Of a DNA stretch of 64,000 bases, positions 1 to 64,000 are shown in pieces. Every line of letters starts with the position of its first letter. The stretch's first letter is position 1. The translations under genes were made by a program, and so were the position numbers. The DNA lies in contig JADGJC010000038.1 in assembly GCA_027596075.1 (NCBI GenBank), positions 1 through 64,000 on the forward strand, written 5' to 3'. Source of the stretch: Rhizophlyctis rosea. Lineage: Eukaryota > Chytridiomycota > Chytridiomycetes > Rhizophlyctidales > Rhizophlyctidaceae. Below the pieces are notes generated by a model. It was not told where the DNA came from, made no database searches, and saw only the letters and a list, made by a program, of their open reading frames with translations.

Positions 1-1699
1 AACTCGATTCCAAATGGGTGACACGCTACTACGGCTCCTTTGTCAAAGGCACCAAGCTATGGATCATAATGGAGTTGTGTTCGGGCGGGTCGTGTCTAGG
101 TTTGGTAAGCACGTCCTACTCTTGTGCAAATTGTGATTGATTACAACCTGACATACAACATCAAAAGATCAAAGCAGGACTCATAACCGAGCCCCACGTA
201 GCTGTTATTATGCGTGAGCTCCTCCAAGCGCTCGATTACCTACATCGTCGCGGAAAGATACATCGAGACATCAAGGCTGCGAACGTGTTGTTGACGGAGC
301 GTGGGGAGATCAAGTTGGCGGATTTCGGTGTTTCTGCTCAGGTGCATTTTAAGCTGCATAGGATACTTCGCATCATGGCTAAGAGTCTGATTGTGACTTC
401 TTGGCGGAAGATAAGATCACAGCCACCATTACGAAGAAGAACACGTTCGTTGGAACGCCGTATTGGATGGCGCCCGAAGTGATTTTGCGGTCAGCTTATA
501 ATGCGAAGGTTGGCTTGATTGCGAGCGGCACAAAATGTATAAAGAGAGCTGATTACGTGAACGCAGGCTGACATATGGTCTCTCGGAATCACCGCGTGGG
601 AACTAGCCAAGTAAGAGGTTTATGACCTCCATGTGAAATTATACTTATGTGCTGATGAATGGCAATTACGCACAGCGGTCTTCCACCACACGCCAATCTC
701 CATCCCATGCGCGTCCTCTTCATCATTCCACAACAGCCCGTCCCCACATTGGACAAGAAGTTTTCTCCGGAATTCCGGGACTTTGTTGCGAAATGTTTGG
801 CAAAGCGGCCTAGTCAGGTAAATGAGCAGTCTGTGATTTGGCGTCGCAATCCATGTGTTTGTGCTCATCAAGTCTCCAGCGCCCAAATGCACGAGATCTC
901 CTCACGCACCCCTTCATACAAAACGCTACAGATGTGTCCATTTTGAGAGAGGTGACGAGTTGCATGTTGGAGCGGAGGGCGGTGTCTGCCGAGACGAAGC
1001 AGGCGGATCCGTGAGTTGGAGTGAAAGCGCAGTACCTTTTAATGATGAGAGAGCTGATGGCCCATAGACCACCTCAAGAGGAAGAGGCATCAAACGCGAC
1101 GAGCATAGAATGGGACTTCAATACTGTTATGAAGCAAGCAACTATGAAGGTATTGGTGGGGTCATTCGTTTGTATGAAGACGGTGGCATAGTTTGTTGAT
1201 AGCATGTTCCTGCTTGGCAGGCATCGACATCAAGCGCTATTCGGAGGGACAAACCGAAAATCGATGATCGTAATTTGGGAAGAAGGTACATACGTCATAT
1301 TGGACCTTCAAAACTCATCCGCGATTGATAGTGGCCATCTTCTAACCCGGATCAACACGCCTCAGCATCGCATTCGAGGACGAATTCGACGATGCACGAC
1401 CTGTTGACAATCGACTGCTAAACAATGAACATACACGCAAGGATGCAGCACCCGCTTCTGCGCCCTCGGTGGCAGCGTCCACGCAATCACGATTCTTGCA
1501 GGCATTGAAAGAGGTTAACATTGCAGTTGTTTTCACCGTAGGATTGTCCAAGGCTGACATGTGTGCAATGCAGGCCGAATCCCACCTCCCGCCATCGATA
1601 GAACGTCAAGTCCTACATGACATCATGGACCGTCTCACCACGTCTCCGTCTATCGAGAAAGTCATTCTTGATGCGTTGAATGCTTGTGATATAAGGTAA
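1..1699 (+). CDS. Germinal-centre/Ste20-type serine/threonine protein kinase, 5' end outside window
   Basis: Partial, multi-exon gene entering from the left edge. The visible exons carry the second half of a kinase domain. The catalytic loop reads [11 protein letters not shown] (near 263-295), the magnesium-binding DFG follows in LADFGVSAQ (about 316-340), and the activation segment and APE motif read GTPYWMAPE (about 454-480). Later kinase subdomains read ADIWSLGIT and [10 protein letters not shown]. The HRDIKAAN loop and [10 protein letters not shown] segment are typical of the GCK group (Sps1, MST3/STK24-like) of Ste20 kinases, which act in polarity, septation and stress signalling. A non-catalytic tail follows, with an acidic WDFNT-like stretch near 1108-1125 and a helical C-terminus ending [11 protein letters not shown] before TAA at 1697. 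That TAA sits inside a good donor-like context, so one more 3' exon is possible. Introns interrupt the domain at about 341-400 and 508-570. The kinase call is firm; the subgroup is likely. Confidence 0.85.
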
Positions 1700-2246
1700 G
1701 GTGTGAAAATGAATCTGTGGCCCGGTCCACTTGCATGGCATGAGGAATTCTTGATGCCAACCACCGTACTTCGGCAGTGAGGATACAATTTCAAAAGTCC
1801 AGAACTCCCCGACGGAAGAACTCCACCGTCAAAGTATCGACTGGCCGCCCAAGCGCAGTCCTGTGGCCGAATCCCTATATCGTCGGTGGAAGTCCAGGGC
1901 TTAAAAGGGTCAAACTCTCTTTAAGTTGGACCAAAACTTCTTGTAAATATCTTTGTTTCGGCTGACTTCAAGAATGTAGTAATAAGCCGCAGTCAACATT
2001 GTACGGCGTACGATTTTTCACACTTATCGGATGGGCGACCTTCTCACTGCATGCAAAAGCAATCCTCCCGCGATTTGAACCTTGCCGAACAAACTCATTT
2101 TGTACAAATCGGGGTGGGAGTAAGTTTCCACCCCTGGCAACAAACAAAATCATACACAAAAGAAAAACAAGAAGGTAACAAAAACACATCCCCAACAAAG
2201 AAACTACCCACACCTAAACTTCGCGCAAACCCCCCTCCAAAAACCC
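1700..2246. other. Intergenic stretch between convergent genes
   Basis: It lies between the end of the kinase gene and the 3' end of the minus-strand HAP5 gene. I see A-rich sequence around 2130-2200, consistent with 3' untranslated regions and polyadenylation on both sides. Open frames here are short and show no recognisable motif. Confidence 0.5.
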
Positions 2247-3406
2247 TCACCCAACCAACTTCGCCCCATCCCCATGATGTCCGTTCTGTCCCGCCTGTTG
2301 CTGCTGCAACTGTGCATGCTGTTGAAGAAGTTGTTGATAGTACTGCTGTTGCTCTGCGATGCTTGCGCTGCTCCCGCCGGCGTCGTCTTGTGATTCGGCT
2401 TGTGCTTCGCCGTCGTCGGATTGGGATGCCTGAAGAGGGTGGTGTGTGTCAGCCAGTGTAAGGAGTTTGAGGATGGAATGGTGAGGAGATACCTGTCCGT
2501 TTGCTAGTTGGTAGGCGAGGAGTTGTGTTTGTTGTTCTGGTGTCAGGCCCTGCATGGCGACAAAGTATATTGAGATTTCTGAACTTGCGATGGGTGTAAA
2601 TATCGCTGACTAAAGATTTACCTGCAGGTATTGCGAGTTTTGGATGTAGGCGAATGGCATGTCCTGAAAATAAACAATGATGAGATGGATGAGCATTGTC
2701 GATTCTTGAGGACAACAGAACGCACTTTGAGGCCGGGTATGGTTGGAGTTTTGTTCATTTCTTCTCGTGGGACGATGTCGATCAGGACTGTCATTCATCA
2801 ACGCTTCGGTCAGACTTTCTACGGAGTCAATGCCGCCCAAAGTTTCGAACATCACTTACAATCATACATATCCGCTTTACTGACAGCGGTCGCCACATCG
2901 CTCTTCTGCAATGTGCGGCGCTTGTTTTCTTCGGTGTGGATCCATGACCGCATTGTTAGTTCGAGGATGAAGATTTCGCATGCTTTTGAGAAGATCATGG
3001 GTGCTTCTGCGCTGATCATCTATGGAGAGGGTAAGTTGTGGGCTTGATGAAACGCGTGGGAACGTGTTTTGCATACCATTGCCTGTCAAGTTGCTGTTAG
3101 TCAGAGTCATTCGTAGCCCCCAAAACGCCAGCTGGCCCATACCTTAACATCCTCATCAGCTTTCATAACCTTCTTGATCCTCGCCAAAGGCAACTGGTGG
3201 AATTTGAAGTCCAGAGGTCCGTGCTCGATATCGGTGATTTGCTGCTGCCAGAACGCTCGCGACATTTGCTGCACTTGGTCTGCGGTAGTATCTGAGCCTC
3301 CTGCAGCGGCGGCCGCAACTGCTGCGTGGGCAGCTTGTGTTGCTGCTTCGAGGGAGTGGGTGGAGGGGTCTTGGGAGTCGGGGGAGGAGGGTTCTTGGTC
3401 GGCCAT
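2247..3406 (-). CDS. HAP5: HAP5/NF-YC subunit of the CCAAT-binding transcription factor
   Basis: Histone-fold subunit of the trimeric CCAAT-binding factor (Hap2/3/5 = NF-YA/B/C), a nuclear regulator of respiration and other promoters. Exon 1 (3406-3143, 88 codons) has an Ala-rich tail and then the NF-YC signature [12 protein letters not shown], followed by [17 protein letters not shown]. Exon 2 starts at 3019 and continues the fold with [18 protein letters not shown] and [20 protein letters not shown]. Exon 3 supplies [10 protein letters not shown]. The splice from GATT|GTAAGT to the TCCTGATC exon restores the invariant DFLIDIVPR string exactly. Further exons give a Gln-rich C-terminus ([18 protein letters not shown], later a poly-Q stretch), which is usual for the family. 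The start is the ATG at 3404-3406; upstream codons are not conserved. Family and exon joins are very secure; the last two introns are inferred. Confidence 0.93.
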
Positions 3407-4086
3407 TTTGGTGTGAAGTGAGGCGGAGTCCGGACGCGAGAGGGGTGGTGCCGTACAGTGAAGACCTAGTTGAACCAACTGCAACTATTACTGACAAGTG
3501 GGGGTGGTGGTAAGGGCGTATGCGTGTGAAGTGCGAGACCACTTTTGGCTTGTTATCGATGTAGCGAGTTGCCGCAGGAGTACCCGTAGGTATGAATGAA
3601 GGTGGGGTTGGAACTTGAAGTGGGCCTCGCATGGGAGGGATTGATGTGGATGATTGTCACAATGTCATTGATGGATGATTGTCATTGATGGAACCCAGGC
3701 TGCGAGGCGTGTGGCTGGTTGGAGAGCCACAGAACGCCCTCCGAGTCCCAACGCGTCATGACGATCAGCAGATTCAGCACAAAACATCCACCCAAGTCAT
3801 CCATCCTCTCCCCAGTTTCTTTCCCCTCTACAATTCTCTCACTTGGGACTCATTTACCTCGTATCCACTCTGGAGGGCCAAGTCACCCGTGCCGAAAGAC
3901 GAAGCTCCTACCACTTCCCGCCTATGTGGGGAGCTGGTGCCAGCCGTTCAGTGTCTCCTTGAGGCACGCTTCCGGAAATTTGTCCGGAGAGTCCTGGGTG
4001 GTCCTTCACCGGGCCATGGAGCTTAGACGAGTAGCGCGGCTGGCGGACGTCCGTTAATTCAGAGAGGGTTGCATACCGTGTCCTTC
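3407..4086. other. Intergenic, with a small imperfect tandem repeat
   Basis: Upstream region of HAP5. Around 3638-3690 a TGGATGATTGTCA unit recurs imperfectly, giving two near-identical copies spaced by TTGATG. I see no supported gene. The stretch ends where the tRNA-like element begins. Confidence 0.4.
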
Positions 4087-4174
4087 CCTCCCGTAGCTCA
4101 AAGTAGAGCAACCACTTTTTGGGGGTCATGGACTTTCAAGGTGGTGACTGCTGGTTCAAATCCAGTCGGGAGGG
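4087..4174 (+). tRNA. Intron-containing tRNA-like element, anticodon uncertain (possibly Lys-TTT)
   Basis: The sequence folds into a cloverleaf. The acceptor CCTCCCG (4087-4093) pairs perfectly with CGGGAGG (4167-4173). The D stem is GCTC/GAGC and the anticodon stem ACCAC (4111-4115) pairs with GTGGT (4141-4145). The T arm is GCTGG-TTCAAAT-CCAGT with a good B box. The 25-base anticodon region (4116-4140) implies an intron of about 18 bases after TTTTTG, giving anticodon TTT if the usual 37/38 intron site is used. The D loop is only AAAGTA and lacks the GG that normally contacts the T loop, so the A box is weak. It may be an unusual tRNA, a degenerate copy or a tRNA-derived short repeat. The stems are read directly; the identity is inferred. 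Confidence 0.42.
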
Positions 4175-4250
4175 GCGATTTAGAGAGGTTTGGTTGCGTT
4201 ATCGCCGCTTTGGATATCCAAGGTATGTACGAGCATCCCATCCATTGAGC

Positions 4251-4290
4251 CATCCACCCATCCATCCATCCATCCATCCATCCCATCCAC
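4251..4290. repeat. Short (CATC)n microsatellite
   Basis: Uninterrupted CATC tetranucleotide units occupy most of 4259-4282, flanked by imperfect CCATCCA units. It lies between the tRNA-like element and a small candidate gene, so it may fall in that gene's promoter or leader. Confidence 0.85.
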
Positions 4291-4299
4291 TAATGCTAC

Positions 4300-4736
4300 A
4301 TGATCTCAATGTCGAGCAGCGACATTCTCCGCTCCCGTTGGAGTTTCCGGTCAAGTGCCAACCATGGCCTTCTGCCTTCCGACTCCTGCGCCCGCCGCTT
4401 TCAACGACCACATACCTACACACAACACGCAGTCCATACTCCATCGCATACGTGCAACCGTCGCTCGACACCAAGTATAACCACCACAAGGTACGTCGTC
4501 TCTGTCCACTGCTCTACCTTCATGACACTGACCTCACTTGCCGATACAGCAACGTTTGCACCGTACTGGACAACTCTGATTTTCAAGTCGAGTGTACTGA
4601 GCTAATTCGCTGTGTTGAGGGAGACGCCGATCTGGCAGCTAGTACTGGGAAAGAATGGCTCAGGGTATGTACAGTTGACTATTACTGTCGAAGAGTTCCT
4701 TCATTCATATGATTTCCTGTGCAGGGATTCAGGTAA
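4300..4736 (+). CDS. Small hypothetical protein, about three exons
   Basis: I do not recognise this protein. The case rests on splice signals. An exon from ATG 4300 (MISMSSSDILRSRW...) runs to AAG|GTACGTC near 4491. It joins at CGATACAG near 4550 to an open exon reading NVCTVLDNSDFQVECTELI and then RCVEGDADLAASTGKEWLR. The junction phase (2) keeps the frame open in both exons. A second intron (GTATGT to CTGTGCAG) leads to a short tail ending GFR and TAA at 4734-4736. The resulting protein is about 105 residues, with a Ser/Thr/Arg/His-rich N-terminus and an acidic C-terminal half. It could be a longer gene with further exons, or a non-coding spliced transcript. The exon signals are good; coding status is unproven. 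Confidence 0.35.
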
Positions 4737-5990
4737 GAGAAAGCGGAGAACGGCACGAGGGGAGTAGTGTGGGACGCACTTTGTGGAAACGGGCCTGTGC
4801 GAGCTGGTTAATATTTTGGAGACCCAATGACGGCATCTTGTCTTCGGAACGGATGTCAGGAAGTAAAAGGCCGGCAGCTCCTGCCATGAAGTGCCAACAC
4901 ATTGCAAGGATCCAGACCCCCGTTATCTCCGCTTTCGTTTCTGTGTTGTTTGAGAACTCTGTTTATCAATGTTCTTTTGTTAGATTTTTAGGCGTGGGGC
5001 GCTGAGAGTGCGGAGGAGGGGATGTAGGGGAACTGCTCAGGTAACCTGTCAATTCAACATCCTACTAATTGGGCCACGACACATCGCCACCTCCCCGTGG
5101 TGTGGCCTGGGCAGTCTGATGCAGTAACACATCAGTCTGGCGACGAGCGATGGACAGTGAAAGTCCAACCATTGGATTCAAATCTCATACCATTTCCCAA
5201 TACTGACACATACTTCTCCTTCCCCCAACCCAGACGCGCCAACAGGTAGGTCGTAACCCCTTCCCGCCGGTTGAAGCAAGGCGACAATACGGGACTGGCA
5301 GGGAGGTATTGTAGTGATCCCTTGTGACACGAGTCTTTAAAAGCTCGTGAAGCTGCAGATGCAACCTCAGGCTACGCTTTTTGGGGCCGCACTGACACTC
5401 GGCGAGTCCTCCATATCTCTGGAGGGTCATGAGTTGTTAGAAGGGCGAGAACGGAGCCGCTGCACCCTCCCGCCTTCTACGACGGCCTTCCGGCTTAGGT
5501 TTGTATGGTGGTGGTTGCTTAGATGGATGGTTGACGAGTTGCCCCTTTTTATGTCCATCCTTGGAATGACGGATTCGGTCGTGCCGGTCCAGCATCAACA
5601 ACTGTCTTTGACAACCACTGCATCAATCAATCGATTCCCCTTTGTATTGCACGCGTTGTATTGCACCCCTCCGTAGTGTGTAATGAATACAGTTTCGATC
5701 GATCGGATACTTCCATGAAACGACCATAGTTCACTTTTGGGTGAAGAAGATCGTTGTCGTTCCGTCTCATCGCTTTTCCACAATGTAGCATAACTTAAAA
5801 GCGCGAATAACAGACTGTACAGCAATACGGTTTGGTGTTGAATGAAGTTTGAAAAACAAGTAGAAATCTGAGCCATAAAAAACTACCCCAATAAAACCTA
5901 TTTGTATCTATATCATTGGCTCTACAATCTACCCTATCTTACAACCTAAACGCTACACCAATGACCCCTCAACCAGCCATTTTTCCGAGC
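4737..5990. other. Long intergenic stretch, no supported gene
   Basis: Short open frames exist on both strands, but none shows conserved motifs or consistent splice signals. A weak near-palindrome lies near 5115-5135 (AGTCTGATG, then CATCAGTCT). The A/T-rich right end (5870-5990) fits the 3' untranslated region of the adjacent adenylate kinase gene. Confidence 0.4.
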
Positions 5991-7120
<1,130 letters not shown>

Positions 7121-7511
7121 TGTTGCAGTTTACGGTGAGATAGATGGGGATACGGATAGGGGTTCTGAGGTTAGGACCGCGCGTGTGAAGACGACGTCGT
7201 CGTTGCGTTTGCAGGAAGGTGGAGAATGGGAAGATTGGTGAATTCCGAGAGAATAAGGAAGGTGTGGGAAAGGAGACTGGCAAAAATAACCCATCTCAAA
7301 GGCCGCGCCCTGTGTTTTGAATCTTGATCCCATTGACGTGCTGGTTGCTCGGAAATTTGGGATAGGAACTGACTCATCATGACAAGAGCGAGTTCATTTC
7401 GCAGCCCAAATCCCTCCTCTGCGCTCCCTCTGGCTGTTCTTATTTTTAGACCGTAAATCTTTTCAGCAATTTGCTTCTAACTCCACTCTAGCACTTGAGG
7501 AAATAGCACTC
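7121..7511. promoter_or_regulatory. Shared divergent promoter of adenylate kinase and mitochondrial RRF genes
   Basis: Only 391 bases separate the start codons of two head-to-head housekeeping genes, so both promoters must lie here. I see no convincing TATA box on either side and no clear shared operator. Pyrimidine-rich stretches precede both starts, as is common in fungal leaders. Confidence 0.6.
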
Positions 7512-8679
7512 ATGAGTTGTCGGCGAGCAATCGCCAGCCTGTTGCGGACACGCGCCATCCACTTGCGGTCATCTACACCAACTGCTCGAGTCGCTACTCC
7601 TTGCCTCTCCTCCCCCACATATCATCTCCTCCCCACCAGCCCAACACACACCCAACTCCGCTTCTACGCCAAGAAAAAGGGCGGAGACGACACAAAAGCA
7701 AAAAGCAAGAAGGGCAAGCCCGCACCAGCAGGAGAAGAGGAACCTATCGCCGGAGAAGACTTCGAATTTGACGTCGACAAGTACTCCGACAAAATGAAGC
7801 GGGGGGTGGAAGGTCTGAAACGGGAGCTGGCTAACTTACGCGTCGGAAGGGCAACTCCAGGTAGTCTAGCCGATAACAGTGGATTTGAGCGCGTTCCAGT
7901 TAATGATCTCTGTAATAATCAATATATTATGTCCTTTTTCAATATCTGCCCGCTCCCGTCTGTCATGCAAATAGCTATCTTAGATTCGGTCCAAGTTTCA
8001 CATCAAGGCGCCCGCGTTGCGTTGCCATCAATTGCACAAGTAACCGTCAAAGATCCACAGACTTTGCTGGTCATCGTTTCTGATGAGGAGGTGATTAACC
8101 ATTTTAATTAAATTTTGAAGCAAAGCAGCGGACTCATTTCCCACATGCTCCATCAATAGCTGACCCCAATAGTAGAGCGCTCAATCCGCACCGCCGACCT
8201 GGGTCTAAATCCCATGAGAGAAGACTCCACAGTCCTGAAAGTTCCCATTCCTCGGTAAATAAGGGACAAGCTCTGCCCTTCCATGGTCCCATTCCGATAT
8301 GAGAGCAATCCTCATGTTCATCTCTTCAACAGCGCAAATCAAGAAGTAAAAGACTCCCTCCTAAAATCCCTCCACAAATTCGCCGAAAAGACCCGCGAAC
8401 ACGTCCGAAACGTCCGCGCCGACGCCCGCAAAGAACTCCAAAGAGCCGAGAAGTCCAAAACCGCACCGCAAGATTTCATCAGGCAGCTTGATAAGGAGGT
8501 AAACGTCTTCGTCCTGCCGTTGTTCTGCCTTCACTTCATGGGGACCGAGAGTTCCACGTCTGTGCTTGTTCGGCTCATCTATCGAAACATTTCTCTAGAT
8601 CCAAGCAACAACGGAGAAATTTGTTAAGGAGGTGGATACTATTATAAGCACGAAGACGAAGGAAATAGAGAGCGCATAG
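7512..8679 (+). CDS. RRF1: Mitochondrial ribosome recycling factor
   Basis: Releases mitochondrial ribosomes from mRNA after termination, together with EF-G2. The N-terminus (MSCRRAIASLLRTRAIHLRSS...) is rich in Arg, Ser and Thr without acidic residues, as in a mitochondrial targeting sequence. The mature domain starts FDVDKYSDKMKRGVEGLKRE and LRVGRATP, the classic RRF opening. After an intron come VQVSHQGARVALPSIAQV and VTVKDPQTLLVIVSDEE, then a short exon with SIRTADLGLNPMREDSTVL. The C-terminal helix of domain I reads SLHKFAEKTREHVRNVRADAR and RQLDKE, then TTEKFVKEVDTIISTKTKEIE with TAG at 8677-8679. Domain order and length match the family. Intron ends near 7861, 8092 and 8498 are inferred from loss and regain of family similarity. 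Confidence 0.94.
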
Positions 8680-9545
8680 GACAAACCGATCTGGCTTCTT
8701 GACCTTCGGTTGGATTGATCTAATTATGTTCGCTCCACCTAGTCATTGACTCAGAGGTCCTCGAATCGATGCCTACATACCATGCAGTTCTCAACACTCA
8801 CACGTCACAAACGTCCATCCACCTGTCGTTCCAAGATGTTGATGCAATGTACTTGACAGGAAGGACGGGACGTGGGAGTGTCCCGGATGGGACATTGGCC
8901 AATGAGAGGATTTGAATGCCGTATCTTGATTCGCAAAATGGTTGGATGGGAGTGTTCGATCGATGGAGTGCAGTTGTGCCGAGTGGGTGAAAGGGTCGGC
9001 AGGCACTGAAGGCGTCATTAACTGGATGAAAGTTGCCGGAGAGTTTTTCGGCAGCTTACCCCACTACATTGGTGCATACGCCCTCATTCCGCCAGTCGTT
9101 CGGCACCCGCTCATAGATTTGATGAGATTTCCGCAGACTTGATCCAGTTTCCATTCTCAAGGTTCCGGACTCAGTGAACAAATTGACTTGGGACGTGTGG
9201 AACACCCCATTCCCCCCCTAATCCCTTTTCCAATCGTCCCATGAATTAGGATTTACCCCCGCACATGTCCCAAGTCGGCGAGACCTGAATTTGAGGAAAA
9301 ACAAAAACCCTTATGTGGGCGCCGCCCCAAAAATGATGTTGTTCGCAATAATGGGACAACCTTCCAAATCTCATGAAGAACGAGGAAGCCTGTTTGCCTA
9401 ACAACGAGCCGATAATCAATATTTGCAACAACAACCCTAGATGGATTGATTGATATGACAAAATTTCAGGACGGTATCGACCGAAAATTGTGGGGGTGAC
9501 ACAAGACACTATGAAGCACCCAACCGAATAAACCTTCCCTCCCGT
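8680..9545. other. Intergenic, no supported gene
   Basis: It lies between two 3' ends (recycling factor, plus strand; SET2, minus strand). The short frames on both strands lack motifs. I see nothing beyond probable 3' untranslated sequence. Confidence 0.45.
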
Positions 9546-12500
9546 TCACGGCGGAGAAGACGTCACCCCCTCACCCCCACCACCCGAACTTCCATACTTC
9601 TCCGGCAAGATTTGGTGTCTGCGAAGGTATTCCTTGACGTACTTCTTCACGGATTGAATGGCGGGCGTCGAGAGACCCTTAAAGCCGTTGTCGTGGTTTT
9701 TGGATCGGAGTTCTTTGTCCACTAGGCCTTCGGTTAACTACATTATGGCAAATATTGATGAGCGGTTGTGTTATGCCTCAAAGCGAAACGCATACTTGGC
9801 CCTAACACGAAACACATACCGCCTTGGCCAGCTTTTTGAACTTGTCCTTCGTCATAGAATCCTTCACCTTCGACATTTGCTTCACCACAATATTTGATAT
9901 CTGTTGCACCAAAAACAAAACGTATCAGATCAGCGGGTCGCGACCAAATAGAAAATCACCGCTCAACCCCACCTCATCCTTCAACTTCTTCTCAATATGA
10001 CCCATATCCACCTCATGCCTGTCCTGCTTATGATGCTTATCCCTGCCCGACCGTTCCCTACCCCACTCCTCCTGCTGATGACGATCATGATGCCCATTCG
10101 AATAAGAGCTAGGTCGATCATGAGGATGCGGACGATCATGAGTATCACGATGATGATACGCCTCCGTCACCTGATACGGCGGCGTCCGTCCCCCATCCGA
10201 CCAGGCCTCCCATTTCACCATCCCCGCATCCATATCCCGATTTCCATCCGCTGGCGGATAATGCATTGAAGGCGTAGATGCCGCCGCTGGAGTCGTGGAG
10301 CTGCGATCATGTTCGTGCCGGTGTTCTGCTGGGTGGGTGGGCGAAGGAGCCATTCTCGGCGGGTCCCAACTTGTTTTGTTCGTGCGGATGTTGTAGTAGT
10401 AGGGCCATGACCCATCGGGTGGGTAGTACTTTCTCCAGTCCGGTGGCAACACTTCTGCGGACGGCGGGCGCACACCATTGTGTGGGCGCGGAGGCGGGCC
10501 GCGGAAGCCGTTTGCGGGTGATGCATGCGACCCATGGTATGGTCTAGGGGAGGATGGATACGGTGAATGGTACTGTGACGGAGGTCCGCCGTGGGATGGG
10601 TATGGGCCATAAGGTGATGGTCGGTAGGGTGGACGGGAGGATGGTGGGTCATCAAGATGACGTGGTTGATAATGTGGTGAGAACCGACTTCCTTCTGCGG
10701 GTAGGCGTGGGTACGACGGTTTGACGTCGGCGCGGTGGGGATCCTGCGGACTGGGTCGGTGACCCTGGTAATCCGGAGTTCGCCGATAACCGTAGGTTGA
10801 AGAGATTGAGTTCCGCCGTTGTAATTCCACGCCTTCCCCTTCCTCGTCTGACCGCGCCCGTTTGACCTGTCTCTCCAAAGTGTGTGCCTCTCCGTCTACA
10901 TCATCGAACGAACGTTTCGACGGGGTATCGGGTGTAGCGGGGTCCATGGATGCGGTACGCGCAGAAACTCCAGGTTCCTAATCCGTTACCAAAAGTGTAC
11001 CTTTAGTAACAAGCAGGTGGTGTTGGACGACAGTTCAATGATTCACCTCTTTCCGAGCTTTCTTGAACCTTGACGTCAAGTTCTTCCACTTCTTGGTGAT
11101 CTGAGTTTGTAATGAGCGGTTACCGCGGTCCACCGATTGATGACAGACCGATCTCGCCATCCATACCTTATGGGCTTCTCCCGCAATTTCTTCGTCCGCA
11201 TGCTTCTCCAACTCCTCAACGTACGGCTCAATTCCCAACACCTGTTCATCTCGTGCGCGCTTGTCCACTCTCAGCAAAATGCTCAAAATCTGCCATATAT
11301 AATAGATCAATAAGGACCACCATCAGCTGATCGTCAGCAAAGCAAGTAACTCACCCTTCCAACAATGTTGGTGTCGTCAAAATGATTCCGGAGAATGCCT
11401 TTCAACACAACCAATCCTTGATATCCAACAAATGTTCTGAGCCGTGCAGAATCCATTTTCTGTTCGTCCCACGTGTTAGCCTTCAACCGACGCCAACATG
11501 AGAATATGAAACCATCAAACGCACCTCCACCGCCTGAACAAGCATTGACATCTTTTCCGAATCCTCGCCATACAAAGCAAAAAATCGTGCATAATGTCTG
11601 ATTTGATCTTCTTCCGACTCGTCCACCTCCTCCTGCTGGAATTTAATTGAGTGTCCCACCAATCTGGAAAAGAAGTGTCGCCATGTTCAATACCTCGGTG
11701 TACTCCGGATCATCCTCCTGCTTCTTCCTCTTAACCGCAAGGATTTCATCTCCCACGTCATCCTCGAACACAACATCTAAGATGGCTCATTAGAATATCA
11801 ACGAACCAAAAGTGCCCCATGATTTGATCATACCCTCAAATGAATCATCCAGCTTATATTTCCGCCCTTCCCCACCAATAAACCCCTTGCACTTTGCGGC
11901 CCCACAATAGCACCGCTGTGCTTCCATACTGATGAAAATAGTCTCAATACTGATGTTTGCATTCTGCCACCACCAACGACGAACTTGAACCCACCCATAT
12001 CGCTGAAACTGGTAATCGAACGTCAACTCGTTACCAGCGGAGATGTTTTGATTCGCAAAGATCCCCAATCGCAGATGCGGTCCCACAACCCATTTCGTCA
12101 ACTGACAATTGGGTTCACAGCTATGATTCATGAAGCGCGCGTGATTCCCTTTCCGGTAGGCGTCGATGGTCTTCGGAGGATTCGTCAATATTAGCAACAT
12201 TCTGGACGGAAAATTGCATTTTTTGAAGGTACCTCGTTATCTTTCAGCTGCATGAAGTAGAAATGCTTCGCCCCCTCTTCATGATACTCTTGTATCCGTT
12301 TGTGGAACATAGCCTTGGTGATAACCTCCCCGCAGTACTCAATGACGAGAAGTCCGCTGGACAACCGAATTAGCACAATCGCGATACCAGACCAACTCAA
12401 CCAGCGCCTTATATCCTTACGCATGAATATCCTCCAGCGCGCGCAAACCAAAACCCTTCTTCTCCGTTCGGAATACCTCGATCCGCGGATAGCGCTTGAG

Positions 12501-13194
12501 TTGCATACTAACACAAGGAGTGTCAAAATACGATGCGGACGGTACAAATCGCGATTTTCCGCCGCTTACTTTCGATTCTGACAGTGTTCGCCAGCGGGAC
12601 AATCGTCGACCGCACACTCGAGCATGCAAGTCCTGTTGATACAGTCCGAGTCCACCCCACATGCTTGCGTCCTCATGTCCCTGCCTGTGAAACTTTCGAG
12701 TCAGTTCCCATCAACCTTGCCAAAACGCCAAGACCAACACCAAAACTCGACGCCGAACATACCCGGCACATAAGTACATTCACACCGAAACACCTCCTCA
12801 ACCGCATTAAACTGCTTATTCCGCCCCGTCGCCTTCCCCTTATACTCGTTCTTCGAAATATGGGTATAAACCTTCGCAATCTCCTCAGCAATGTCGGGAC
12901 TCGCACAGATAGGTTGGTCCGTTCGCGCCGAAGGTGGCCGTGCGACACCGTTCCCGCTCATACCCCCACTCTCAAGTCCGTTGCCCTGCGTTTCGCTCAT
13001 TGGTGAGGATGCGTCTGGTGATATTGAAGTCAGGTTGTGGGATGGATTAAGGTGAAATGTGCTGTTGGTGGAGGTTTTGAAGGTACACGGCAAAAGCATG
13101 TCATACCCAAATTCAGACTGTTGAGTCGAACAGTCACGTCCTTCTTTGCTTCCTGCTTCATAGCCCTGGGCTTTTGGACCGACTCAACGGCCAT
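9546..13194 (-). CDS. SET2: Histone H3 lysine-36 methyltransferase SET2
   Basis: Methylates H3K36 on chromatin transcribed by RNA polymerase II, recruited through the phosphorylated polymerase tail. Starting from ATG 13192-13194 ([14 protein letters not shown]...), a spliced N-terminal tail leads to a Cys-rich AWS region near 12600-12700. The SET domain follows: [37 protein letters not shown], then [19 protein letters not shown] (cofactor and pseudoknot motifs) and [12 protein letters not shown]. The post-SET reads [14 protein letters not shown]. Downstream exons hold a helical region ([14 protein letters not shown]), a WW domain ([20 protein letters not shown], then KTSWDPP) in a Pro/His/Arg-rich linker, and the SRI domain that binds the polymerase tail (HIEKKLKDE, then [19 protein letters not shown] and HQILPEKY). 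The stop is at 9546-9548. The AWS-SET-postSET-WW-SRI order is diagnostic. An additional 5' exon is possible. Confidence 0.93.
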
Positions 13195-13822
13195 ATCAGA
13201 CGGTTTGGAATGACAGACTCAGTTCACTGTTGAAACAATAATGGAAGCTTTCACGGTTGATGTTGTATCGAGAATGAGCAGACGTGACATAAGGCAAGTT
13301 GGCACACATACCCAAGTCAGCTTATACGTTCTCTGAAATGTTTGCTTGTCCTCAAAAGGCACCACTTGACGGGTATGAATAGGGATTGGTTGAACCGTGG
13401 GAAAGTAGGCGAGCAAGTGAGATCAAGTAAAGGTGTTGGAAGAGAAGGGCAGACAGGTCTTCAAAACTCCGCTCCCCTCCAGACCCGAATCAGAAGCAAC
13501 ATCACCTGCATGCCGGGTCTGCGTAATCAATTTATGGCAATGCGTTCCCGCCCACAAGCCTCCCAGCCCGAGCTATTGGGCCCATTCATAGCATCCAAAT
13601 GACCATGCCATTGACAAGTCGAGAAAAAACATGGCTGCTACTATTACGTGAACGTTTTGCCATGTCACTACATACTTGATTTACTATATACCGTGATTCC
13701 ATCGTATGCTTGACCCTGCCAACTAGTCGAACTTGCACTTAAACTGAATTTCCCCCAGACTCTAAATCCGAACATCACCTTCCATTCCAACGCACCTCCA
13801 AACGCCCAAACTTTCCGCTCAA
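13195..13822. other. Intergenic, SET2 5' side
   Basis: Contains the SET2 promoter region and the 3' flank of the next minus-strand gene. A short minus-strand frame near 13219-13416 has no motif and could be a non-coding 5' exon at most. Nothing else was seen. Confidence 0.4.
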
Positions 13823-16800
13823 TCAATGCAACCGATGCGGCCGATACGCAAACGCCTTCGACGACGACACCGACCCCTGCGAATCCTCTCCACCAACCGC
13901 CACACCACCCGTCGGAAACAGATAATCCTCAAAATCAAATGCTTCCCCCATGATTCCCGACCCCGCATTCTCAAAATCACCAACAAGCGGGTCGTCCACC
14001 AACAAGTCGTCCATTTGCGGGTCCATCCCAAGCTCCATCTCCAATCCCATGTTGTCGTAAGGTCCCAGATTCGCTAGTTCGGGCTGCTGTCCATAACCAG
14101 ACTGCAACCCGTCGAACCCATCCCCTTCCATCAACAGCGACCGGTCAACCATGGGCATGTCTTCGTCTTCAATGCCCACAATTGCCACATCTTCTGGCAA
14201 CTGCTCCGACTGGGTTTCTGCATAGCTATGGAATGACGGCAATTTTTCGTAGGATGCGTTGTATTCCATGGTCCCCGGATCGAAGTACAGGCCGTCGGAC
14301 ACATCTTGACCGGATGGATCTTGCAGGTAAGATGCATCCGTTGCGAAATTGTTATCAGTTGGATCAGCCATTTCCGTTTCATCAAACACATTCGCGTATT
14401 CATCGTAAGGATGTGTCTCGTCCTCACTTGCGGGCAAATAGAACTCCGGTTTGGAGTAAGGGTAACGCCATGAAATCGTTTGACGACGGAAATTTGTTTG
14501 ATTGTCCGGAAAGCTGCCGTTTTTGTTGGGATTGCGAGAACTGGAGGGCTTTGTCAATGCCCGTTCCGATCATGTGATGAAGGAAACATGCTTACCGAAT
14601 GTTCCGCGACGTCACTTTCCCAATGTTGTCCCATAGCCTCTTGGTGTCAAGCTTTGCACCCGACGTTGTGACATGTTTTCCCTTTCTCAAGCTGGTTGGC
14701 GCGGCTGCTTCTTCAAGGTTTTCCATATCGCTTGAAGATAGGGATTGCAAAGACGATCCAGGTCGCTGCTGTCGCGGACTTTCGGAAAAGTGTGCAGCGG
14801 CACGAGTGCGCCTTGATTTGGGAGATGTGGTACTGGGCCGAGGTAGAAGGTCAACAGGACCACCAGCTTGGCGATCCCGGTTGCGAGTTCGTTCGTGAGC
14901 CTTCGAACGTTCCATGGCCTACATATCACTTTTAGTAGGAAGGAACTGTGGCCGCCCTATCTGCACTTACAACACCGGGGAGCGGGCCTGTCGTTCTGAC
15001 TTCGTTCTCCTTTGAATGGAGACGCTTCCGAGATGCAGCTACATCGCAATCAGCCACGCCTGCCATTGTGCGGGATGGGCTTGATCTACCTGCAGGAACC
15101 TTCGGCTGTGCGCTGGTCCAAAATCGGCTCACCTGCACCCAAGCCTGAGGAACAATGCATTGCCTGATGATTCGCCTATATTACCTCTCCAACATCCACT
15201 ATGATATTCTCCAGCTCCTTCTCCGGATGCATTCGGTCTGCATTTTCCACATGATCAGACTGATCTTCCTCATCCAGCGCCATGCGTCTGCCATTCCTTT
15301 TGGCATTAATGGGAGGCATGACGTCTTCCAACGCTTTCCGCGCGGCTTTCGTGACCTCCTCTTTCGATAATCCATCACCAGCATTCTCGACGGCAATCGA
15401 TTGTTTGATGGGAGAATCAGAAATAGGAGCGCTTTCTGACCGCGTATTTCGTCTTTCCGGCGAAACACCGCGCAGCTGTTGGAAATATGCAGAGATCTTC
15501 TTGTTATCGTCTTTGGTCTTTTGACGCGATTTCTGTGGTCCTGCATCCTGCTCCAAAAATCGCTTTTCGTTGAACACAATGTCCGGTGCTGTTGGTAGCA
15601 TTAGTCATACATGTTCCAACTTGTCCATCAGTGGTAAAACCTACCGCCACGAACAGGATCACGTTCCGATTTGCGTCCTTTGTTGAAAATTCCCAACTTT
15701 GACGGACGGTCAAAGTTCAAGCCTTTGATCTGCAATGTGTTGTTTGTCATGATCGATCGCAGCTGTTATTCTTCTAGAAGTCGACACTCACCGTCAAACG
15801 GTTTGCTCCAACGTTTGGTGCTTTGAAATCCTGGCAAATCTCCTTAAAATTGCTGTCCACCGTGGGCACCCGTGACAAATACCTCACCTCCATCACTTTA
15901 GTGGCAAGCTTAATTGCTTTTTCCTTCTTCGTGTCCCGGAAGGCCCTCTCAGGCTTTTTCGTAGATGGAGCCTTGGCACCGCTTCTGTCTTTTGCACCGC
16001 GTTTGCCGACTTTAATAGAGACTTTCTCAACCGTTTTCTTGCCCTGATCCTTCTGTTGCACTTCCAGCGATGGATTCTGTTCGTTGTCGGTATGTCTTGC
16101 TGCTTCTTCTGTGGATTCTGGTGACGCTCGAGATGCCGGTCGACGAGGCGATGCAGATGGACTGTAGGAGCTTTCCGATAAGATTTTGCGCGTTGCCTGC
16201 TGCTTGCGATTGTGTCCTCCATTGCCGAGTGAATTTCTCAATGTAGAAATATATCGTGGAGGTAACATTTCTGATTCGGTGTCGTGCCTACCTGATTTAT
16301 CCAACTTTTGGCGCTTAGAAGAAGAATCACCTGGCAAGTTGGACTGCTTCCGAGATTTGGATCGTTTCGAGCGACTTTTGATTCTGTATACACCCATGAT
16401 TGAGATTCTTCTAAACTATGTCGACTCAGTCCATGCAAATAGCTACATACGGATGATCAGCGGGTGTGGAACCTCCTTTTGTTCTCATTGATTGTGCAAC
16501 TTTCCGTTGCGGAGGAGAGTAGGAATCCTTTGTCTTATCTTGCCACCCATAAGGATTGGACTGCAGGAGATTGCGTTTCAAATCCTCTTCCTCGTTCAAG
16601 GCGTCCTTCTGCGGCGAGTCATCGCTCAAGATGGACAACGCGCTACTCGCAGTAGGGTGTGGCGCATCGCGTAGGACCAAATTGCGCTGCTGGCGAACAT
16701 AGTCCATAATAAAGGATAGCTTTCCGCCATATTCATTGCTAGTGGACTCTGTGTGGAGAGCGAGGTTCTCGGCGGTGAGAGGGTTTGATTCCTGATGCCA

Positions 16801-16852
16801 CAAACCGGGCGCCAACGGTGAGTTTAGTTCTTGTGACAAGAATGCCGTTGCA
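13823..16852 (-). CDS. Unrecognised large, disordered, basic protein (multi-exon)
   Basis: I do not recognise this gene. Successive open exons on the minus strand are joined by plausible introns. The first reads QESNPLTAENLALHTEST and KLSFIMDYVRQQRNLVLRDA. Then comes a Lys/Arg/Ser-rich block (KRSKSRKQSNLPGDSSSKRQ) with YISTLRNSLGNGG, then EVRYLSRVPTVDSNFKEI and FKAPNVGANRLTVSVDF. After that come LNFDRPSKLGIFNKGRKSER, IVFNEKRFLEQDAG and ISAYFQQLRG. A Ser/Arg-rich exon follows, and a long acidic C-terminus ends near AFDFEDYLFP, with the stop at 13823-13825. The basic middle with acidic tail, low complexity and many short hydrophobic islands suggest a nuclear scaffold or chromatin-associated protein, but this is inference. 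The true start is not visible; 16852 is the probable 5' edge of the first recognisable exon. Confidence 0.6.
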
Positions 16853-17429
16853 CTAGAAGTTAATAATCACCTCCTTTGCCATTTCGTTGTGTTGTTTTTC
16901 GTTTTACGAGTCGCTGCCGAGTTGAGGTAATACACAGTATTTGGAGTGTTGAACTTTAACAGCATCCGCCAACAGTTCGCGATGAGCTGAGGAAGTTGTG
17001 GGATGGTTGGGATTGGGACAGGGATTGGGATCCCGCTCAGGCGAGTGGTGAATTCACCTTCACCGTCCAAGGCAGTGATTCATTATGACCGAGTGTGAGT
17101 AATTCACCTTCGCGCACACGCGGTGGAAGCCACCGTTTGCTATCATCGTCAGATAGCGCGAGATAGCTGTCTGATTTTCTATAATTGATACCTGCAATGC
17201 CCATGCAACTCATGCAGCTCTGAGTGATGGAAGGTTGTTTCTCTGTCACTTCTGTCAGTCACTTCAGTGTGTCCCACTCATCAGAACTGAGAAAACGAAG
17301 CGTCGGCCATAACGACGCCTACCAAGCACTCATAAGCCGACGACTATCTCAGGCTATTGGCGTCGTCAAGACCTCCAACTCTGTCCAAAAATATTCCGTA
17401 CAATTCCTGAGTTCATCCTCGCTACCTAG
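16853..17429. other. Region between divergent genes
   Basis: It probably holds the promoter and first exon of the unknown minus-strand gene, and the leader of whatever lies at 17430. An ATG at 17227 opens a plus-strand frame (MEGCFSVTSVSH...), but its composition is not convincing. Nothing firm. Confidence 0.35.
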
Positions 17430-17586
17430 TCGCTACCCTCGCAACCTTTGCTCTCTCCGCTATCGCGGCACCCACACCTGCCTACGACACGTACTCCTAC
17501 AACTCGTACAAGGACAACTCTTACAACTCGTACAAGGACAACACCCAGTACGACAGCGAATTCCCCGTCTGTACGAACCCTGTCAG
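17430..17586 (+). CDS. Possible exon of a small secreted Tyr/Asn/Lys repeat peptide
   Basis: In the frame opening after the acceptor-like CTACCTAG (17422-17429), the sequence reads VATLATFALSAIAAPTPAYD. This is a convincing signal-peptide core with a cleavage-like AAP. Two tandem copies of SYNSYKDN follow, then QYDSEFPVCTNPVR up to a donor-like CAG|GTGGGT. An in-frame stop just upstream means the start must come from an earlier exon. ATG 17227 with a weak GTTGTT donor at 17235 would give ME joined directly to VATL. No later exon is obvious. It could be a small secreted peptide gene, a decayed one, or chance. The signal sequence and repeat are seen; the gene model is inferred. Confidence 0.35.
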
Positions 17587-17699
17587 GTGGGTTGTTACAA
17601 TCAAATGTTCTTTCCTCGTGTCTTTCACAGATCGTGTCCTATCTTCACTGAGAATGTACCACTTACCCGCCTCCCAGCCCTAATCACACATCCAGAAAA

Positions 17700-19133
17700 A
17701 TGAACTTCCCTCCTGAAATCACCCTGATGATTGCACGGGTGGCTACCCCTATCATTTGCCGAAAGCTCCTTCGCACGTGCAAAGCGTTTCACAAATTGAT
17801 AAACATCGACGACCTGATCTGGGCCGAAGCGGGATGGCGGTACCACATGCGGGGGCTGGACAATGCTGGAGTTGGGCGACACGTTACTGGCATACGAAAG
17901 TTCTTCACGCATATGTTTGGGAAGTTGGCCAGCCGGAGCGTAAAGCGACACTTTACTCAGAGGCGGCCGTCCGCGGGGATGTGGAGATGGTCACATTACT
18001 GCTTCATGCCGGAGTGAACGTCCGTCGACAAAAGAATCTAGCACTGCGGGTGGCGGCGCAAGGAGGCCACATCGATGTCTTCAAACTGCTTCTGGCTCAC
18101 GGGGCGAGAGTCAACGCAAATGAAGGGGAGCCGTTGTATTGGGCAGCGTGGAGCGGTCTTTTGGAACTTGTGGACGTGCTGCTGAATGCGGGATGCGACG
18201 TCAACATCAATGAAGGAAGTGCCTTGGATGTAGCTTGCGCCAGACGGCACGCTCATGTGGTCAACACACTTTTGGAAGCGGGCGCCAATGTTCAGAATGT
18301 TGGGAGAAAGGCATTTGAAAATGCCGCGAAACGGGGGTATAATGGTATCATACGCATCCTTCTAGTGGGCGGTATCGTTGTGCCCGAGGAGATTATCTTC
18401 AAAGCGGCAGGCAAGGGTCAAGCGGAAACATTGGCGCTCATTTTCGATGACAAGGATAGCATTGTGGAAAATGGTGAAGGGTCGTTTTTGGAACGGGCGT
18501 TGAAGAAGGCGACAAAGGCAAATTATGTAGATGTGGTCAAAGTTCTTTTGGATGCTTGCCGGTTCAAGAGCGTTATCATGGGTGATGCTCTTTGCGTGGC
18601 TGCACGACGGGGGACACGCCGGTGTTGTGCAAGCATTGTTGGACACGGGCAAGTGCATCAGGATCGATGAGGCGCTTTTGTCAGCTACAACCAACAGCCA
18701 TTACGAAATTGTCGTGCTCCTACTTCAAGCTGGCGACAACATCATTCATTCCGGACCAATCGTGACAACCAGTCCCACGTACATCAAAAGGGCTTTTAAC
18801 AGTATTGCCGGAACTGACGTCGTGGACCCACAACAGCAATTGCGACAATACATCGAAGCACGAGACCGCGCCCTCATCATCGCCGCCTCTTCTGGTCATG
18901 TCGACATTGTGAAATCACTCCTCGAGGCATCAGCAGACGTCCACGCAAACGACGAAGAACCGCTGTATCAGGCTGCAATGGGTGGGCATTATGATGTCGT
19001 GGATGAGCTGGTGCAAGCTGGAGGAGGCACCAAAAATAGCAACGTTCCTTGCAAGGCCATATCCGCAGATACAGGATCGGTTGAACTCCGTGGTGCAATA
19101 TGCGGCGGCGGTTCGGCGGGGACGGGACTTTGA
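17700..19133 (+). CDS. F-box/ankyrin-repeat protein, reading frame broken twice
   Basis: From ATG 17700 the N-terminus reads MNFPPEITLMIARVATPI and LLRTCKAFHKLINIDDLIWA, an F-box-like segment. At least six ankyrin repeats follow, for example AAQGGHIDVFKLLLAHGARVN, ARRHAHVVNTLLEAGANV, ANYVDVVKVLLDA and ASSGHVDIVKSLLEASADV. Such proteins usually act as substrate adaptors for SCF ubiquitin ligases. The frame shifts at about 17852 and about 18606, each inside a run of five G. One extra G at the first restores continuity into GQCWSWATRYWH; one fewer G at the second restores AARRGHAGVVQALLDTG. No intron fits either place. The breaks may be assembly homopolymer errors or real decay. The C-terminal 40 codons are also uncertain. 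Upstream it follows the possible secreted peptide exon; no operon-like relation is implied. Confidence 0.75.
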
Positions 19134-19824
19134 TCCTCGGTTGGTCGGGACGAGATGACGGCGGCGATGGGTGCGGGGTGTTTGGGAGAATTGGAGTGTT
19201 TGGGATGATGGATTCTTTTGGGGGTTTAATATTGATGATTTGGCGATGGGTCGTTTGAATCTGGGGGTAGTTTGTGAGGGTTGTTCTTGTTTACGCTTAT
19301 GGAATATATTGGTAATCAGGGACTATTCCCAACGTTTTCCATTGATGCCAAATTTTATCTTCTGTTCTGTATTGGTAATCAGTCGTACTCCATGCATACA
19401 ACACACAAATGCATTGACGTGCCGGTGCTGGTAACAATGATAGCGGTGGACCGTTGACAAAGAAGCAGGTGTTCAGCTCGACGAGGCTATGCTTCTCTTC
19501 ATCTTAGTGCCTAAATTCAATCATGATCATCTGCAGTAGGGCTTCATAACCCTCCTCGTCAAATTGTTGTTGCAGCGTCATAAGTTCCTGCTCCCATTCA
19601 CGTCTGTGCTCTGTCGAACATTCTCTCCCAGTACTAACTCCTTCGAATTTGGAAGTTCATGCTCCAACTTCCAACTCTCCATCCCAGCTCGGATATTCAT
19701 GAATCGTCGTCCTTCATCAGACCACAAGAACCACAACAATCTATTCCCAAAACAATTTTGCATACAATACACTCATCTATAAAACACGATATATACACTC
19801 TCTCGACCCCTTCCCACCATTGCA
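19134..19824. other. Intergenic between convergent genes
   Basis: G/T-rich then A/T-rich sequence with no supported gene. The segment TATTGGTAATCAG recurs at about 19309 and 19370, a short direct repeat of unknown meaning. Confidence 0.4.
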
Positions 19825-21053
19825 TCATGCAGGGCTAGTCGGACTCTTCACCGATATTGGCGACATTTGGTCACCAAGGTCATCACTTCTTCCCATCTTC
19901 AAGGCGTCCTGGTCCTCGACTTTTGCTAATCTCCTCCGGATGATTCGATCTCTGAATCCATGAATCGCCACGACAAAGAAGAACACTAACAGCAGGGCGA
20001 TGAGGAGACCAATGTACCAGACCCATGGGTGGGGTTTGCTCGTGTCGAGGAAGCTATAGGCCCACCATCCGTTTGGACTGTAGATGGTACGAAGAACGAT
20101 GGGTCAGTTAGAAGTTCCATACTGTCGCGCAGTTATCAAGGACGCAATTGAGGCAGAGATACTCACTATGCCACATCCCCTTTGACAAAGTTTGCCCACA
20201 TGACGTGCTGTAGCACTGCGTAACCCAGGTAAAGAAGTGCGATACCAAATGGTGTATACCACTGTGATGGATAGATTGGCGTCCGGCCCAAGACAAACTC
20301 CACGAGAATCAAGATGAAGTCCAAGCTGTGGAGGTTTAGATTCAGCCACCACTGTGTTGAGCAAAGGGAAAGAATTTATCAGTCGGTTTGAACAGTTCTG
20401 TCTAACCCCCGACACAGCACTGCCAAACTTACATCATAGGAAGTCATTGTCCCGACTTTGAGGAACCCCCAAAAGACAATGGGTACGATCCAGTGGAATG
20501 TAGCGGGTATGATGTAGAGATTCCAACATAGCCATTTGGTGATGGGTCGTTGTCTGAGGAAGGCTCGGGGGTTGTTGTCGCGGACGTAGCGGAAGGTTTG
20601 ATATGCCGAGACACCGAAGTAGATTGCTAGACCCCACCAGCTAAAACATATCATGTTCACTCAGTCATAGCGCAACGTCGAGCTCAACAATCAGAGATAT
20701 TGCCTCTTTACTTACGCCAAATGCGTCAAATACGAAAAATACTGCCACACCGTCACCTTCCCATCCGCACGCGTGAAATGCGGATAGAGCGCCCAAGGTA
20801 TGATGAAGACCATCCATATGCACGCTACGATCCTCCACCACATCAACGCCCATGGGGAGATGAGACCTGATATGAAGAGCACTGTTGGGTCGCGGTCCAA
20901 GTCATCCAGGTGCGGGTTGAAGATACGGTGTAGCAGACTTTCCGGACGGTATTTGTCTATTATGGATTCTGTTGTTCTGCTGGGTCGTATTGATGTTGAT
21001 GATGGGGTTTTTGGGGGGACCGGTGTGGTCAGGACGGAGGGGAAGGTGGACAT
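19825..21053 (-). CDS. Multi-pass membrane protein, rolling-stone/AIG1-like
   Basis: A four-exon gene encoding about 340 residues with several hydrophobic segments. Exon 1 (from ATG 21051-21053, MSTFPSVLTTPVPPK...) ends in WWRIVACIWMVFIIPWALYP and FTRADGKVTVWQYFSYLTH. Exon 2 has WWGLAIYFGVSAYQTFRYV and FHWIVPIVFWGFL. Exon 3 has LNLHSLDFILILVEFVLGRT and PFGIALLYLGYAVLQHVMWA. Exon 4 has WVWYIGLLIALLLVFFFVVA and a cytosolic tail of charged residues ending SPTSPA. The WQYFSYLTxW-like opening and the N-L-H-x-x-D/N segment followed by P-x-x-W-Y-x-P-F-G resemble the rolling stone and FAR-17a/AIG1 group of membrane proteins. Some AIG1 members are fatty-acid-ester hydrolases; no catalytic residue can be assigned here. 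The membrane topology is clear; the family is tentative. Confidence 0.7.
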
Positions 21054-22339
21054 TTTTGGGCGGTTTGGTAGCCCGGATGGACGTGAGCGATGGAATGGAC
21101 GTTTGGGTAACGGATGACAGATTTGTCGGATGGTTTGGATATGTCGGCAAGGGGTAGAGAAAAGTTGCAAGGGGGTGATAATGTCGAAAGCAACTGTTAT
21201 AAGACGAAACTTGCCCGCCGGAGAAGACTTCCTTATTCATCGCGATCAAAGATGCAAAACTTGAGTGGGACCCATTGGGCACATAAATGATGTGTGTGGA
21301 TGAAAGGGAGGCGGAGCTATTTGAGCGTGCCTTCGGTCCAATTAGTGGGCTGGTGTCAATGAGCATGCGGAGAAGGTCCTGGACCCGTTATTGGTCCAGG
21401 CACATTTATGCCGCTGTTCTAACTATGTAACAAAGAGAAATTCTCGGTTCTTTGTTGAATAGTATGTGGCGCAGCCGGGCCAGTTCCGAGATGTCGGACC
21501 TTGTCCGATGCACTTCACCTCATTGGAATATGAGAGACAGGATGAACGCTCAAGGAAGAGACACCATTTCTGTTGATTCTTTGGAGAAAGTGTCAAGAAA
21601 GTGACATCGACTCTATTGAAAAATTTTCGGAGAGAGTATTGAGCCGCTCGTCTTCCAATGTCGGGAGCCTCCTAGCTTCGTCCCCAATCATGCTACCATT
21701 TAGAAGACACGTTGACAGCCATGGTTTCAAACAAAAGAACGCGCATGGAGAACATATCATTGTGCGCTTCATGGCATATACAAGCATGCAAGCCCAGACC
21801 TCGATCGGTCAACGACTTCGGCGATGTCGCCCTGCTTTGTAGTGTTGGTGCTTGCGAGTGCGCTCCTGCTGTGTGCGTATTGACTTCCGTCTCGGATCGT
21901 CATGTGTGATCAAACTGCCACACATTTCCTGCATGACCTTGTCTTTTAGTTCGTGTCAAAATGCCTGCTGTCGGCATGCCCATGGGCGAACAGGTTATGC
22001 TACAGCACTCAGAGGCAACCAAAGGGCGGTGGAACACGCTCAAAATCAGACGCGCATTACGTAAGCCCGTTTGAGATCGGAGGGCCAAAGTTGGCCAGGC
22101 TCCGGTGGTTTGTGCCCCAAAACGCGCGGACCGTGTCACACAAGAAAATGGTGGCTTTGATCGAACCCAAAAAGGAAGTGGTCATGCTTGTCACCGTGTC
22201 GACTCTGGAGTTGCCCCCTTGCCCGAGCCTATCTGTGAAGACCCTTCCTCCTTCACTTTTTTCACAGTCCAACCTTTCCTTCTAAAGTTTCAAAATTGAT
22301 ACCTGCTAGTGGAACCCTTATTCTCGGCTCGCAGTGAGT
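21054..22339. other. Divergent intergenic region, 1.3 kb
   Basis: It separates the membrane-protein gene (minus) from the Swi6-like gene (plus), so it should hold both promoters. I read all frames for a possible APSES DNA-binding exon of the downstream gene and found none. Several frames of 60-110 codons are unconvincing. Confidence 0.45.
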
Positions 22340-24267
22340 ATGAAGCGGGCAAGGAAAGAGACCGGCGGGGCTGGTAACAAGACGAAGAAGACAAAGCATA
22401 CCAACGGTCCAGCTGCCACCGCCTCGGTTTCTGCCACAACTTCTTTACCACGTACGGCAACAAGCATACCGGGAGCCCCAGCTTTTGTTGCTCCGTCAGC
22501 TGGCGACCTCAACTTTTGGTCTACCTCTTGGTCAGTAACAAGCATATGCATTTTATGAGCCTCAGGAATGGTCCATTGACGATTGATTCTTGCCGATGGT
22601 CTTACAGGGATCAGCTCAGTTTACCTTCCATCGCTGCCACGCTCGTCAATTTGAACAACTATTTCGGTCCACCGCTCTTGCCGGCACTCCCTGATGTTGT
22701 CTTCCCGTCGTTACCCGAACCGCCACATAAACGCCCTCGCCTCACCCCACCAAACGAAATGACAATGCCCCTCCCACCATCCGCACTCTTCGAAGCATCT
22801 ACCCCAGCCACATCCACATCCCGCATCCTCATGGCCGACCAGCAGCGAGCAATCCTGATGAGTCTGCACTCTTCGCAAAGTCCTGAAGAGTTCTTGCACT
22901 TGATTCGCAAAGAGGACAGAGCCGGTTATAACGTTGACGTAGTACTGGACAACGATGGGAACAAACCGGCACATTGGGCAGCATATTTCGGCAAAGCTGA
23001 TATCTTGCATTCCTTGGTTCGTTATGGAGCAGACATGGCGGCTTTCAACAATAACGGCGAAACACCTCTCATGCGGGCTATCCAAGGCACTAGCTGTTAC
23101 GGGAAGAGGACGTTCAATGATGTCTTGAAGATCCTGAAAGATACCATGACGGCACGGGACTGTGATGGGCGGACGGCATTGCACCATGCGGCGTTGGCAG
23201 CGGGCGTGCCAGCTCGGTCACCCGCGGCGGAGTACTATCTTCAGTGTCTTTCGGACATTGACGAGGAACATTACATCATGGAGGATGAGGATTTGGATGC
23301 TCAGGATAGGTGGGGAGATACCGCAATACATTTGCTATGTAGGGCGAGGAACAAGGGGGCGCTGGAGATTCTATTGGAAATGGGATGTGGACCGGATTTG
23401 AGGAATCATGATGGGCTACTACCGAGGGATGTGGCGGCAGGGGATCGGTCGTTGGTTAGGCGACTTGCATCTAAAGTGCATGTGGAGCAGACTGATTCGG
23501 AGGATGATTCGGATTTGGAGGATGGATTCGAGGTGTCTGATTCTTGGCGGGGCGGATCGGCACAGAACCTTCATGGAAGGTCCAACTCGGCTAGACGGTC
23601 ACGGCAACCAACTCCAGAAATGTCTCTACCTACCCTTCCACCCTCACCATCACCCTCCATCCATTCCCTAAGCGACTTCCTTCCCTCCGAAGAGATCGAA
23701 GCATATCCAGCCCTGCACGCGATACGAGATAAGTTCAAAAATCAGCTGCTGGATTGTGACGATACAGTGCAGACTGCGCGGAGCAGATTGCGGGAGGCGC
23801 GTGAGCTTCTCACCGACGCAATAGAGCAGAATAGGGGTTTCGAGAGGGATAGGGAACGGTTGGGTGAGCTGAGGAGGGAGCTGCTTAGTTTGGAGGCAAA
23901 AGCGAGCGAAGATATGGGGAATGAGTCGGGCAAAAGGGAATCGGATGACGCGGAACCACCGCACGTCAACGGCGTCAATGGCGTGAATGGTATCAACGGT
24001 ACTGATGACGGTGATGCCGAAACGGAGACGGGTCCGGAAAACCTAATGGAGAGTTTACGGGCGCAGGTGGTGGACCTGACGCGACGTATTGGGCGGATTG
24101 ATCAGAATCAGACGCAGATTGCGCGGGAGATTGAGGAGTTGAAGAAGGAGGGTGGGGGAGGGAGGTTGGATGGGTATCGGAGTTTGATGGCGTGGTGTTG
24201 TTCGGTGCCGGTTGGGGATGTGCAGGGGATTTTGGATGATTTGGATGAGGTTGTTGGGAGTGGGTAG
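22340..24267 (+). CDS. SWI6: Swi6/Cdc10-like ankyrin cofactor of the MBF/SBF cell-cycle transcription complex
   Basis: Two exons. Exon 1 (MKRARKETGGAGNKTKKTKH..., a basic Lys-rich nuclear-type N-terminus) splices from CTCTTG|GTCAGTA to TTACAG|GGATCAG, giving STSWDQLSLPSIAA in frame. The central region matches the Swi6/Mbp1 ankyrin domain in order and in its unusual long inserts: GNKPAHWAAYFGKADILHSL, YGADMAAFNNNGETPLMRAI, TARDCDGRTALHHAALAAG with AAEYYLQCL, then LDAQDRWGDTAIHLLCRARN and LLEMGCGPDLRNHDGLLPRD. The C-terminal part is a charged coiled coil (RSRLREARELLTDAIEQNR; RIGRIDQNQTQIAREIEELK), the heterodimerisation region in this family. There is no APSES DNA-binding domain, so by analogy it needs an Mbp1/Swi4-type partner to bind G1/S promoters. 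The ATG at 22340 overlaps a GTGAGT donor-like string, so an upstream exon cannot be excluded. Confidence 0.82.
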
Positions 24268-24752
24268 GGGGGCGGGGGTTTTGGGGAGTGTAAGATGCAT
24301 GTGTGAACTGTAATATACCATGGGTGATTCTGGGGTTGGGGGGATGTACATGATGTTATGTAGAGAGTTGCTTTGTGTGCTTTCTCTCAAGCTGCTTCCT
24401 GAGATCTCCCTTCCAATTCTCCGTTTATGTGGGTGTGGCCAATCTACGACGGTGGTCTATACCTACCCAATGGTGCGCGACAACCAGTCGACAAAAGCGA
24501 CACACAAACGTCTCAAATGGATACCTCAATAGTAACCCATCTTCAAGACCCGACATGCTTACCGTTGTCCCCCCACCATCAAAATTTCTCTTTAGGCAAC
24601 GACCGTAGACAGAGCTCATGAATGCAATGAACTGCGCCACATCTGCATGTGATTGTGCCCCACGCGAAATCGGGATGGAACCTCCATCCCTTCGCGTTTG
24701 TTGTTTGCCTTTCCTGCTTCTTGCGTACGAAAACCTCATCCAATTGACAATT
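24268..24752. other. Intergenic, no supported gene
   Basis: The Swi6-like 3' flank and the Sac1 promoter. No motif-bearing frame was seen. Confidence 0.4.
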
Positions 24753-27292
24753 ATGCCACCAAAGACAAAATTTCGCGTGACTCAACTTACTGACGGGACG
24801 TTGCTGGCGGAGAAGCCTTTTGTTGACGAGGACGATAGTACCGACTGGACCCTGGCCATTGACAACCGGGGAGCCGTGTCAGTGAGAGGTAGACTTCCAA
24901 GTGATCTTGTTCGAGTTACGCGACAATGTCACTAAGGATGGTGCCCCGCAGAGTCTTCCCAGAATTCACCCAACGCGCGGATAAATGCTACTCATTATGT
25001 ACACGGTTTGATAGGGCTTTTGGAGCTTTCCTTTGGTGGGTGACGATAGCAGAGTCTCGCCTGAAGTGACGGGAAAAGCTAACTCTTACGCGCCAGGCAA
25101 ATACCTCATCGTAGCGACAGCGCGGTCCCTTGCAGCGACTGTACAGGCACACAAAGTATGGCGTATCACTGCGGGGTCCGCGTTACCTGTAGGCGACCCG
25201 GCCGAACTGGAGAAACAGAAGCAAGGGGATGAGAGCGTTCTGGCGAAGGTAAGGAGTATACGCGTCGGCTAGGGTTCGGTTGATTTAGGTATTGATCCCG
25301 ACAGCTTTCAGTATGAGCTTGATCAAGAACTCTTGACCTCTGTCATGTCTATTGTCAATTCGGGACACCTATACTACTCCTCGACGTACGACATCACGCA
25401 TTCCCTACAGTACAATTACCTCCTCTCCACCGAACAACCTACGCAAACAATCATCGATGACCGCTACTTCTTCAACAAATTCCTCTCCGTCCCATTCTTT
25501 GATACTCCACATAACGCTGGATTACCCTGGGTCTTCAAAACTCTTTGCGGTTTCGCGGGCGAAGTCCACCTCGATGTCCCAGTACCTCCCGAGCATATCG
25601 ACCATGACGCCACAACCCGATCATACACCGTTACCCTCATCTCACGTATCAACCGTCGACGCATGGGAGCCCGGTACGCACGACGGGGCCTAGATACCGA
25701 CGGCAATGCCGCCAACAACGTCGAAATGGAGCAGATCGTCTTCGAAGATGACCTGGAAGAGAACCAAACCATCACCAGTTTCGTGCAACACCGAGGATCT
25801 GCTCCGGGTTTGTGGGGCCAGGATCTTGATTTGAGTTACACGCCTAAACTTATAATTGGGGATATCCATAAGGCGAATGTTTGGGAGGCTGTGAGGAAGC
25901 ATTATGAGGATTACCGGTGGCAGTATAGCCCGGAGAAGGTTGTGCCGAGTAGTATGAAGACGGATGGCAAAGTTGTTTGCATTAACTTGTTGGATGATCG
26001 GGGATTTGAGGGTGACCTTACGAAGATGTATGAAGCGAGTGTTCATAAGTTTGAGAATAGTCGGATCAATTATGAGGAGTTTCCTATCAATAAGTGGTGT
26101 AAAAAGGTAGCTACGAGTAGCATATGGCGGCATGAAAATTGCTGCAGACGGACTAATCTATTGACCCTGCAGATGAATTTCCGCAACATGGACATCCTCG
26201 TAGACCGAGTGCGCGACCGTCTCGTAAACAGTGGATGGTTTGTGGGAGAAGGCCTTGTCCCCGCCTACTTCTCCAACGGCACCTTCCACGTCACCCGACT
26301 CCAAACCGGCGTTCAACGCGTTTCCTGCCTCGACAGTCTGGATCGCACAAACCTAACCTGCAGTCTCTTCGCACGTTACGTCCTCCCGTATCAGATCCAG
26401 CACATCTCGCCGGAGAAGTACCCTGCGGCAGACTTTATTCAGGTCAATGGAGCGAATCCAGAGGACGTGCGGGATCCGGTGGCGGCGTTGAGGAAGGTTG
26501 TTAGTCCGAGTAGTAGGGCTATGACGAGTTTGTGGGCTGATTCTGGGGATGCGATTTCGTTGTTGTATGCTGGGACTAGGGCGTTGAAGGCTGATGTTAC
26601 GAGGACTGGACAGAGGCAGTGGGTTAAGGGGAGTGTGGAGGATGGGTTGAATTCTTTGACGCGGTATTATTTGAATAATGTGAGTTGTCATATTCTATTG
26701 CTCACTTGTGACGGTCGTCAAAGCTGATTGTGATTCTTGAAATCAGTATGTAGATGGACACCGACAAGATGCCTACGACATATGGACCGGCAAAGTCAAC
26801 CCCGACCAAATACAAAAGCTAGCAGCAACGGACGGCTTAAAGAAAGCCCAACACATCCGCCACCCCTTCATCGCCAAAGGCCAAGGCATCCTCGGCCGCC
26901 TAGTCCCAGGCTTCGTCGTCGACAACGTCGAACCACTCCTCCAAGCCGTCTCAGACTTCACCAAAACCGCCATCTCGGACGCCCACAACTCCACCACCGA
27001 AATCGCGCGAACACTCCTCTTCGGCTCTCCAAAGGGCCATATTGACGATAAGGGAACGCCGCGAACACCTGTTGGGTTCTTTGCGTCGGCGATTAAGTTG
27101 TATGCGCCGGATAGGGTGGCGAATCTGTTTGATGTTTTATCGGCGGTGGTTGTGTCGCTTTATGTGTTGCTTTTTGTGAAGGTTTTTAGTATCCAGGGGA
27201 AGCTTTTGGTTGGGAGGCCGAAGTTGAGTCGGGAGCATGAGACTATTAGGGGTTTGGTGGAGGGGGTTGAGCATCCTGTTGATGTTGAGTAG
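24753..27292 (+). CDS. SAC1: Sac1-type phosphoinositide phosphatase
   Basis: Removes phosphate from PI4P (and PI3P, PI(3,5)P2) at ER and Golgi membranes. Starting at ATG 24753 (MPPKTKFRVTQLTDG...), the N-terminal SAC lobe includes GKYLIVATARSLAA, then YYSSTYDITHSLQYNYLL and RYFFNKFL. The catalytic lobe includes TLISRINRRRMGARYARRGL, NVEMEQIV, LIIGDIHKANVWEAVRKHY and the CX5RT site in RVSCLDSLDRTNLTCSLFAR. The second Cys usual in Sac1 (CxDCLDRTN) is Ser here, but the catalytic Cys, Arg and Thr are intact. The C-terminus has LFDVLSAVVVSLYVLLFVKV, a membrane anchor, then a short charged tail; yeast Sac1 is likewise C-terminally anchored. Introns near 24890-25020, 25247-25300, 26108-26172 and 26680-26745 are inferred from phase and similarity. 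Start and family are well supported. Confidence 0.93.
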
Positions 27293-27921
27293 CGGGGGGG
27301 AGGGGGTTTAGATGGGGGTTAGTGTAGGACAGGTAGTTTTTGTTAGAGTTTGGTAGGTAGGATCTCATATTGCATAGATCTGCGTAGGGTTTTGTTTCAG
27401 AGTTTTTTGATGAGTTGGTGGGCAGGACGGTTGACGGCATAGGTGTAAGACAAATGTGGAAAAAGACGGTGATGAAATCACTGATTGATTGGCTCCGTGA
27501 AAGATGATGTCAATGTGGCGTAGCATCCGGCCCCAGAAAGGCCCCGAATATTGAAGAAGGCCCAGGAATAACCCGGAGCCGGCACGACGCGTCCCTCCGT
27601 GTAGCGGAATTTCGCAGCATTTCCAATGTCCTCCAAAAACGTAGGACGTGGTCACATTACTAACGAAACTGGAGGAAACATGTACCTTGAGGTTTACTTT
27701 CTATAAAATGTCAATGTGCTTCCCAAATCTCTTCCGAAATCATATCATCAGTATCATATCAGTTCAACTTGAAGCACATCACAATCGCTCTTAAGTGCGC
27801 TCAGTAATTAATTTTCGACATTACCCACCTACCCTACAACAACCACTTCAATCCAAGTATCTTGCCATTCGATTACCTGTATCATCAAGTGCAACTTCCA
27901 ACAACACATCGAACCGTCCAA
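27293..27921. other. Intergenic, BAG-gene promoter region
   Basis: No supported gene. A GACGCGTCC string near 27587 contains an ACGCGT cell-cycle-box core, which by itself occurs by chance often. A TATA-like TATAAAATG lies near 27702, about 220 bases upstream of the next start codon. Confidence 0.35.
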
Positions 27922-29616
27922 ATGTTCGCCTACAACCCATACTATGGTTCCGCGGTACCCATGTACCGCCAAACACAACCACACCCACACACCTGCCGCC
28001 ACCCCTCCTCGCTCTTCGTCAGTCCTTACCAACTCCAAACCGACTACGAAGAAGAGCTCTACCGCCGCCGCCAAGCCGAGCACATGCTCCGTATCCAAGC
28101 CTTGAGGGAGCAAGAGGAGCGCGAGAAGCAGGCTATGATCCAGGCTGAGATGGAAAGGAGGGCTCGTGCTGCTTTGGTGCAACGGCAGAAGGAGGAGTAT
28201 TTGAGGAGGGTGCAGTTGGAGAGGGAGAGGGTGGAGCAGCAGCGACGGGTGCAGGAACAGCGGAGGGTTCAGCAGTTGAGGCAGCAACAGCAGCAGCAGC
28301 AGCAGCAGCCGCAGCCGGTTTATAGGTGGTTGGTTGATGGGAGCGGGGCGCCTGTGCTTTGGTTTGAGCAGCAGCCTCGGCAGTATGAGGACGGAGAGGA
28401 GGAACAGGATGTAGAGAATGAGGAGTGGATGAGACAGGAGGAAGAGGAGGAGGAGGAGGAGCAGCCCTTGCAACGGTCTGCCCCCACCCCAGCGACTATC
28501 CCTATCAGGACCACAACACCTCCTCAACAAACCATTCGTCCAGCTACTGCCTCCCGCCCAGCATCACCCCAACAACAACCCCAACAAGCACAACCAACCA
28601 CCACCCCAATCCGGATCCCCATCCGCTCCCCCACACCCACCCAATCCGAAATAACCCACCTCCGCCACAACATCGCCGCCCGCCGCATCCAACGCCTCTA
28701 CCGCACCCACTTAAAGCAAACCCGTCTCACACTCTCCAAACTCGCAATCCTCAACGAAGTCGCCGCCGGACTCGACACCCTCATCACCACTCAACGCGAG
28801 GCGGCCTTGTCTACCACCCTCAAGTTTAACAAATCCGGCACCATCGCGTTGGGAGTTAAGGAAAACATGCCGCTGTTGGGGTACGAGGAGCAGCTTGTTA
28901 AGCTTATGATTCGGGTTGATGCGGTTGAGAGTGGGGGTGTTGAGAGTGTTAGGGAGAGGAGGAAGGAGGTTGTTAGGAGGATTCAGGGGGAGTTGGATGG
29001 GGTTGATAGGAGGAAGAGGGGTATGCCGGCGGTGGAGGGGAAGGAGGGGGAGGGGGAGGGGAGTGAGATGGAGGTTGATGTTGAGGGGGTTAGGGAGTTG
29101 TTTGAGGGGGTTGATGGGAAGGGGACGGTTGAGGGTGGGGATGTTGATGTGGTTCAAGAGCATCAACAACCCGAGCCTGAGGCAAGCGAAGATCAACAGG
29201 CGGTCGAGGATCAACAACTGGAGTCAGAGGTGGCTATGGAAGTAGATGTAGCCCCCAACATGGAGGCCCAGCACTCTGAGGACGAAGGGTGGGACATGCT
29301 CGATGGCTCATCCTCAGAGACCAGCATCCATTCGCCCACTCTCGACTCCGCCGACACCTTAGTCGTTCCGGATTTTCACGACGGTCCCATCGATCCCGCG
29401 CCAGACGAAGTAGACGTGCAAGGCGAAGAAAGCAACGCCAACTCCGAAACGCCAAATTCGTTGACTCAGAGTCAAAACCCATCCTTCACCTCCCAATCCC
29501 CGGCCGCAAACGACACCGAGTCCGCAAGTCCGGTAGTGGTATCTGGTGGGTTAGGTAGTGGGTCACCAGCGTTGCGTGCAGATGTGGTTGATAGTAGTGT
29601 CGAGGTTGTGGCATAG
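27922..29616 (+). CDS. IQ-motif plus BAG-like domain protein with poly-Q and poly-E tracts
   Basis: A single exon of 564 codons from ATG 27922 (MFAYNPYYGSAVPMYRQ...). The N-terminal third is a long charged coiled coil (LREQEEREKQAMIQAEMER; LERERVEQQRRVQEQRRVQQ), running into a poly-Gln tract and later a poly-Glu tract (about 28438-28462). The middle has an IQ-like calmodulin-binding motif, NIAARRIQRLYRTHLKQTR. It is followed directly by a helical region resembling a BAG domain (LSKLAILNEVAAGLDTLI; LLGYEEQLVKLMIRVDAVES; ERRKEVVRRIQGELD). BAG domains bind Hsp70 and promote nucleotide exchange, and the IQ-then-BAG order is known from plant BAG5/6-type proteins. The C-terminal 200 residues are acidic and Ser/Pro-rich. 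It is probably a cytosolic or nuclear Hsp70 co-chaperone; the BAG assignment is by pattern and less certain than the IQ motif. Confidence 0.7.
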   Translation: MFAYNPYYGSAVPMYRQTQPHPHTCRHPSSLFVSPYQLQTDYEEELYRRRQAEHMLRIQALREQEEREKQAMIQAEMERRARAALVQRQKEEYLRRVQLERERVEQQRRVQEQRRVQQLRQQQQQQQQQPQPVYRWLVDGSGAPVLWFEQQPRQYEDGEEEQDVENEEWMRQEEEEEEEEQPLQRSAPTPATIPIRTTTPPQQTIRPATASRPASPQQQPQQAQPTTTPIRIPIRSPTPTQSEITHLRHNIAARRIQRLYRTHLKQTRLTLSKLAILNEVAAGLDTLITTQREAALSTTLKFNKSGTIALGVKENMPLLGYEEQLVKLMIRVDAVESGGVESVRERRKEVVRRIQGELDGVDRRKRGMPAVEGKEGEGEGSEMEVDVEGVRELFEGVDGKGTVEGGDVDVVQEHQQPEPEASEDQQAVEDQQLESEVAMEVDVAPNMEAQHSEDEGWDMLDGSSSETSIHSPTLDSADTLVVPDFHDGPIDPAPDEVDVQGEESNANSETPNSLTQSQNPSFTSQSPAANDTESASPVVVSGGLGSGSPALRADVVDSSVEVVA

Positions 29617-30868
29617 TAGTTGTAGGTTGTATGTGTGGACTGAAATAGTCTCGGATTCTGATGCCACTGGTGGCATTCATGTACATAGCAAATTGATTGA
29701 CAGAAATAAAAAATTGGTCAAAACCACAAAAATGTTTGTCTTCGGTCCTCTTTTCTGTTTTCACTTGCTCTCAAGGCCGAGCGAGACGCGAGAATAAAGG
29801 AGTAACATTCGGTTGTCGAGTTGAATACCTTGCAAGTTTTAGTTGTTCAAATGAGGAGGATGGGGGCTGTCCATACTCAATGATTGTCGTGGTGATGACG
29901 GTGGTCATGAACTAGTTTCAGCGCATGGCTCATCTCCCATCCACTTGTCACGCCTTTCAAAATGTCAGTTTATTTACCAAAATTGCCATAATAGGACCCT
30001 GTGGCGCAGTACTTCGAAAGCAGGAGAGCAGGACTGCAGGAGCAGCCGGGCAGGCTTCGGTGTTCAATTGTTTCGAAGGTTCATACCACAAGACCGCCGA
30101 TGTGTTTCCGTTGCCCCTTCCTTACCTCTTTCTGATGAGTTCCAGGTCGAACCATCCATCATCACCTACTTATACCGATTTGCCTATAATATATGAGCAC
30201 TTGGGCAGAAACGAAGCAGGACATGACGTAAATAAAAAAAAAACGCTTTTGTGTGGCTCGCATCTGCATGGATGATCTCCAATCCGCCACCTCCTTTTCC
30301 AAACACACGCAACAAGCTGCTGCGACCTTCTCCAGATTCTCGGAAGGAAGTCACCTTGTGGACCTTGTTCATTGTGAGATGTCTTTGATGTTTCCAGTCC
30401 CGCTGCGGAGTTGGCGGACGCACCGGGTAGAATGCCGCATCCCCCCACACCACATTCCAAATTGCCGCATGATGTTCTAGGGTACTACCATTGTACGACG
30501 GTACCAACACAGCACCACTTTCAAATTAGGTTTGACCAGCCAAGTCCCCACCGCGCACTTGGCTGATCAATGCAAATTTGGGTTTTCATGTCGTACAAAA
30601 GTCTCACTCCTTGGGACTCCTGAAGTTGTGACCTTCTGCTTACCCCGCACCACACGCGTTTCGGATTTTCTGTGGTGTGGTGCCAAGCTCCTGGTTGGCT
30701 TCCATGTCGCCATTGCTTTCGGGAAATACATAAAATGGCTTTTTCCTCATGTCCCACTAGGGGTTGCAGAAGGTTCGGCAATTTGGCATAGCGCAGGATC
30801 GTTATTGCCGTTGAAAAGTACATTCTCCCTTAGTACCAATTTTACATAGCATTGTAAATACGACAATC
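29617..30868. other. Intergenic, promoter side of the secreted lactonase
   Basis: About 1.25 kb without a motif-bearing frame. A run of A residues sits at about 30229-30242. The last 150 bases before 30869 are A/T-rich, with a CATAGCATTG leader immediately upstream of the start. Nothing else was seen. Confidence 0.4.
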
Positions 30869-32635
30869 ATGGTTTCTACATTGGTCAAGTTAGCTGTTCT
30901 TACGTCTGCCCTGGTGGCGACGGGTGTCAACGCTCAAGCGAGTGCTTACCAACAGTGTGGTGGAAAGGGATGGACTGGCGCAACTGTGAGTCAATGCAGA
31001 CCTTACCAGAAAGTGCTTTCGCTGACATCAATGCCTTCTACTTCTAGACTTGTGTGTCCGGCTATACGTGCAAATACTCTAATGACTGTAAGTGAAGACA
31101 GTAGTCAGCGAGAATGAGAGCGTGCGTTAACCAACATCGATGCCCCTAGACTACTCTCAGTGCCTTCCTGGGTCAACAGGAGGTGGTGCCGCAACCACCA
31201 CAACCACCACTCGCGCTACTACCACAACCACAACCACAACTCAGGGCGGCAGCACCTGTGCGCCAGTTACTGTAACTGGGGATGCGACCACTGTTTAGTA
31301 AGTTTTGAATGGTCTTCGTCCCAATGCTTGTTGCTTTGTTAAAATGCCATATTGACTTGATATCTTTCTGTTCCACAGCCAAACAATTCCCCCGCAGACA
31401 ATCACTGTCACTGTGGCCCCGGCCTCCACCACATCCACCACTACCACTCGTCCCATCACAACCACCACCACCACTCGCACTACTACCACTACATCCATCG
31501 GAGGGTCAACACCCACTGGAACTGCTAGCAAAAACCTTGCCTTCCTTTCTGGAACTGATTACAGGACAAAGGGACCAAATGTTGGAGTGTACAGCTGGTG
31601 TGTTTTCGGTCATTAGGTGTTATATCTGTGCGTAAATCTAACCTTGAGATCCAAAATTATAGGGATGGTTCCACTGGTACACTCACCTACCTATCCACTG
31701 CCACTGGCGCCAATGCAGGATCATTCATGGCTGTTTCTGACGACAAGAACTACCTCTACGTGTCCAACGAACAGACTTCCGGTGCTTGCGGTGTTACCAC
31801 TTTCAAGATCAACTCTGACAAAACCCTCACCAAGGTGAAGGACTTCACCACCACTGGTGGAGGAGCAGCCTACATCGCCATTGACCCTACCAGGAAGTAC
31901 TTGGGTGTCGCCTGTTACAACAGCGGTAACACCGCCGTCATCGCCCTCGGCTCCGACGGAGTGCCCAGCACCTTGAGCGACAACGAACAGTTCACCGGCA
32001 GTGGACCGAACAGCTCCCGCCAAACCAGTGCCCACGTTCACGAAAACGTCTGGAGTGCCGACGGCAAGTTTGTGTACATCCCCGATTTGGGTTCCGACCG
32101 TATCTGGGTCAACAGCTACTCCAATGGTCAAATCACTAAGGTCTCTTCCGCTGTTCTTCCCTCCGGTGCTGGACCCCGTCACATCGTCCTTCACCCTACC
32201 CTTCCCTACGCCTACTCCGTCCAAGAACTCGCCAACACCGTCGCCACCTACTCCTACGACCGCTCCTCTGGTTCCCTCACCTACCAATCCTCCATCACAA
32301 CTCTGCCACCAAACTTCACCGGCACCTCCGCAGGAGCTGAAATCGTCCTTCACCCGCAATTCCCTGACGTGCCCTACCTCTACGCCTCCAACCGTGGTGC
32401 CAACACCATTGCCGTGTACCGGGTTGGAAGTGATGGGTCTTTGACGAACGTGGCTAACCCCAGCAGTGGTGGATCGACGCCCAGGATGATGGTGTTCAAG
32501 GATGGGTGGTTGGTGGTAGTTAACTCGGATTCGAGCAATGTTGCGGTGTTCAGTGCGGGCACTGATGGGTCTTTGACGCTGAAGAGCACTACGTCGAACA
32601 CTCCTACGCCGCCTTACGTTATTGCGTTCGCTTAA
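30869..32635 (+). CDS. Secreted CBM1-linked seven-bladed propeller lactonase
   Basis: A secreted enzyme with a fungal cellulose-binding module fused to a 6-phosphogluconolactonase-like propeller (Pfam PF10282 type). ATG 30869 opens a signal peptide (MVSTLVKLAVLTSALVATGV, then NAQA). CBM1 is spread over three exons: YQQCGGKGWTGAT, TCVSGYTCKYSND and YYSQCLPG. It has the four cysteines and the aromatic residues that lie flat on cellulose. A Thr-rich linker (ATTTTTRATTTTTT; later more) implies O-glycosylation. The propeller starts KNLAFLSGTDYRTKGPNVG, then GSFMAVSDDKNYLYVSNE, SAHVHENVWSADGKFVYIPD, PRHIVLHPTLPYAYSVQELA and LYASNRGANTIAVY, ending TPPYVIAFA. It probably opens aldonolactones, such as those released by oxidative attack on cellulose; the substrate is inference. 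Exon joins keep the CBM1 spacing exact. Confidence 0.88.
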
Positions 32636-32933
32636 AGGATCAGATGGTTCATTGTGGGACTTTACATTGTAACATACATACTTGATCGCAGAATGGTCTA
32701 TCATCCATTATAAATGTACATCTGAAGATGTTCGGAAAGCAAATGAATGTGTGGTTCGAATTATTCAATGATATATGTCGGTCTATTATCACTAAGATCT
32801 GCACTACTGATCCTCGCAAACTGCTGAGCTACAGAACAGGTCCGCTATGCCCTTCGCTTACACTACCCCTACGAGAGTCATGTCTACAGAAAATACTACA
32901 GTACAATACTAGGTTTTCCTTCCGATACCCACA

Positions 32934-34548
32934 TCATTTCTTTGCCCTCATCTTAGCAACAGCAATCAAAACCACACAACTAGCTACCAACACACTCCCA
33001 ATAACACTCATGATATGAGGTTTAGTCCCCCACACCACCCACTCCGCCAAGAACGCAAAGACGACCTGGACATAGTTGACACTCGACGCCCGGCCGGCTC
33101 TTTCGAGTTGGAGGGCTTTGTTCATGGAGAGTTGGCCAGCGAGTGCGGCAAAGGCGATGATAAGGAGGTGGAGGTAGGTCAGAGGGTCCTGGGGAATAAT
33201 CCATTCGGTTGAGGTTGGGGATGAAGCGCGGGTGGACATGGCGGATATGAAGTTGAAGGCAATCGCCAGAGGGATGGAGATGAGGGAGAAGAAACCTGTT
33301 ATGTGCAATGCTGTTGCTTTCGAGGATCCAAGTTTGCGGACTAGGATTGTTGTGCTTGCACCCAGGACTGCTCCGACTAATGCGACCATGACGCCCATAA
33401 AACGTGAACCACTATTGTCTGATGGAGGAATGATGTCTGCCACGATGTTGTTTGGGTCGGTGGTGTTTGCACTGAGGATTGAGTCGATGAGTTCGACGGT
33501 GTCGGGGGCGAGGGCTTCTGGTGGGGTTTCGGATTTGAACATGTGGCCGAAGATGAAGGGAGGGCGGGCGATGAAGGTTACTCCGAGCATGGATAGGAAG
33601 GCGCAGACTCCGTCTATGACCTGGGAGGTGGTGAATATCATGTCGTTTGGTTGCTATAATTCCATTGCACTAACCTCATATGATTCTTTCAAAAAGACTG
33701 TGGCCATTACGGCCACAAACACAGGCGAGAGAAACCCTATGACTGTCGCATCTCCCAACGACAGGACGCTTAGCGCCCACCATCCACATAGCATTCCGGA
33801 GAAACCAAAAATGCCTCTGAAAAATAGCTTGAGGTATCGAAGTTTTGCAGTGATGACGTATGATATAAAAGAGATGACAACATGGATAAGTCAAATCAGT
33901 CGCAAGTAAGCACAATGAGGATTATTTGCCTACCAGCCATCTGACCCCCTCAATCTTCCACCCAACAAACCCACCACCATGTCCCCAATGAATTCTTAAA
34001 AGCTCACAACTAATCAAACTCAACAAACTCCTAACAAACACAACTTGCGTAGTGGGAACTTTCTCTTCACCCATCGCGATCGCCTTCACGCTCAACGACA
34101 CAAAACAGAACGAGAAAGCCGACAGAACCATGTAGAGTATGCCGAGATTAGTGGCGACAAAGGATTGGAAAGGTGTTTGTGGTGTATAGGGTCGGGGGAC
34201 GTTAGAGGGGTTTAAATCTTCGTCTAGTGCGATGTCTTTCATGGATTTCATTTCTGTTACTTGGCCTGGGGTGGCGAATGAGGCGGATTTGAGGATTGAT
34301 GAGGGTGGACGGAGTATGGGACGATCTTTCTTCTTGGTGGGTTTTTCGGTGGCATCGTTGGTGGTGGTCGGGAGGAGTGGTGCGGCGATGTGTTCGTTTG
34401 ACGCTCCTGTTTCGGTTTTACTATCATCGTCTTCTTCGTAGTGGGCGTGGAGGGACTCTTCGTCTGGTGCAGTTCGTTGGTGTTGTTGGGTGATGGTGTC
34501 ATGGACGCTCAACATTGAAGTGGCGAAAAGGTCGGCGGTTGAGTCCAT
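32934..34548 (-). CDS. EamA/DMT-superfamily membrane transporter (SLC35G-like)
   Basis: Three exons. Exon 1 (ATG 34546-34548) encodes a 130-residue hydrophilic, Ser/Thr/Asp-rich cytosolic tail, then the first membrane helices (NLGILYMVLSAFSFCFVSLS; VVFVRSLLSLISCELLRIHW). Exon 2 has GIFGFSGMLCGWWALSVLSL, DATVIGFLSPVFVAVMATVF and LKESYE, the conserved P-x-F-x-x-x-x-x-x-x-L-x-E hallmark of EamA repeats. Exon 3 has LSMLGVTFIARPPFIF, FMGVMVALVGAVLGASTTIL, LHITGFFSLISIPLAIAFNF, AFAALAGQLSMNKALQLERA and IGSVLVASCVVLIAVAKMRA. That makes about ten helices in two EamA halves. A charged loop between helices 5 and 6 is longer than usual. The substrate is unknown; relatives include yeast YMR253C and animal SLC35G proteins. 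Confidence 0.88.
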
Positions 34549-36874
34549 GGTGATGGTCTAATGTCAATGTTGCCAATTACTAAGGTGTTAAACAAGTGGT
34601 CTGTGACGCCCTTCAACACAGCTGGGAGCTTGTTTTCATCTAACAGAACAGAGCAGTATTTTGCTTGAAATAGGAACACACGCAAAAATTCATGCGTTTT
34701 TGTACGGTAGATTTGTGGGGCAGCGGATAAATGAAATTCCAGCAGGCCAAAAAATTCAGTCATATAATGCTGATGATCGGCCCAATGGTAGGCAGTCAAT
34801 CTGCTCGTCATCACGATCGTCTATCCCTTTCAGTACCCCCAAACATGGAAGCCGGGAATCTGTGGACATCACCCGAGTCAGAAATCGGTCTCCACATAGA
34901 AGCGCATCACTGAAACATCGACCTTGTTCCACCTCCATTGCTGTGATGAACGCTAGGATCAAGGCGCATGCGCTGCGGTCATGTATTCCAGTGGGTCATT
35001 GGACCCAAAGTTGCTCGCACTTGGTGTGTCCGACTACCCCAAAATCAACAATTTGCGACATCATGCATATTCAACCTATACACACGTTAAACATCATATC
35101 ATTCACTATTTGAAGTATACGTGCATCTTCCAAGGCTTGAAAAATCCAACATACGAATCTTGTTGCTGTTGACCATTGGTAAGAAAATGTAAAAAGGCTA
35201 GTGAAAGTCAGAAGGACCCTGGCGTCAATGTGGCGCGCAGCAACAGCCAGCCATTGGGGCTTGGAGCAGCGCCACAAGATTGGCGTCCACATGGATGTTC
35301 CCAAATGCGGACCTACTGCACCGACTTCGCTTTTCTCTCTTTCCCAGAACTTCTTAGCTATCAGTTCACGCACAATTCTCTTTGGCAATCGCAGTGGAGA
35401 CCGGTAGGGTTAGGCACGGTTTGGGAAGCCCTCCTGTCTTTGGCGGCAGGCATCTATGGGTACGGATGGGTGTGGTCTATGCTGTTGCCGGCACGACGTA
35501 ACCGCGAGAGCCTCTCTTGTATCGCGCCAAGAGTGGGTGATCGGCAATGGAGCGAACACGGTGTGACTAGGCCCGGACATCTTCTACTATGTCCCAGAGC
35601 CGGATTTCTATGGCTCGTCGAAGCTCTGTTGCGGAGTCCGACCACCCGTTGTGCCGCGAAGTTGTGTTGACGAAATTGCGATTGCTGTTTTTCTTTCAAG
35701 CTTTGGCGTGTCATGTCATACCATCCCTGGTCCTGCGGGCAATGGACCAGGGGTTCGAATCCTCTGGAAGCAAATCGGGTTAAGACCTTCTCCACCTTCA
35801 TGTCGACGACCACCTGCATACTGATGGAACCACCTTTTGGGGCTTCTTTGCTGGTTGCACCAGGGTCTGGGTCTTCAGTCCCTCAGCGGTCGTGAACGAC
35901 TTGTCGAACGGTGGACCCGATCTCCAGCATTCTTGGGCTGGCTTTATTTTGCTCTGGTTTTGGTGACGCCTTCTTCCTTCGGGAGGATTGGCGGGCTGGT
36001 TCAAATCCGGCACAGAGCTCAAGATGTGAATATTGTCTCCGTGGTCTGATGTGATGCTTTTGCGATGGGCGGGGAAGGCTAGGAAGTGCGTTGATTTGCA
36101 ACATTCTCTCATGTATCCTCAACAATACTACCCTACTGTACAGCTAGCACGTTGTGTGCGTCATTTTGCCCGTACACTCTTCTCGCTGGGGTACCTTGCG
36201 TGATTCATAAGAGTGCCATTCAACTGCAAAGGAAAAGATGTTACCCTTCCGCGACTAACTCAGCCATTCCCATACACATAGGCGCACTTTACTCACATTT
36301 TCATATATGTCAATTTGAATAAGAATGGATCCGATGTAGCACAGACCGGACTGTCCTTGCATTACGCAATATACTAGTAACGAATGAAAGATCGTGCGTA
36401 CCTGCCGATTCAAACGCTGCAATTACAAAGTCCAGAATTTGTCAAGTCCTTCAATCATACAGTAAAGCTGATGCAATGCAGCATGCACACAGGGCGGACC
36501 GACGCACTGGCCTTCACCTGCCTTCATCGAACTGCTCCAAGTGCAACCTCCGTAATTCCTCCGCGGCCATGTCTCCGACTCGGACATTCCAAATCGACGC
36601 GTGCACCACGCCTTTACTAATCATATCAAAAGCTCTTGAATTGCGCGACTCGCATGCACCCTTTCAATGTGTGGGAAACTGCAAGGAGGCAAAGTTTATA
36701 AGAGTCTGACCAGCGCTTCTTCCCCAATCCATTCAATCATTCAGTCAAGCACCACATCTTGCGATCCCAACAACTTGGATATTCACGATCGACAATAACT
36801 GACACAGTCCATCGCCTGACCCACAAGTCGTTTCAATACTCTTCCCATCTCACCATCAAACACTAAATCCAACA
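34549..36874. other. 2.3 kb intergenic stretch with B-box-like motifs
   Basis: I found no supported protein gene. Two strings resemble a tRNA B box: GGGGTTCGAATCC near 35749-35763 and CTGGTTCAAATCC near 35997-36010, but neither folds into a full cloverleaf. Beside the first lies a perfect 8-base-pair hairpin (CCTGGTCC, loop of ten, GGACCAGG). The right end (36700-36874) is the promoter and leader of the dehydrogenase gene. Confidence 0.4.
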
Positions 36875-38066
36875 ATGGTCCAACAAATCAAAGCTCTCAT
36901 CGCCAACAAGGCCGGTCCTCTCTCGGAGGTTCTCTCTGTTGAGGAAGTTCCGAAGCCTACGCCCGGTGCCGGTCAAGTGTTGATTCGTGTCCATTCGGCT
37001 GCTGTCAAGTATGTACCAAATTTCCCCTTGTTATACTCAAAGCTCGACACTGACATATTTGATCCTCTTTCATTACAGCCCGCTCGACTGGAAACAGGCT
37101 CAGTATGGTCTCTTTGTCCAATCTTGGCCCTTGGTATTGGGTTACGATGCTAGCGGTGTTGTTGCGGAGGTCGGGGAGGGTGTGACAGAGTTTGCGGTCG
37201 GAGACGAAGTATTTGGATGTGGGAGTCAAGCCTTCGCTGAGTATGCTTTGGTGAATGCTGTCCGGTTATACAAGGTATGCATCCTGTTGAACGTTAAGAC
37301 TCTCATAGGAGGCACTTGTGTGCTGACTTATTTACCAGAAACCCAAGAACGTGTCTTTCGAAGCAGCTGCAACACTATCTGTTGGGCTTAGCACTGCAGT
37401 GATGGGGTTGTTCCTTGAGCGTGGGCTAGGGTTGGGCAGGAAGGCACAGAATGCTGAGTGGATCCTTGTGACTGGTGGAGCTACTTCTGTTGGTGCATTC
37501 ACAGTTCAGCTGGCGGCTCGGGCTGGTTACCGAGTCATTGCCACTGCCTCAAAGAAGAATGAGAAGGTATGTTGTTCATCTGATTGTACTTCCGGACTTA
37601 CCGAGCAGATTGCTAACATTTGTATACCTGATAGTATCTGAAATCACTCGGCGCATCCCACGTCATTGATTACAGCCTCCCAGCGGACCAGCAAGTTGCT
37701 TCAATTCAGCACATCACCGACAACAAGCTCCGCTATGCGATCGATCTTGCTAACCAGGCGACTTCCGAACTCGCTGCCAAGGCCGTGAACCCATCGCTTA
37801 AACCACTGGTCATTCTGTTCGCCCACTTCGGTCCCTTTGAAGTCCCTGCTGGCGTTGAGCACCGTGCCATCTCGTCTGGGGAACCGGCGGCCCTGCAGCC
37901 TATCAAGGATTATGTTCTTGCGGAAGTTTTGCCTGCTTTGGAGAGTGGGGAGATCAAGGCAAACAATGTGCAGCTGGTGGAGGGAGGCTTGGAGGGTTTG
38001 AAGGAGGGGTTGCGGCTGTCTGCTGAAGGGAAGGTCAGCGCTGCTAAGGTGGTGGCCAACATCTAG
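36875..38066 (+). CDS. Medium-chain dehydrogenase/reductase, quinone- or enoyl-reductase-like
   Basis: Four exons. The N-terminal GroES-like domain reads MVQQIKALIANKAGPLSEV, GQVLIRVHSAAV, then NPLDWKQAQYGLFVQSWPLV and LGYDASGVVAEVGEGVTEF. The NADPH-binding fold reads WILVTGGATSVGAFTVQLAA and RAGYRVIATASKKNEK, then YLKSLGASHVIDYSLPADQQ. The catalytic-zinc Cys/His set of alcohol dehydrogenases is not evident, so it belongs with the zinc-independent quinone oxidoreductases or the trans-enoyl reductases associated with fungal polyketide clusters. No polyketide synthase or other cluster gene is nearby, so a stand-alone reductase is more likely. Introns at about 37010-37078, 37275-37338 and 37567-37634 have normal signals. 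The start at 36875 follows a C/A-rich leader. Length (about 330 residues) fits the family. Confidence 0.87.
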
Positions 38067-38399
38067 TAGGCATTGCGAACTCGAAAATGTATATATAGAA
38101 GTTGTAGATGGTAATTGTAGTATTTTGTAGTTCTTAATATCCGGATAACATACGTTTTTCAATACAAAATTCTCGGTATGAACTTCTGGAGCAAACTCAT
38201 ATATCATGCATCATGTGGCTTGGTGGGACGGATGTAAACAAACATCGACTGTCCGTGCCACTTGTTTCAAAACCATCACGAGACTCACCTTACTGTCCCA
38301 TCGTCCCACCTTTTTCAACTTTCACATCATTGACGCGATAGCAGTCGTACGCAAACGACAACTCGGTCTTTACGAACTGTTCCTAACACAAACGCTCCC
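38067..38399. promoter_or_regulatory. Short spacer between dehydrogenase and RPC2
   Basis: The first 100 bases are A/T-rich and look like a 3' end; the rest should contain the RPC2 promoter. I see no distinct regulatory motif. Confidence 0.35.
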
Positions 38400-41300
38400 A
38401 TGATAGGAGGTCACCAGAGCTCGTCTGCCTCCGCTGGCCCACCAACGCCCTACAGGCCGCCTAAGCGTGCAGTCGTCGCTCCGCCAGCAACTTCCTCTTC
38501 CATCAAAGGCAAACGCAGTCTTTTCAGCGTCGGAGATGCGGTTGAAGCGGATAATCATTGCGTGGACTCTCAAACGAAGTTCACCGATCCCATCAAATCA
38601 TCCGAGGCAAGTGGTATTCTACTGAATGCCTCGGGACGCTGTTACCCTGATGGTTTCATCAATGCAGGACAAATGGCGTCTTATCCCTTCCTTTTTGGCA
38701 ACAGAAGGCCTGCTCCAGCAACATATCCGGTCCTTTGACCATTTTGTAGACGTGGAAATGCCAAAGATCGTGCGCGATAACGCCTACATTGATAGCGATG
38801 TGGACCCATCATTCTATCTGAAGTAAGCCGTCCGATACGTGTCGGCTTGAGTTCGCATCATGAACCATCACTCATGATCGTACAAACCCAGATTCACAAA
38901 CATTCAAGTCCGCCAACCCACCGTCCACGACCACTTTGTCGGAGTATCAACGCCCGCGACGCCGCATGAATGCCGTCTTCGCGACTTGACGTACGCCGGT
39001 CGTATCACGGTCAATATCCAGTACCGTCGCGCTCAGCAGATTGTGACGAAGAAGGACATGGAGATTGGGTGGTTGCCCATCATGTTGAAGAGCAAGCGGT
39101 GTATTCTTTACAACAAGGGGGCTGCAGAATGCGTGGACTTGGATGAGTGTCCTTTGGATCCAGGTAATTCTCCATCGCGTCTAGGAGGCAACATTAGAGG
39201 TGGAATATCAACGTTGCATCACATCAGGCGGATACTTCGTCATCAACGGCGTTGAAAGAATCATCCTCATCCAAGAACAGCTATCGAAAAATCGTATCAT
39301 CATTGAGGAGGATCATCATGGCGTGATCAGTGCGAGTGTGCACAGCGCCACGGATGTGAAGAGGAGCAAGACGCACGTGATGTACACTAAATCACAGAAG
39401 GTGGTGCTGAGAAACAACAGTCTGAATGCGGATGTGGATGTTGTTGTTGCGATGAGGGTAAGAGTGCCATCGTCACCTTTTCTTTGACTCGTTTCAGACG
39501 ACCTCTAACATGTCACTCCAGGCAATGGGCATCCAAAGTGACCGCGAAATCGCCGAACTCGTCTGCGGCAACACACCATCCCTCCTGACCCTCTTCACCT
39601 CCAGTCTCATGTCAAGTCCAAACATCCGCACTCAAGCTGAAGCTCTCTACGATATCGGCATCAAAGTGAAAGTGCACATGCGATCTCATCGGGCACCGAC
39701 TGGACCGGGCCATGTGCGTACTCCGGCTGACGATGCGAGAGATCTGCTGGCCGACACGGTGTTGGCGCATGTGCCGGTTGAGGATTCGGGTGGGGAGATA
39801 CGGTTTAGACCGAAGGCCGTGTTATTGGGTTTTATGGCGAGGAAGGTGTTGATGGCGATTCAGAAGGGCGGAGCGTTGGATGATCAGGATTATATGGGGA
39901 ATAAGAGATTGGAACTGTACGTCATCTCATTTCGGTGACGCTCACTTGTGCAGACGCACTCATTCAAAGAAATTATAGATCCGGTCCCCTTCTCACCATC
40001 TTGTTCGAGGATCTGTTCAAATCGTGGACGACGTACATCAAGCGCAACATCGACGCTAATCTGAAACGCAAGAACCGGACCAGCTTATACGACCCTGCGT
40101 CAGCGTTGACGCAAACGTCGCGTATCGTCACGGACGGCATGGTCCGTGCATTGGCTACCGGGAACTGGAGGGTGAATAGATTCAAAATGGACCGGGCGGG
40201 TGTTACACAGATTCTGACGAGGTTGAGTTATGCATCGGCGGTTGGCTGTCTTGGTAGAGTCGCCAGCCAGGTAAGATTGGATTGGATTTGTATTTGCATA
40301 CGACGTGTTGCTGACGAGTGAAGATGAAAGTTCGAGAAATCCAGAAAAGTGAGCGGTCCTCGGTCACTTCAGGTATGTCCAGGTTTTGAGCAGGATGTTT
40401 GCGCGGACCAGCTTCATTCCAGAACATCGTCCAACATAGACATCATCATGGGGAATGCTATGTCCAGCAGACACTCCAGAAGGAGAATCATGCGGATTAA
40501 TCAAGCATCTGGCGCTGACCGCTCGCATCACAAATGATACCAGTGCAGACCCAATTCGTCATTATCTTTTCATTCTGGGATTGGAGGATGTCAATTATGT
40601 TGGTGGCCGGGACATCTACGCATCCAACTCCGCGCTGGTGTTCCTGAATGGCGTCCTGCTGGGTATCCATCGCAACCCGCTTAAACTCGCAGCGAGCATC
40701 CGTGCTTTGAGGCGCACTGGAAAACTTGATCCGGACATCTCCATCTCGGTGTTGGAAGGTGATCAGAAGGTGGTGAATGTGAGCAGCGACAGTGGGCGGG
40801 TGTCGAGACCGTTGATTGTCGTTGAGAAGGGAGAGCCTAAGGTGACGGATAAGCATTTCGCCGTCCTTAATGCTGGGAAGTTGTCATTTGCAGATCTGGT
40901 GGACGGAGGGAAGATCGAGTACTTGGATGTTAACGAGTCATCGGATTCGTTCATTGCGCTTACCGAAGAAGACATCTACTACAACCCTCCCAAGAACCCA
41001 AAGTTGCGGCGACTCCGGCAAAATGCAAACCCATTCCCTGACACGACGCACCTGGAGATTGCGCCTTTCAGTATTCTCGGTGCCATTGCCGGTATCATTC
41101 CGTTCCCCAACCACAATCAGTCTCCCCGCAACACCTATCAGTGCGCCATGGGCAAACAAGCAACGGGCATCCTCGCCACCAATCAACACATCCGTCTCGA
41201 CAGCCTCGCATACCTCCTCAACTACCCGCAATACCCACTCGTCAGCACACACACCATGGACATCTGCCACCTCTCCGAACTGCCCGCCGGTCAAAACGCC

Positions 41301-42799
41301 GTTGTTGCTGTAATGAGCTACTCAGGTTACGACATTGAAGACGCGGTGGTTCTTGGGAGAGCGAGTCTGGATAGGGGTTTCGGGAGGTGCGAAGTTCTGA
41401 GACGCTTCTCGACTTTGATCAAGGCATATGCGGATAGTAGGTCGGTGGATCAGGTCGTGCCGCCGGCGGTTGATAGGGAGGGAAGAGTTGATGTTGCGTA
41501 TGAGGCAATTGAGGATGATGGGATTGTTGGGGTTGGGGAGTGGATCAAGCCGGGTGGTGTGCTAGTTAATAAGATGGTGCCGGCGCATGCGAGGAGGCTG
41601 GGTCCGAGTGTGAGGGATGTTGTGGATGTGGAGAGTTTCGAGCATGTGGAGAGGCCGACGAAGTTCAGGTGAGAGGTTCTATTGCTGGCCATCGGGAATC
41701 GCTTGATGACAAAGGAGCATTGCAGATACCCTGGCGAAGCCTTGGTCGACAAAGTCCTCATAACCCAAAATCACGAAGACCAAATCAACATCAAGATTCT
41801 CGTTCGCCAGCCGCGCCGACCTGAGATAGGCGACAAGTTCAGCTCTCGGCATGGCCAGAAAGGCGTTTGTGGTATCATTGTCAATCAGGAAGACATGCCG
41901 TTTGATTCTGATGGCATTGTACCTGATATGATCATGAATCCGCACGGATTTCCGAGTCGGATGACGGTGGGGCAGATGTTGGAGCTTGTGACTGGGAAGG
42001 TTGGTGCTTTAGAAGGATGTATTGGCAATGGAACGGTAAGATATTGGTCTTCTCATGCATTATGGGTAAATTCGACGGAACGCTGATATTGATGAGGACC
42101 ATGTATCAGGCCTTTCATGACCCCGAAGTGGAAGTTCTCGCCAAGCTTTTGGTAGACAACGGGTTCAATTATTCCGGAAAGGATTATCTGACATCTGGCA
42201 TCACGGGTGAACCGTTGTCCGCATACATTTTCATTGGACCCGTATTCTACCAGAAGTTGAAGCATATGGTGATTGACAAGATGCATGCCCGCTCGAGGTG
42301 AGTCTTCCATTTCACGTTCTGATGCATGCTCCCGTAGCAATGACAGCCAATGCATCCATACAACGTGAATGTCAAATACAGAGGACCACGAACGCAAATC
42401 GCCCGCCAACCAACCGAAGGCCGCTCCCGCGACGGCGGTCTCCGACTTGGCGAGATGGAACGAGACTGCCTCGTAGCGCACGGAACATCCTCCATCCTCA
42501 TCGAACGCCTCATGATGGCGTCGGACGCGACCACTGTGCAAGTTTGTGGTGCTTGTGGGATTTTGGCGGGTGCGTGGAATGGGGTGTGCAAGTGTTGTGG
42601 GGCGGGAGAGGGTGTGACTGTGGATTCGATTGATGATGGGAAGAAGAGGAAGGATAAGAAGTGGAAGGGGAAGGGTGTGAGGAGTGGTGGGAGGGGAGGG
42701 GTTGTGGAGGTGAAGGTTCCGTATGCTTGTAAGTTGTTGTTTCAGGAGTTGATGAGTATGAATGTTGTGCCGAGGGTTGGAGTTGGTGATTTGGAGTGA
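38400..42799 (+). CDS. RPC2: Second-largest subunit of RNA polymerase III (RPC2/RET1)
   Basis: Catalytic-core subunit of the enzyme that makes tRNA and 5S rRNA. The opening [20 protein letters not shown] and [20 protein letters not shown] with [10 protein letters not shown] is the Pol III form, not Pol I or [23 protein letters not shown] and [21 protein letters not shown] follow. The active-site side has [32 protein letters not shown], then [20 protein letters not shown] and [20 protein letters not shown]. The C-terminus has [19 protein letters not shown] and a zinc site, [11 protein letters not shown] followed by CKCCG. A Lys/Gly-rich insert follows that zinc site, before [20 protein letters not shown]. 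About ten introns. One, after codon GAG at 38605-38607, starts GCAAGT and ends GCAG, a GC-AG intron required to keep KSSE|DKWRL in frame. It is slightly compact for the family but complete. Confidence 0.95.
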
Positions 42800-43913
42800 T
42801 GGGATAGAGCGGTTGGGAGAAAGGGGTTGGAAAAGTACGTATGCTCTCTTTTTGCTACAAGTGTATTGTCGAGCATGAGTTTTTGCAATATTGCAGTAAG
42901 TCGTTTTACGCTATCGAAATATTTGCATCAGAGCGTGCATCGATCCAGAAAAGGATACATGAAGTCGATGAAAAAAACGGTGTCCGTCTGTCAATAAAGT
43001 GCTTCAAGGCAAGAGTTGAACCCCGAACCTCCTAAATTGCCCAAATATATGATCCTCGCGCAGTTGCAGCTACCTTACACATATGTGATAACTTCAGTTT
43101 AGCTTGCCGCAACGAGCATTTACCAACTCAAGGACCCTGAAAATGTGGCTTTCAACTGAATCCAGTGAGGTGGCACAGTCATTCGTTTGCAGGGTTGCCG
43201 TCGTGACTTTGCCTTTTGCTCTCCATAATCCCACTGAAATACAAAGAATCGGGAAAGTACGGAAAAGTTAGGGAGGGTGCAACTGTGCAACTGTGCAAGC
43301 AAATTCAGATGTATGGGATGCGGCCGAAAGAGCGACGCCCTACATGAGTGAGCACTTTTTGCACCTTTTTGGGGTGATCAGAGCGGAAGCATCGGTAAAT
43401 TGTGCATCCCGGTGAACTTCATTCCAGGAAACAGCTACATACTGTGTCGTTCAAAAGAATCGATGATACGAATTTTCCCCATCAACAAGGTTTTGTCATT
43501 TTCAGTTTCGTTAATTGAACCCTTATTTGTGGGACGGTTGTGGCCGAAAGGGCTTATAAATCTCGATGATCAGTTCTGGCCGCAAATGGCCGGAATTGGA
43601 AGAATAGGTCACCTCCGGAACGCCATTGTGGTCGTGAAAGATGACCTTACGTGATCAAGGGGCACAGTTCCGCAGTAAAAAACGTTTTCCGATTTTTCCG
43701 GGGTCTATAAGGGATTTGGAGCCCTGCGCTCTTCCTAAATGGAGCTGAAGTTGTTGAGTCAACAAGTTTGTAATCGACTTTGTCCGGGGAAGGCTCCTAG
43801 GGGTCCTTTCTGTGTCTTTTATAAGACGGGAGCTGCATGAACGCGCAGTAGTGCGCTTTGCGCGTTGCAGTTTGATATATTCCCCGGTATCGTGCCCACT
43901 CACACAATCATTA
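42800..43913. other. Intergenic, no supported gene
   Basis: 1.1 kb between RPC2 and the hydroxylase gene. A duplicated GTGCAACTGTGCAA string sits near 43279-43297. A TATA-like GATATATTC lies about 35 bases upstream of the next start. Nothing else was seen. Confidence 0.4.
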
Positions 43914-44783
43914 ATGCCTATACACTTTACCAACATGATGGCTGACTTGGCACAGACATTCTATTTGCCGACATTCGTGTGGGCAGCTCAGATGGTCACT
44001 TACCATGCCTTCGCCCTGCTCTTCCATTGGAGCGACGTGACTGGTAAACTACGACGAGTAAAAGTCCGTGACAACGACCGCAAGACGTACCTCCAACTCC
44101 TTCCAACTGTCCTCTTCAACCAAATCTTCATTCTCCTCCCGGCCATGCTCTTCGCCGCCTACACCAATATTGCGTTCGCCGGAAAACCCACCCGCCTTCC
44201 CCTCTGGCGCTTTTTCCTTTCCTTTCCATGCCTTACCATCGGACACGACTTCATTCAGTACTACTTTCATCGCTACGCTCTACACTCGCCAGATCGCCGC
44301 ATCGCCCGTCTGTTCCAACATGGCGTCCATCACTCTACGGGAGCAACAAAAGCCATCTCGGCATGCTACATGGCCCCGCTCGACTTCGTGCTTGAGATCG
44401 TTTTTCCGTACTTGGTACCACTTGCTCTTGTAGGCAGTGCCGGCAGCGACATTTACTTCCACACCCTCGTCGCATGCATCGGTGCCATTGGTGGGCTGTA
44501 CGAGCATTCTGGATACGACTTCTCCCTTTTCTTCCGTTCACCTACCGTAGCGAATCCTTCGGAGAAGCCGTGCGCGGAACTAACGGAGCAGCACCACCCA
44601 GTAATCAGTATCGTCCGCTCCTTCCTTGCCGACTTCTTGGACAACCGGGCACATAGTGAACACCATTCTCGCGGATACGTTAGCTTTTCGGATGGATTTG
44701 GAAGTCCGGGGATTTGTGATACTATCTTTAAGACAAGATGGGATCTGATGCCGACCAGGAGGGGAAAGGTTGCTCGTAACTAA
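43914..44783 (+). CDS. Fatty-acid-hydroxylase/sterol-desaturase superfamily enzyme
   Basis: An intronless ER-membrane di-iron oxygenase of about 289 residues. The start is ATG 43914 (MPIHFTNMMADLAQTFYLP) or the internal pair at 43935-43940; no upstream ATG is in frame. Membrane segments include FVWAAQMVTYHAFALLF and LLPTVLFNQIFILLPAML. The three His clusters that bind iron are all present: HDFIQYYFHRYALHSP, FQHGVHHST and AHSEHHSRG. The last is followed by YVSFSDGFGSPG, and ends TRWDLMPTRRGK. The family includes C-4 and C-5 sterol oxidases and sphingolipid and alkane hydroxylases. The spacing is closest to the general group rather than to Erg3 or Erg25, so the substrate cannot be named. No neighbour helps. 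Confidence 0.85.
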   Translation: MPIHFTNMMADLAQTFYLPTFVWAAQMVTYHAFALLFHWSDVTGKLRRVKVRDNDRKTYLQLLPTVLFNQIFILLPAMLFAAYTNIAFAGKPTRLPLWRFFLSFPCLTIGHDFIQYYFHRYALHSPDRRIARLFQHGVHHSTGATKAISACYMAPLDFVLEIVFPYLVPLALVGSAGSDIYFHTLVACIGAIGGLYEHSGYDFSLFFRSPTVANPSEKPCAELTEQHHPVISIVRSFLADFLDNRAHSEHHSRGYVSFSDGFGSPGICDTIFKTRWDLMPTRRGKVARN

Positions 44784-45620
44784 GACTCACCAGACTTTTG
44801 TAGCATGATTCATAGAGATGGTAGTTGGGAGGGCTGTGAATGTAGTGGATGGATGTTGGCGCTTTGTATATAGATGTTGCGCCTTTGGGCATAGTTTCCC
44901 TTGTAAACATAGATTTGTAATGATACTAGACTTGAGAGCCCGTAAACAACCCACCAAGAAAGTTAAAAACTTTGAGGAGTTCAAGACTGCTTCAGACATT
45001 ACATTCGGTGCCCGGCATTGGATTGTATGTTATTATCCGGATAGTGAGCACACGCTTAATCCAAAAGACAGGCAATCTTCCCTGAAATGACTTGGTACAT
45101 TGTTCACCTCCATTGTACTTGTATGTTGCAACACACATCAAAAACGAAGGAAGGGACCCTGAGAAGGTGTGAGAACCCTGGGTCCAATGTGTAGCAGTGT
45201 GTGACTCACGTGGCTGTGCTCACGTGTATGAGTCAGACATGTGATTGATGGTATTTGGTGGCACTGCAAGGGTTGCACTTTGGGTGGGAAAATTCACACA
45301 CACAATCTGCACACCACATCAACCACCAACCACTCAACCAGGTTTTATTTGCTTTCATATTGTTATGTCGTCATCTGCATCTGCAACGCGCCATCATTCT
45401 TCTACTGCGCTGCCTCGAACGCTCTCTCTTTCCCATATCCGTACGGCACTCTGGTGGACACTCGGAAGGTGTCCTCTCTTTATTGTAGCACTGTCTTAGC
45501 CGTCTATTGTCCAATGCCATTCGGTGGCGATTCTGCGAACCACCTCTCTAGGCGTTTCGCGGGTTATCGTCCCTTTAGTTTCGACATCCTGTCTTCCTTC
45601 GAATATTCCCTACATTCATA
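44784..45620. other. Intergenic, contains the carrier-gene promoter
   Basis: No supported gene. Its notable content is the paired TGACTCA/CACGTG cluster at 45202-45235, listed separately. A CA-rich leader (45296-45340) follows. Confidence 0.5.
45202..45235. promoter_or_regulatory. Inverted pair of Gcn4-type and Cbf1-type sites
   Basis: TGACTCA (45202-45208) overlaps CACGTG (45207-45212). Eight bases later a second CACGTG (45221-45226) is followed by TGAGTCA (45229-45235), so the whole block is almost a mirror image on opposite strands. TGACTCA is the core bound by Gcn4-type bZIP factors; TCACGTG is bound by Cbf1-type bHLH factors, which in yeast work with Met4 on sulfur-assimilation genes. 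It lies about 390 bases upstream of a gene most like the APS/PAPS carrier. The sites are read directly; their use is inferred. Confidence 0.55.
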
Positions 45621-47266
45621 ATGGCGGTCGCACTCTCGGAGCCTCCCGATAAGCAGTCAGGCACTCAGCACTTTAGTAACAGGTTTAGAGGAGAGCAGCA
45701 CGGGACGTCGTCTGGCGGTTTAGGTGGAGGGACCGTTACGCAGCGCAATGCTTTCAGGCGGTTCGCCCCGACACCGGCTGGATGGGGAAATATGCTTGCG
45801 GTTGACTGGGGTCGGCAGATATTGGTCTTGACGAAACCATTCGTTCAAGGAGGGTTACAGGTTCGCCAAGGTGAGGGATGAAGTTAGCTTCACGCTAATC
45901 GTTGCCGTTACTCATATCTTCCATGTGCAGCTATACCTAGTTTACTCTTGAACAAGAATCCTGTCATATCCTCCAACCCCATCTCGTCAGTCCATCAAAG
46001 TGCTGTTCAACATAGCAATATGCGCAAAAGCCCTTCCCCATCTGTTGCCGTCACTCAGACTCAACCTGCAGTATCGACTTTTGGAATGAGCATATTATCT
46101 TCAACGTTTTGGCTAGACGTGTTAGCTTCAGACACCGTGAAACATTTGACTGTGAGTATATCCTTGATTTGGATGGAGTTTTGTGTTTCTGTTCGCTTAC
46201 CACCAACTGTTTCTGCAGGCTGGAGGGATTGCCGGGGCGGTTTCACGGACGATAGTATCCCCGTTAGAAAGAATGAAAATCATGATGCAAGTCCAAGGTG
46301 TAGGCGGCAGGCACACTGGGTCAGTTTTTGAGAACTTGGCAAAGGTGTACCGGGAGGAAGGTTTGATGGGTTATTTGCGGGGCAATGTAAGTTCAGGCGC
46401 TGAGTTACACGATGGTTGCAACCAGTCCCTTATCTCTTACTGCAGGGAACGAACGTCATTCGGATCGTGCCGTATTCTGCTGTCCAGTTTGCGACGTATG
46501 AGTACTGTAAAATCAAGTTGATGGTTCGTTCATGCGTTTGTGCGTCTGCATAGTATACGAACCAACACATTTTCCAGGATCCCACCACCGGTTCCTTATC
46601 TTATGTTGGTCGTCTGATATCAGGCGCATTGGCTGGGGCAGCTAGCGCGATCTTTACGTATCCGCTTGATCTCGTCAGGACTAGATTATCGATGGACCAA
46701 CCGTCATACTCAAAGAATGTGAAAGGGGTGGTGCAGGTGAGACGACGGATCTTCGACGTACATGTCATAATGTTGTCTGACATTATTTGCAATTGTAGCC
46801 GCCGCGCATGAGCGCCATGATGATGCAGATTTGGAGAACCGAAGGAGGTTTAAGAGGACTTTATCAGGGAATAGTCCCGACTGTTCTTGGACTAGCTCCG
46901 TACGTTGCCTTGAACTTCACAGCGTACGAGTTCTTCCGGAACATCTTCACGCCCGCGCCGACACCGACATCACCCTCCCCATCACCATCCATAGTAGCGC
47001 GTCTCGCCTGCGGTGCACTTGCGGGGACGGTTGCGCAGACCGCCACTTACCCGTTAGAACTATTGAGGCGGAGACTGCAGATTACGGGCATGAAAGGGGC
47101 TAGATTCCAGTATAACGGGATGTGGGATGCGTGGGTGACTATCATTCGGCAGGAGGGACTGAAGGGACTGTATGCGGGGATGGTGCCGAATTACCTCAAA
47201 GTTGTTCCGGCGACGGCTGTTTCGTTCGTCACGTATGAATTTACTAAAAAGTATTTGAATGCGTGA
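45621..47266 (+). CDS. Mitochondrial carrier, most like yeast APS/PAPS transporter YPR011C
   Basis: Inner-membrane solute carrier with the usual three repeats. Signatures are SPLERMKIMMQVQG, YPLDLVRTRLSMDQ and YPLELLRRRLQITG, each fitting P-x-[DE]-x-x-[RK]. Shared traits with YPR011C are AGGIAGAVSRTIVSPLERMK, GYLRGNGTNVIRIVPYSAVQ, then RLISGALAGAASAIFTYPLD, EGGLRGLYQGIVPTVLG with APYVALNFTAYE, and GLYAGMVPNYLKVVPATAVS. That yeast protein exchanges adenosine phosphosulfates, but SLC25A42/Leu5-like CoA carriers are close relatives. The start at ATG 45621 gives an unusual 140-residue hydrophilic N-terminal extension. Its first intron (45871, GTGAGG to GTGCAG) joins QVRQ to AIPSLLLNKNPV in frame, supporting the extension. 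Five or more introns. A sulfur-type regulatory cluster upstream fits the proposed substrate. Confidence 0.83.
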
Positions 47267-48013
47267 CGGGCGGAGGGACTGGATTAATCGTAGATAGTTT
47301 TGTGTGTATATATAATTCATGTATATATGTTAGCAATAATTATGAGAACTTCATCTTCATGGCGAAGAAAGTCTTTGGGGTCGCTGGCGGTGGGGTTGAT
47401 GAAGTTCATCTCAGGGTCCCAGTTTGTGCAACATGCGTACAACCTCTCATCACATTTCGCCACCAACGATTGGAGCTCTTGTACATTTTTGGGGAAATGA
47501 CAAAGATCATGAAGTTTAGGTGACACAGTCGGGAAGGTGTGGTGTGCCCGCCGCACACTGAGGCGCACCCAGCCAGCCTTCAATCAACCTTGGTTGGTTC
47601 ATTACATTTATTCTGAACTCCGTCTCACACAATTTCCTCATAGTCGAGAAGCTGTTCAGTTTGTCAGAAGGCATCGCAGGCGGAACTTGTGGACGTGCAT
47701 CGCTCGACGCATCTGCCAGGAATTGAACACGAACCGGATCTTGTTTGGTGAGCCTCCACACTGTTGGCCGCAGCGAAACTTACCACCTCACGAGGTATCA
47801 CTGACTTTGAAAGTGTCTTCAGAGTGGAAGTGGTCAACATAAACCTTGAGATATACCCAATAAATCAGCTCGACTTCAGGTTGGTGTGGTAGAACTAAGA
47901 TTTTGTCAGTCGCTGGTTGGCTGGTGGTTTGTTTATCAAGACCAAAATAACCTTTGTAAACAACCCAGGACGACCCAGTTTCCCACAGATAGCCCTCGCA
48001 CCATTTCGCCAAG
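47267..48013. other. Intergenic, carrier 3' flank and kinesin promoter
   Basis: No supported gene. A TGTGTATATATAATTC stretch directly after the carrier stop probably belongs to its 3' untranslated region. Confidence 0.4.
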
Positions 48014-51000
48014 ATGATGACCACTGGGGATAGGCAAGCAGGTATGATCCCTGCTTCTCTAGTGTCCTCTCCATGGTCATAGAATCTTACATTGTGTTCG
48101 CCATCTCTCAGACGCCATCCGAGTCGTCTGTCGTTTCCGGCCGCAGAACTCGCGTGAATTGAAGGAAGGCGGTGTACCAATCGTAGCGTTCGATGATGAT
48201 ATGACAAGTGTGAAATTTGAGGTATGTGCTCTCTGTGAGAGCACTTTAGGCAAAGGATTGGGCTCTCCGTGTTGATACCCATCAATCCTTCCCAACAGAG
48301 TAAAGAATACCCGGGAACTTTCGCCTTTGACCGAATCTTTGACTGGAACACGTCACAAGAGCAAGTTTTCAACTATGCGGCTGGCGCTACTATTGAAGGT
48401 TAGGAATGGGTGCTTTTGAAGTAGATCGATGGATACTCATGATGATGGGCATCAGATGTAATGCGGGGTTATAACGGAACCATTTTTGCATATGGGCAAA
48501 CTGGAAGCGGTAAAACCCACACTATGATGGTAGGTGTTGACCTCCAGACAGAAAATGTCGGATTGGCAGAAGGCCTGATCGTTATCGTTCATTAGGGTGA
48601 TGTCGAAAATGACGAGCTACGTGGTCTGACTCCTCGTCTTGTCGAATCCATCTTCTCCACCATCTTCAATGCCCCAACCAACCTCGAATTCACTGTGCGA
48701 GTATCCTACATGGAAATCTACATGGAGAAGATTCGGGATCTGCTGAACCGTAAGTTCCTGCGCATTGCGCATGTTAAGGTAGCTGCATCAATATGAACCT
48801 GACTTGGTCATATCCTTCTTCCAGCCGCGAACGACAACCTCCCCGTTCATGAGGAGAAGAACCGAGGTGTCTACGTTAAGGGACTGTTGGAGGTGTTCGT
48901 TGGGTCCGTAGCTGAAGTTTACGATGTGATGCGAAGAGGACAGAGTTCGCGGTCGGTTGCATACACCAGTAAGTTCGGGAAGGTCCAGACCGCAGGACTT
49001 TCTTGCGCATGGTGCTGACTCCAACCCTCACTCAGACATGAACGCTGAGAGTTCTCGGTCACACTCTATTTTCGTTCTCACGATCACCCAAAAGAACTTG
49101 AATGATGGAAGTCAGAGGTCTGGAAAGTTGTACCTTGTCGATTTGGCTGGTTCCGAGAAGGTCGGTAGTAGCGCAGATTGAGGTTGCATCTGCTCAGAAC
49201 ACCAATACCACGGGGTCATATAGGTCGGCAAGACTGGCGCATCAGGTCAAACATTAGAGGAGGCAAAGAAGATCAACAAGTCTCTCTCGGCGCTCGGCAT
49301 GGTTATCAACGCCTTGACCGATGGAAAGGTGCGACTTCGTTTTTTTCAAATGTCGTTGATTTCTCAATGGAAATTGCGTTCGCTGACACACTTCATTACA
49401 GTCTTCCCACGTCCCATACCGTGACTCCAAGCTTACCCGTATCCTGCAAGAATCTCTCGGTGGTAACTCCCGAACAACCCTCATCATCAACGCTTCTCCT
49501 TCGTCCTTCAATGAAGCCGAAACACTATCGACTTTGCGGTTTGGTATGCGGTAAGTTCTTTTATTCTTTCGTGAATCTCAATATGTGCGCGATTGCTTGA
49601 CATTGCTGGCTATAGTGCGAAATCCATCAAGAACAAGGCCAAGATCAACGCCGAACTGAGCCCGGCTGAATTGAAGGCCCTCTTGAAGAAGTCGAAAACC
49701 GACCTTACCAACTTGCAGAACTACTGTGGCCAACTGGAGGGAGAGTTGAACGTGTGGCGATCAGGTGCGTTGCGATCTACCTCCGAAGTACCTGCCGCCA
49801 TCAGCTGACATGTTGGATTGCCACAGGTGGTTCCGTCCCTCAGAGCGAATGGGTCACATCACAATCATTCTCGGTGGAGGGCAAGACCCCGTTGTCCGCC
49901 ATTCCTCGCGACCTTGCCGATATCGCCGCACGCGCAGCAACGCCGGCGCCTGGACCTGCTGTGACGGACGATGAGCGCGAGGACTTCCTGCGGAGAGAAA
50001 ACGAACTATCAGACCAGTTGGCGGAGAGAGAGGCGGAGCTGAAGGATCACCGTGCGAACGTGGCAAGTCTGAACGAGGAGATGGCGTTCTTGAAGACACG
50101 AGAGCAGGAAGTTGCGGTGGTAAGTGCCTAAATGATCCAATCGTTGCGAACATGTGCTCATGCTATGCCTTAATTCTGCAGGAGAACAAGCAGCTGAACT
50201 CAACGTTAAGCGAGTTGCGGCTGCAATTGGAGAAGGTTTCCTTCGAAAACAAGGAGAGCACTATTGTCGTTGATACCCTTAAGGATGCTAACACGGAGAT
50301 GGCGAGAGAAATTGAAGCATTGAAGGTGGGTCATCACTTTACCTACAATGCGCTGACCTGAGAAGTCGAAGCTCATTGTATGTCACAGAAACAAATCATT
50401 GAGCTGCAAGCAGCGAAGCCCGCTGCTGTCCTCACCGAGGAAGACAAGGCGAAGAGGAAGCAAGAGAAGATGGCACAAATGATGGCCGAATTTGATCCTT
50501 CGGTGAGCTGTAATGTGCCATCTTGATTCCTAACGGGCAGCTTACAAAATATCCTCGCAGACGTCCATGACGGACAAGGAGAAGCAAATGCGCGACACCA
50601 TGGCCAAGCTCGCCCACCAGAAGGAGAACCTCCAACCGCCAACAACACCAGAAGATATCGAAGCACAGCACTTGGAGCTCCTAGAAGCGAAGACACAGCT
50701 CGCACAACAGGAGTCGTTGATCGATGACTTGTTGTCCAAGTGCAAGATCGCCGAGGAGGACGCAACTTTGCTTTCCAAGCGCAAGATCGAGGTCGAGACC
50801 AAGCTCACTCAGTTGGAGCAAGAGTACGAGGAGCTGTTGGACAAGACTATCCAGGAGGAAGAGCAGAACGCTGGACCTGATGTTGCTAATGCTTTCGAGG
50901 ACTTGAAGGTAAAGGAATTGCAATTACACATCGTGATTCCTCCGGCTTATATGGCTTTGTTCATTAGACCAAGCTCGAAAGTCAGTACAACACCAAGCGC

Positions 51001-52307
51001 GAGATGCAAGAAAAGGAAGTCGAGGACCTCAAGAGCCAAGTCACCCGGAAAGACGAGGAGATCAAGCGATTGGAGACGTAAGGACCTAGCCGCTACACAG
51101 CCGTCGTGTTTGCAAAGGCTTACATGTTATCCCTACTCTGCAGTTCCGTTTCGGAAAGCCAGAAGTCCATCGAGGAACTCAAGACGGCAATGGAGACCAT
51201 CAAGGCGACCGCGCCTGCCGCGAACGGAGCTCCCGCGTCACCAAACGATGAAGTCGAGAAGATCCGCAAGACGATGGCGCAACAGCTTAGCGAATTCGAT
51301 GCCATGAAGAAGAAGTTGATGCGGGAGTTGCAGAACCGTTGCGAGAAGGTGAGGATCCAATTGTCTATCGCCTGGGGGCGGGTGGAAGCGGTGTGATCGT
51401 TGGGGTTAGCTCATGACGAGCGATGTGGATTTGGAGCAAGGCGCAGGCTGGTACCTGCAAAAAGAAACGTACCAGTGATGCAGTTGAGGTCAGAAAAGAA
51501 TCATTAGAGGAAGGGCACACACTGACCGACCCCGACCTTCAACAGGTCGTTGATCTCGAGATCGCGCTTGACGCATTATTGAAAAAGAAGAGGGCCCAAA
51601 CTGATTCACCCGGCCCACAACAGGTTGTGGAGCTCGAGATCAGCCTCGACGAGACCCGCGAGCAATACAACAACATCCTCCGCAACAGCAACAGCCGCGC
51701 CCAACAACAAAAGATGGCCTTCTTGGAGCGCAACCTGGAGCAACTTACCAATGTGCAGAAGCAGCTGGTTGAGCAGAACTCGACGCTCAAGAAGGAGCTT
51801 GCGGTTGCTGAGCGCAAGCTTAGTGCCCGGAATGAAAGGATTCAGAACTTGGAGACGCTGTTGCATGATGCGCAGACGAAGTTGGATTTGCAGAACCAGA
51901 AGTTTGAGGCGCAGTTGTCGGCTATGAGGGAGAAGTTGCAGAGTGCTCGATGTGAGTTTTTGTGTTACTTCGTCATTCCGAAGACATACAACTAACATTC
52001 TCATTGCAAACCCAACAGCGTCTGCCTCACCATCCAACTCGAGCTGGCTATACAACAGCCGCATTGCCCGACCACTCCGTGGCGGCGGCGCGCAACCCGT
52101 TACCGGCGAAACTGATGATACCATTGGCGAACTTGGTAAGCATCGTCACCGTTTCACATTACAACACAATGCGGAAAATGCTTCCATGTACGTGCACTAA
52201 CGTCTTCATGCACAGAATCGGAACGCAACGAACGCCCAGAACGCGCCAGCACACCCAGCCTGAGCAGCAAGCGCTCATCCTGGTACATCAGCCTCCTTAA
52301 GAAATAG
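48014..52307 (+). CDS. KIN1: Conventional kinesin heavy chain (kinesin-1, fungal type)
   Basis: Plus-end microtubule motor for vesicle and organelle transport. Exon 1 (ATG 48014, MMTTGDRQA) joins at 48112 to give [16 protein letters not shown]. Motor motifs are [20 protein letters not shown] (P-loop), [13 protein letters not shown] (switch I), [11 protein letters not shown] (switch II), [20 protein letters not shown] and [20 protein letters not shown]. The neck and a long coiled coil follow ([40 protein letters not shown]). Then comes the fungal-kinesin segment [20 protein letters not shown], followed by [20 protein letters not shown]. The tail ends [11 protein letters not shown] with TAG at 52305-52307. 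About 15 short introns. One intron (51349-51545 or 51349-51623) has two alternative acceptors 78 bases apart, in phase. The gene symbol is generic; the family is certain. Confidence 0.94.
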
Positions 52308-53753
52308 ACGTTATCCCCCGCACGCACAATCCCCTTCCATTACACGCTTTTTTGCGCACCATTACTTTACCCATCCAGTACTGATTATGATGAACGATTT
52401 TGTATTATTACGACTGTGAAAGACAATTTAGAGATTTGTTTTTTGATTGAGAATATTGGATGGGTGTTGGATTGGTCGTTTGGTGTAAGGGCATGTGGGT
52501 GGGAGACGGGGTGGGGGAGGTGACTTTTGGATGTGCGCTTTGATGGGGGGCAGGAGAGATGTCGGCAAGGTTGGTGCGGAACTTCAAGTCATGACACGGT
52601 TTGGATGATGGATGGATGGATGATATAAAGTCTTATTGACGTTAGCAGAAGCAGAGGTGTTGCGTATGTCGCGACACAGTCTTTGGAATGATGGATGGAT
52701 GAAAGGATACACAGCAACGGAAATCTTATTGATGATTATGACACATGGTGTACACTGGTTACTTTCTCTTGATGGATTGATAAATTTTCGCTCTTGGAAA
52801 GGGGATACCCGTCGGTCTTGCGTTGCTCCCATCTGTCTTTTCAGAGGCTTTGGACTCTCCACCCGAAGGTGGGCGACATTAGAGCAAGAATGGTGTGTGT
52901 GATGGTGGTGTTGGCTCTGTTGTATCCCTCCTGAAGAGGAACTCGGCCTTCTTGAGCACGTTTGCAGCTCCCGCGCCCCTTAGTGCATTGCGGAAAGGGA
53001 ACAGAAGGTGATAAGCAGATGCGCAACGATGCGGAAAGGCAAAGAAGGGAAAGAAAGGAAATAAAAGCAAATAAAAGCAAATGGCACTTAGTCTGGTAGG
53101 GTTGTCGGGACGGAACCGGTGCTCTCCCATTGCTTGCGGATACGTAACTATCTACCATAACCGCTTGAAAGACAGCAAGACAGAGACTCTGACGTTGGTT
53201 GGCAAGACGACCGCTTCCGATTTGTGGCCTCGCACTATCCATCAATAGATTTCAAGTGTGAGGCCGACCCACCCGGGCTGCCCTGGGTATCCCGAAAGAC
53301 CCCAGAGAAGGATACTACAATGAGACACCCCGAAGAATGCTCAGAGCAGCTGCATAATGCGTGGATGAGCTACCGTGACCATCGCCTTGCCGCCCATTGC
53401 CAAAAGATGTGAAGAGTGCGAGAGAAAGATGGTGAGGAGTGAAACGACAGAGAGATGCCAAGGTTATGGGTCTTGACTCTTGATTTTTGAATTGTGTCGA
53501 TCTCTTGTGACGCCAACAATTGAGGCTTGTTGTTGGCTGGGGATGATTATGAATGACTCATGTGTCCAAGGGCCCGGACCCAGTTCGACCTGGCCAATGT
53601 GGCTGGGTCCAAGAGGTGGTGGGCAGTCAACGCTGGGCGGGTGCAGCACCTCACCCACTCTTTCCTACGCTTCCATGTTCAAACTAAACAGAACCTACTA
53701 CCTGTGAAAGCCTCATAAAGATTGACCCAGAAACAATTGAAACAATATTCACT
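52308..53753. other. 1.4 kb intergenic stretch
   Basis: Kinesin 3' flank, a small ATGG-type microsatellite near 52602-52622, and no motif-bearing frame. The palindrome-like GGGCCCGGACCCAG lies near 53569-53582. From here to the right edge gene density drops. Confidence 0.4.
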
Positions 53754-54971
53754 ATGCTAGGAGGATCACTGCCCGTGCAAGCACCGCGAGGGGCGGTCAT
53801 CGTGCCGAACTATCAAACCTTTCTGATCAAATTCGCCTATCACGTCGACCCGGAGTTCGCGGACCTCGTTAATTGGCGGGGAATGACGTTTTCTGAAGTT
53901 CGACGAGTAATAAGAGCATTGGTTGCCCGGAACGCAGTCTTGTTGGAAAGTTTCAATAAGGGCACTGTATTCGTGACTCCTTGGATCCTTACACATCTCA
54001 TAGGATTAACACTATACGCTTCGCAGGTGTTGAACTGTACGAAAGGTTATGGGAGTCGGCATTCACTGAGGAATTCGATGTGACGTCTACTGGAGTATTG
54101 ATGGCGAGGTTGCTGGTAGGTCTCTCTCTGAGTGTCCTTACTCAAATTTTCGATGGTCATTCATTAAGCGCTTTCTTCGCTATCATATGCAGACTTACCT
54201 TGACGGGTTATCTATGATCGCAGCGGCCACACCCAGGGCGGGCGAAGGCCTGACGCGTATGTTGGCAACTCCAGACCTCTTTGCTGCACAACTCAAGAGT
54301 TGATATCTCTTCCGTAGGTGTTCTGTTGATGACTAGTGCCGTATGGGCCGCTGAAGCAAAAAGTTATGAAGCATTTGACATGTTTTTCGACCTTTTGAAC
54401 CAGCATCAGCAAAATTTTCCGTAAGTCTCTCAACTTTGGGCCACGTATAGACAAATTAGTTTGATTCTGATTTGTACACACCCCAGGAACATCCCCATCC
54501 CATCACAACCCTCTTGCTTAATATCCGCCCTAAGACTGCTAAGCGTTCTAGCGCGTAATGACCTTACAACCTTTGACTCGGAATTTGAGCAAATCCCGCA
54601 CAGGGCTCGGAGCCATCAGTATATTCGGTTCGCGGTGAGGATTGCGCAATATTTCCGTTTCGATCGATACGAGGAATTACTTGATGCGCGGAGCAACGTG
54701 CCTGTGGAGGAGTTTGCGGCCTTCTTTGGGGTTGTACTGTGGCGAGCACGGTATGTTTCTACCAGCACAGCCTGTGCATGGACTGTTGAGCTGTGATCTG
54801 ACATGGCATCATCATAGGCGTTATTACATCAGGTACTTGCATCGTTTTTACAAGTCGCTCCCAATTGCGGACGTTATGAGAAGATTGCATTTGAAGCGGC
54901 AGGAGGATGTGATGCAGTTCATGGATAAGGTGGCAAGAAAGCTTTCCGGAGTTCCTTCTGCTGGTCGGTGA
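53754..54971 (+). CDS. Divergent 26S proteasome lid subunit Rpn12/PSMD8-like protein
   Basis: Six exons with good splice signals. The recognisable part spans exons 4-6: VLLMTSAVWAAEAKSYEAFD and MFFDLLNQHQQNFP, then ALRLLSVLARNDLTTFDSEF, YIRFAVRIAQYFRFDRYEEL, NVPVEEFAAFFGVVLWRARR and FYKSLPIADVMRRLHLKRQE with DVMQFMDKV. The order and spacing match the C-terminal CSN8/PSMD8 (PCI-type) region of Rpn12, which sits in the proteasome lid. Similarity is weak in sequence but continuous across four introns. The first exon (MLGGSLPVQAPRGAVIVPN...) does not match Rpn12. The normal C-terminal segment is missing or replaced. TGA at 54969 ends this model. An alternative intron from 54964 to 55103 would fuse it in frame to the next feature. 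It may be a diverged extra copy rather than the housekeeping Rpn12. Confidence 0.55.
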
Positions 54972-55103
54972 CCTTTATATTGATAGTGGGCTTGGGACGG
55001 TTGCGTATTACCTCCTCAAGGAGACACACTATTCTTCATCAACAGCAGCTTGCAACCCACACCCTCGTGAGTGCATCGTTTGATTTTGATCAGCATACTT
55101 CAG

Positions 55104-55537
55104 GTAAATGTAACCTTCATGCCATCGATAGCCCGGCTCCGAACCCGCCTCCTCGACGCGCGGAATCACCGACACCCGCACCGCAACCTACGCATCGCCC
55201 CATCCCCACCCAATACCCTCTTGCCAGCCGCTTCGCCTACAGCGCCATTCCTGGTTTCAATCGAAATTTGAACAACTATTTGACCGGCAAGCGCGGCCAA
55301 AAACTGACCGGCCATCTATATTGGAAGGACGCGTTTACGTGCTTCGTGGCGGAAAGTGAGCATGTAAGAGTTGCTGACGTCCAACAAGTGCTGGTCAATC
55401 TTTGGAGAGAAGGGCGAGTAAAAGGCAACCTGTCTGTGAACATTTTGCCATCCGATGTAGTGGCTGCACATGTAGCGTTGGGTGCTTTGGGGTCTACGTC
55501 GTTGGGTGAGAAGGCTACTTCTGATGTTCTGGGATGA
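55104..55537 (+). CDS. Member A of an unrecognised right-end gene family (5' end uncertain)
   Basis: The open frame ends at 55537. A Pro-rich lead (SPAPNPPPRRAESPTPAPQ) precedes a domain reading IPTQYPLASRFAYSAIPGFN, NNYLTGKRGQKLTGHLYW, CFVAESEHVRVADVQQVL and LPSDVVAAHVALGALG. The same pattern occurs in the genes at 57330 and 61675. No ATG opens this frame near the domain, so it is either spliced to an upstream exon or is the C-terminal part of the Rpn12-like gene. The GTCGGTGACC donor at 54964 and TACTTCAG acceptor at 55103 would join them in frame. I know no named family with this pattern. Confidence 0.55.
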
Positions 55538-57329
55538 GAGACTGATTGAGTGTGCGGATGTGAGGGGAAAGTTTCTATGTAGTGGATGGTTTGTCATGAT
55601 GTTAGACGTAATGTAAATTGCTTGAGAATGTAATGCACATAGGAAGTAACATATAATATGATACCATAGAACCCAGGAGGTTCACGTCAATGTAGATTTC
55701 CGTTAGCAAGGGGGATAGTTGTGTTGTGCCGCTGGATGAATAATGGTTTAGATGTGTTATGGAAGACCCTCATCCAGTTGAACAGATACGTTTGAATGCA
55801 AATCATGGCTCCGTTGGCCGGGCTTTTCGAACAGGACACGTACAGGACACGTACAGTGTCTTCCAACGCCACGAGTTTTGGCAATTTGAACCAGCACGTG
55901 CATAGTAATCATCGTTCTCCCGGTGGCCGGACTTGAAACTGCCTGGAGCTGCATTCTGAAAAGTTGATGAGGGCCGTCTCGACCACCTTATCCTTATCGG
56001 CCCCGGACACGGACATTCCTGACCTTCCGCAGGCCTTGTTCCTTGGGCTCCTTCTCCCGGCATGGGTGGCCTGGTGGAGCGCACACGGTTCCGTCCTGAC
56101 GACCACGGTGGCCTTGTCGTCGCGATGCGGTATGTCCTTCTGCGCCAGGCTGGTCTTGAAGGCGATGGGTTCCACTCCCTGCAGGGGGTTGGCGGGATTG
56201 ACCAGGTCTTCAAATGCAACCGACTGTTCAGCAATGATGATCCTTGCAAGGTACATGCTGTGCCGCGCGACAGACTCCACCCCGCGGAAGTAAGTGCCTA
56301 CCGGGCGTTAAACGGAGACTGAGTAGTCTTGGACTTCGCGCACCCCCCTGTCATCATTCGAACGTCCGTGTTGATTAGCATCGTGAGCTGCTGCATCAGG
56401 GTGTCCATGTGGGTTTGTATCTGCAGCAGCTCATCTATGGCCCTGAGCAGTGTTCCACGGCTTCCAAGCAACTGCGGAATATGAACATAAGATCGGGTGT
56501 GAATACTTTTAAAACTTTCTCATTGGCATGAACTTCGGCACAGTATATGCGATGCGCGTATGACATTTTCTGCATGCTATCCGTCTCCAAAAGGCAGAGC
56601 TCCCCAACTTTGTCAACTCCGCGTGTCCTATTACACATTGATGTCGATTCGTATTGTCTTCACACGTTGTGCCGTCTTCTTCCATTTCTTCAAAGTGGTG
56701 GTCACTGCTGGGCTGTCTCCATTGGCAGAAGTCGCCAATGTACTTCGGGGTCCCTGATTCAGTCTTCGTTGTTGATTGATGAGATGCGCTGCTGAGACAT
56801 TGAGGCATGGTGACAACTTTGTAGTTCCCGATTGAGGTCGCCAGAGCGAAGAATGCCCAAATTGAAGTCATTGAGGGTTGGGCTTCCATTTCATTGCCCA
56901 ACGGCCTCAATATGTCACACGCAAAAGCTTCTGACAGCGACATGAGTGTATGTCCTTATGGTCTAACAACTTAGCATTGTAAGCAAGAGAAGGAACGGGG
57001 AAATCGCAAGAGCCAATCAGTGATATAGTATGTTGAAGCAAGATTCAGTAGAGGGCGTCCTGCAGCGCGCAGTGCGCGCGCTCGACGAGGTGAACTGGCT
57101 TATGTCAGTCAGTGGGTGAGGCTTGTTGATGATGCATTCAAAAATCAAATGCCCCCTCGCCAACCCAGCTGTCTCCACGTCATGTCTTCTCCTCGGCTGC
57201 CTGTCAATTACCGCCAACGAACACAACGAACCTATCAGCGAACCAAATCCGAAAATAGCAACCAAAAAGACCACAAACCGAACAAAGTATCCAATACTCA
57301 AAAGCATTCTTCCGCGTCACCAAAACAAA
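55538..57329. other. 1.8 kb gene-poor stretch
   Basis: Contains one open minus-strand frame, listed separately at 55909-56280. The direct repeat ACAGGACACGT occurs twice at 55832-55853. Otherwise I see nothing. Confidence 0.35.
55909..56280 (-). CDS. Open frame of unknown nature, about 123 codons
   Basis: I do not recognise it. The frame reads SMYLARIIIAEQSVAFEDLV and NPANPLQGVEPIAFKTSLAQ, then KDKVVETALINFSE. Composition is protein-like and GC is higher than in its surroundings. There is no supporting start context, splice pattern or neighbour. The opposite strand is also open over part of it, so it may be a fragment of a mobile element or simply chance. Confidence 0.22.
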   Translation of the reverse strand: MESVARHSMYLARIIIAEQSVAFEDLVNPANPLQGVEPIAFKTSLAQKDIPHRDDKATVVVRTEPCALHQATHAGRRSPRNKACGRSGMSVSGADKDKVVETALINFSECSSRQFQVRPPGER

Positions 57330-57719
57330 ATGCTGGCAACCAGCTTTCCCGACGCTTCCCAATATCAGTACCGTCCCGAGCTGTCGGGTTACGATGTCAG
57401 ATTTTCCGAATGGCTGAACGGCAAACGTCAGCGAGGGTGGCTCCTGCCGAACGTGCATTGGGTCACTTCCAACAAATGCTACGTCAAACAAGACTCCGGC
57501 ATCAATTACGGCGACGCCATCGCGGCTCTTCGCAAGCAGTGGAAGTCCCTTCACCTGCCGCTAAGGCTGACAATTGAACGCTTACCGACAGATTCTGTCG
57601 GTGCTTGGGCTGCGCTCGGGGCTCTGGAACAAGATCCTGCATTACAAGGCCAAGCTCCAGCACGAATTTCGGACTGGTTGAGAAGGACTGAACGTGCCAC
57701 TGGTCAGAATGGACAATAA
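57330..57719 (+). CDS. Member B of an unrecognised right-end gene family
   Basis: From ATG 57330 the protein is 129 residues and consists almost entirely of the shared domain: LATSFPDASQYQYRPELSGY, FSEWLNGKRQRGWLLPNVHW, KCYVKQDSGINYGDAIAALR, LTIERLPTDSVGAWAALGAL. Compared with C (61675) the matching positions include FPDxSxYxYxPxL, the F-x-x-W-L-x-GKRQR core, P-N-x-x-W, K-x-C, and LP[ST]DS-x-A-W. The open frame extends upstream to ATG 57129. That would add a 67-residue lead with a hydrophobic patch (STSCLLLGCLSITA) followed by many Lys/Asn/Pro, so a longer form is possible. No membrane segment, signal peptide or known motif lies in the domain itself. Function unknown; the basic GKRQR core might contact nucleic acid, which is speculation. 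Confidence 0.6.
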   Translation: MLATSFPDASQYQYRPELSGYDVRFSEWLNGKRQRGWLLPNVHWVTSNKCYVKQDSGINYGDAIAALRKQWKSLHLPLRLTIERLPTDSVGAWAALGALEQDPALQGQAPARISDWLRRTERATGQNGQ

Positions 57720-60700
57720 CAAGTTTGGGCTCCGGCGAGGAACAATCACATACGGAAACGCAAGCATGTAGCGAACAAAGTATACCATCACAAAAAGCTG
57801 TATATATAAGGAATCAGGATACCCGGCCCCAGATTGAGTGACTGGATCGGACTGATTGGATGTGATACTGGTGGTGGCGACTACTTCATGATGTGTAATG
57901 GGGTTCAACATTGAAACATTTTGGAAGGGCGTCTAGTGCAATGACCCAAACTAGGTCTCACGCATTGTTTGGAGGGGCATGTGTGGTCGTGCAACCGTCG
58001 GGTGGGATGGAATTTGACAGTGATTTGATCATGAAAACCAAACGAAATGACATCGTGAATGACAAAACTGCTACATCCATTTTGCTCGTTTAGCGCTTCA
58101 ATCATATGCTTCACTTTGCCGACAACTGACTGCGACAGTTCCAAGCATCCACCAACAAGTCACGCGTGTTGTCCGGGCCACAAAACCTCTCTCTGCTAAA
58201 AATGCGGATACCTGTGGGAGTTCATACCTAGAGGTGGAGGCTTACATGTGCATCGTGATGGCATGTGACTAACAATCTCCACATGAATGGACTCGGTGTT
58301 TCCATTTGCAGAATGAAACCCGGCAGGTTGCGTTTCCACCACAGCCGTTTTCCCAAACTAACTATTGCCTTAGTGACAACAAGTCTCGGTCCCAAACAGT
58401 ACTTCTGTGAATAAAGTGTGTAACATCGTACGAGCTGTCTCTCGCTCCCCTTACACCCAAGCAACATTTGATTTCATCAGTCATCAAAACAGCCTTAGAA
58501 GAATAGCAATCCATCAACGGAGCACGTCAGTGATGATGTCTAGGTGACAAGTGAGTGTCGGTGACGGTACCCAAAAGATGTTAACAACTGCGTAGACTTC
58601 AACTTGCAAGAAGGGGATCTTCACCAAGTGCATCACGATGAACTGGATGGTGATGTGATATAGTCGTGTTCACGGTGGGCTTGCTCTTACAGCTCTACCC
58701 GCAGACCACCCTGCGGCCCAAAAGCGCAAATAATTGCTAAGCCCCATTGGAGACATCTCAAAAGCAGTCTTGAAGCGCCAAGCTATTCGCGAATCCTACT
58801 AGAGTTGCGGTCGGTCTCGGAGCCCTCCACCGGCACACTCCTCATCTTGCTCAACCATCCATACTCACTACCTACCTGACCAACCGCTCGCATGTTTCTA
58901 CTTTCTATGGCTACCGCACTGGATCCGCTGAGGGACAACAGTATCTCTGGCCATATTCCCGGCAACAATTACCTCATCAAAGTGGCTGACGACATTGACA
59001 TCGCGACCATTCAACATCATCCCCCTCCAAATGGACAGGGTCGTGGCATGTACAGATTCCTTACAATCAGCCAATTTCCCACAACCGTTCCTCCCGCCTG
59101 GCTTCATGAGCTCAGGCGCAGATCACTGCACGCAAGTCCAGCAAGTCTAATGAGTCAGACCAAGTTGACAAGTAAAGTGGCCATTGGTAGCCTGACGACA
59201 ACGTGATCCCATCCTTCAAAACGCCCAAGTGCGCGAAGCTGGTACTATCCAGTGAAGTGTGGTGGTGTTCATATGTTGCACTATGAGCGAAGGTCAACCT
59301 TGTAAATGCACATTGATAGTGCGGGTCAGTACAATGATGTTCTGGATATTGCAAACCATCAATCTCATCGAAAGAATGCTAAAGAATGCTACTTACCTGT
59401 GTCGTCATAAATTCATCAAATACTTGCTTCAAATGCTGCTCGCTCTCAAAAACTGATGCTCGAGTATCACACAAGTCTTGCTCACGCGCAACTGGGGATC
59501 AACAACCGTCAACAAGGTCTCCATCTGCCCCGCTGAGTAGTGGAGGGACCTTACATTGTCTTACAAGTGCCGCTGAGAATTACCCCTGTTTCTTTGATCC
59601 TTCTATGTTTGGTGAGTTATTGATCAAGTCAAGAACCGAATGTGCAATCAATAGCAGGAGTCTTACATGAGTTTTCCCCTATTGATGAAGTAGTACGTAG
59701 GACGGAGAGGCAGAATAAGAATGCGACCTTAAGCAATGGTAATCCCCTTACTCGTAAGGACGCAGGAGGGAAGTATCTCTAATTGCAGTACACAGGGAGT
59801 GGTCTGTCCATACATGTGGTAAAATACCCTTCCTCATGTCCTTGCAAAAGTCGCATTAAGTGCGTAAAACCTTTCAATTGGAGGATTGAACATGACGATG
59901 GTTCGTAGTTTTAAGGTTTTTGATGTTCTCTACCTTGCAGAACTTCTGAAGCGGTTCTGATTATGTTTCGTTAGTGACTTTCCCTTTGTTGCATCCGATG
60001 TTATGAGTGAGTAGCAGCTCTTTCGACGCTTGAGTAAAGTTTTGCATAATGTTTTGCTGTAACTTGCCTGCGGACAACAGCACAAACCGATCATGCTTAT
60101 TGCACTTAGGCCTTGCGAACTTGTTTTCCTCTCCCAGCCTACTACCTCATGATGCACAGCCAACGTTCTCCAATCGACACCGCAACAGCATCCGCCGACC
60201 CCCATCAAACATATGCCATAGCACTTTCCCACGCGCTATTAGGCTCCAAATACTGTGTATGTTGCACGAGATCTGCAGGGCGCAACGTTCGTTGGTCCAA
60301 CGGTATTTGGTCTAAAGGACTAACGGCAGCATCAGGCGACCCTTGCGTTGTTGGGAATTTCGGCTGAACGTAAGGGATGCTTGAATCATTTCGGTGCAGC
60401 GGCCAGAGTGGTGGGGACTCTGCGTCTTTTGTGTCGGTGACGGCGATACATTTGGATAGCATTAGTGAGTAAAAGCTCTATGCGTCAGAAAGTAGTACAC
60501 TCACCTGAAATGTCAGTCGGGAGTGGAACTCAGAATGCCACGTTCTCTGTACATATATGTGACGCGAATCAGCTTCTTGAAGAAAGGGCGTCTTCCGAAG
60601 TCTTCCATTGTTGCGCATGAGTCTCTTTATTCGTCGTTCAGTATTAGGCCAGCCGTTATCAGGCCAGCCGTTATTTGTATGGATTATTGGCGCCGCATGG

Positions 60701-61403
60701 TTATGTTTTAGTCAAGAGAACGTTACCACCGCTGTCACACATGCCGTTGATATCTTGGAACAGCGCTTCTCCTTATTGTGAACACCAAAGGACCGTCGCA
60801 ATGAATACAATTCCGATAATCTACCGAAAACTTCCACACAGACCTCTCATAATGACGGAAACAATGGTGGAGGTTTAGGCACTCATCAGTATGATGATTC
60901 GTGAAAAGGAAACCACACTCAACAATCAATGGCGACGATGGCGGAAGACTTAAGAGGACATGGTCGAGGCTCGGAAGTTCGCAAATCATCGCAGCAATAA
61001 GCTAGAGATGTGGGCTTTTGTGCCAAATAGGTGCCCGCTATGGAGATGACGGATACTATGTGATGACATAATGTGGATGACCCTGACCACCCAATAACAA
61101 TGGCGCGGGGGATTCAGGGCGGAGTTGGATTCAAATATGAATGAGATGGATGCTGGCTAATTTCTTGAGTGGTCGTAGACGCGCGGAGCGTGATGGGAAT
61201 ATTACTCATCGAGTCCAAATCGTCGGACATTATATTGGCCTGGCATGCAAATACCGCCACCAATCACCTTCCATCAAGCACTCTTTCCCACGATCCACTT
61301 TCATATACCACCGCGTAGAACGGCGGTCAAAAAGTACTCAACGACGCAAAGCAATAGCAAAACTTGAGATATTTCACACATCAAACAGATCGTTCTCGTC
61401 AAC
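57720..61403. other. 3.7 kb gene-poor stretch, no supported gene
   Basis: I read both strands. Frames near 58892-59206 (MFLLSMATALDPLRDNS...) and 60113-60367 are open, but have no motif, no relation to the A/B/C family and no convincing introns. A tandem repeat of GGCCAGCCGTTAT lies at about 60648-60675. It is the longest unexplained stretch in the window. Confidence 0.4.
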
Positions 61404-62177
61404 ATGGTTTCTGAAGATTTGGTGATTGTGCCGAAGATCGATGGTGGAAATGGCGGGGAGACGTCAAGTGGTGAACCTTCGATTGGGGCGCCGGAGAATG
61501 ATGACGTCGATGGTGATGGGGAAGTGTTTGGTAAGTGTCAGTGAGGGAACAATGTCCAGCAAGTCTTTTGACCCCGAGGACTGTGGCATGTGTCTACATA
61601 AGCTGATGCGTAAATTGATACCGTCGTCAATTTGGGCCTGCTCTCACCGCTCAATTATGCAAAACTTTGTGTAGCATCCAAAAGAAAGCGGTCCCCAAGC
61701 CCAGAACTGGACCCTGCGAACAACCCTTCCAAACGCGTCAAACTCGGAACTCTCCGTTCTCGGTCCACTAGTCCTCCACCTGCTGGATCGTCTTCTCGCT
61801 CTGCCATCCCGACTCACTATCCCGATCCGTCCAGCTACTCCTACAGTCCAACTCTGGCAAGGTACAATGCAAGTTTTGGCGCCTGGCTCCTTGGAAAGCG
61901 TCAAAGGCACTTGCACCCGAACCTGTTCTGGACGACCGGCAAAAGATGTTTCATCAAAGACGCGCCCGATGTCGATTTCGAGGCAACGCAGCAGGAACTT
62001 CAGGCCAATTGGCGGAAAACTGGAGCACACGGTGCAATTGGTGGATTGAAAATCGAGAAGCTTCCATCGGACAGTACTGCAGCATGGATCGCCCTGCAGG
62101 CTGCAACCGACATCCTCGCCCGCAAGTCCAACAAAAAGACCAAGAAATTACAACCGAAGTCCATGTCACAAATTTGA
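61404..62177 (+). CDS. Member C of an unrecognised right-end gene family (two exons)
   Basis: The best-defined member. Exon 1 (61404-61530) encodes an acidic N-terminus, MVSEDLVIVPKIDGGNGGE... ending DDVDGDGEVF. The intron is canonical (GTAAGTGTCA to TTGTGTAG). Exon 2 (61675-62177) opens ASKRKRSPSPELDPANNPSK and RVKL, two basic clusters that look like nuclear localisation signals. The shared domain follows: IPTHYPDPSSYSYSPTLARY, FGAWLLGKRQRHLHPNLFW, KRCFIKDAPDVDFEATQQEL, LKIEKLPSDSTAAWIALQAA. It ends with a Lys-rich tail (RKSNKKTKKLQPKSMSQI). Total 209 residues, with exon lengths 127 + 503 giving an intact frame. The acidic-basic-domain layout suggests a nuclear protein; function is unknown. 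Confidence 0.68.
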
Positions 62178-62734
62178 TGGGCGGATGTCGGTGTCCACGT
62201 CTTTGCTTCTAGATGTACTGCATTGGAATGATTGGGGGTTCGTTTTCTCTGTTTTTCATGGGTGCGTAACGAAATGGTAGAGAAACGATAAGTAGTGTAT
62301 GCAGTAAAAGGGGCTCAGAATACCCTCGTAAATTGTACATAAAAGCTTTAGTAAAAATACCAACGACCTGATAGGGTCTTTTGACGGCTGTGCGAAATCA
62401 TGAATCATATCAGGATAGCGGGCGGTGTTGTAATTCCGATACCGTTTGCATAAAAGCAGTGCATGATTGCAGCTTGATTGCCAACCTCTTCCCAGTTTAC
62501 CATGTCACGGATACCATATTGACCAGCAAAATGTCTAAGGTTTGATATAGTGGGAGCAGGGGTCACTGAAAATGTTCTATTTTCAATTTTGCCAATAGAA
62601 GAGTCTCCTGAAACCCTAACCCTAACCCTAACCCTAAGGGTGAATAAGATCACTGAGCTGTATTCAATGAGCGCTACTAACCCTTGGCCTTCTTGAATAG
62701 CTTTTGCACATGAACACTCAAGATTGAATCTCAC
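62178..62734. other. Intergenic, with interstitial telomere-type tract
   Basis: No gene supported. It contains the CCCTAA tract at 62614-62637, listed separately. Confidence 0.5.
62614..62637. repeat. Four perfect CCCTAA (TTAGGG) telomere-type units
   Basis: Four contiguous CCCTAA units, followed immediately by GGG. This is the standard fungal and animal telomere repeat, here well inside the sequence and in the orientation expected at a left chromosome end, with at least 1.3 kb of DNA beyond. It may mark a healed break, an old end joining, or a telobox-type binding site. Confidence 0.9.
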
Positions 62735-63180
62735 ATGCCGTATCAATGCGCCGAAACATACATCAATATCAACTCAACACACACCTGCCCCCTCATCAAA
62801 CGTCACGGCCATCATATTCGCACGCTCACATTTCCAGATCCCACCGCCATCGACTTGATCACAATACAACAGGTGCAATTGGCGCTTGCGCAGAAACAAG
62901 CCGTTTGGGCCATGGCGGGCGGGCAGGATTTGTCGGTTGGGCAGCAGGTTAGGGGTGTTGAAGCAGGTGGTTTTGAGGTATGCTAGAAATCTTTGTTGAC
63001 AGAACTACAATGCTCAATGGGTGTCGCCACAACCAGCTATCACAAGTCCTCTCCTCGGAACCCATCGCGCCGCTCGTCCTTGCTCAAATCGCGCAACAGA
63101 TTCAGACGATGATTCCCGTGCAACAACCCGTACAATTACCGCTCATTACGTTCAACACCGCCTACGATGCCTGGGATTGA
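62735..63180 (+). CDS. Small hypothetical protein, two exons
   Basis: I do not recognise it. ATG 62735 opens MPYQCAETYININSTHT... and continues TLTFPDPTAIDLITIQQVQL, ALAQKQAVWAMAGGQDLSVG. Exon 1 ends at 62977 in GAG|GTATGC. Exon 2 starts at 63037 after CACAACCAG and reads LSQVLSSEPIAPLVLAQIAQ, then MIPVQQPVQLPLITFNTAYD before TGA at 63178. Exons of 243 and 144 bases give an exact 128-residue frame. Gln- and Pro-rich stretches and amphipathic helices predominate. It might also be an upstream part of the Pcf11-like gene that follows, with an unseen intron. Confidence 0.4.
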
Positions 63181-63621
63181 AGGGTTTGGCATGGGATTGG
63201 GGATGAGGATGATAGGGATGGGATTAAGTGGAGTGTCGAGTAGTGGGAGCATGACGAATGGGTTGGGAGCTGGGATTGAGGAACCTTTTTGTGCGTCAGT
63301 GGTGTCATCGATTCTTGCTGGGGCATTGGGATGGTTGGGAGGGGCATTAAATGGGTTGTTGGATACATTTAAGTGGGGCGCTGGGGATGGGATGGGTGTG
63401 GAAACGCCTACGGGGTCGGTGGCGGGTGTTGGCGTGAAGATTGAAGGCGTGAAGCTCGCAGGCTTGCCTCGTCTACATCGACGACATCATCGTTTTCTCG
63501 CTCGGAAGATGTGCGTAGGGTTTCCTTGAAGCTCGAAGACGGACAACCTCAACCACAACCCCAATCCGAACCCACCGCTTCAACACCGATAAATCGCGAC
63601 ACCCATCACATCCTTCCCCAG

Positions 63622-63994
63622 CATCCCCCTCACGACCTCGGCACTGACCACCGCCATCCCGGGCGCCGTCGAAACGCTTTACGACGCAATGCAAGCAGTG
63701 CGGGATGCGGTATATGCGAAGCAAGGAGCGCAAAGCGAAGGTGGGGAAGCATCTTGATTGGCATTTCCGGATGAATAGGAGGGCGAAGGAGAGGAAGGGG
63801 CAATGTATTGGTCGGGAGTGGTCTTTGAAGGAGGAGAAGTGGGTTGTTGAGAGGGAGGGGATGAGTGGGTTTGGGGAGGGGAAAGGTGTGTTGTTGTCTT
63901 TCCATCTTTGTTCTTTGATTTCATGATTGTCCTGACTTTCAGCATGATCAATAACTCCGACGGTGTTCTTGTTAGGCGTCAGTCCTCTTCTTAG
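63622..63994 (+). CDS. Pcf11-like zinc-finger protein, truncated and probably frame-broken
   Basis: A segment on the plus strand reads CKQCGMRYMRSKERKAKVGK, HLDWHFRMNRRAKERK and GREWSLKEEKWV. The C-x2-C...H-x3-H finger with HLDWHFR and the following W-x-L-x-E-x-x-W-V is diagnostic of Pcf11, the mRNA cleavage and polyadenylation factor. Directly upstream, but one frame off, is TSALTTAIPGAVETLYDA, which resembles the stretch preceding this finger in Pcf11. The shift falls at about 63683-63690, with no room for an intron. After the finger an intron (GTGTGT to TTTCAG) leads to SMINNSDGVLVRRQSSS and TAG at 63992. The CTD-interacting domain and second finger were not found, although a Gly-rich frame at 63167-63529 may belong to the gene. 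Probably a diverged or decaying partial copy. Confidence 0.6.
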
Positions 63995-64000
63995 TTGTCA

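What the first reader, a model, noticed from the sequence alone, without database searches (positions are those of the whole stretch)
55104..62177. Three same-strand relatives of an unrecognised about 95-residue domain near a putative subtelomere
Genes or gene parts at 55104, 57330 and 61675 share a pattern I cannot assign: YP-x-x-S-x-[YF]-x-Y, then P-x-[LF]-x-x-[YN], then [WY]L-x-GKR, then a W after about ten residues, C-[FY]-[IV], and a closing LP[ST]D-x-x-A-[AW]. They match only at protein level and carry different flanks: a Pro-rich lead and possible fusion in A, domain alone in B, an acidic plus basic nuclear-type N-terminus in C. Old tandem duplicates on one strand in gene-poor DNA with a telomere repeat nearby suggest a fast-evolving, lineage-specific family. 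The similarity is seen; the subtelomere setting and any nuclear role are inference.
Basis: partly seen in the sequence, partly recalled or inferred. Interest (0 to 1): 0.75.

Follow-up and report, generated by a model that had tools for sequence, protein, structure and literature searches.

The report
Undescribed protein domain in a chytrid
A soil chytrid fungus carries a small, so far unassigned protein domain in a run of old, partly decayed gene copies, and the same domain is also joined to an RNA-binding protein, which hints at a role in RNA handling; it is real, but a fairly ordinary case of a lineage-restricted gene family.

Summary
In detail: A, B and C share a domain of about 95 residues (29-39% identity; far above shuffles). 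The window is the start of a 209-kb contig of a 44.1-Mb chytrid genome (Rhizophlyctis rosea, named through). Ten loci with the domain were found: eight on this contig at 55-83 kb, two elsewhere. One of the two is the C-terminus of an RRM protein whose RRM matches fission-yeast Nrd1. B/E and C/D show purifying selection; three of ten copies are broken by stops and D has a frame offset before its domain. No convincing Pfam, NCBIfam or PDB match; in 5.8 billion proteins only the genome's own RRM protein matched. Two related models give helix-strand-strand-helix-strand-helix without a clear structural relative. The subtelomere reading fails: four internal repeat units, no telomere array on the contig. 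Best reading: a lineage-restricted interaction module, probably of RNA-protein complexes; that function is inference.

The parts
55104..55537 (+). Copy A: terminal exon with Pro/Ser/Arg-rich lead and the domain (about 55202-55501). No ATG in the frame; needs splicing to an upstream exon, or is a remnant
53754..54971 (+). Multi-exon gene like proteasome subunit RPN12/PSMD8 (PCI), directly 5' of A; possible fusion partner. Its true 3' end is not settled
   Evidence: Pfam CSN8_PSD8_EIF3K 41.7 bits against cut-off 23.7 on a hand-spliced model; PDB: PCI-domain protein 8amz_T E 1.8e-11, then PSMD8 E 5.8e-10 and RPN12
57330..57719 (+). Copy B: intronless gene, 129 aa, domain plus short tail
   Evidence: purifying selection against copy E outside the window; model
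61404..61530 (+). Copy C exon 1: acidic N-terminus
   Evidence: ATG and GTAAGT donor, phase 1; same arrangement in copy D
61675..62177 (+). Copy C exon 2: basic NLS-like lead (KRKR ... KRVKL), SP-rich linker, domain
   Evidence: the NLS likeness is judged by eye
61197..61303 (+). Non-coding stretch upstream of C, 78% identical to the matching stretch upstream of D (C312:66606-66717), more alike than the coding parts (67%)
62614..62637 (.). Four CCCTAA units, internal; not a telomere. Context, not part of the family

Best explanation
A, B and C belong to a family of ten loci found in this genome that share one small alpha/beta domain not described in the libraries searched. Shown: homology of the ten, coding constraint in the two closest pairs, clustered copies of which some are broken, and fusion of the same domain to an Nrd1-like RRM protein. 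Inferred: the domain is a protein-protein (less likely RNA) interaction module that serves as the C-terminal part of an RNA-binding protein; related copies form a tandem run on this contig, with different leads (acidic plus basic NLS-like in C and D, none in B and E, possibly an RPN12-like protein in A). The stand-alone copies most likely bind the same partner as the RRM protein's tail, as adaptors or competitors in nuclear or messenger-RNA complexes. Copies arise and decay (birth and death).
For: Profile against profile, copies A-E versus H, I, G, F, aligned separately: probability 98%, E 2.4e-13, score 75.6 against at most 17.6 in 60 column shuffles (the four had been found by searching with family members, so they are not a random draw). 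Whole-genome search with the family consensus: 10 matches at E 10 or better, the ten loci and nothing else. pN/pS 0.36 [0.26-0.50] for B/E and 0.38 [0.28-0.53] for C/D, third positions changed most. H lies in one open frame with its RRM region and is a deposited protein; residues 129-215 match the Nrd1 structure 2rt3 at E 2.6e-22. Models from B and from C have the same order of elements, though they rest on the same four sequences. C, D and H carry a basic stretch before the domain, I one at its C-terminus (read).
Against: No expression data. No fold match says what the domain binds. Of the ten copies only H is joined to a named RNA-binding domain; I's partner region has no Pfam match above cut-off, and A's likely partner, if spliced, is proteasome-like. 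No Pfam domain was found in A, B or C as scanned. Stops in 3 of 10 copies, a frame offset before D's domain and A's lack of an ATG allow that part of the cluster is dead. No deposited protein matching the cluster genes was found within the length limits.
Confidence: 0.4

Rival explanations
1. A lineage-specific family with no RNA role: a small structural or protein-binding domain joined by chance to several hosts, the cluster drifting under weak constraint.
For: Leads differ between copies; three of ten copies are broken; identity to copy C is 18-38% for all members but D. The possible partner of A is proteasome-like.
Against: Purifying selection in B/E and C/D; the non-coding stretch upstream of C and D stays 78% alike.
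Confidence: 0.35
2. A very divergent member of a known alpha/beta-plait or KH-like family (RRM lacking its first strand, KH/RbfA, CDF C-terminal domain), missed by sequence methods. It can hold together with the other readings.
Confidence: 0.2
3. The cluster is mostly dead: remnants of an old family, only H and I being live genes. It can hold together with the other readings.
For: D has a one-base frame offset before its domain; the 65.5-65.8 kb copy (frame change and TAG), F (TAA) and G (TAA) are broken; A lacks an ATG; no matching deposited protein found.
Against: B, C and E have open genes; pN/pS well under 1 for B/E and C/D. Selection before a recent death would leave the same trace.
Confidence: 0.2

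Closest known systems
Nrd1-type RRM proteins of fungi (S. pombe Nrd1)
   Same: Locus H (C160, deposited protein HDV00_004977) has an RRM of this type, E 2.6e-22 to 2rt3
   Different: H ends in the new domain; the one search with that tail found no other protein that has it. The copies in the window have no RRM
RNA recognition motif (PF00076)
   Same: Rough order of elements: helix, two strands, helix, strand, helix
   Different: No first strand in the models, no Pfam match, no profile match
Lineage-restricted tandem gene families of fungi (recalled as a general kind)
   Same: Tandem copies, strong divergence, broken members, no relatives found elsewhere
   Different: The domain is also fused to an RNA-binding protein; not at a telomere in this assembly; no signal peptide seen by eye in B or C

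Membership tests
RRM (PF00076) | Profile match to the family | tested here: not met
   RRM is not among the Pfam matches of the 9 members at E up to 10, HMMER's filters on; hhalign score 11 against six RRMs, shuffles up to 15, RRM against RRM 84
RRM (PF00076) | Beta-alpha-beta-beta-alpha-beta fold | tested here: inconclusive
   Both models lack a first strand, but mean pLDDT is 71.5 and 74.1 from four-row alignments
Nrd1-like RNA-binding proteins (locus H only) | RRM closest to Nrd1 | tested here: met
   2rt3, E 2.6e-22, next best 1.1e-5 among PDB chains. Pfam finds one clear RRM and a second only at a permissive threshold; Nrd1 itself is recalled to have four
RPN12/PSMD8 (gene 5' of A) | CSN8/PSMD8/EIF3K profile above cut-off | tested here: met
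   41.7 bits against 23.7; PSMD8 and RPN12 chains in PDB. The model is spliced by hand, so exon borders are uncertain
Subtelomeric gene family | Lies beside a chromosome end with a telomere array | tested here: not met
   Only four internal units on this contig; other contigs show arrays at their first bases. A chromosome end just beyond either end of the contig is not excluded; the copies would still lie 55 kb or more from it
Any Pfam or NCBIfam family | Convincing match, above the curated cut-off | tested here: not met
   Pfam, 9 members: best E 0.0081 (GMT-wHTH, one member; for copy A 16.2 bits against 27), 0.17 and 0.24; NCBIfam best E 0.053. Cut-offs of the other weak rows were not shown
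CDF C-terminal domain / DUF59 / KH-like plaits | Significant structural match | tested here: inconclusive

The most novel reading that the evidence does not exclude
A new protein domain, restricted to Rhizophlyctis or its close kin, is the C-terminal interaction module of an Nrd1-type RNA-binding protein and has been multiplied in a tandem run of free-standing copies that compete with or tune that protein, so that one fungal lineage built its own regulatory layer on a conserved RNA-granule protein.
Probability: 0.2. Interest if true: 0.6.

Novelty: new variant of a known kind. Interest (0 to 1): 0.35.

Why it matters
If the RNA link holds, it is a clean case of a lineage-restricted domain attached to a conserved RNA-binding protein and also multiplied in free form, in an early-diverging fungal phylum. 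Even without it, the ten loci define a domain that the curated libraries searched here do not hold, and no deposited protein matching the cluster genes was found within the length limits.

Tried and rejected
Subtelomere: rejected for this assembly. RRM descent: rejected at sequence level. My first idea that the gene 5' of A is a SAC3 mRNA-export factor: weakened; the spliced model scores 41.7 bits for CSN8/PSMD8/EIF3K (cut-off 23.7) and 23.9 for SAC3_GANP (cut-off 27), and PDB matches are mostly PSMD8/RPN12. The GMT-wHTH hit of one member (E 0.0081-0.015; 16.2 bits against 27) and PDB profile hits such as WD repeat 48 (E 1.1) and engineered proteins (E 0.02): taken as chance. Viral origin: one scan of viral contigs with B found no relative, and BFVD gave none at E 0.001. 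Weak genome matches on C390 (E 0.398), C279 (0.024), C535 (0.594) and C605 (3.41) were not taken as members: they did not return with the consensus. WW-protein fusion of G: the WW-like frame (C312:80705-81916) ends before G and I found no phase-fitting splice by eye; left open. Absence from fold lists does not exclude a family. Literature: of searches I saw the listings with starts of abstracts; of PMC3261880 outline and abstract. I claim no absence from print.

Full report
Observation. The three stretches are real and related. Copy C (61404-61530 and 61675-62177) and B (57330-57719) are 39% identical over 100 positions, C and A 35% over 131, A and B 29% over 98. Against 500 residue shuffles per pair none reaches the observed score for these three pairs. 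Over all 36 pairs of nine domains, 24 have 0 of 500; the weakest are D/F (271 of 500 reach it), I/F (46) and A/G (38), so the divergent copies F and G are tied in through intermediates.

Setting. The window is bases 1-64000 of contig C312 (209,146 bp) in a genome of 44.1 Mb and 634 contigs. A protein encoded on contig C160 is deposited as HDV00_004977 of Rhizophlyctis rosea, on a contig of 63,122 bases, the length of C160; the species is a chytrid. By eye, the contig begins inside a protein-kinase gene and ends in what looks like a tubulin gene; neither was scanned. Four CCCTAA units lie at 62614-62637, the only run of two or more exact units on the contig. Telomere arrays sit at the first bases of C164, C253, C337, C339 and C391 (whose listing is cut after C404). 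Pfam finds Rpb2, SacI, lactonase, fatty-acid hydroxylase, BAG and ankyrin matches to the left in 6 of 7 frames scanned; the seventh (50534-51304) had none. So the setting is internal as far as this assembly shows.

The family. Searches with copies C, B, A, F, H, I, G and E, an HMM scan of the whole contig except its N runs and a consensus search of the genome agree on ten loci: A 55.2 kb, B 57.3, C 61.4-62.2, a broken copy at 65.5-65.8, D 66.8-67.6, E 69.4, G 82.0 (all plus strand), F 82.9-83.2 (minus strand) on C312, H on C160 and I on C442. The tool scores only its best candidates, so ten is a lower bound. Three of ten are broken: the 65.5-kb copy (frame change and TAG), F and G (a TAA each near the start of the domain). 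D's domain is open, but the KRKR part of its lead is in another frame after a one-base difference from C. In the contig scan the nine matched frames (the 65.5-kb copy gives two; seven of the nine frames had gone into the HMM) are followed by one at E 0.11; shuffled frames reach 0.58. Array and dispersed copies, aligned apart, match at 98% probability.

History. E is closest to B (61% identical) and D to C (65%); the broken copy is closer to B (61 and 63% over short pieces) than to E (44 and 46%). The order B, C, broken B, D, E fits repeated duplication of a B-plus-C unit, one C copy being lost; this is inference. DNA still aligns for B/E (70%), C/D (67%) and B/broken copy (66%), and for stretches upstream (78%) and downstream (70%) of C and D. 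dS is 1.47 for B/E and saturated for C/D, with pN/pS 0.36 and 0.38; for the eight more distant pairs pN/pS is 0.57-0.74, with synonymous sites at or near saturation, so little can be read from them. These are old copies that were long kept as proteins.

Architecture. B and E are the domain with a short tail, no intron. C and D share an acidic first exon, a phase-1 intron and a second exon with a basic lead. A's frame has no ATG. Upstream lies a multi-exon gene that, spliced by hand, matches the CSN8/PSMD8/EIF3K profile above its cut-off and PSMD8/RPN12 in PDB. Of seven GT sites tried between that gene's last clear exon and A's acceptor, one (54964, GTCGGT, not a good donor) gives a stop-free join; a good GTGAGT donor at 55067 fits A's phase only in another frame of the exon, which has stops upstream. 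Fusion is possible, not shown. H is an uninterrupted frame with the RRM region; residues 129-215 of the deposited protein match Nrd1 structure 2rt3 at E 2.6e-22. I follows a charged, coiled-coil-like stretch in one 353-residue frame that ends with a basic stretch; its Pfam matches are all below cut-off.

Wider relatives. Three searches of about 5.8 billion proteins: C alone, 60 candidates, none at E 10; the nine-domain alignment, 1047 candidates, none; the H tail within its protein, 242 candidates, one match, the genome's own protein. The method needs shared five-residue words and similar length, so distant relatives, or the domain inside much longer proteins, can be missed. One viral-contig scan with B found no relative.

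Function. What is shown stops at a constrained, duplicated domain joined to an RNA-binding protein. S. pombe Nrd1 goes to stress granules and its RNA binding is regulated by MAPK-dependent phosphorylation (PMC3261880, abstract). I infer that the domain is an interaction module of such a complex and that the free copies bind the same partner. I hold this at about 0.4, with a family without RNA role close behind; the rivals overlap, so the odds do not sum to one.

Noticed in passing
window 9928-10977 (-) and C312:80705-81916 (+): A WW-domain-like, Arg/Ser/His-rich protein in the window has a relative (three stretches, 52-78% identical) about 70 kb away on the same contig, directly 5' of domain copy G. 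The WW match is 25.2 bits, just under Pfam's cut-off of 26.9.
   Followed up: partly
window 63465-63500 (+): One frame reads CLVYIDDIIVFS, which looks like the catalytic motif of a Ty3/gypsy reverse transcriptase (motif recalled, not searched): a likely retroelement remnant near the cluster.
   Followed up: no
window 53754-54971 (+): RPN12/PSMD8-like gene; another weaker match to it lies on C112:125907-126188 (30% identity over 95 residues), so this may be a second, divergent RPN12.
   Followed up: partly
window 61197-61303: The stretch upstream of C is more alike to its counterpart upstream of D (78%) than the coding parts are (67%), as a kept promoter would be.
   Followed up: no
genome-wide: C243:7911, C299:5613, C326:29789: Single three-unit telomere-type repeats occur at other places away from contig starts too, so the one in the window is not unusual; lengths of those contigs were not checked.
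   Followed up: no
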